Below are positions 1-36,581 of a stretch of 36,581 nucleotides of DNA, piece after piece. Source of the stretch: an uncultured Schlesneria sp. (lineage in GTDB: Bacteria; Planctomycetota; Planctomycetia; Planctomycetales; Planctomycetaceae). Numbering within the stretch: the first letter of the stretch is position 1; each line of letters begins with the position of its first letter. A program made the translations under genes and the position numbers. The notes beneath the pieces were generated by a model. The model did not search any database and had not been told where the DNA came from. It saw only the letters and a program-made list of their open reading frames with translations. Location: contig CAILLA010000258.1 of NCBI GenBank assembly GCA_903834925.1, forward strand, positions 1-36,581, in the 5' to 3' direction.

Positions 1-36
1 AGCACGGCCTTACCGAAGACGGTAAGACCGTGGCAC
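1..36 (+). repeat. Dispersed hairpin element, copy A
   Basis: First of four related palindromes in the window. It carries the shared blocks AGCAC, CGAAGACG and GTGGCAC. The arms pair as CACGG-CC-TTACCG / CGGTAA-GA-CCGTG around an AAGA loop, 12 of 13 positions paired. It lies about 105 bp beyond the stop codon of the giant minus-strand gene. The window starts exactly at its first base, so sequence further left is unknown. Function unknown: a REP-like mobile palindrome or a structured RNA or terminator. Confidence 0.75.
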
Positions 37-142
37 CCTTTTCTGGGAGTTCTATAACAAACGCACTTTACGCCTGGCCAACCAAACAATCGATCGTCAG
101 GTCACTTCGTCCTGCCGGTCCCTCGGCCCTGTGCTCAACCAA

Positions 143-3100
143 TTAGAATGGCTGTACGTAGATGTCTCCGGTCACCGTGTTGCTGTTCGAAATCCCGTCG
201 TTCACAACGATGTTGACGTTCCTCGTGTTGAATGCCGGATTTCCAGCAACGTTATAGAACCCGATCGATCGCAACATCGTCTGGTAATTCGCAACCGACG
301 TCGGCCCAGTGATGGTCAACGAGGCCCTATGAGCGACTAAGTCTTCGGTGAACGAATGTTGTAAAGCAAATTGATTGTAGAAATCGAGCCGATCACCCAC
401 CTGCCAATTCGTAAATGAAATCGTCGCCCCGAACAAGGCCGGGCTGTCAGCATCAGTAACTTGAAGACTTGAAGCAATCAGAGACGGTGATGATCCGATA
501 GTGTAGATGATTGGACTGGTGATCCCCGACAACACTGGCGAAACATTCGTCGTTGTGACCTGCACGTTTCTAGTCACCTGATTACTGGCCAGCGGAACCG
601 GCGTCGTATCGTCGAACGCCGTGAATGTCAGTGTTCGTGATCCCGGCCTGATAATGGGCCCTGATGTACTGAACATGACCGACTGGAACGCAGCACGGTA
701 GTTTTGCAGGCTGCTCAATCCCGACAGGGTCATCGTCCCTGTGGCGGGGTTAAAGACACCGGAGATACCAAGCTGGTTGACGAAGGACAGTACGTCATTA
801 CCTCCCAGATTATTCTGGTATCCTGAGGTTATCTGTACCGTGGCGCCGGTCAGATTGTTACTGTCTGGATCGGTCACCAGTAAGGTACTCGTGACTGGCT
901 GTGGCGGGAACTCGGGATGGTTCGCCGCGTAGACCAACGGTGTCTGCTCGATTCCCGACAGCCTCGGTGGCTGATTCGCGGGAGCCACGGTGAAGTTCTG
1001 CACGCCACCCAACGACTGCTGGCCCGTCGCTGCAATCACCGTAAAAGTCGCACTTCGCGGGGTTGTCACTGGTGTGTTGGCAACGTTCCAGTAGACGATC
1101 GATCGCAAAGTCGCCTGATATTGAGCTGGCGTCGCAACCCCGTCGAGCAGCAACGTCGCTGAAGTCTCATCGGAATTGTAAGTCAGCGTATGTTGAAGCG
1201 CGTACTGATTCAGAAAGTCGAAACGATCACCCGGCTGCAGGTGGGTGAAAGTCACAATCGCACTTTTCTCGTTCAACCCAGCAGGCTGATTGATCCCGAT
1301 CGTGCTGGCAACCGGAACAGGACTGCCCCCCTGAATGAACGTGCTTGTTCCGTTCAGACCGTTTAATGTCGGTGGCAACAGGATATTGACGCTACGTGTA
1401 ACGGTATTGCTGGCGAGTGGATTTGGCGTCGAATCATCGTAGGCCGTGAACGAAATCGTTCTTGGTGTTGTATTGACCGCAGGACCCGACGATTGGAATA
1501 GCACAGACCGAAGTGCAACTCGGTAGTTCGATACACTGGCTGAGCCAGTCAACGTCAATGTTCCGGAGGATGGATCAAACGAACTCGACAGGCCAGACTG
1601 AGGCGTAAATAACAGCAGATCATGACTGTTCGAGTCATTCTGATAGCCTGATGTAATCTGAACCTTCGCGCTGGTCAGATTGTTGCTGTCCGCATCAAAG
1701 ATTGACAGCGTGTTTGTAATGTTCTGTGGTTGGTATGTCACGTAGTTGACCAGATACGTTAACGGAGAACCTTCGATCCCGGACAACACGGGAGCCTGAT
1801 TTACCAGCATCACAGTGATTGTTTGCGAACCGGTTGCGGTGTTTGCCAGAACGTCGTTGACTGTAAACGTCGCCGTTCGCGGTGAAGTACTCGGAATCGT
1901 GGCGACGCTGTAAGCAACAAATGTTCGGAGAGTCGCCTGATAATTGGCTGCCGAGCTGATTCCCGTGAACGTCACTGTTTCCGTGGTTCCATCGGGGCTG
2001 ACTGCAATTGACCGTTGCAAAGCAAACGGATTGTTGAAATCGAAACGATCCCCGACTTGCACGTTCGTAAAAACCACCGTGGCACTCGCAATGTTCAAAC
2101 CAAGGTTCTCGCTCACAACCAATGCAGGAGCAACCGGAACAGGACTACTACCCTGGATGTAAGTCACCGTCCCCCCCACGCCCGTCAAAGTGAGTGGAGC
2201 GACATTGTTCAAACGGAATGTCGCGGTTGTCCCTTCGGTCGTGGACGAGGTCGCATCAAACCCGCCAAGTGCCAGATTAGCCGTTGCATTGACGCTGGCC
2301 TGACCGCCCGCAATGGTCGCTGAAGTGCTCGACAGTGTTGCAGACGGGCCACTCAATGGAACGGCGAAGTTCACCACACCACCATTCACCGGCTCGACAG
2401 TGTTGTTGGCCGTTACCGTAACACCCAGCGGATTGGCGAAGGTGTGACCGACAACTGCGGTTTGTGGAGTGCTCCCGGCAATTGGGGTGAGCGTAAAGCC
2501 CTGGCTTTCGAACGCACCAATGTCGACATTTCCGACGTACGTTTCACCACGTTGATCCGCAGTCGTGAGGGCTTGAGAGTTGTTACCGGCATCGATTGCG
2601 GGGCTACCCGGAAGCAGCGCCATCGTCCATGTCGATCCACCGTAATTCCCTAACGGAGCAAGCAACGGTTTCGCCACGCCGACCTGATTGCCATTGGAAC
2701 CGTTGACCAGACCATCAGAACCGCCCGTTCCGATCAGGTTATTCGATCCAGTCACTGCGCTGTTTCCGGCTATGTCGCTGACTCCGCCTGATTTGGTGTT
2801 CCCCGCGACGATCGTGTTATTTAACGTGATGGTGGCCCGGTAATCGTAAAGACCGCCGCCGGCGGACTGCGCATAGTTTCCGCTGATTGTCAGATTGGTC
2901 AGCGTTGCATTCGAATAGCCGATCGCGATCGCACCCCCGGTAAATGAGGCGGAATTTCCGCTGAAGGTCGAATTCACCAGATTGATCGTTCCGAAACCGT
3001 CAACGCCGCCGCCGTTCGAAGCGGCCGTATTGCCACTCACAGTACAGTCCATCATCGTCAGCGAGCTTCCACTCCCGACAAACAATCCACCACCGTTATA

Positions 3101-6100
3101 GGACGAGTTATTCGAGACCGTGGTATTCGTCAGCGTGACAGAGCCACCGGTGTAACTGTCAACGCCACCACCACCTGGCCCGGCACTGTTTCCCGTGACA
3201 ACACAATTCGCCAGCGTCACCGTCCCTCCAGCGTATACTCCACCCCCATAGTAGTTACCCGCATTACCTCCAGTGATCGTCAACCCGTTCAAATTTGCTG
3301 AAGCACCTTGATAAATTTCAAAGACGCGGCTCGCATGGTTGCCGCTGATCATCAAGCCTGCTGCGGGGGCATTGATCGTGATCGGCTCAACAGTATCCGT
3401 CAGACCAAGCTGAGCCCCCGATAGCGTAATCGTCTTTAGGGTCGCAAAAACGGTTGGATCGAACGTGATCGTCGGACTGCTGCTGGTGAATGTATTCGCA
3501 TATGCAATCGCCTCACGCAGACTGGTCAGTCCGTCCGTGGGATTGACCACGTCGCTGGTGGTGTTGACAATCAGACTGCCTGCTTCGCCATTCGACAGAC
3601 TGAACGTTTGGGATGCCGCGCCGTTGGCGGTCACCGAAACGGTGTATGTCCCATGTGCGCTATTTGCCGTGGCATCGACCGACGCCACACCTCCTGCGAT
3701 CACTGCGGTTGGAGACGAGAGGCTTGCCGTTGGACCACTCGACGGTGGCGTGAATGTGACGACACCGCCATTGACCGGTTCGTTCGGATTCTTCGCTGAA
3801 ACGGTCACTGCCAGAGGATTGGCAAACGCAGCTCCCGGACTTGTCGTTTGCGGAGTGCTGCCAGCAACCGTCGTCAAGGTAAAGCCCTGGCTTTCAAAGG
3901 CGCCGATATCGACAACACCGACGTGCGGTTCGCCTCGCTGATCCGTCGATCCGACTGCCAATGAATTCTTTCCAGCATCGATCGCCGGGCTGCCCGGCAA
4001 CAGGGCCATCGTCTGCGTCAGACCGCCGTAGTTTCCCAGTGGAGTCAACAGCGGATTCGCCACGCCAACGAGATTGCCACTCGAACCATTAACCATCCCC
4101 CCGGAACCGCCCGTTCCGATCAGATTGTTCGAGCCCGCAACCACAGTGCTGTTCCCGCCAATGTCGCTGGGTACGCTGCCATTGTAAGTGTTGCCCGCGA
4201 TGATCGAATTGTTTGACGTCACTTTGCTGCTGTAGTCGTAAAGTCCCCCTGTGTTGGCGATCGCTGAATTACCGCTAATCGTCACATTGGTCAACGTCGC
4301 AACGCCGCCCTTAAAGACTGCGCCCGCTCCAACATTTGAAGCGGTATTTCCACTCAAAGTACTATCAGAAAGACTCGTCGTCCCTTCTGTATAAATGCCA
4401 CCGCCAGAAGTTGCTGAATTGTTGCTGAAGGTGCAGCCAGCAATCGTCCAGACAACGGAAGTGTCAAAATCACAGAGTCCGGCACCGGCATTGGAAGCAG
4501 AGTTATTCGAAACTGTCGTGTTCGATAGTGTCAGCAAAGCAGCAGGCCCGGTAAAAATCCCGCCCCCATCTTCCGCAGCGTTTCCAGACACGAGACAGTT
4601 TGTCAACGAAGCAGCCCCAGCAACATAGAGCCCCCCGCCATAGCCGTTCGCAGTTGAACCACCTGTCATCGTCAACCCAGTGAAATTGGCAGTTGCACCA
4701 CTTTCCACATCCAGCACGCGACTCGCGTTGTTACCGCTGATCGTCAATCCCGATGCAGGAGCGCTGATCGTGATCGACCCGCGTGTGTCGTTGATGTCAA
4801 GCTGCCCAACTGTCAGAGTGATTGTTTTCGCCGTGTTGAACACGGTCTGGTCGAATGTGATCGAGTCGGCTGTCGGCATCATGTTCGCCAGGTTTACCGC
4901 CTGACGTAACGTCAACAGACCAGGTGCCGATTTTCCGGCACCGTCGGTGGTCGTATTGACCACCAGCGATGTCCCCTGGTACTCGAAGGCTCCGATATCA
5001 ACGGTTCCAACGTAGGCGAACCCGCGTTGATCAGACGACAATGGGTTGCCGTGAGCATCAACCGCCAACGTATTGCTGCCTGCGTTGATTGCGGGACTAC
5101 CAGGCAAGAGAGCCATCGTCTGTGTTGGACCACCATAATAACCGAGTGCTGCCAGACCTGGATTTGCAACGCCGACGATGTTGCCACTTGTGCCGTTAAC
5201 CAGCCCGCCAGAACCGCCCGCCCCAATCAGATTGTTCGAGCCCAAAAGACCGGTGGTGTTTCCCGCGTTTACGACGTCGCTGGCACCGCCGTTCAGGGTA
5301 TTGCCTGCAATAATCGTATTGTTCAAGGTTAAGGAGCTGTCGTAATTGTAATTGAAAAGTCCGCCGGCATTTGTGGTGGCTGAATTGCCACTGATCGTCA
5401 CGTTGGTCAAAGTTGTTGCTGTGTAGAAATTATAAAGACCTGCCGCCGTCGCGGCGTTATTCCCACTGAATGTCACGTTCGTAAGAGTTGCAGCCCCCTG
5501 ATGCAAGAATGCTCCGCCTCCGGACTTTGATGCGGTATTGCCGCTGACAGTACAATCTGTGAGGGTCACTGTCCCCTCAGTAAACATGCCTCCGCCGTAT
5601 TTTGCGGAATTGCCACTGACAGTGCTGTTCGTCATCACGACAGTGGAAGCTGTACCAGAGGAACGGTCAAACAATCCGCCGCCAAAGGATGCGGAGTTAC
5701 TTGAAAGCGTGGTGTCCGTGAGCGTCACCGAAGAGTGGACTTCGGCAAAAATACCCCCGCCGTCTCGTGCAGTGTTCCCACTCACAACACAGCTGGTCAA
5801 CACAGCGGTACCAGCGACGTAAAGACCGCCACCGTAATTCGCGCTCGCCCCCCCCGTGATCGTCAGCCCGGTCAAATTACCGACTGCACTATGGTCCACT
5901 GCGAACACGCGGCTGGCATCGTTACCACTGATTGTCAGACCCGCCGCTGGTGCCGTGATTGTCGTCGTGGCGCTATCGGTCAACTCCAGTTGTCCGGCAG
6001 TCAATGTGATCGTCTGAGGCGATGCGAAGACCGTCGGATCGAAGGTGATCGTATCCGCACTCGTCCTGAAATTCGCCAACTCGACCGCCTCGAACAGTGT

Positions 6101-7441
6101 CAGCTTGTTGGGGACTGTTTTGTCCCCGCCGTCTGTCGTGTTCACGACCAGCGGCCCCGTAAACGCAACCTGATACGCACCGATGTCAACCGCGCCGACG
6201 CGTGGAACACCGCGTTGATCCGTACCGGGAATTCCTGCGCCGATAAGCCCGGCCTGGATTGCGGGACTGCCTGCAAGCAATGCGATCGTCTGCGTCGAAC
6301 CGCCATTATTCACCAGCGGGCCAAGCTGTGGATTCGCCACACCAACCTTGTTACCGTTGCTGCCGTTCACGAGCCCTCCCGAACCGCCCGTTCCGATCAG
6401 GTTATTGGAGCCGGAAAGCGTCAGAGTACCCTGAATGTCGTCGGTCGCACCCGCCGTTAACGTGTTTCCGGCGACGATCGAGTTATTGATCGCGAGAGTG
6501 CCTCCAATATCATTGCTCGCGTAAATCCCGGCACCGGTCGTTGATGCGGAATTGCCACTGATCGTCACATTGGTCAACGTCGCTTTGCCATACCAGAAGT
6601 TCAAGCCCCCTCCGTATCGGCCGGCCGAGTTTCCGCTGATCGTCAAGTTGGTCAGATCCGCTTGGCCATCATTGATATAAACGCCGCCTCCATTTTTCGA
6701 AGTATGATTGCCACTGACAGTACTGTTGTTGAATCCGAGCGATCCATTACTGTAGACGCCGCCGCCGTACGAGGAGCATGTATTACCACTGATCGTGCTG
6801 TTGGTCATTTTGCAACTGGCACCAAAAACGACTTCGATGCCGCCACCATTTTTGTTCGAAGTGTTATTTGAAATGGTCGAGTTCACCAGCGTAAGCTGAC
6901 CAAAAACCTCAACCCCACCACCAGAGTTGGTGGCCGTATTGCCGGTGACCGTGCAGTTGGTCAAAGTCGCCGTCCCGGCAACGTAAAGACCACCACCGAA
7001 AGATCCGGTTGAACCACCCGTCATCGTCAACCCAGTGAAATTTCCGGCTGAACCACTAGCCACTTTGAACACGCGACTGGCATTGTTACCGTTGATCGTT
7101 ACACCAGCCGCCGGGGCAATGATCGAAAGCCCTTTAACGTCATTCAGATCGATCTGACCCGACGTCAGAGTGATTGTCTTTGCGGTCGCAAAGACCGTCG
7201 AATCGAACGTGATCGTATCAGCCTTGCCGTCGGAATTCGCCAGACCAACTTCATAACGCAAACTGCCGGCACCGGAGTCATTCGTATTCGTAACCGTGTA
7301 ATTGGAAAGCAAAACGCGGCTTTCCAGTGCCATCAAGCTCGGAACCAGCGATCGAGCCGACCCGTTCGATCGACGGGCTGCTCTTGAATGAGCCCGAACA
7401 CGACCTCGATACAATTCGCGAAGCCAGCTAGTCAGCAACAT
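143..7441 (-). CDS. Giant surface/secreted beta-helix protein with choice-of-anchor Q-like modules
   Basis: About 2432 residues. The ORF is open from a GTG at 7453, but the ATG at 7441 is preferred: an AGGTG lies about 8 nt upstream and the protein then begins MLLTSWLREL, the usual leader of large planctomycete exported proteins. An arginine-rich stretch and the ALESRVLLS motif (about residues 38-46) follow. Four beta-helix modules (about 47-430, 430-820, 822-1182, 1287-1642) each begin with a VVNTT/TNTND strand and TITFD..VF motif. They continue with many GGGLYVAG/TLTNCTVSGN rungs and end in SNNLIGTGGSGG, GSPAIDAG, DQRG and VDIGAFE, the signature of choice-of-anchor Q proteins. Ig-like domains follow modules 3 and 4 (about 1183-1280, 1643-1745). 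The C-terminus (1746-2432) holds five cadherin-like repeats. No dockerin, PEP-CTERM or C-terminal TM segment is seen. Likely role is adhesion or cell-surface structure; substrate unknown. Confidence 0.9.
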   Translation of the reverse strand: MLLTSWLRELYRGRVRAHSRAARRSNGSARSLVPSLMALESRVLLSNYTVTNTNDSGAGSLRYEVGLANSDGKADTITFDSTVFATAKTITLTSGQIDLNDVKGLSIIAPAAGVTINGNNASRVFKVASGSAGNFTGLTMTGGSTGSFGGGLYVAGTATLTNCTVTGNTATNSGGGVEVFGQLTLVNSTISNNTSNKNGGGIEVVFGASCKMTNSTISGNTCSSYGGGVYSNGSLGFNNSTVSGNHTSKNGGGVYINDGQADLTNLTISGNSAGRYGGGLNFWYGKATLTNVTISGNSASTTGAGIYASNDIGGTLAINNSIVAGNTLTAGATDDIQGTLTLSGSNNLIGTGGSGGLVNGSNGNKVGVANPQLGPLVNNGGSTQTIALLAGSPAIQAGLIGAGIPGTDQRGVPRVGAVDIGAYQVAFTGPLVVNTTDGGDKTVPNKLTLFEAVELANFRTSADTITFDPTVFASPQTITLTAGQLELTDSATTTITAPAAGLTISGNDASRVFAVDHSAVGNLTGLTITGGASANYGGGLYVAGTAVLTSCVVSGNTARDGGGIFAEVHSSVTLTDTTLSSNSASFGGGLFDRSSGTASTVVMTNSTVSGNSAKYGGGMFTEGTVTLTDCTVSGNTASKSGGGAFLHQGAATLTNVTFSGNNAATAAGLYNFYTATTLTNVTISGNSATTNAGGLFNYNYDSSLTLNNTIIAGNTLNGGASDVVNAGNTTGLLGSNNLIGAGGSGGLVNGTSGNIVGVANPGLAALGYYGGPTQTMALLPGSPAINAGSNTLAVDAHGNPLSSDQRGFAYVGTVDIGAFEYQGTSLVVNTTTDGAGKSAPGLLTLRQAVNLANMMPTADSITFDQTVFNTAKTITLTVGQLDINDTRGSITISAPASGLTISGNNASRVLDVESGATANFTGLTMTGGSTANGYGGGLYVAGAASLTNCLVSGNAAEDGGGIFTGPAALLTLSNTTVSNNSASNAGAGLCDFDTSVVWTIAGCTFSNNSATSGGGIYTEGTTSLSDSTLSGNTASNVGAGAVFKGGVATLTNVTISGNSAIANTGGLYDYSSKVTSNNSIIAGNTYNGSVPSDIGGNSTVVAGSNNLIGTGGSGGMVNGSSGNLVGVANPLLTPLGNYGGLTQTMALLPGSPAIDAGKNSLAVGSTDQRGEPHVGVVDIGAFESQGFTLTTVAGSTPQTTSPGAAFANPLAVTVSAKNPNEPVNGGVVTFTPPSSGPTASLSSPTAVIAGGVASVDATANSAHGTYTVSVTANGAASQTFSLSNGEAGSLIVNTTSDVVNPTDGLTSLREAIAYANTFTSSSPTITFDPTVFATLKTITLSGAQLGLTDTVEPITINAPAAGLMISGNHASRVFEIYQGASANLNGLTITGGNAGNYYGGGVYAGGTVTLANCVVTGNSAGPGGGGVDSYTGGSVTLTNTTVSNNSSYNGGGLFVGSGSSLTMMDCTVSGNTAASNGGGVDGFGTINLVNSTFSGNSASFTGGAIAIGYSNATLTNLTISGNYAQSAGGGLYDYRATITLNNTIVAGNTKSGGVSDIAGNSAVTGSNNLIGTGGSDGLVNGSNGNQVGVAKPLLAPLGNYGGSTWTMALLPGSPAIDAGNNSQALTTADQRGETYVGNVDIGAFESQGFTLTPIAGSTPQTAVVGHTFANPLGVTVTANNTVEPVNGGVVNFAVPLSGPSATLSSTSATIAGGQASVNATANLALGGFDATSSTTEGTTATFRLNNVAPLTLTGVGGTVTYIQGSSPVPVAPALVVSENLGLNIASATVVFTNVQVGDRFDFNNPFALQRSIAVSPDGTTETVTFTGISSAANYQATLRTFVAYSVATIPSTSPRTATFTVNDVLANTATGSQTITVMLVNQAPVLSGIEGSPLTYLVNYVTYQPQNITNTLSIFDADSNNLTSAKVQITSGYQNDSNSHDLLLFTPQSGLSSSFDPSSGTLTLTGSASVSNYRVALRSVLFQSSGPAVNTTPRTISFTAYDDSTPNPLASNTVTRSVNILLPPTLNGLNGTSTFIQGGSPVPVASTIGINQPAGLNEKSAIVTFTHLQPGDRFDFLNQYALQHTLTYNSDETSATLLLDGVATPAQYQATLRSIVYWNVANTPVTTPRSATFTVIAATGQQSLGGVQNFTVAPANQPPRLSGIEQTPLVYAANHPEFPPQPVTSTLLVTDPDSNNLTGATVQITSGYQNNLGGNDVLSFVNQLGISGVFNPATGTMTLSGLSSLQNYRAAFQSVMFSTSGPIIRPGSRTLTFTAFDDTTPVPLASNQVTRNVQVTTTNVSPVLSGITSPIIYTIGSSPSLIASSLQVTDADSPALFGATISFTNWQVGDRLDFYNQFALQHSFTEDLVAHRASLTITGPTSVANYQTMLRSIGFYNVAGNPAFNTRNVNIVVNDGISNSNTVTGDIYVQPF

Positions 7442-8004
7442 CTCGTTAGTCACCTTATTTTATTGGCGTCCGATTCAAAAACTCGATTCACGCCAGATCC
7501 AAATCAACTGAGGTTGGCGGCCAAATGGAATTTATGAAACATTCCGATCGATTCTTTCCACCGGAAGATAAATCATTGGATGGATTCAGAGTCACGCATG
7601 AAGTGTGGCATGCAGTATTATGGCGCACACTATTGACTGTCAAGAAACTCACCTCAAACAACCCATCCACCCCATTTATCCGCGTTTGAGTACCCATTGA
7701 AGAACTTAAAGAAACCCGCGATCAACGGCGACCAACACCAAGCTGGCATCTCGCGAAACGGACAAAACTGACTTCCCGCGACCGTTCAGGCAGAAACAAA
7801 CACACGTAACTTTCTTTGCAACAACACCTTAAAGAGACATCTACTCGAAAACTGATCCGGGGTTGTGTGGTCTTTGGAGCGCAAATATACTCAGTGGTTT
7901 GGTGGCGCTCGTTGGCGAACTGTTTTGCCCTCAATTTCTTCGTGGAATTGACGTGTACCCGGAAAAGGGTCCCCGAGCCGATTTTGTCGTAGTGGACGTT
8001 TTGA
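7442..8004. other. Divergent intergenic region without a recognised gene
   Basis: About 560 bp between the divergent starts of the giant beta-helix gene and the first dehydratase gene. Short ORFs here (for example 7488-7697 minus) have no recognisable motif. No palindrome of the families found elsewhere in the window was seen. The region presumably carries both promoters, but no box could be called with confidence. Confidence 0.5.
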
Positions 8005-8499
8005 ATGCGTTTTTTGCTGATTGATCGCATCACGGAATTGGAACCGCAAAAATCCATCACGGCACTCAAGAACTTGTCGTTGGCGGAAGAATATCTGGCG
8101 GACCACTTTCCGGGTTTCCCTGTCATGCCTGGCGTTCTGATGCTGGAAACATTGATCCAGGCGGGCGGCTGGCTGATTCGTCATGACGAAAATTTTGCTC
8201 ATAGCACGATCATGCTGAAAGAAGTCCGGGCGATTCGTTACAACAGTTTCGTGACGCCTGGTAATGCCTTGATCGTGAAAATGGAGCTGAAGAAGCACGA
8301 AGGCTCATTGTGGAGTTTCAGCGGTTCAGGAACCGTCAACGGCAGTTCGGCCGTCTCCGCAAAACTTGTTCTGGAAACATTTAATCTCAGTGATCGAAAC
8401 CCGGAACTGTCAGCGTCGGATGAAATGCGACGTGAAAGCTATCGGGACATATTCAAACAGATTTGGACTCCACCCGCAGTGGAAAAGGGAAGCGTATGA
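8005..8499 (+). CDS. FabZ-like 3-hydroxyacyl-ACP dehydratase (hotdog fold), first copy
   Basis: 164 residues, close to the size of FabZ. The FabZ active-site block is intact: HFPGFPVMPGVLMLE at about 34-48, with catalytic His34 and Glu48 spaced 14 apart as in characterised FabZ, followed by IQAGG. The family removes water from 3-hydroxyacyl-ACP to give trans-2-enoyl-ACP in the cytoplasm. The last four bases of the gene (ATGA, 8496-8499) overlap the start of the ketoreductase gene, suggesting translational coupling. It is a clear paralogue of the dehydratase at 10003. The start ATG at 8005 lacks a strong Shine-Dalgarno. Not the sole housekeeping fabZ by context: no lpx genes lie nearby, so a specialised pathway is inferred. 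Confidence 0.88.
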   Translation: MRFLLIDRITELEPQKSITALKNLSLAEEYLADHFPGFPVMPGVLMLETLIQAGGWLIRHDENFAHSTIMLKEVRAIRYNSFVTPGNALIVKMELKKHEGSLWSFSGSGTVNGSSAVSAKLVLETFNLSDRNPELSASDEMRRESYRDIFKQIWTPPAVEKGSV

Positions 8500-9251
8500 A
8501 AGTCTCCGATCGAGTCGCTTTAGTGACTGGCGGAAGCCGTGGTATTGGAAAAGCGATCGTCGTGGCTCTCGCCAATGGCGGCGCCAAGGTGGCCTTCGTT
8601 TATCAGTCAAACAAAGACGCGGCTGATAAACTGGTGGCCGAGTTAACCGAACAGGGTCGTGAGGTTTACGCGATTCAGGCTGACGTTTCCAATAAAGCGG
8701 ACGCCGACGCCGCGATCGAAAATGTCGTGGCCAAATGGGGTCGCCTGGATATTCTCGTCAACAACGCCGGGATCATTCGCGACAAGCTGGTTCTGGCGAT
8801 GTCGGCCGAGGAATGGAACGAAGTCATCCAGACCAACCTGACCAGCGTGTTTAACTTTTGTCAGGCGGCAATTCGTCCGATGATGGGCAACCGGTTTGGC
8901 CGCATTGTGAATATGTCGAGCGTCGCGGCTGACTTTTCGAATCCCGGTCAGGCAAATTATGCCGCCAGCAAGGCCGGGATTGAAGGTTTCTCCCGTTGTC
9001 TGGCGACGGAATATGCGAAGCGCGGGATTACAGTGAATTGCGTCGCACCAGGTTTTATTGAAACGGATATGACGATTGCCGTGGTGAATGCCGCAGGGGA
9101 TAAGATTAAGAGCTCCATTCCGGTAAAACGACTGGGACGACCTGACGATATTTCCAACGCCGTGTTGTTCCTGGCCAGTGAAGAATCGAGTTACATCACC
9201 GGCCAAGTCTTGAAAGTTGACGGAGGATTGACGTTAGGTGGGATGGCCTGA
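8496..9251 (+). CDS. fabG: FabG-like 3-oxoacyl-ACP reductase (SDR family)
   Basis: 251 residues from ATG 8496. The frame is open 33 bp further upstream, but an AGGGA lies just before 8496 and the start overlaps the previous stop, so 8496 is chosen. Classical short-chain dehydrogenase features: TGGSRGIGKA nucleotide-binding turn (11-20), NNAG (89-92), catalytic Asn114, Ser142, Tyr155 and Lys159, and the FabG C-terminal stretch SSYITGQVLKVDGG. FabG reduces 3-oxoacyl-ACP to 3-hydroxyacyl-ACP with NADPH. It sits between the first dehydratase and the carrier protein, so it probably supplies the reductive step for that cassette. Family membership is certain; assignment to this cassette rather than general fatty-acid synthesis is inferred from position. 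Confidence 0.92.
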   Translation: MKVSDRVALVTGGSRGIGKAIVVALANGGAKVAFVYQSNKDAADKLVAELTEQGREVYAIQADVSNKADADAAIENVVAKWGRLDILVNNAGIIRDKLVLAMSAEEWNEVIQTNLTSVFNFCQAAIRPMMGNRFGRIVNMSSVAADFSNPGQANYAASKAGIEGFSRCLATEYAKRGITVNCVAPGFIETDMTIAVVNAAGDKIKSSIPVKRLGRPDDISNAVLFLASEESSYITGQVLKVDGGLTLGGMA

Positions 9252-9265
9252 CACTGGACAGAAGC

Positions 9266-9356
9266 GTAGCATGGGCTTCAGCCCGTGCGACACGTAGCAT
9301 GGGCTTTAGCCCGTGCAAAAGAACAAAAAGACGTGCGGGCTAAAGCCCACACTACG
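9266..9356. repeat. Three REP-like palindromes (two direct, one inverted)
   Basis: Units at 9266-9288 and 9294-9316 read GTAGCATGGGCTT(C/T)AGCCC; an inverted unit lies at 9332-9356. Each unit is itself a small palindrome (GGGCTTTAGCCC). The second and third can pair over most of their length around an A-rich loop (about 9317-9331), giving a strong stem-loop between fabG and the acyl carrier gene. This could terminate or attenuate transcription, protect mRNA ends, or simply be REP-type repeat spread. Confidence 0.75.
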
Positions 9357-9548
9357 AAAAACAAAAAGAACCCCGTGTTGCTCGGGCTGGGCATGCGGGT
9401 TTTGAATAGATCGACTTTGTGATTTGACCGGAAGATGCCTCGCCCCGTCCACCGGTTGTAATTCATGGTATTTTGAACTGGGTGACATTTGGAATTGGAT
9501 CGCCGCAGGCCTAAAAGCTTCTGCACAATGATCCTCAGGAGAACTTGG

Positions 9549-9944
9549 ATGCCTTCGCACGACGAGATTTACGAGAAAGTTAAAGCCACGCTGATCGACG
9601 CATTGGGAGTCGATGACGATGAAGTGACCCCGGCATCACGATTGAAAGCCGACCTCGGTGCTGAATCAATCGATTTTCTGGACATCGTCTTTCGCTTGGA
9701 AAAGAACTTCGGGATCAAGATTCCCCGAAATGAACTGTTCCCAGAAAGCCTGTTCGCTGCCGATTCTGGTTTTGCTGAAAACGGTAAAGTCACCGAAAAG
9801 GGACTTGGCGAACTTCGGACGAAACTGCCTCACGCGGACAAAGCCGCCATCGACAAGCTGGCGCTTGATCCGAAAGTTGAAAACGTCGAAGACCTGTTCA
9901 CCGTTAATATGGTGGTGAATTTCCTGGAATCGAAGCTGAACTGA
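9549..9944 (+). CDS. Extended acyl carrier protein
   Basis: 131 residues from ATG 9549, which has an AGGAG about 8 nt upstream; an in-frame start at 9489 lacks this support. The N-terminal half matches acyl carrier proteins: an amphipathic helix followed by LGVDDDEVTPASRLKADLGA and the phosphopantetheine site with Ser40 in AESIDFLD, then helix II (VFRLEKNFGIKIP). A normal ACP is about 80 residues. Here roughly 50 extra residues (about 58-107) separate helix II from the terminal helices (VEDLFTVNMVVNFLE). The protein should carry acyl intermediates for the flanking dehydratases, ketoreductase and ketosynthase after modification by a phosphopantetheinyl transferase not found in this window. The long insertion suggests a dedicated, non-housekeeping carrier. 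Confidence 0.87.
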   Translation: MPSHDEIYEKVKATLIDALGVDDDEVTPASRLKADLGAESIDFLDIVFRLEKNFGIKIPRNELFPESLFAADSGFAENGKVTEKGLGELRTKLPHADKAAIDKLALDPKVENVEDLFTVNMVVNFLESKLN

Positions 9945-9961
9945 TTTGGAGAGCGAAGAAC

Positions 9962-9981
9962 CCGGGGGTTAACACCCCCGG
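9962..9981. repeat. GC-rich hairpin between ACP and second dehydratase
   Basis: A perfect 8-bp stem, CCGGGGGT (9962-9969) and ACCCCCGG (9974-9981), around the loop TAAC. It sits in the 58-bp gap between two genes of the cassette, about 20 nt before the ATG at 10003, with no T-run after it. It could limit read-through or affect translation of the downstream gene; it may equally be an inserted REP-type palindrome. Confidence 0.75.
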
Positions 9982-10002
9982 CTCGCCTGGAAGTACAAAA
10001 AC

Positions 10003-10491
10003 ATGCGTTGGATCTGGATTGACCGGTTTGTGGAATTTGTGAATGGCTCACACGCCAAGGCGATTAAAAACGTCACCCTGGCCGAAGACCATTTGCACGA
10101 TCACTTTCCGGGTTTTCCAGTGATGCCCCAATCGCTGATGCTCGAAGGGATGGCTCAGACCGGCGGAATTCTGCTGGGAAAAGTGAACGAGTTCAACAGG
10201 GTGGTCATCCTGGCCAAAGTTCCGAAGATGACGTTTCACAGTTGGGCAATTCCCGGCGATACACTGACCTACACCGCCAAGCTGATTGATGCCCGCGACG
10301 AAGGGGGCATGGTCGAAGTACAGGCTCATGTCGGTGAGCGACTGGTTGCGGATGGAGAGATCGTCTTCGCACACGTTGACGAAAACGCCGATGGTGGGGT
10401 CAAGATCGACCAGAAGAACTTTGTGTTTTCTATGCGTCTTCTGGGAGTTATGGACGTCGGAAAAGCGGGTGAGGGATTGGAGTCAAAATGA
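10003..10491 (+). CDS. FabZ-like dehydratase (hotdog fold), second copy
   Basis: 162 residues, paralogous to the protein encoded at 8005 (shared WIDR/LIDR start, AIKN(V/L)(T/S)LAE, DHFPGFPVMP). The catalytic pair is kept (His34 and Glu48 in the block HFPGFPVMPQSLMLE), but the canonical Gly-Val after MP is Gln-Ser. That change lies in the active-site loop and may alter substrate preference or activity. The gene ends in an ATGA overlap with the ketosynthase (10488-10491), so the two are probably co-translated. Expected activity is dehydration of 3-hydroxyacyl-ACP. Two diverged dehydratases in one cassette suggest either different chain lengths or a two-subunit enzyme. Confidence 0.86.
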   Translation: MRWIWIDRFVEFVNGSHAKAIKNVTLAEDHLHDHFPGFPVMPQSLMLEGMAQTGGILLGKVNEFNRVVILAKVPKMTFHSWAIPGDTLTYTAKLIDARDEGGMVEVQAHVGERLVADGEIVFAHVDENADGGVKIDQKNFVFSMRLLGVMDVGKAGEGLESK

Positions 10492-11768
10492 GACGGCGAG
10501 TTGTCATTACGGGAATCGGAGCGATCACTCCAATCGGTAATACCGTTGAAACGATGTGGAAGTCGCTGCAGGAAGCGAAGAGCGGTATCGGTCCGATCAC
10601 GCACTTTGATGCTTCGCACTTTCCCACAACATTTGCCGCCGAAGTCAGAAACTTCGACCTGAAAGACTACGTCGACGATCCAAAGCGATTCGAACACTGT
10701 GGTCTGAATATCCGGTTCGCAATCGGTGCGGCCCGCCAGGCGGTTGACGATTCTGGCGTGCTCAATTCAGTCGATCCGTCTCGATTCGGAATCTATCTGG
10801 GTGCAGGAGAAGGCCAGCAGGACTTCGCCCGCGTGATGAGTCTGATTGCGGAATCGCAAAAAGATGGCCACGTTGACCTGGAAGCATTTACCCGCGTAGG
10901 GCTGACTCGGCTGCATGCCCAACAAGAGCTGGAACAGGAACCGAACATGCCGGCAGGACATCTCGCCAGCCTGTTCGATGCCCAGGGTCCCAATTTGAAC
11001 TGCTTGACGGCCTGTGCTGCGTCCAGCCAGGCGATTGGTGAAGCAACGGAAATCATTCGTCGTGGCGACGCCGACGTGATGTTGTCGGGCGGCGCTCACA
11101 GCATGATCCATCCATTTGGAGTGACAGGATTCAACCTGTTGACAGCCCTGTCGACTCATAACCAGGACCCGCAACGGGCCTCACGTCCATTTGATCGCGA
11201 ACGGGACGGTTTCGTTCTGGGTGAAGGTGCGGGGATGGTGATCCTCGAAGAATTGGAACACGCGAAAAAACGAGGGGCTCGGATTTACGCGGAACTGGTT
11301 GGCTACGGTTCAACCGCCGACGCCTACCGGATCACGGATATTCACCCTGAAGGGCGTGGAGCGGTCGCGTGCATCAACATGGCTCTCAAGGACGCCAAGT
11401 TGAATCCCGAAGATATCCAATATATCAACGCTCACGGAACCAGCACCGAAGTCAACGACAAGGTCGAAACCGCAGCCATCAAGACATCTTTCGGTGCTGC
11501 AGCCTACAAGACGCCGGTTTCCAGCATCAAGAGTATGATGGGTCATCTGATCGCCGCTGCTGGCAGCGTGGAAGCAATCACTTGTCTCTTGTCGATGCGT
11601 GACAATGTGCTGCCACCAACGATCAACTACGAAACCCCTGACCCCGATTGTGATCTCGATTACGTTCCGAACGAAGCTCGTCAAGCACCCGTTCGTCGCA
11701 CGCTCTCCAATAGTTTCGGGTTTGGTGGCCAGAACTGTTCGTTGATCTTTGCGGAATATCACGGCTGA
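10488..11768 (+). CDS. Beta-ketoacyl-ACP synthase II-like (FabF family)
   Basis: 426 residues, typical of FabF/KAS II. The thiolase-fold condensing-enzyme triad is visible: Cys176 in LTACAASSQAIG, His316 in AHGTSTEVND and His353 in MMGHLIAAAG, with Lys348 five residues before. The C-terminal NSFGFGGQN motif is also present. The family condenses malonyl-ACP with acyl-ACP, releasing CO2. The start overlaps the stop of the preceding dehydratase by four bases. With the two dehydratases, FabG and the long ACP it completes an elongation cycle apart from malonyl loading and enoyl reduction. A general fabF role cannot be excluded, but the fabD, fabH and acpP genes usual for that locus are absent here. 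Confidence 0.93.
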   Translation: MRRRVVITGIGAITPIGNTVETMWKSLQEAKSGIGPITHFDASHFPTTFAAEVRNFDLKDYVDDPKRFEHCGLNIRFAIGAARQAVDDSGVLNSVDPSRFGIYLGAGEGQQDFARVMSLIAESQKDGHVDLEAFTRVGLTRLHAQQELEQEPNMPAGHLASLFDAQGPNLNCLTACAASSQAIGEATEIIRRGDADVMLSGGAHSMIHPFGVTGFNLLTALSTHNQDPQRASRPFDRERDGFVLGEGAGMVILEELEHAKKRGARIYAELVGYGSTADAYRITDIHPEGRGAVACINMALKDAKLNPEDIQYINAHGTSTEVNDKVETAAIKTSFGAAAYKTPVSSIKSMMGHLIAAAGSVEAITCLLSMRDNVLPPTINYETPDPDCDLDYVPNEARQAPVRRTLSNSFGFGGQNCSLIFAEYHG

Positions 11769-11801
11769 TCCCTTGGCAGCGGTTGATCCAAGGTTGCGTG
11801 C

Positions 11802-11831
11802 CGCTGCTTCGAAGTCTTCTTAGAAGCAGCG
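11802..11831 (+). terminator. Possible terminator-like hairpin after the ketosynthase gene
   Basis: CGCTGCTTC (11802-11810) and GAAGCAGCG (11823-11831) form a perfect 9-bp stem with a 12-nt loop, starting 33 bp after the ketosynthase stop. There is no T-run after it, so intrinsic termination is uncertain. Confidence 0.4.
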
Positions 11832-11858
11832 TGGTTACTGTTTACCCTGCAAGTGAAG

Positions 11859-11894
11859 AGCACTTTATGGCCGAAGACGGTCATCCAGTGGCAC
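11859..11894 (+). repeat. Dispersed hairpin element, copy B
   Basis: Same element as at 1-36: AGCAC, CGAAGACG and GTGGCAC blocks in the same spacing. The arms are CACTTTATGGCCG and CGGTCATCCAGTG, with 11 of 13 positions paired (one G-T). It ends one base before the ATG assigned to the alpha/beta hydrolase, so it may form part of that gene's leader. Confidence 0.75.
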
Positions 11895-11895
11895 G

Positions 11896-12891
11896 ATGTT
11901 GATCATCGTGACAATGTACTCGATGTCTGGCATGGGGATGTTTCCATTGTTCTGGCTGCTGATCTTCTTAACCTCGCTGGTCATCATTGATTTGGCCGTC
12001 CATTTGATTTACGTGCGGCTGATCCTTCGTATCTTTGAAACCAAGCCTCCGTTCTCGGTCGTATCGTCTCCTCCTATTCCTGATGCAGAACAAATCTCAT
12101 TCGAGACAAGTGATGGCATCACCCTTCGTGGAAGCATTCATCGTCAAGCCAGTGGTCCAGCAAAAGGGGTGGTTCTGTTCTGTCCCGAATTGGAAGGAAG
12201 TCACTGGTCGGCGGCAACATACGCCAACGGCCTGTTGCAGTCGGGATACACCGTTGTCTCATTTGATTTTCGCAGTCAGGGTGAAAGCGATCCGCAACCG
12301 GGATACGCCCCCCTTCACTGGCCAACAACATTCGAAGTTGAAGATGTTCGTGCCGCAATTCGGTTTATCAACAGCCGCTGCGATCTGAACAAGCTCTCGC
12401 TGGGGATCATGGGAGTCAGCCGCGGATCAACGCCTGCATTGATCGCTGCCGCTGAAACGGCACAGGTCAAAGCGGTCTGTTGTGAAGGGGCTTATTCGAC
12501 GGACGCACTTCTGATGCACTTCATTTTCCGTTGGGCCACCTTGTACTTACCACGTCCAGTCTTAGAAATGCTGCCGAAGTGGCATGTGCGAATCACGTTA
12601 ATCATGGTTCGCTGGACAAGTCGATTGTTACGAAAACGTCGCTACGTTGTGTTGGAAAACTGGCTGTCTAAGCTAAAAAATCGACCCGTGCTGCTAGTGG
12701 CTGGAGCACGCGACAACTACGTTCATCCCGACGTTGGACGCGGTTTGCAAAAACGAATCGACTCACCCTCAGCTCAGCTCTGGCTGGTTCCCTCGGCGAA
12801 ACACAACAGTGCCCGTGAGGTTGGTCCCGCAGAATACGACCGTCGGCTGAGTGAATTCTTCAATGCAACGCTATCGGCCAACCCTGCGTGA
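11896..12891 (+). CDS. Membrane-anchored alpha/beta hydrolase
   Basis: 331 residues. A hydrophobic N-terminal segment (about 16-40) should anchor it in the membrane. The hydrolase domain follows from about residue 65 with ISFETSDGITLRGSIH, a strand ending in SFDFRSQGES, and the nucleophile elbow GVSRGS with Ser175. Asp273 (GARDNYVHP) and His303 (SAKHN) complete a plausible triad. This matches the serine aminopeptidase/BAAT-like esterase branch of the alpha/beta hydrolases; the substrate cannot be told. The start is uncertain: ATG 11896 directly follows the repeat hairpin and has no clear Shine-Dalgarno, and in-frame ATGs follow at 11914, 11929 and later. It may be transcribed separately from the upstream cassette. 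Confidence 0.85.
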   Translation: MLIIVTMYSMSGMGMFPLFWLLIFLTSLVIIDLAVHLIYVRLILRIFETKPPFSVVSSPPIPDAEQISFETSDGITLRGSIHRQASGPAKGVVLFCPELEGSHWSAATYANGLLQSGYTVVSFDFRSQGESDPQPGYAPLHWPTTFEVEDVRAAIRFINSRCDLNKLSLGIMGVSRGSTPALIAAAETAQVKAVCCEGAYSTDALLMHFIFRWATLYLPRPVLEMLPKWHVRITLIMVRWTSRLLRKRRYVVLENWLSKLKNRPVLLVAGARDNYVHPDVGRGLQKRIDSPSAQLWLVPSAKHNSAREVGPAEYDRRLSEFFNATLSANPA

Positions 12892-13184
12892 AGCATTGAG
12901 GGTCCGGGCGATCGTTTTACCCGTAGCGACGAGCGCAGGCGGCTCGAAAGTTCAGCCCGATCTCTGCAAACGCTACCAGCAGCGATGCGTTGCAACTATG
13001 GTTTAACCTTGAAATCTTTTCCTGAAGGGATAAGTAATACCAAACCAGGAAAAGCTGGTCATGGTGCACTGCCTCAGGTTGGTTCCAATCAACCAGCCCA
13101 CGAAAGACTCATGTCCCTTTGACGTTTGTCACATTCGAGCCAATAATTGCATGGTTCATATTTCCGCGGCAATTATGGTGACTC
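12892..13184. other. Intergenic region, nothing recognised
   Basis: 293 bp between the hydrolase and the zinc-ribbon protein gene. A short plus-strand ORF (13061-13246) overlaps the next gene out of frame and has no recognisable motif. No strong hairpin with a T-run was seen. Confidence 0.5.
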
Positions 13185-14315
13185 ATGGCTGGTTGGTTGA
13201 GTCGAACGACGTCTCTTTTTCAGAAACCGCCGCCACCACTTCCTGAACCATATGAGGTGGAGTGCGATTGTGGTGGCAAAGTCGTTGGTCAACGAGCGGC
13301 GAATTATCAAAAACCGACTTGTCCCAATTGCACCCGGCCGGTGTTCGTGTTGCCGTTGAACGTTTATCCTCGACCAATGCCAAAGTCTCCGTCGAAAAAC
13401 CCGTCGCCTAAGAAAGTTGGCGAATCGAAGGGGACATCATCTTCGACAAATACCGTGGTGCAGGACATTCCGGTCAACAGTCCGACGAAGCCTGCTAACG
13501 GAAAAAAGCCGGTTGCAGGTCGTGCTGCTGCGGTATCAGTCGAGACCGAGCCGGAACAGTTGAGAGAACCACGTGGGCCGTTGATCACTCCCTTGCGATT
13601 GGTCAGTGCGGCAATCATTCTGGTGAGCGTGTTAACGATCAGTGGTTTGGTACAGCGTCATCGGATCGAATCCGCCAAGGCGACCGTCGCTGCGTCTGCC
13701 GATGCGGGAATGGCCGCCATCAAAGACGGTGACTTTTCCAAAGCGGCTAAGGAATTGGAAAAGGCTCGGTTGGCAGTTGATGTGCTTGGAAGAAAGGACC
13801 AAACGGCAGACGAGATTCGCCGATTCAGCCGCGAAGCAACGGCAATCGCCAACCTTGCAGCAAGCTCGCTCACCGAGTTCCTGGACGACACGATTGCCAA
13901 CGCGAAGTCTGGTCAGGCGGAGCCGCTGCGAATGGCAAGTCTCGACAAGAATGCCTGGGTCATTTTTGACGCGACAGTAATCCCGGCTGGCGACGGCGGA
14001 AATCTGCTGATTGTTGATTCTCCCATCTATCTGAAAAAAGCTTCGGTCGAGATCGAAATCGAATCGGCGGCCATCAGCCGAGCGGCTCGTTCGCCAGAAT
14101 CCGGTGAAAATCCGCGAGTCATTTTTGCGGCTCAGTTGGAACAAGTGTCGGTTCCGAAGGGAGAGCCACCAAAGTCGGTGCTGACTTTGAATGGGAAAAC
14201 GGCGTTCGTTTGGACAAGTTACGACACCTATACCGCGATCGGTTATCGTCCGCATGATGCTGAAAGCGAGCAGCAGACGAAGGCGCTGCTGGATCGGCAG
14301 CTTGAGATTCGTTGA
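13185..14315 (+). CDS. Zinc-ribbon, single-TM protein of unknown function
   Basis: 376 residues. The N-terminus carries a likely zinc-binding ribbon: Cys27, Cys29 (CDCGG) and Cys46, Cys49 (CPNC). A Pro/Ser/Lys-rich linker (about 60-130) leads to one transmembrane helix (about 137-157, LRLVSAAIILVSVLTISGLV). After it comes a helical, TPR-like stretch (about 163-235, with GDFSKAAKELEKARLAV), then a C-terminal alpha/beta region (about 240-376) with no family I recognise. The likely topology is a cytoplasmic zinc ribbon and a periplasmic helical and C-terminal region, but this is inference. No operon partner is evident; repeats begin soon after its stop codon. Confidence 0.8.
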   Translation: MAGWLSRTTSLFQKPPPPLPEPYEVECDCGGKVVGQRAANYQKPTCPNCTRPVFVLPLNVYPRPMPKSPSKNPSPKKVGESKGTSSSTNTVVQDIPVNSPTKPANGKKPVAGRAAAVSVETEPEQLREPRGPLITPLRLVSAAIILVSVLTISGLVQRHRIESAKATVAASADAGMAAIKDGDFSKAAKELEKARLAVDVLGRKDQTADEIRRFSREATAIANLAASSLTEFLDDTIANAKSGQAEPLRMASLDKNAWVIFDATVIPAGDGGNLLIVDSPIYLKKASVEIEIESAAISRAARSPESGENPRVIFAAQLEQVSVPKGEPPKSVLTLNGKTAFVWTSYDTYTAIGYRPHDAESEQQTKALLDRQLEIR

Positions 14316-14358
14316 ACATTGGACGTTCCCTCGTTCCCAAGCGCCGGCGTTTAGTTCC

Positions 14359-14494
14359 CTCGTTCCCAAGCTCCGGCTTGGGAACGAGCTACTTCCAAGC
14401 TCTGGCTTGGCGTTTTAGCCGGGGAAGTTCGCCTTGCAATTCGCGAAGCGGAGCTTCGAAGAGCTGCGTACCCAAGCTGGAGCTTGGGGACGAG
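14359..14494 (+). repeat. 135-nt composite palindromic repeat, copy 1
   Basis: It begins with a 12-bp stem hairpin, CTCGTTCCCAAG / CTTGGGAACGAG (14359-14388, loop CTCCGG). A second CCAAGCTCTGGCTTGG palindrome follows, then a block with TTCGCGAAGCGGAGCTTCG, and last CCCAAGCTGGAGCTTGGGG. The same four parts in the same order occur at 15232-15366. A truncated extra start lies just upstream (about 14330-14349). Confidence 0.85.
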
Positions 14495-14611
14495 AGTTAC
14501 TAACGAGAGTAAGCGATCTCCGTTGGCGATTTCGCTCTGATCGGGCTATGTTGAATATCAGGATCACCACTTGGTGAACCGGTTCCAAGCAGCTTCTCAG
14601 GAATACATAGT

Positions 14612-15208
14612 ATGCAATTGTTAAGTTCCGCCTCTCGACGAATAGTCCTTCGGACTATGTTGGCCTCCTTGGCTTGCCTGACCTTCCTCGTTCCGGTTGT
14701 CGCAGCCGATCCCGCCAAAAAAGAAACGATCACCGAGGCCGAAGTGAACTCCGCTCAACAAGCGTGGTGTGATGGACTCGTAAAAATTGGCAAAGTTCAT
14801 AAAGAAGGGGGCGACTACAAAGCCGTGGCGACGCAAGTGATTCATGATCTTTACGACTACAACGACGGAAAGGTGTTTTTCAAACCAACATTAGCGTTTG
14901 GCAAGAACACTTTCCGCAGTACGAAGGAAGGGGCACTTTCCTACTTTGTCGGTGGCAGCAAGGATTTTCCAGAAGATTCAGGTTTTGCACTGAAGCACTG
15001 GGTGAAAGTTCGGTATGACAACAACGCTACTGAGAACGGTATTCAAATTCATGGAGATATCGCGATCACCATGGGGAATGTTTACCTCACGAATGCCAAT
15101 GGTGATGAAGTGATGGTGGACAAGACGTTCGTGTTTCGGAAGTGCAAAGATGGCAAGCTTCGGCTGTGCGTTCACAAGTCGGCATTGCCGTTTGAACCTG
15201 CGAAGTAG
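14612..15208 (+). CDS. Small secreted NTF2/SnoaL-like protein
   Basis: 198 residues with a signal peptide (about 1-32, basic start, hydrophobic core, AA cleavage site before DPAKK). The mature part resembles a family often mislabelled phosphoribosyl-AMP cyclohydrolase: QQAWCDGLVKIGKVHKEGGDY, VIHDLYDYNDGKVFFKPT, EGALSYFVGG, FPEDSGFA and a final HKSALPF. It probably has an NTF2-like cone fold; no cyclohydrolase catalytic cysteines are present. An AGGAA about 9 nt before ATG 14612 supports the start. The gene stands alone between two near-identical 135-nt repeats, an arrangement that would allow deletion or exchange. Biochemical role unknown; the resemblance is from memory of the family. Confidence 0.82.
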   Translation: MQLLSSASRRIVLRTMLASLACLTFLVPVVAADPAKKETITEAEVNSAQQAWCDGLVKIGKVHKEGGDYKAVATQVIHDLYDYNDGKVFFKPTLAFGKNTFRSTKEGALSYFVGGSKDFPEDSGFALKHWVKVRYDNNATENGIQIHGDIAITMGNVYLTNANGDEVMVDKTFVFRKCKDGKLRLCVHKSALPFEPAK

Positions 15209-15231
15209 GCTCATTCCCCTCGTTCATTCCT

Positions 15232-15366
15232 CTCGTTCCCAAGCTCCGGCTTGGGAACGAGCGTCTTCCAAGCTCCGGCTTGGCGTTTTTCTGGAGACGG
15301 TCGCTTTGCAATTCGCGAAGCGGAGCTTCGACGAGCTGAGTTCCCAAGCTGGAGCTTGGGAACGAG
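15232..15366 (+). repeat. 135-nt composite palindromic repeat, copy 2
   Basis: Same order of palindromes as at 14359-14494 and the same orientation, 873 bp further on. It starts with the identical CTCGTTCCCAAG / CTTGGGAACGAG hairpin (15232-15261) and ends with CCCAAGCTGGAGCTTGGG followed by AACGAG. It fills most of the gap between the NTF2-like gene and the convergent DUF1552 gene. Confidence 0.85.
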
Positions 15367-15390
15367 ACGGAATCGGGAACGAGACTAACA

Positions 15391-16728
<1,338 letters not shown>

Positions 16729-16751
16729 GAATCAACATCCGGAAAGAAAAA

Positions 16752-19700
16752 TCACTTCTTGATGAATAAGTCACTCTTGATGACAAACTTTATCATATCG
16801 TGCATTCGGTAGTCATTGGACCTCAAATTTTTTCCTTGCTCCTTCAGGAACATGAATTCGTTGTAGGTCAGGCTGCGGCCGATAGCATAAGAGGCCAGAT
16901 GCTTCATAAAACTGAAGGCGACCTGATCGATTCGATCGTTGGCAAGATATGTCTTTAGTCCATTCAGGTCTTTGACTTCCGCTCCATCGGGAAGAGTCGA
17001 TCGCGGGTCGATGTTGGCTCCCGTTTTTAGCAGGCCGCCAGCGTCGAATGATTCAAACGGAAATCCCCAGGGGTCAATTCCGCCGTGACACTTAGCGCAG
17101 CCTTGCTGGTTTCGATGCTGTTCCAGCTTTTGTCGGAACGTCAACTGGGTCCCATCGTCCTCTTTAATGCGCGGAACATTCGGTGGGGGATCGTCTGGTG
17201 GTTCGGCAATGATTTTGCGAGCCACCCAGGCTCCCCGCTTGATGGGATTCGATTCGCGACCGTCACTCAGCCCTGCAAGGATTCCCGCGTTTGTCAGCAC
17301 CCCACCCAGATATTCTTGGCCGTGTTTGATCGGAACAAAAAGAAATCCGTTTTCCGTCTGGCTACCCAGGTTGTAATAGTTGGCCACGACTTCGTTAGCG
17401 ATGATGAAATCGGACTGGACCAGATTCCGTAGCGGCAGGTTTTTTTCGATCAAATACCGCAGAAATTGGACGGGTTCTTGTCTCAATTGAGTTTTCGTGT
17501 CACGCGTCAACCTTGGGAAACGCTTGGAGTCGACCGAGACGATGTCGATCTTGTCGAGACTGAGCCATTGGGCGGCGAACTCGTCGATGAATTGCTCGAA
17601 ACGCGGGTCGCAGATCAGTCGTTCGGTCTCGGAGTCCAACGACGAACGCAGTTCGTTTTTCGATGCAAGCTCGAGCAATCGCTGGTCAGGCGCGGTATTC
17701 CAGAGGAAATAAGAGAGTTTCGACGCGAGTTCGTTGGGATGGAGATCTTCCGGTTCGGGAGTCTGGCTGTTCTCGATCAGGAACAAAAACTGAGGCGCGT
17801 TGAGTATGACTAACAGTGCGTCTTTGATGCTTTGACGGTGGTTGCCGCTGCTCACGAATGACTTCTGCCAAACAGAAAAGATTGCTTCGAGCTCTGCGTC
17901 GGTCACAGGTCGCCGAAAAGCACGCGTGGCGAAAGAGCGGAGGATTTCCCGGGCCTCGATCGCGGGATCGGCATTGGTCACTGAAGCGTTGAAAATATTT
18001 CGGTGGGTCTCTGGAGGCCAGGATTCATAAAAAGGGCCTTCGAACTCGACAGACCGAATCCTCAGGCGGGGCATTTCGCGGCCATCGGTGTACTCGCTGC
18101 GAACTCCAATTTCCCGAATCCCGGCCAGGTAGTTGACGTTATCCTTTTCAACATCGGGGTTGGGGAAATCGTTGATCGCTCCTTCGAAAACATATTCTTC
18201 TAGCTCGCCGGAAGCGACGCGCCTTGGCTGACCGACCTGGGTGAGCGTACTTCCACAATCGCGGCGTAGTCCGAGATAAACACTTAGCGAAGGAACTCGG
18301 CGTTCGAACACAGAAAACCGTTGGGCCAATTCGTGTGAGTTATCCAGGCGGTTGAAGACCAGTCGACGTAGTTTTGAATTGTCACCAAGACGTGCCGATA
18401 TTTTCAGTTCGCCGGCAGGCAATCTGACAAGCAGGAATGCCGACGCCTGCTCTTTTGACTTTTCTTCATCGTTTGGCCGATTTGGATACGCCGTGAGTTT
18501 TCGTAGTTGGCCAGCGACCTGCCGATCTCCCAGCGTAATCGAAAACAGGTCCTTTACTGGTTCGGGACCGCTAACGATGTCTAACTGATAGATTCCTGCT
18601 TCCTTGATCAACACTTTCGCATCAGGCGAGGAAGTTAATTCAGTGACCGGAACCGAGACGGTGTCAACATTCGTTTGCGCCGGGGCGTCGTCGTCGAGCA
18701 ATAGTGCGTCGTCATATCGGGCCGCGCGGACTGTGATGCGGAAATTCCCATCTTCGGGTAATTCACGCAGTGAGATTTTGAAATTGGCCATCGGTCCGTA
18801 GGTGTCCGATTGACCAAAGATTTCGGGGCTAGGGATCGCTGGTCGCAACAGCAAACCTTCCGGAACGACCTGAAACGACTGTCCTTTTGGATAGCCGGGA
18901 GACCCGCGCATGCAGGCGAAGACCGAGTGATAAATGCTGTTGAATTTTTTCCAGGCGCGAATCGTGTCGTTACCGACGTAACCTTCGATGAAATCGTATT
19001 CCTTTCGCATGAAGAAGGGTTCATAGGCAAACGGTTTGTTCGGCGTCAGTTCTGTCACCAGGACATCGGGGTTGTTCAGCAGAAAATTATTGGCACCAAG
19101 AACCAGGTTGTCTGGACAAGGCTCAGGGTTAATCGCTGTCCCCAGATCCATTCGAAAGTTCTGGATTACTGGCTTTTTATTTTCGTCCACGATGCACAGA
19201 TCGAGGGCCTTTTCGGCGATATTAAAATAAGATTCGACCTGAAGCGGCGACAAAATCATCGTGTGGCTTTGATTCGTAAAGCCTTCCTTGGAGATTCCAT
19301 CTGGGGGAAGTGATTCGGTGAGATCTTCTTGCAGTCCCAAAAGGCTTTTCAGCGTGTTGCGGTATTGCGAGACCGTAAGCCGCCGGACAGACCCATTCTT
19401 TTTCGTGTCCCGCACTCGCGCGGCCGTAATCGTCGACAAGATCCAATCGTTTAACGTCTGCCTTTGTTCAGGGGTGAATTGCAATTCCTCAGCAGGAGGC
19501 ATTGCGCCGTCATCCACTTGCTTTTGAATTGCTTGCAAAAGAAACAACTGTCGGTCGTCGGGAGTTGCTGTCAATTGGTCAACCCGAACGCCCGATTTCA
19601 TATTGTCAGGGTTATGGCAGCGAACGCAGAATTTCTGAAAAAATGGCTGGATCTGTTCATTGAATGCGATGGCGTCGGTCGAAATGGCGGAAGCGGGTTT

Positions 19701-19811
19701 CGCAGGAGCGTCTTCGGCCGTTGCCACAACGCTTCCGATCAAAAAGGCAATTCCAATTGCAGTCCGCTTAAGAATCTGGCGTTGATCGAACGAGCGGGGT
19801 TTGTCTGTCAT
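16752..19811 (-). CDS. Planctomycete cytochrome c protein with DUF1587/1595/1592/1588/1585
   Basis: 1019 residues from ATG 19811; an in-frame TTG at 19871 would add 20 residues upstream of a normal signal peptide and is less likely. Signal peptide about 11-33. A haem-binding CVRCH follows (Cys62, Cys65, His66 in the planctomycete cytochrome C domain). Next come DUF1587 ([17 protein letters not shown]), a beta-rich middle region, DUF1595 ([20 protein letters not shown]) and DUF1592 ([15 protein letters not shown]). DUF1588 ([20 protein letters not shown]) and DUF1585 (C-terminal, [16 protein letters not shown]) close the protein. A second CxxCH (CAKCH, about 905-909) lies between DUF1588 and DUF1585. 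Two CxxCH sites suggest a periplasmic multi-haem redox protein. It is the first gene of a pair with DUF1552. Exact reaction unknown. Confidence 0.93.
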
Positions 19812-19900
19812 ATTGTGAGCACGTTGAGGTGGGTGGTTGTCTTCAGAGGCAAAAATTGGGGCGGGGTACAAATTCGGCGAGATTCGCTGGCAGAAACAGT

Positions 19901-20146
19901 CTAAGCATCGAAGCGATCGATCGGCAATTCTAAAGTCTTATCCAATTCAGACTGCAATCCATGAATTCGCCAGAATTCTTTTGGTGAGGTGACGCATAAC
20001 TTCAGGCGAATACGTTTGTCTGTTATAGTCAAATTGGGTCCGTCTTTACGCAATTTTCTTCGCATTCGTTGAGCTGCCGTGAACTCCGCAGCTTTTGATT
20101 CTGCAGGCTGATGTTTCTGCCGTGAATTTTTAGATCGCCGCCGCAT
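19901..20146 (-). CDS. Possible small basic protein
   Basis: 81 residues if started at ATG 20146; the frame is open to 20170, which would overlap the kinase gene. The N-terminal half is rich in Arg and Lys ([22 protein letters not shown]). The second half looks like ordinary protein ([20 protein letters not shown]). It lies on the same strand as, and 89 bp before, the DUF1592-type gene. Its start codon shares the palindrome CATATG with the kinase start on the other strand. No family is recognised. It may be a genuine small gene or a chance ORF in the divergent promoter region. Confidence 0.35.
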
Positions 20147-23100
20147 ATGGAACATGAATTCGCTTCGCAATTTGTCACTTCGCCCTTGGGCGAACAGGAA
20201 CTACGCCGTATCGGGGCGGCTAAGGATGCGTTTCGAATTTCCTGGCAGAAAAATCAACAACCCGAAATTGAAGAGTACATAAAGACCTTTCCTGAATCGT
20301 TAAGGCGAGCCGTTCTCGCAGAGCTGCTCGTTATCGATGTCAACTTTCGTCGGACAGCGGGTGTGCCATGTTCGCTGGAAGATTATACGTCGAGATTTCC
20401 CCATTATGCCGAGACGGTTTCGAGGTTACTCGACCCGCCACGAGAATCGGACACGCGACCGACGGATGAAATCACGGTAATGGAGACGAGATCAGAAATG
20501 GACGACGATAATCCGTTGAAAAAAAGACCGGAAGGTGAAAAGAGTAAATCAGATGGTTCAGAGGATTTGAAAACTGTGCCCGAGCAATTCGGGCGATACC
20601 GTATCGTACGTGAGCTTGGTCGCGGTGGAATGGGGGCCGTTTACCTGGCCATTGACGGACAACTGGGTCGTAAAGTTGCGTTAAAGATTCCTTTCTTTCG
20701 CGAAGTTGATGCGAAGGAAGCCGTCGAACGGTTTTATCGCGAAGCCCGGGCGATGGCCATGGTCCAACATGCCAACTTGTGTCCGGTCTATGACGTCGGT
20801 CGGCATGAAGAGTGGCACTTCCTGACAATGGCATTCATTGATGGCCAGCCGCTTTCGAAGGTGTTGAAAGAGACAGGTTTTTTCTCCGTCAATCAGGCCG
20901 CGACACTGATGAAGACTGTTGCCATAGCGGTGCAGAAAGCTCACGAAGCGGGGATCGTGCATCGCGACCTGAAGCCCGCCAACATCATGCTGAATAAAGA
21001 TGGTGATCCGATCATCATGGATTTCGGACTGGCTCGGCGGAAGATGTCTGGTGAAGCGGACTTGACTCAAACGGGAGCTGTTTTTGGAAGTCCCGCGTAT
21101 ATGGCACCCGAGCAGGTCGAGGCAAACCACAACGAAATCGGACCGGCAACCGACGTTTATGCGATGGGCGTGATTCTGTATCAAATGGTCACGGGCAAGC
21201 GGCCGTTTCAAGGTTCTGTGATGTCGATTTTTGGGCAAATTGTCTCGAAAGTGCCGGAACCACCTTCAAAATGGCGTAATGATTTGCCGCCCGAACTGGA
21301 CGCAATTTGTCTGCGGGCCCTTGCAAAATCCCCTTCGCAGCGTCACGCCTCGGCCGCGATATTTGCCGAAGAATTAACGTATCTGGTGAATCCATCCGGC
21401 AGCGACGTAAAAACCATTTCCTACGCGTCACGTCCCGAGGTTCAAGCCATCGCCGGAGTGGATGCTGACAACTTGACTAGCAATCGATCGCGCCGTGATG
21501 CGGAGTTACGACAGGTGACGGTTGCCGTCTTCAACTATGAAAGCGAAGGCGATGAGGGCTCGATCAGTATGAGTCGAGCCTCTGTCTCTTCTCAGTCGGA
21601 GCAATTACACGAGCAGGCACAGTCGTTCGCTGCGTTTGTTAAAGAACAGGTCGCACAACTCGGTGGTGTGAGTGTGAATGGTGCGGGGCAAGAGGTCTTG
21701 ACGTGCTTTGGCTTTCCTCAAGCCTTTGAGGATTCCCCGCAACGGGCCGTTCGAGCAGCCCTTCAAGTCATGCGAAAACTCGGTGCAGCAGATCAGCAGC
21801 GGGCGAAATTGCCTCTTGCCAGTCAAACTTGGGTCCTTCTGCATTCGGGCGAAGCCGTGGCGGAAGAATCGGGTGATTCGCAGGGAACCGATGTCTCGTT
21901 AGTGGGTGAAGCTCGTAACACAGCGATTCGGCTGAGTGCGATTATTGAGCCGGGAACCGTTGTGGTCAGCTCAGCGACCCATCAGCGCATTGCAATTTAT
22001 TTCGAGTGTGAATCACTCGGGGCGCAGCGCGTTCGTGGTATTTCACAACCCGTCGAACTTTTCAAAGTCACTAAAGAAGCCGCCTCGCGAAATCGAGTGG
22101 AGCTCGTCGATCCGGGCAACTTATCACCGCTGGTCGGGCGCGATACAGAACTTTCAATTCTCAAAGATCGCTGGGAGCAGGCGCAGGACGGATTGGGACA
22201 GGTTGTCCTTTTGATCGGTGACGCAGGACTTGGCAAATCACGGTTGATTCGCGAGTTGCGAGAACACGTGATTGGTTCCGATACCGAAGGTGCTGCCGTT
22301 ATCGAATGGCGATGCGCACAACATCAACAGGGAACCAGCTTCTTTCCCGTCGTCGAATTTCTGACGCGGTTGTTTGACTTTGAAAATCATTCCGCCCCAG
22401 ATCGGCTGGAAACCGTCGTGCGTTACCTGGGCGAGTGGAAAATCGAGTCTACCGAAAATGTCTCGTTGCTTTGCGGGCTACTTGGCGTCGCGACAGATGA
22501 TCGTTTCCCTCCCCTTGCCCTGCCACCGCAAAAGGTCAAGGAGCGGACGGAAAATCTGTTGCTTTTGTGGTTGAAGCAAATGGTTGAGGTCAGTCCGATG
22601 TTATTCATCGTTGAAGACCTGCACTGGCTCGATCCATCGACCCTCCAATTGCTTGAAAAGTATGTCATGGAATTCAAGGCGGGCCGGATGCTCAGTCTTC
22701 TGACTTTCCGACCAGAATTTGAAACGCCCTGGAAGAGCAGTCCACATCAAACGCAGATTGCGTTGAACCGTCTAACCAAACGGCAGATTGGTGAGATGAT
22801 GCGGAAGCGGACCAGGCGTCGTGATATCCCCGAGTTAATCCTGCAGCAAGTCATTGACCGTACTGACGGAATTCCGTTGTTCGTCGAGGAATTTACGGTT
22901 GTGATCGTCGAGTCCGGAATCCTCGATCGTACCGATGACGGTGCTGATTCCTCGTCGCTTCTCAAGATCATTCCGTCCACGCTGCACGATCTGTTGCTGT
23001 CTCGACTCGATCGAATGGCCGCTGATCGCGAAGTCATTCAATTGGCTTCCACGATCGGACGTGAATTCGGATTCGGTCTGCTATCAGCTTCGTGTACGTT

Positions 23101-24655
23101 ACCGGAAGGCCAACTTCAGATCGAACTCGACAAGTTAGTCAAAGCGGAAATCCTCTTTAAGAAGGGGGAAGCAGCCGAAGCAATTTACATCTTCAAGCAT
23201 GCCCTGCTGCAAGACGCGGCCTATCGTTCGATGCTCACAAAAAGGCGTCAAGCGTGTCATCAGCGCATTGCCGAAGTCATCGAGTCGAGGTTCGAAGGCA
23301 TCGTCAAATCACAGCCGGCACTTTTGGCGCATCACTTCAATGAGGCAGGCAACTTCGATAAGGCCAGTCAATATTGGTTAAAAGCCGGTCAGAAATCTCA
23401 ACTACAGTCGGCGAACGTTGAAGCAATCAGCCAACTGACTCAGGGGCTGAAAATTTTGCAGACGCTTCCAGAGTCTCCTCGACGAGACCAATTGGAACTC
23501 GCGTTTCAAACCGCGCTCTCTCCTGTGTTAATGGCAGCGCGGGGCTGGTCCGCCCCAGAAGTCGGGACAGCCATCGAACGAGCTCAACAACTTTGTTCCA
23601 AATACGGGACCTTAGAAGACCAGTTCTTTGTGAAGTGGGGGCTTTGGGGTTGGCGAGTCATTCGTGCGGATCTGGATATTTGCGAGGGGATCGCGCAGGA
23701 CATTATGCAACTGGTGGATAGGTCGGTGGAAGGCAAGAAATTGTTGCCCGAAGCTTATTGGGTCGTCGGTTGCACTGCCTATTACAAAGGCGATTTCAAA
23801 GCTGGACTGAAGTTGCTCGAACAAGGGTTGCAACTCACCGATCCAGATCAGGAACGAGCCTACGCATTAAAAACGGGTCAGCACTGCAGCGTCATGTGCG
23901 GTAGCCACTCGGCATTGGCGCTTTGGGAATTAGGCTATCCGAGTCAGGCTTTGCAGCGAGCTGACGAGACAATTCGACTGGCGAAGAAGCTGGGGCATCC
24001 GTTCAGTCTGGCCATGGCGCTCTTCTTCGGCCGTCAGGTCCTTCAGTTATGTGGCCGCAACGAGGAAACGTTCGATCGTATTGATGAAGAATACAAGATT
24101 TGCCACGATCAAGGGTTTGTTTTTTTTGAAGTGCATGCCATCTATGGACAGGGAGAATTACTTCTGCGGGAAGGCAAAGTCGATGATGGACGCAAGCTGT
24201 TTGATCATGGCTTGGAAATGCTGAAAGGGACAGGCGCCAATTTGTCGATGGATTATCCCTATCGAAATATTGCCGAAGCCTATCTTCTCGCCGGACGACC
24301 CGACGACGCAAATCGATGGTTAGATCGCGGTTTTAATCTTGTCGAAAATCATCACGAACGTGGCAAGGAAAGCGAGTTCTTGCGGTTGAAGGGAAACATG
24401 TCGCTCGCGACGGGAGACGAAAAGGGAGCCGAGGAATACTATCAAAAGGCCGTTCAAGTCGCCCGCAAACAAGACGCCAAGTCATGGGAATTGAGGGCGA
24501 TGATCAGTTTCGCCGAATTGAGGCAGCGCCAGCGCCGATCGAAAGAAGGTCGGCAACTGTTGGAATCCGCCTACAATTTCTTCACCGAAGGTTTTGATAC
24601 TTCGGATCTTGTCAGGGCGAAAGAGTTGCTGCAAGAGCTAGAATCCGAAAAATAA
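20147..24655 (+). CDS. Ser/Thr protein kinase fused to degenerate cyclase domain, AAA ATPase and TPRs
   Basis: 1502 residues. An N-terminal helical region (about 1-100) is common in planctomycete kinases. The kinase domain (about 151-414) is complete: GRGGMGAVY loop (158-166), Lys180 in VALK, HRDLKPAN (272-279), DFG (292-294) and APE (320-322). A class III cyclase-homology domain (about 453-640) follows, but both metal-binding Asp positions appear lost (Asn463 and Gln515), so it is probably a non-catalytic sensor domain. Then comes an AAA_16-type ATPase with Walker A GDAGLGKS (691-698) and Walker B LFIVEDLHW (from about 819). TPR-like helices run from about 1090 to the end. No TM segment is seen, so it is likely a cytoplasmic signalling hub. 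The FAD oxygenase gene follows after 36 bp. Confidence 0.93.
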   Translation: MEHEFASQFVTSPLGEQELRRIGAAKDAFRISWQKNQQPEIEEYIKTFPESLRRAVLAELLVIDVNFRRTAGVPCSLEDYTSRFPHYAETVSRLLDPPRESDTRPTDEITVMETRSEMDDDNPLKKRPEGEKSKSDGSEDLKTVPEQFGRYRIVRELGRGGMGAVYLAIDGQLGRKVALKIPFFREVDAKEAVERFYREARAMAMVQHANLCPVYDVGRHEEWHFLTMAFIDGQPLSKVLKETGFFSVNQAATLMKTVAIAVQKAHEAGIVHRDLKPANIMLNKDGDPIIMDFGLARRKMSGEADLTQTGAVFGSPAYMAPEQVEANHNEIGPATDVYAMGVILYQMVTGKRPFQGSVMSIFGQIVSKVPEPPSKWRNDLPPELDAICLRALAKSPSQRHASAAIFAEELTYLVNPSGSDVKTISYASRPEVQAIAGVDADNLTSNRSRRDAELRQVTVAVFNYESEGDEGSISMSRASVSSQSEQLHEQAQSFAAFVKEQVAQLGGVSVNGAGQEVLTCFGFPQAFEDSPQRAVRAALQVMRKLGAADQQRAKLPLASQTWVLLHSGEAVAEESGDSQGTDVSLVGEARNTAIRLSAIIEPGTVVVSSATHQRIAIYFECESLGAQRVRGISQPVELFKVTKEAASRNRVELVDPGNLSPLVGRDTELSILKDRWEQAQDGLGQVVLLIGDAGLGKSRLIRELREHVIGSDTEGAAVIEWRCAQHQQGTSFFPVVEFLTRLFDFENHSAPDRLETVVRYLGEWKIESTENVSLLCGLLGVATDDRFPPLALPPQKVKERTENLLLLWLKQMVEVSPMLFIVEDLHWLDPSTLQLLEKYVMEFKAGRMLSLLTFRPEFETPWKSSPHQTQIALNRLTKRQIGEMMRKRTRRRDIPELILQQVIDRTDGIPLFVEEFTVVIVESGILDRTDDGADSSSLLKIIPSTLHDLLLSRLDRMAADREVIQLASTIGREFGFGLLSASCTLPEGQLQIELDKLVKAEILFKKGEAAEAIYIFKHALLQDAAYRSMLTKRRQACHQRIAEVIESRFEGIVKSQPALLAHHFNEAGNFDKASQYWLKAGQKSQLQSANVEAISQLTQGLKILQTLPESPRRDQLELAFQTALSPVLMAARGWSAPEVGTAIERAQQLCSKYGTLEDQFFVKWGLWGWRVIRADLDICEGIAQDIMQLVDRSVEGKKLLPEAYWVVGCTAYYKGDFKAGLKLLEQGLQLTDPDQERAYALKTGQHCSVMCGSHSALALWELGYPSQALQRADETIRLAKKLGHPFSLAMALFFGRQVLQLCGRNEETFDRIDEEYKICHDQGFVFFEVHAIYGQGELLLREGKVDDGRKLFDHGLEMLKGTGANLSMDYPYRNIAEAYLLAGRPDDANRWLDRGFNLVENHHERGKESEFLRLKGNMSLATGDEKGAEEYYQKAVQVARKQDAKSWELRAMISFAELRQRQRRSKEGRQLLESAYNFFTEGFDTSDLVRAKELLQELESEK

Positions 24656-24691
24656 AGTTGGAACGATTCTAGACCGGGAACTTTGTAAAAA

Positions 24692-26113
24692 ATGGGTGAA
24701 TCGAACCGCACGTTGGGCAAGCATGCGATTGTCATCGGGGGGAGCATTGGCGGGCTGTTAATCGCGCGTGTACTGAGGTCGCATTTCGAGCAAGTCACGA
24801 TCATTGAACGCGACTCGTTTTCAACGAATTACGAGCCTCGTAAAGGGGTTCCCCAAGGACGAAACGTCCACGTCATTTTCGGTGGCGGAGTGCGTGTCAT
24901 CAATCGGCTGTTTCCCGGCTTTTTTGACGAACTTGCCAAAACGGGGTCCATCGTTTGTGACTTCTCGAAAGACTTGTGCTGGTATCACGGAGGGGTCTGG
25001 AAGGCCAGGCCCAAATCCGATTTGATCTCGTATTGGCAGAGTCGTCCGTTTCTGGAATCGAACATACTTCGCCGACTCAAATCCGACACCAATATTCGGA
25101 TTCTGGAGAAGTGTGCAGTCACGGGATTTCTTTCGTCCCCCGATCAATCTCGTATTACAGGAGTCGAAATTCGCGGGTCTGAGGGGGCCGATACGCGTGA
25201 AGAATTAGTGGCCGACCTTGTGGTCGATGCCGGCGGGCGAGGTAGCCAGACACCGGTTTGGCTTGAATTAATTGGATATGAGCGGCCGGCCGAAACAACC
25301 GTCGAAGTCAATATCGGTTATGCCAGCAGAATCTATGAACCCAGCCACGATCCGTCACGTGACTGGCAGATCATGGCGCAGTATGGAACTCCACCGACCA
25401 GTAAGCGGACCGGCTATATCTTTCCGATCGAAGGGGGGCGATGGCTGGTTAGCCAGGTAGGATTTCTCAGAGACAATCCACCGGATGACGACGAAGGGTA
25501 TCTCGAGTTCGCCCGTTCGATGGAATTGCCCGACTTTTATAACGCGATCAAGGATGCCAAGCCACTTTCGCCAATTTCTACCTTCAAGTTTCCAGCCAAT
25601 CGATGGCGACGATATGACCGTCTCTCGCGATTCCCCACAGGACTATTGGTAATTGGGGACGCGATTTCGACATTTAACCCTGTTTATGGACAAGGGATGA
25701 GTGTTTGCGCACTCGAAGTCGATGAGCTTCGTCAGTTGCTCGAGCAATGCCAGGGAAGTACCGCGATTTCAGCCGAACTGGCGAAAACGTTTTTTAGAAA
25801 AGCGGCGAGGATCATCGAAACGCCGTGGATGCTGGCAACGCAGTCAGATTTTCTTTATCCAGAAACATCAGGGAAACGACCGCTCCATACGAATGTGCTG
25901 AATTGGTATCTGTTGCGGATGCTCCAGCTTTGTTCTGGGAACGAGCGAATCGTCAGAACGTTTTACGAGGTTCTACACTTCATGAAGAAACCAACGGCGT
26001 TTTTTCATCCGTTGGTTCTTTTTCCGGTCCTCGCTCGCGGACTTGGATTCAAAACGTCATACGAACCATCAAAGCAGCGTCCCTGTGTCACCGAATCATC
26101 TGAAGTAGCGTGA
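24692..26113 (+). CDS. FAD-dependent oxidoreductase/monooxygenase
   Basis: 473 residues. The Rossmann FAD motif is at the N-terminus (IVIGGSIGGLLIARVL, with Gly16, Gly20 and Gly21), followed by an acidic end of strand 2 (TIIERD). A DAGGRGSQ segment (about 175-180) and the second FAD motif GLLVIGDAISTFNPVYGQGM (about 318-337) match the p-hydroxybenzoate hydroxylase/geranylgeranyl reductase superfamily, in particular LasC-type epoxidases. It would use FAD, NAD(P)H and O2 to hydroxylate or epoxidise a hydrophobic substrate; the substrate cannot be read. It probably shares a transcript with the kinase/ATPase gene 36 bp upstream, which may be its regulator. It converges with a P450 gene, hinting at a common oxidative pathway. 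Confidence 0.88.
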   Translation: MGESNRTLGKHAIVIGGSIGGLLIARVLRSHFEQVTIIERDSFSTNYEPRKGVPQGRNVHVIFGGGVRVINRLFPGFFDELAKTGSIVCDFSKDLCWYHGGVWKARPKSDLISYWQSRPFLESNILRRLKSDTNIRILEKCAVTGFLSSPDQSRITGVEIRGSEGADTREELVADLVVDAGGRGSQTPVWLELIGYERPAETTVEVNIGYASRIYEPSHDPSRDWQIMAQYGTPPTSKRTGYIFPIEGGRWLVSQVGFLRDNPPDDDEGYLEFARSMELPDFYNAIKDAKPLSPISTFKFPANRWRRYDRLSRFPTGLLVIGDAISTFNPVYGQGMSVCALEVDELRQLLEQCQGSTAISAELAKTFFRKAARIIETPWMLATQSDFLYPETSGKRPLHTNVLNWYLLRMLQLCSGNERIVRTFYEVLHFMKKPTAFFHPLVLFPVLARGLGFKTSYEPSKQRPCVTESSEVA

Positions 26114-26239
26114 CGTTTTCATCATTCAGTCGGTGTTGATGAACTGGCGGTAACCCCAGTTGCTCGGAACGAATTGTATTACTGCTAAAAATGTGGGTGC
26201 CGCCAGTGGCTTCGATTCGAGTTGCCCATAAAAACGACG

Positions 26240-26273
26240 AGCACTGGCGAGCGAAGACGCACGCCAGTGGCAC
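26240..26273 (+). repeat. Dispersed hairpin element, copy D
   Basis: AGCAC, GCGAAGACGC and GTGGCAC blocks as in the other copies. The arms are CACTGGCG-A-GCG and CGC-A-CGCCAGTG, 11 of 12 positions paired around AAGA. The stem is one pair shorter and its sequence differs from the other copies, yet it still folds. It lies in the 192-bp gap between the convergent FAD oxidoreductase and P450 genes. A related half-site, GCCAGTGGC, occurs just to its left. Confidence 0.7.
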
Positions 26274-26305
26274 ACAACTCCACATTTCAGTCCTCTCACA
26301 AAATG

Positions 26306-27694
26306 TTATCTTTGGTGTGGGACCAGCGCGGCTTTTAATTCTTTCGTTTCGATGACACCGCAGTGAAGGACGGACTTGGATGATCCGCTTGTTCTCACCG
26401 CAGCCTTTGACAGAATCGAAGCCAGAATGATTTTCATGGTGAACATGGCGATTTTTGCCCCCAAACACATTCGCGGTCCTCGCCCAAATGGGAAGAAGTA
26501 ATCGCTTCCAACGGGATTGGATTCAATTCCGCCGTTCGCCCATCGATCCGGATCAAATTGATCAGGATTCTTCCAATGGCTCGCTGATCGCTGGACGGCC
26601 TTCATCACAATCATCACCGCTGTATTGGGCGGAAGCTCCCGGCCTCCTAGAGTTGTTGTCCTGTCTTTACGGACATTTCTCCCGAACATGGCGACAGGAG
26701 GGATCAGTCTTAACGATTCACGCAGTACGTGATCGACCAATGAAGTCTCGCCAATTGACGCGACGTCGTAATCGGGCTTCTGCCGAATCATTTCCGTTAA
26801 TTCGCGATGGAGCTTTTTTTCAACCTCTGGATGGCTGTTTAGCAGAGCGAACGTATTCACGATGCCAGCTGCTGACGAGATGTTTCCGCCGGCGTGGAAT
26901 TCACTCAGGAAGTCCACCAACTGCGTATCGGAAATCTCGGTTCCTTGTCGTAAAAATACGCTGAGCAAATTGTTGGCAGCCGGATCAGGGTTCTGTCGAG
27001 CCTTCTTCACGGCTTTTTCATAGGCGCCATAGTGAAGTCGCATGGAATTGTGAAATGACGGACTGATTGGCGGAATCAAGACCGCCTGAGGTGTCGCCAT
27101 TCGAAAGGTTGCCATCTCTGATATTTTGTAGAAATTCTCGAAACCACCATCTTCGAAATCAGGACCGCAGGTGCAGGAATTGAAAACCTCAAAGCAAATA
27201 CGTTGGATCTTATCGAGAATTTCAAGTTCACCTTCGGTCGCCAGCATATTGGACAGGTGCCTGTTAACAACCGACTTAATGACGGGAACTTGCGAGTTTA
27301 GCCACTGGTCCCATCCCTCAATCAATAATGGATGGGAATGAGGCTTCCGCAGCTTGTCCAATTCCGGTGAATTCAGATTAAACAGCGTGTTGCGCAGCAC
27401 CGGATTGAGGGCTTTGATCGGATAATCTTTGTAATAATCATCGGCTTTGGTGACCAAAACGTCGCGGATCAGATTCGGATCGTTGAGAACGAGGGTTGGT
27501 TCACCGCCAAACCAGACCAAGGTCATTCCGCCATATTGTTTTTCGTAATCAGCACAGATATCCCAAGGATTACCCTTCGCGAAATCGGTCACCGTACCGA
27601 CTGGATAAATGGGTGTCGGGCCGGGGATTCCCTCAAACTTCTTCATTAAGGCCCCATAGCGCATTCGGAACAACGAACCAAAAATTCCTGCCAT
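26306..27694 (-). CDS. Cytochrome P450
   Basis: 462 residues, normal for a bacterial class P450. The haem-binding loop FFPFGRGPRMCLGAKIA gives Cys410 as the iron ligand. The ExxR motif is E326-R329 in HVLRESLRL, and the PERF-like stretch is FDPDRW (380-385). The I-helix reads AGGNISSA (268-275), with Ser273 where most P450s have the O2-activating Thr. This Ser-for-Thr change may tune or alter chemistry. P450s insert oxygen into C-H or C=C bonds using electrons from a ferredoxin or reductase partner, which is not in this window. The gene faces the FAD oxygenase tail to tail, and its promoter must lie in the 500-bp gap shared with the DUF4175-like gene. Substrate unknown. Confidence 0.95.
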   Translation of the reverse strand: MAGIFGSLFRMRYGALMKKFEGIPGPTPIYPVGTVTDFAKGNPWDICADYEKQYGGMTLVWFGGEPTLVLNDPNLIRDVLVTKADDYYKDYPIKALNPVLRNTLFNLNSPELDKLRKPHSHPLLIEGWDQWLNSQVPVIKSVVNRHLSNMLATEGELEILDKIQRICFEVFNSCTCGPDFEDGGFENFYKISEMATFRMATPQAVLIPPISPSFHNSMRLHYGAYEKAVKKARQNPDPAANNLLSVFLRQGTEISDTQLVDFLSEFHAGGNISSAAGIVNTFALLNSHPEVEKKLHRELTEMIRQKPDYDVASIGETSLVDHVLRESLRLIPPVAMFGRNVRKDRTTTLGGRELPPNTAVMIVMKAVQRSASHWKNPDQFDPDRWANGGIESNPVGSDYFFPFGRGPRMCLGAKIAMFTMKIILASILSKAAVRTSGSSKSVLHCGVIETKELKAALVPHQR

Positions 27695-28195
27695 GAATCA
27701 TTTCACTTTGCTGGAGTTGATTTAACCGGGCGTGACGCAATGGAGGGATGAAAGTGGAATAAATTTTCGGCATCTACGCTGACTGATCCTTCAATCCATT
27801 TCACCAATTTCGGAAAATGCAGACAGACCGCAGCGTAAATACAAACCCGAAGGAAGCGCTACGAAGAGCGTAACAAACACAGATTCCCGGATCAATCAGC
27901 GATATACGACAATTGATCCCAAACACAAGACTTAAACAATCACAGCGTCAGCACTTAGCCAGTTTTCACTTCCGACAAAGGATCATTCTGATTTGTGCCT
28001 GCACGCCTGTCTTCGATGAAGAATCAGTGGATTCAACGTCTCGTCCAGCAATCGTTGGCTGGTCTGATTCAGGGAACTTCCGAAAAAAACAGAAAAAACT
28101 CGAATTGCTTCTCTGATTCGCGAGACACATACTACTGGAACGGTGTTTCACTTCGGGGAATTCATATCGCGTTTGTATATTGGCAGGAGATTGTG
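27695..28195. other. Divergent intergenic region without a recognised gene
   Basis: 501 bp between the start of the P450 gene (-) and the DUF4175-like gene (+). The frame of the plus-strand gene remains open back to 27995, but that stretch has no Shine-Dalgarno or domain and is treated as leader. No palindrome family or RNA gene was recognised; promoters for both genes are expected here. Confidence 0.5.
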
Positions 28196-31100
28196 ATGTC
28201 GACAGCTCCGACAGGAATTCCACCTCTGATCGAACGTCAACTGCTCGCCTTGGACAAGCAGATTCGAGATTCTGCGTTCATTCGGGGGGCGGGTCGGCTG
28301 GTGCTTGGAATCTGTCTGTTTCTGAGCGGCGGTTTTCTGCTTGATGCGTTTCTCGGTCTGAACGGAACGGTTCGCGGATGTCTGCTTGGCGGTTGGATCG
28401 CTCTGGCCTTGTGGTTGCTGTGGCGAGGTGTGATCCGGCCGGCCATCGCCCCCGTGTCGTTTTCGGCTCTAGCCGCTCTGGTTGAACGACAGTTCCCCGA
28501 GTTGCGCGAACGTTTGACATCATTGGTTGAACTACGAGGGAACGAAGGGACCGAATTGGCTCCCGGTGCATCCAAGTTGATGCAAGACTTGCTCGCGCGT
28601 CAGACGGTGAAAGCACTTGACCAGTTTTCGGTTGATCAGGTTGGTTCTCACTATGGCCCTATGAAAGCGGTCGTCGCAGGCGCGTTATCGGTCCTTCTGT
28701 TGATTGCCCCTTTTGCCTGGAACTCCGATGGCTACGCCCTTTTGTGGAGTCGGTTTTTTGTTCCCTGGGGGAATTTCGCCTGGGGGGCGAACCTGGACGT
28801 GAAAGTCGTCGAGGGGGATCAGGTGGTTGCTCGTGGGACCGATGTCCCTGTTCACGTTGTGCTGAGCGAACGACGCCGTCACCGTGAAGTCGATCAAAAC
28901 AACATTAAGCCTCTCTGGTTGAATTGGCATGACGCGACAAATGCCTCGGATCGCCGCAGGCTGGAATGGGATGCGGAAAGTGAATCATTTACGACAACAC
29001 TGCCACACGTTTTGCAATCCGTTACGTTCGATGTGACAACTGACGGAGCCAAGTCTGGCACACACCGGATTGATGTGGCTGACCCTCCTGTTATCACTCA
29101 ATTCAAACTTGAGATCGAACCTGCGGCATACACGGGGCTGCCGGCAAAATTATTGACTGGAGTCCCCGGTGAAGTCCATGTCACAGAATTCAGTCGAATC
29201 CAGTTGCAGATGGAATTCAACGAGCCGGTTGTCGAAGCCGAATTGAAGTGGCCGGCCGAATCTGTCGATCCAACGAATTTGGCTGCGAAATCCGATCAGA
29301 AATCAGACCAGCGAATCGCTATCGAGACGGCAATACCGATTGAACTGTCTGCCGACCGGCGCTCAGGGATATTAAGTGCCAAGGCAAGCCTCACAGGGCC
29401 TTTCGCAGTTCGAGTCAAGAATTCGTTCGGATTGCGGAACAACGATCCGTCTCGATTGCTGATAGTGAAACCCGATCTCCCGCCGGAAATCCGGCTGAGT
29501 GGTCCGGAAGATCCTGTCCTTGTCCGTCCCGACGACATCTTTGAGCAAACCATTGAGGTTGCCGACGATTTTGGGCTGACAGCTGTGGAATTGCATGCTG
29601 AGTCATCAACGGGAATCAAACACGTCGAGCAAATGACCGCCGAGCAATTGCGTGAACCGAATGTTTCTCACACCTTCGCGCTGGACTTGACTCCCTTTGC
29701 ATTAAACGGCGGTCAGATCGTGACATTTCGTGTACGGGCGGTCGACAATCGTCCTCAACCAAGTCCCCACGAGGTCTGGACAGCCACTCGGACGTTGATG
29801 ATTAACACCAGCCTTAAGCAACTGCCCGACCAGGAATTGGCGGCGGAAGAAAAAAGCCTGGAAGATGAATTGACCAGCCTGAGAACGGAGCTGAACGAAT
29901 CAAAAGAAGCATTAGCCGCACTTCATCAGCAAACCGAACAAGAATCGCTGAATAAGAAACCGGAAACCGATAAGACCGAGCGATTGATCGCTCTTCAAGA
30001 GGCACAAGACCGTCTGATCGAGAAGTTGCAGCAGCTGAGTGATCGTCTAGCCGAACGTCGCATGACAAAGGATCTCGCACCACTGGCAGATCGGATCGCC
30101 GACGAAAATATGCAAGCTGCCCAGGATCGGTTGGAACAGGCAAAGAATCAGCCAGCTCGCGACCAGTTAGAGCCGATTGCTCAGGCGATCGATCGGACTG
30201 GAGCTGCCGATCGCCAATTGCAACAGTTGGAACGCCAACTGAATGAGCTTAATAAACTCGAACAAGATCTTGTCGAATTGACGCGAATCGCCCAGCGAGC
30301 GGAGCGACTTGCCGATCAGTTGGAAAAGTTCGAAGCCGATCAGCAAGCTGCCACAGATCAAGGGACACAACAGGCTGAACAACAGCAGGCCGAAAAAGCG
30401 GGACAGACAGCCGGGTCGCAGGACCGGCAGGCATCTGCGGCACAACAGAATCCGAACGCAAATTCGCCCGGATCAAACTCACCGCAGAATCAAAGCGAAA
30501 AAGCCTCGAAGCCAAATCAGGAACCTGCGGGCGACGGTAAGCAAGACCCCGCTGCCGCAGAGGCGCTTCAAAAACTGAAGGACGAAGGGCAGAAGCTTTC
30601 GGATCAAATGAACGAATTGCTGAAAAAGCATCCCGAGCTTTTGGAAGCCGCTCGCCGCGAACAACAGGATCAACTGAATCGACTTGCCGACCAGGCACGT
30701 CAACTCGCGGTGCCGCAAGAGCGACTTGCAGACGCATTGAAGCAGGAAGCCGAAAACGCACCAGCCGTCGCCTCGCGACCTGAAAACGCAGTCCAACCAA
30801 ACGCCGATGAGGCAACCAAAGCAACTGATAAACTGGCTGATCCTCAAGCGGGAAACACGCAGGATCAACCTGTGCAAGCGAACGCTGACACGAAAAAATC
30901 CGACACCGACAATGGCGAGCCATCAAAGGTCGATCCATCGCAGCCAAATTCACAAAAGCCGGCGAACTCGGAAATGCCAAAGCCTGATGGCGAATCGAAT
31001 GACGGGGCGAAGCCTGACAAGAAGGAAGGTGGACCTTCGAAAACGGGCGATTCACAACCCGATTCACAAAAGCCAGCGAACGCTGACGGATCAAAGACAA

Positions 31101-33832
31101 ACCCGACGAAGCCAGATGGCCAGAATGCCGTTGGATCAAAGCCTGACCCAAAGGACGGCAATCCATCGAAAGCAGACGCATCACAGCCAGATTCGCAAAA
31201 GCCAGCGAACGCGGACGGATCAAAGACAAACCCGGCGAAGCCAGATGGCCTGAATGCCGATGGATCGAAGCCTGACTCCAAGAACGGTAATCCATCGAAA
31301 GCCGTCGCATCGCAGCCAGATTTGCAAAAGCCTGCGAATGCTGACAAATCGAAAACAGACTCGCCGAAGCCAGATGGCCAAAATGCCGTTGGATCAAAGC
31401 CTGACCCAAAGGACGGCAATCCATCGAAAGCAGACGCTTCACAGCCAGATTCGCAAAAGCCGGCGAACGCGGACGGATCAAAGACAAACCCGGCGAAGCC
31501 AGATGGCCTGAATGCCGATGGATCGAAGCCTGACTCCAAGAACGGTAATCCGTCGAAGCCGGACGCATCGCAGCCAGATTCGCAAAAGCCGGCGAACGCT
31601 GACTCGCCAAAGCCTGATTCACCGAAGTCTGATGCTGGAATGCCTGACAACACTAAACCGGGGGAATCTCAAGCGGCAGCTCCTCAGGCCAACAAACCGA
31701 ACGCCGGTGCTTCCCAATCTGATCAGTCGCCGACAGCTGATAAACCGGCAAATGCGACTGAAACTGATTCCAGGTCAAATCCTCAAACCGGCGAGAATGG
31801 TTCACCAAAGCCGCCACAGAATGATCAAGCTGCTGCGAAGCAGTCTCAACAGCAGCAGGGCGCGGCTGCCGCGCAAAAGCAGGAACAGATTGCCAAGGAA
31901 GCCACTCAACAGGCGATGCAGCTGGCCAAGGAAACCGGAGCGGATTCGCCTGCCACAAAGGCCGCTACGGATTTTGCACGGAAGGCGGATGTGGCGAAAC
32001 AGCAGGCCCAGGCAGGTCAATTAGCTCAGGCTGCAAAGGAGGCTCGTGAAGCTCAAAAGGCATCCGAAGAAGCAAGCAAACAATTGAATCCGGAAGGCCG
32101 GTCGAACTCGCCGCAATCGAAAAAGGCTCAGCAACTTTCCGAACAACAGCGCGACTCCGCCAAACAGTTGGAAGAGCTCTCGAAATCTGCGGATGCAGCC
32201 CGTGGTGCTCAAATGCAAGGACAGCGTCAGCTTGCGGAAGCGACGAAAAAGCTGGCAGAACAACTCGACAAGACGGCTCAAACGTTGAAATCCAAGCCCC
32301 TCAATTCACCACAAGCGGGAGAATCTGGCGAGCGAGCGAAAAAGCAGGCCGAACAGGCTCAACAGGCGATGAAGCAGTCGGAACAATCGAATTCGCAGCA
32401 AGATCCGCAAAAGTCAGTGCAAGCCGCTGCCGCTGCCGCCGAGAAACTGAAGCAAGCTGCCGATGAAGTGAAGCCAACTCCCCCGCAATCACCAAAGTCA
32501 ACTCCTGTTCCGAAACAGGTGGGGGCGCAAGTCGCCGAAGCAACAAAACAGATTCAAGCGGCTCAACAGAAACTCGGACAATGTAATTGCAATAATCCAA
32601 GTTCTTCGAATTCGGGTTCAAAATCGGGATCGAGTTCCTCATCAAATCCCAACGGGAGCCCGAAACAAGGCTCACAGAACCAGTCTCAACAAGACGGAAA
32701 ACAGCCGGGAAAATCCCCGTCCGATAGCAAACAGCAAGGTCAGAGTGGTCAGGAAGGGAAACAACAGAGCCAGTCCCAACAGGACGGAAAGCAGCCGGGA
32801 AAATCCCCGTCAGACAGCAAACAACAAGGTCAGAGCGGTCAGGAGGGGAAACAACAGAGCCAGTCCCAACAAGACGGAAAGCAGCCGGGAAAATCCCCGT
32901 CAGACAGCAAACAACAAGGTCAGAGCGGTCAGGAGGGGAAACAACAGAGCCAGTCCCAACAAGACGGAAAACAGCCGGAAAAATCCCCGTCAGACAGCAA
33001 ACAACAAGGTCAGAGCGGTCAGGAGGGGAAACAACAGAGCCAGTCCCAACAGGACGGAAAGCAGCCGGGAAAATCCCCGTCCGACAGCAAACAACAAGGT
33101 CAGAGCGGCCAGGAAGGGAAACAGCAGAGCCAGTCTCAACAAGACGGAAAACAGCCGGGAAAATCCCCGTCCGACAGCAAACAACAAGGTCAGAGTGGTC
33201 AGGAAGGGAAACAACAGAGCCAGTCCCAACAGGACGGAAAACAGCCGGGACAATCCCCGTCAGACAGCAAAAAGCAAGGTCAGAACGGTCAGGAGGGGAA
33301 ACAACAGAGCCAGTCCCAACAGGACGGAAAGCAGCCGGGAAAACCTCAGCAAGCAGGCAATCAACAGGGGCAGCCATCCAAGCCGGGACAGCCAGACGGC
33401 CCTCCATCGGAAGGGGATTCTAAGAGTAATCAAGTTGGAAATCAGCAGCAGCCGAAGGGATCGGACTTTGCCCAGGCGGCTCAGCAATTCCGCGATGTCG
33501 CAGCGATGTTGAGACAGACTCGTGGCGAACCAAAGGAAAATTTAGCCGCGCGCCAACCAATGAAATCGCAAAAGCCCGGAAAGCCGATGCCGGGTGAGCC
33601 TCAACCGAATTCGGAGCCGGGCGAAGCGGGGGACAATGCGCAGGGAACAACGGCGACTCCGGATCTCAGTCACTTGGATGTTGAGCTTCAGCAGCAGGCA
33701 CGTCAAAACTGGGGCCGACTCCCAGGACAGCTGCGCACCGAAATTCTTCAAGGGTCGGGAAAGAAGTCGCATCCTGAATACACTCAGCGGATCAAGTCGT
33801 ACTTCGACGAAATTACCAAACCGGCCAAGTGA
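28196..33832 (+). CDS. DUF4175-like membrane protein with long low-complexity repeat arrays
   Basis: 1878 residues from ATG 28196, chosen because AGGAG lies 6-7 nt upstream; the frame is open to 27995. Hydrophobic helices near the N-terminus (about 33-82 and 157-177) anchor it. A beta-rich extracytoplasmic part follows (about 200-530), then coiled coil rich in Glu, Leu, Gln and Arg (about 545-730). From about 720 to 1780 the chain is Gln/Lys/Pro/Ser/Asp-rich and probably disordered, including a 43-residue repeat (950-1145) and a 30-residue repeat (1496-1716). A CNC motif sits at about 1463. The end (about 1830-1878: NWGRLPGQLRTEIL, EYTQRIKSYFDEI) resembles the conserved tail of planctomycete homologues. 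The layout recalls the TIGR02302/DUF4175 type. It is 6 bp from the next gene. Function unknown; cell-envelope role inferred. Confidence 0.85.
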   Translation: MSTAPTGIPPLIERQLLALDKQIRDSAFIRGAGRLVLGICLFLSGGFLLDAFLGLNGTVRGCLLGGWIALALWLLWRGVIRPAIAPVSFSALAALVERQFPELRERLTSLVELRGNEGTELAPGASKLMQDLLARQTVKALDQFSVDQVGSHYGPMKAVVAGALSVLLLIAPFAWNSDGYALLWSRFFVPWGNFAWGANLDVKVVEGDQVVARGTDVPVHVVLSERRRHREVDQNNIKPLWLNWHDATNASDRRRLEWDAESESFTTTLPHVLQSVTFDVTTDGAKSGTHRIDVADPPVITQFKLEIEPAAYTGLPAKLLTGVPGEVHVTEFSRIQLQMEFNEPVVEAELKWPAESVDPTNLAAKSDQKSDQRIAIETAIPIELSADRRSGILSAKASLTGPFAVRVKNSFGLRNNDPSRLLIVKPDLPPEIRLSGPEDPVLVRPDDIFEQTIEVADDFGLTAVELHAESSTGIKHVEQMTAEQLREPNVSHTFALDLTPFALNGGQIVTFRVRAVDNRPQPSPHEVWTATRTLMINTSLKQLPDQELAAEEKSLEDELTSLRTELNESKEALAALHQQTEQESLNKKPETDKTERLIALQEAQDRLIEKLQQLSDRLAERRMTKDLAPLADRIADENMQAAQDRLEQAKNQPARDQLEPIAQAIDRTGAADRQLQQLERQLNELNKLEQDLVELTRIAQRAERLADQLEKFEADQQAATDQGTQQAEQQQAEKAGQTAGSQDRQASAAQQNPNANSPGSNSPQNQSEKASKPNQEPAGDGKQDPAAAEALQKLKDEGQKLSDQMNELLKKHPELLEAARREQQDQLNRLADQARQLAVPQERLADALKQEAENAPAVASRPENAVQPNADEATKATDKLADPQAGNTQDQPVQANADTKKSDTDNGEPSKVDPSQPNSQKPANSEMPKPDGESNDGAKPDKKEGGPSKTGDSQPDSQKPANADGSKTNPTKPDGQNAVGSKPDPKDGNPSKADASQPDSQKPANADGSKTNPAKPDGLNADGSKPDSKNGNPSKAVASQPDLQKPANADKSKTDSPKPDGQNAVGSKPDPKDGNPSKADASQPDSQKPANADGSKTNPAKPDGLNADGSKPDSKNGNPSKPDASQPDSQKPANADSPKPDSPKSDAGMPDNTKPGESQAAAPQANKPNAGASQSDQSPTADKPANATETDSRSNPQTGENGSPKPPQNDQAAAKQSQQQQGAAAAQKQEQIAKEATQQAMQLAKETGADSPATKAATDFARKADVAKQQAQAGQLAQAAKEAREAQKASEEASKQLNPEGRSNSPQSKKAQQLSEQQRDSAKQLEELSKSADAARGAQMQGQRQLAEATKKLAEQLDKTAQTLKSKPLNSPQAGESGERAKKQAEQAQQAMKQSEQSNSQQDPQKSVQAAAAAAEKLKQAADEVKPTPPQSPKSTPVPKQVGAQVAEATKQIQAAQQKLGQCNCNNPSSSNSGSKSGSSSSSNPNGSPKQGSQNQSQQDGKQPGKSPSDSKQQGQSGQEGKQQSQSQQDGKQPGKSPSDSKQQGQSGQEGKQQSQSQQDGKQPGKSPSDSKQQGQSGQEGKQQSQSQQDGKQPEKSPSDSKQQGQSGQEGKQQSQSQQDGKQPGKSPSDSKQQGQSGQEGKQQSQSQQDGKQPGKSPSDSKQQGQSGQEGKQQSQSQQDGKQPGQSPSDSKKQGQNGQEGKQQSQSQQDGKQPGKPQQAGNQQGQPSKPGQPDGPPSEGDSKSNQVGNQQQPKGSDFAQAAQQFRDVAAMLRQTRGEPKENLAARQPMKSQKPGKPMPGEPQPNSEPGEAGDNAQGTTATPDLSHLDVELQQQARQNWGRLPGQLRTEILQGSGKKSHPEYTQRIKSYFDEITKPAK
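31052..31633 (+). repeat. 129-nt in-frame tandem array with 258-nt higher-order copy
   Basis: Units start at 31052, 31181, 31310, 31439 and 31568 (the last partial), each encoding 43 residues of the form SQPDSQKPANADGSKTN..KPDG..GSKPD.K.GNPSK. Units alternate in type, and two-unit blocks of 258 nt (about 31118-31375 and 31376-31633) are nearly identical, showing a later duplication of a pair of units. Confidence 0.85.
32681..33345 (+). repeat. 90-nt in-frame tandem array
   Basis: Seven full 90-nt units (starts at 32681, 32771, 32861, 32951, 33041, 33131, 33221) and a partial eighth (33311-33345). Each encodes 30 residues, approximately QSQQDGKQPGKSPSDSK then QQGQSGQEGKQQS. Units differ at only a few positions, mostly silent, with one GKS to EKS and a slightly more diverged last unit. 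Confidence 0.92.
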
Positions 33833-33838
33833 GTTGAA

Positions 33839-34876
33839 ATGAAAAGGCGTTCGACGTCAAAAATCGTTTTGATCCTCGCGGTTCTGATCGCGATGGTCCT
33901 TTATGTGACACCCGGTTTTGCCGTGGACGATCAGGCGGTCGATAACGCGGTCGTTAATGCGCTCCGAATACTGTCGCGCCTTCAGAATCCGAATGGTAGC
34001 TGGAGCATCGAAATCTCTGGTGAATCCACCGCAGCTACATCACTGGCGGTGATGTCGTTTCTGGCGGCAGGTCACGTTCCCGGCGAAGGCCCGTATGGAG
34101 CGACGCTTGAGCGTGGTATCAGCTACGTCGTTGATCATCAGGAAGCGAACGGCATGATCGTGGACCGGCGTGGCCACGGGCCAATGTACGATCACGGGAT
34201 TAGCACGCTGATGTTGGCAGAGGTATCAGGAATGGCCTCCAAAAACCAATCGGCCCGGTTGAAAAAGGTTCTGGAAAACGGGGTCAAACTGATCCTGAAA
34301 GCCCAACAGGTTCGAAAGGGACGGAACGACGCTGGCGGATGGCGATACCAGCTCAATAGCGTTGATAGTGATCTCAGCGTGACAGGCTGGCAGCTGCTCG
34401 CTCTTCGTGCTGCCAAAGATATCGGGTGCGATGTACCGATTGAGCGGATTGATTACGCCGTCAGTTATGTCAAACGATGCTCGAGCGGACGGGGTTTTGC
34501 TTATCAGCCAATGGGTGGACCGACCTCAACGCTGACCGCCGCAGGAATTTTGTGCCTGCAAGTGTGCGACCACCTGGACGACAATGAAGTCCATTCCGGG
34601 ATTCAATTCCTGCAGCGACAGCCTCTTCGTTACGACGAAGGTTGGTACTTCTACGGAGCTTATTATCACGCGATCAGCGCCTACAAATTTGGTGGCCCTG
34701 ACTGGGAACGGACCAAAGCAATTATCTTCCAGCAGCTTGTGGCCAACCAGCAGCCGGTAGGAGGCTGGAAGGCGATGAACGGCAATGAACGTCCGCAGGG
34801 TGAGGTCTATTCAACCAGCCTCGCAGTCCTCGCCTTGACTGTGGAATACGGATATCTACCAATTTATCAGAGGTAA
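33839..34876 (+). CDS. Secreted prenyltransferase/squalene-oxidase-repeat (alpha/alpha barrel) protein
   Basis: 345 residues with a signal peptide (about 1-28, ending PGFA before VDDQ). Repeated helix-hairpin units carry QW-like motifs: QNPNGSW (49-55), AGGWRYQ (166-171), GRGFAYQP (218-225) and VGGWKAM (308-313). This is the alpha/alpha toroid of terpene cyclases and prenyltransferase beta-subunits. The acidic catalytic DxDD of squalene-hopene cyclase is not seen, and zinc ligands of protein prenyltransferases are not obvious, so enzymatic activity is doubtful. It starts 6 bp after the DUF4175-like gene, so they are almost certainly co-translated, and the two proteins probably work together at the cell envelope. 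Confidence 0.87.
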   Translation: MKRRSTSKIVLILAVLIAMVLYVTPGFAVDDQAVDNAVVNALRILSRLQNPNGSWSIEISGESTAATSLAVMSFLAAGHVPGEGPYGATLERGISYVVDHQEANGMIVDRRGHGPMYDHGISTLMLAEVSGMASKNQSARLKKVLENGVKLILKAQQVRKGRNDAGGWRYQLNSVDSDLSVTGWQLLALRAAKDIGCDVPIERIDYAVSYVKRCSSGRGFAYQPMGGPTSTLTAAGILCLQVCDHLDDNEVHSGIQFLQRQPLRYDEGWYFYGAYYHAISAYKFGGPDWERTKAIIFQQLVANQQPVGGWKAMNGNERPQGEVYSTSLAVLALTVEYGYLPIYQR

Positions 34877-34889
34877 TGCGGTTTCAACT

Positions 34890-34961
34890 TTAGCCCGACG
34901 CGCAAGCGAGGGATCTTCAACTTGATTGAAGGCACGATCCCTCGTTTGCGCGTCGGGCTAA
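34890..34961. repeat. Long inverted repeat after the alpha/alpha-barrel gene
   Basis: Two 26-nt arms, 34890-34915 (starting TTAGCCCGACGCGCAAG) and 34936-34961 (ending TTGCGCGTCGGGCTAA), pair with one mismatch around a 20-nt loop. The stem starts 14 bp after the stop codon at 34876 and is followed by ACGAAAAAAT. It could serve as a bidirectional terminator and is probably a copy of a dispersed planctomycete palindrome. Confidence 0.85.
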
Positions 34962-35069
34962 CGAAAAAATCCGGAGTAAGACGCGACTTCCGAGAAACCG
35001 AATATAGCAACGTCGATCACAATTCTGACGAATCCGCACCACCCCCGCAGCGGTGGTTAACGGGGCTTT

Positions 35070-35118
35070 GCACCTTTAGTGGCACTTGCACCTAAAGTCG
35101 ATGGCCTGCACTTTTAGT
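35070..35118 (+). repeat. Three spaced GCAC(C/T)..AGT motifs
   Basis: GCACCTTTAGT (35070-35080), GCACCTAAAGT (35088-35098) and GCACTTTTAGT (35108-35118) recur every 18-20 bp. The last overlaps the stop codon of the small minus-strand membrane protein. They may be short degenerate repeats or binding sites; no known site is recognised. Confidence 0.45.
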
Positions 35119-35485
35119 CGGGAACACTATTTTCGACGATGGTTTTTGGTTTCGCGACACGCGGCTTTGTGATCAACAGGTAGGCAGAGAGGAGTGCCAG
35201 CGGGAGGGCGATCGACCAGTGTGGGATGGTGAGGTTTCCTGCGTTTTTAACCGATGTCATTGACCCCATCGGTACGAAGCGGTACCGATTAATTGCGACT
35301 TCATTCTTCGCTACGTTGATTCGGTAATAGATCCCTGGTGGTGCGTCTCCGGCTCGAATTGTCTTTGGAATTTGGAATCCAAAAGGCGAATATAGACCTG
35401 TGTACCAAACAAACGACCAGGCGCACGCCATCACCAGCGACATCACGCCGATCTTTCGTCGCCAGCCGTGGAAGAATTGGGGCAT
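35114..35485 (-). CDS. Small two-TM membrane protein of unknown function
   Basis: 123 residues. The N-terminus is MPQFFHGWRRKIG, a start shared by a family of short planctomycete membrane proteins known to me only as hypothetical. TM helix 1 is about 13-31 (VMSLVMACAWSFVWYTG) and TM helix 2 about 88-106 (HWSIALPLALLSAYLLI), with a 55-residue loop between and a charged tail (KPRVAKPK). No catalytic motif is visible. It lies between the inverted repeat region and mobA with no clear operon link. Function unknown. Confidence 0.7.
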   Translation of the reverse strand: MPQFFHGWRRKIGVMSLVMACAWSFVWYTGLYSPFGFQIPKTIRAGDAPPGIYYRINVAKNEVAINRYRFVPMGSMTSVKNAGNLTIPHWSIALPLALLSAYLLITKPRVAKPKTIVENSVPD

Positions 35486-35572
35486 GATTCAACAACCTGA
35501 TCAGAAATGAATGTCGCGTTGTGAAGTCTGGCAGAATTGGGGAATTCTTTTAAATACTGCTGATTCTTATTC

Positions 35573-35660
35573 GTGCGATTCGTCAGATTCGTGGTCAAAA
35601 ACTCTTTTGCATTTATCTGTGTGGTTTTGTGTGCATCTGTGGCTGAAGCCTCTTCGCGTC
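35573..35660. repeat. Possible dispersed repeat reaching into the end of mobA
   Basis: The stretch shows internal near-repeats (CGATTCGTCAGATTCGTGG; ATCTGTGTGG and ATCTGTGGCT) of a kind that recurs between genes in planctomycete and related genomes. It supplies the stop codon (35613-35615) and about the last 14 codons of mobA. Recognition is from memory of such elements; only one copy is present in this window. Confidence 0.4.
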
Positions 35661-36269
35661 TTCCGAGAAACCTGCCACTGCAAGCGCCTTTAAATAGTCT
35701 TCCGGGTGGTTCAGGTTTTCGAGAGTTGCCAGCTCGGGATCGACCGATCGTAGCTCGTCAACCGGGACTTCACGCGTATTCACTTCGTCAAACAGAAATC
35801 GCGGACGTAATCGATCGGCACCAAGAAGTTGCTGCACGCGTTCAAGAACTGACACGCGATAAACGGCCGCCAGCGGGTGATGATGCTGGCCATCGCGCGG
35901 CACGGCGATGTCGTGGTCTTCGATCAGTTCAAACATTCGCTCGATAAAAGCGGGAACCAGCAGCGGCACGTCGCAACTCGTGACATAAGCGGCGTCGATG
36001 TTTTTGTCCGTCACGCGTAATCCAGCCGCCAGGCCTTCCAGCGGTCCACGATCCTGTCGTTCATCGTGCGTTATGATGATTTCATGGGAAATCTCAGGCA
36101 AATGCTGGCCCGGTGCGGCGACAACCACAATTCGTTGAGGAGCGACGACCTGGCTGACAAGACGAATGACTCGCTGCAACATCAACTCGGGGCCGAACGG
36201 CAACGTCGCTTTGTCACGTCCCATGCGACTCGACTTGCCGCCGCAGAGAATAATCGCTCCCTTTTCCAT
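35613..36269 (-). CDS. mobA: Molybdenum cofactor guanylyltransferase MobA
   Basis: 218 residues. The signature LCGGKSSRMGRDKA (8-21) is the GTP-binding loop of MobA. RGPLEG (74-79) and the metal-binding Asp100 in TSCDVPLL follow, then HHPLAAVY (substrate side) and the C-terminal NLNHPEDY motif. MobA transfers GMP from GTP to molybdopterin to give the guanine dinucleotide cofactor needed by DMSO-reductase-type enzymes. No other molybdenum genes are in the window. The last 14 or so residues (KRLQPQMHTKPHR region) follow the normal MobA end and are encoded by a repeat-like sequence, so the native C-terminus was probably replaced. The minus-strand ATG at 36269 gives the expected N-terminus. Confidence 0.92.
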   Translation of the reverse strand: MEKGAIILCGGKSSRMGRDKATLPFGPELMLQRVIRLVSQVVAPQRIVVVAAPGQHLPEISHEIIITHDERQDRGPLEGLAAGLRVTDKNIDAAYVTSCDVPLLVPAFIERMFELIEDHDIAVPRDGQHHHPLAAVYRVSVLERVQQLLGADRLRPRFLFDEVNTREVPVDELRSVDPELATLENLNHPEDYLKALAVAGFSEDAKRLQPQMHTKPHR

Positions 36270-36412
36270 ATCATCATTTCGTCAACGTTGTTCGCAATTG
36301 TGTGAAGTCAATCGGGTGGTTAGTGTGACAGATGAGAAATAAAATGGAACAATGAATCCAGTTCTTCTTCGAATGGTTTTGATCTGGTGCTTCGCCAGTC
36401 TTCTGAATTACT

Positions 36413-36448
36413 GTGCCACTGTTTGACCGTCTTCGGTCAAGCAGTGCT
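36413..36448 (-). repeat. Dispersed hairpin element, copy C
   Basis: On the minus strand the element reads AGCACTGCTTGACCG, AAGA, CGGTCAAACAGTG, GCAC. The arms CACTG-C-TTGACCG and CGGTCAA-A-CAGTG pair at 12 of 13 positions. It lies upstream of mobA in a 312-bp stretch that holds no gene. Same conserved blocks as copies A, B and D. Confidence 0.75.
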
Positions 36449-36518
36449 CTTCGACCCCTAGAAAGAGACGACTCTTTTTCCGAATATGCAAGTGAGATTC
36501 ATGTTAGGCCAAAGTAGC

Positions 36519-36538
36519 CATCATCGCTCCGCGTGATG
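36519..36538. repeat. Short palindrome of a REP-like type
   Basis: CATCATCGC and GCGTGATG pair with one bulged base around TCC. The neighbouring CCAAAGTAGC resembles the context of a repeat I associate with planctomycete intergenic regions. The rest of 36270-36581 shows no gene. Confidence 0.45.
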
Positions 36539-36581
36539 AGCATCGTTCGCGAACCCGTCAAATTTCAATCCGTATGTTTTC

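Follow-up and report, generated by a model that had tools for sequence, protein, structure and literature searches.

GAAGAC-loop hairpins of Schlesneria as probable ends of small REPIN-like mobile elements

Results and Discussion

The hairpins described here, first noticed in a contig of an uncultured Schlesneria sp., belong to a family that is found in hundreds of copies and is mostly arranged in inverted doublets. We consider it probable that they make up both ends of short mobile elements without coding function, which resemble REPINs and would be moved as a folded single strand. The initial annotation of this DNA had offered two readings, a structured RNA or a hairpin recognised by a REP-type transposase. 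The second fits the copy number, the intergenic position, the inverted doublets and the presence/absence variation between genomes, whereas the structured RNA is not supported. In the mechanism we propose as the most likely one, the single-stranded unit would fold, and an HUH/Y1-type transposase encoded elsewhere and acting in trans would recognise a hairpin with its unpaired GTGC foot, excise the unit and re-insert it; single hairpins may be decayed doublets. The Y1 class is a guess from the mechanism, and the mobilisation in trans is likewise inferred.

Hairpins in the analysed window

The window, i.e. the whole stretch of 36,581 nt that was analysed, contains five family hairpins identified with a covariance model and by DNA folding (Table 1). 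Four of them had been reported in the initial annotation. Inspection of the sequence confirmed where they lie and, exactly as claimed, that both partners of the stem pairs 4, 7 and 9 change together. The stems mostly keep pairing, but mismatches occur at positions 5-6 in the copy at 11859 (copy B) and at position 6 in the minus-strand copy at 36413 (copy D); the copy at 26240 is 2 bases shorter than the others. The constant bulged G described for the 3' flank is not present in the predicted folds, where GCAC forms an unpaired 3' foot. The family of four is real but larger than assumed, comprising a fifth hairpin in the window and 229 strict copies in the genome. This fifth hairpin is the left half of a doublet located between two co-directional genes, a ketoacyl synthase gene (end 11768) and an alpha/beta hydrolase ORF (start 11896).

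Table 1. Features of the hairpin family and associated repeats in the window (z, DNA-fold score compared to shuffled sequences)
Feature	Position	Strand	Evidence	z
Hairpin, right-hand type, GG subfamily; 5' side truncated by contig start; GCAC foot 33-36	1..36	+	47.0 bits, folding	-5.7
Left hairpin of doublet; absent from the initial annotation	11798..11837	-	37.5 bits	-5.8
Right hairpin of doublet; GAAGAG foot, loop AAGA, 3' foot GCAC	11855..11894	+	46.1 bits, folding	-2.7
Whole doublet, inverted hairpins, spacer 17 nt	11798..11894	.		
Probable left-partner remnant of the hairpin at 26236, GTGCC...GCCAGTGGCTTC, middle deleted	26197..26213	-	by eye, from intact partners elsewhere	
Hairpin, short GGCGAGCG subfamily, in gap of convergent genes	26236..26273	+	34.0 bits, folding	-5.8
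Putative outer arm beside the hairpin at 36413, plus strand GTGCTTCGCCAGTCTTCTGAATTA; compare left arms like gtgcTTcGTCAAACTTCTGAATTA of other copies	36387..36412	.	similarity	
Hairpin, TGCTTGACC subfamily	36413..36452	-	59.9 bits, folding	-5.3
GTAG-tagged hairpin AAAGTAGCC..., one arm of a canonical GTAG REP pair	36511..36543	+		

Family size and distribution

The strict pattern AGCACN{4,14}GAAGACN{4,14}GTGGCAC was matched 229 times in the whole genome of 9.02 Mb and the reversed pattern not at all. Neither the loss of stem pairing nor the shortage of copies that, according to the initial annotation, would have spoken against a repeat family was observed. For a closer analysis we used 1.09 Mb, or 12% of the genome, consisting of the window and 60 of 67 stretches selected around the first 100 of the 229 strict places. 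This sample contains 243 hairpins at up to 3 substitutions (reversed control: 8); since it was chosen around strict copies, densities and nesting rates derived from it are biased upward. The covariance model, trained on 79 diverse copies from several genomes, gave 248 matches in the sample at E <=0.01, a few of which represent both strands of one hairpin. The training copies were selected by motif, so that the matches of the model lean to the motif as well.

In a search at the level of the order, 12 of the 15 genus genomes contained the strict pattern; among 155 genomes from outside the genus, 1 gave a single irregular match. The model detected copies in 14 of the 15 genus genomes at E <=0.001. 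Its counts per genome are lower bounds, as at most 150 candidates were scored in each, and amount to 149-150 in 6 of the 15. At the level of the family, 25 of 170 genomes gave matches at E <=1e-5, namely 13 of the genus and 12 from 8 other genera; in most of these 12, matches were few. The clearest case outside Schlesneria is a genome of another genus (G008) with 40 matches at E <=0.001, many of them in inverted pairs. Its hairpins exhibit the same doublet layout, with loops such as GGAC and GTAC alongside GAAGAC. Schlesneria is the one genus in which the family abounds, and its presence is clear in one other. A contig scan with the strict pattern yielded at least 106 stretches, 22 among those listed being from Schlesneria; the remaining ones listed, mostly with 1 match each and from many phyla including some Phycisphaerae, were taken as chance. 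Short tandem arrays of hairpins with a period of about 117-142 bp occur on contigs C43, C57, C86, C171 and C179 of the own genome (G000) and on contig C2 of G145.

Covariation of the stems

Covariation, for which the initial annotation had proposed a statistical test, was compared with shuffled alignments on the 79 diverse copies. In these, 80.7% of the cells pair compared to 65.9% after shuffling, and both sides are changed in 159 cells compared to 62.4 (0/500 shuffles as high in both cases). The covariation score was 0.326 versus 0.112 in shuffled alignments (0/500 as high) and did not exceed 0.105 when the partners were slid by 1-3 columns. The number of further pair types, a weaker measure, was 33 compared to 28.3 (10/500 as high), and the number of stem pairs changed on both sides (9 compared to 7.7; 80/500 as high) was not significant. 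As the copies are related, the shuffle figures overstate the covariation. The claim that the folded form matters is supported by the covariation score, the count of pairs changed on both sides being not above that of the shuffles. Since the upper stem is open in some subtypes, stem pairs 6, 10, 11 and 12 are unpaired in 27-37 of the 79 copies. Folding energy is neutral between two separate hairpins and one long hairpin, with 44 of 90 doublets having more pairs within their halves; covariation, with the weaker measures noted above, favours separate hairpins.

Architecture of the doublets

The monomer reads GAAG(A/AG)-CAC-stem-GAAGAC-stem-GTG-GCAC, with up to 13 pairs and the loop AAGA. A doublet consists of an inverted left and a direct right monomer, giving the unit 5'-GTGC-hairpin-spacer-hairpin-GCAC-3'. 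In the own sample 180 of the 243 hairpins form 90 such minus-plus doublets less than 60 nt apart, and only 7 plus-minus neighbours are that close. Altogether 102 close pairs were observed, whereas random placement on 15% of the bases would give 33.8. The spacer has a median length of 16 nt (n=90) and of 18 nt in the related genome G146 (n=37). Left and right stems of one element are often unlike in sequence, each being self-complementary.

Upstream of 94 strict hairpins, which were selected on the right side only, a GTCTTC loop was present in 60. The left foot of these 60 is GTGC in 41 and another sequence in 4; in 15, no CAC was found and the foot was thus unreadable. Whereas all strict right copies carry the GCAC foot by selection, the left foot was unselected, and GTGC in 41 of the 45 readable left partners indicates that GT[AG]G is not the foot of this family. 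An unpaired terminal CGTC tag is absent as well, the ends being GTGC and GCAC. Furthermore, doublets deviate less from the motif than single hairpins do, with 0.87 compared to 1.43 substitutions in the own sample (p=0.0009) and 1.19 compared to 1.94 in G146 (p=0.0006). These values are best-match counts; non-minimal mismatch counts revealed no difference (2.49 and 2.54 in the own sample, 2.58 and 2.28 in G146).

In several subfamilies of the TG type the doublet is enclosed by outer inverted repeats, each about 25-30 bp long, (CT)AGTGCGTTGTCAA...TTGACAACGCACTAG or AGTGCGTTGTCAA...TTGACAACGCAC, the whole measuring about 155-180 bp by eye. The GG subfamily has different flanks, which do not form inverted repeats. 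When the two outer flanks of 40 nt were paired with each other in all 90 doublets, 18 cases fell below -12 kcal/mol compared to 8.8 with shuffled partners, a slight excess. At more than 150 nt from any hairpin, none of three outer-arm motifs was found in the 1.09 Mb sample except for one degenerate copy. The outer arm GGGGTGGCNCTGCTTGA of G008 has 10 matches in that genome, 8 of them beside hairpins and the other 2 (C3:270299, C14:72912) 0.6-1.1 kb from a hairpin. It has no match in G000, G146, G148 and G007, and 3 in G009.

Empty sites in a related genome

A comparison with about 1.26 Mb of G146 yielded alignable flanks, and thereby a placement, for 21 of the 138 own units. At 12 of these loci G146 has no hairpin (at up to 5 substitutions), and at 9 there is a hairpin or a remnant. 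The absence at 12 of the 21 loci shows either gain or loss, and some of the empty sites may have arisen by deletion in the relative. Five of them are near-clean (L152:4260, L183:1500, L183:11409, L189:1500 and L204:15273), G146 having at most 20 nt where the own genome has 170-197 nt. The flanks are only 78-89% identical, and the element ends at these sites are therefore blurred. No constant target duplication is visible across the five sites; by eye, a possible 5-bp duplication, CGTTA, was seen at one of them (L183:11409). Three shared sites (L183:9697, L200 and L204:16188) carry the same kind of element in both genomes. At two further orthologous sites (L202:1500 compared to contig C162 of G146, L148:1438 compared to C45) the subfamilies differ, as a result of replacement, conversion or repeated insertion.

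Alternatively the elements might be MITEs, i.e. derived from a DDE-type insertion sequence by internal deletion and moved through their outer terminal inverted repeats, with the hairpins as passengers. We regard this as unlikely. The outer inverted repeats of the TG type and the possible duplication CGTTA are what such an origin would leave, but the other four near-clean empty sites have no consistent duplication, and the outer flanks vary by subfamily, in contrast to the hairpin core, which persists even outside the genus. The size of 70-300 bp, the terminal inverted repeats and the lack of coding capacity that characterise MITEs apply to the TG type but not to the GG subfamily, and only weakly to the 90 doublets as a whole. 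Nor do the arm motifs occur away from hairpins apart from the one degenerate copy. A search for inverted pairs 60-4000 nt apart revealed two candidates for an autonomous copy, L157 and L195. In L195 a six-frame reading found no recognisable transposase, and the sample, which covers 1.09 Mb of 9.02 Mb (12%), revealed no credible copy with coding capacity.

Genomic placement

Gene calls for the placement were made with a longest-ORF heuristic (at least 110 aa). The copies are mostly intergenic, with 42 of 243 hairpins in the own sample and 19 of 96 in G146 inside such heuristic ORFs. Hairpin density in the own sample is 3.01 per kb in convergent gaps, 1.07 in tandem and 0.79 in divergent ones. 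The ranking is the same in G146 (0.92, 0.49 and 0.20 per kb, respectively).

This density peak in convergent gaps would also be in accordance with native or exapted RNA elements, that is bidirectional terminators or stabilisers of mRNA 3' ends which became repetitive by happenstance. So would the covariation preserving the fold and the position relative to the 779 own genes, 124 of which have a hairpin up to 300 nt downstream and 83 up to 300 nt upstream. We nevertheless find this explanation rather improbable. There is no U-tract: a run of at least 4 T directly follows the hairpin in only 12 of 94 strict copies, and T makes up 31% of the next 12 nt, a lack for which intrinsic terminators were rejected. 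Moreover, no terminator-like site was detected at the doublet of the window, the comparison with Rfam suggested in the initial annotation gave 0 matches at the gathering threshold in the window, and the relative is without hairpin at 12 of the 21 placed sites. An RNA role may coexist with mobility.

GTAG REP pairs nested in left hairpins

Canonical GTAG-tagged inverted pairs of 169 or 132 bp lie inside the left hairpin at the GTCTTC loop in the own genome, flanked by two further small hairpins. The pair AAAGTAGCCATCATCGCTCCGCGTGATGAGC, which measures 169 bp as a pair, lies at a near-constant position in at least two subfamilies of the GAAGAC family. Examples are, among others, L201:16829, L203:5083, L205:1606, L175:1606 and L152:2433, as well as the window itself, where copy D is adjoined by a GTAG hairpin that lies 38 bases before the contig end. 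In the own sample, which is biased, 14 of 16 GTAG pairs have at least one of three nesting marks and 4 of 16 have all three; in the G146 sample neither of the 2 GTAG pairs has any. Because of the sample bias the nesting was recounted on whole genomes. Exact right-hand junctions number 17 in G000 and 9 in G143, two different species, and 0 in the other 13 genomes of the genus. The number of GTAG hairpin halves in G000 is 169. Where an interrupted hairpin was inspected by eye, both its 5' and its 3' half match their own subfamily. From these sequences, repeated insertion of GTAG pairs at one site is suggested, amplification of the composite being the alternative. The nested pairs may be regarded as a natural record of repeat-into-repeat insertion.

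That the hairpins are merely targets or attachment sites of other mobile elements, immobile themselves and spread via recombination and tandem duplication, appears very improbable: the near-constant position of the GTAG pairs in the left hairpin of many copies, the small tandem arrays and the differing subfamilies at the two orthologous sites (L202, L148) would agree with it, but at the empty sites the insert is the whole element at unrelated loci, which tandem duplication does not produce. Integron attC sites, the hallmarks of which are cassette arrays and a GTTRRRY core, were rejected as improbable, neither being apparent.

Search for a transposase

The own genome has 10 Y1_Tnp matches, and at their loci (up to 1.5 kb on each side, less at contig ends) no strict copy was found. 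Over the genus, 96 Y1 locus entries were scanned, which include some genes twice and represent a part of all Y1 matches. A hairpin is located within 300 nt upstream of five Y1_Tnp matches (L033, L267, L269, L270 and L272) and about 280 nt downstream of one (L365). As 10.7% of the genes in the own sample and 4.3% in G146 have a hairpin within 300 nt upstream, this rate is about that of the background and indicates no enrichment; the upstream hairpins of L267, L269, L270 and L272 were accordingly not counted as evidence. A REP-type transposase adjoining the copies, as considered in the initial annotation, is in this respect not supported by the scanned Y1 loci. No RAYT (Y1) gene flanked on both sides by the repeats was present among the loci scanned, and in G008 all 9 Y1 matches are more than 2.5 kb away from each of the 40 hairpins according to the listed coordinates.

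The gene at L033, on contig C306 of the own genome, has a hairpin about 270 nt upstream together with part of its partner and was considered as a REPtron. This was rejected: the group members L250, L262 and L273 have no family hairpin in the stretches examined and carry one of the CCCAGG type instead, for which reason the adjacency at L033 is read as chance.

Beside two Y1 groups examined, other hairpins were found. In the group of L033, L250, L262 and L273, a hairpin CCCAGGGC...GCCCTGGGCTG is present in 4/4 loci and at six places (L033:1990, L250:1995, L262:772, 2084 and 2296, and L273), 156-205 nt upstream in the three loci with a computed distance. Its loops, e.g. CTCGAAGACTCG and CTCGATGACGAG, are similar to the GAAGAC loop. 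This hints that a Y1 enzyme might be able to read loops of this kind, but does not tie that group to the present family. Around the genes of a second Y1 group (MASTYLSLHYHIVFSTK...; L264, L267 and L269; G146 and G143), palindromes of the types CCGGTGG...CCACCGG and CCCTCCGGGA were observed by eye.

Comparison with known repeat families

Discussions of REP-like repeats usually involve GT[AG]G feet and RAYTs. An abundant family with covarying stems, another foot and no adjoining transposase found makes the question of what moves REPs without RAYT testable in Schlesneria.

REPINs are defined partly by inverted doublets that are better conserved than singlets, as laid out in the relevant part of Bertels and Rainey (2011, PMC3116915). 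Like the REPINs and BIMEs covered there, the present family consists of short, mostly intergenic hairpins in hundreds of copies, mostly in inverted doublets with a short spacer, the doublets being more conserved than singlets, and it exhibits presence/absence variation. Unlike them, it has the outer foot GTGC instead of GT[AG]G, an own covarying stem for each hairpin and an invariant GAAGAC loop; some subfamilies have additional inverted repeats on the outside, and no RAYT was found enriched beside the copies. Because of the different foot and the missing RAYT neighbour, we class the family as a REPIN-like variant and not as a member of the REPINs.

Two REP super-families, tagged GTAG and CGTC, are distinguished in the corresponding sections of Di Nocera et al. 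(2013, PMC3733652), the CGTC repeats being without a dedicated transposase. As described there, these repeats likewise form dimers between convergent or co-directional genes, and the lack of a dedicated transposase is shared with the CGTC repeats. In the present family, by contrast, CGTC occurs only at the loop (as complement) and not as an unpaired end tag, the stem has up to 13 pairs and the foot is GTGC. The same part of that paper (PMC3733652) describes TIRtrons/TIRYT repeats, which are linked to Y1 transposases and whose inverted repeats, comparably to ours, can be partly self-complementary and form repeat families; in the loci scanned here, however, no Y1 gene has repeats on both sides.

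For class 3 TnpAY1 of Planctomycetes, high-copy "atypical secondary structures" with the foot CnGA are mentioned in PMC6006769, which together with subclass 1.2 belongs to the closest known systems. In the genomes examined here a Y1 group likewise carries hairpins, CCCAGGGC...GCCCTGGGCTG, with similar loops (4 of 4 loci). Compared to that account, the present family has neither the CnGA foot, its own being GTGC / GAAGA, nor a nearby class 3 Y1 gene, and the Y1 motifs displayed are not those of class 3 (PMC6006769). A named family with the signature described here, of which the initial annotation knew none, was not found in the open-licence literature searched either.

Only tentatively, the family might be a separate REPIN-like single-strand lineage with a GTGC guide foot, a GAAGAC loop and a non-RAYT enzyme, occurring in at least two planctomycete genera, the left hairpin of which docks GTAG REP pairs and gives rise to nested composites. 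If it were a decayed RAYT system, it would be an ordinary new REP family.

Other repeats in the window

Palindrome repeats GTTCCCAAGCTCCGGCTTGGGAAC occur at 14348-14512 and 15214-15367, on either side of a 198-aa ORF (14612-15208) without Pfam match, and may represent another repeat system around a gene. An inverted repeat TTAGCCCGACGCGCAAGCGAGGGATC / GATCCCTCGTTTGCGCGTCGGGCTAA is located at 34890-34961; its core CGACGCGCAAGCGAGGGA has 12 occurrences at up to 1 mismatch in the 1.09 Mb sample. Tandem repeats with units of 90 bp (32584-33513) and 129 bp (30872-31645) lie inside the large ORF at 27995-33832.
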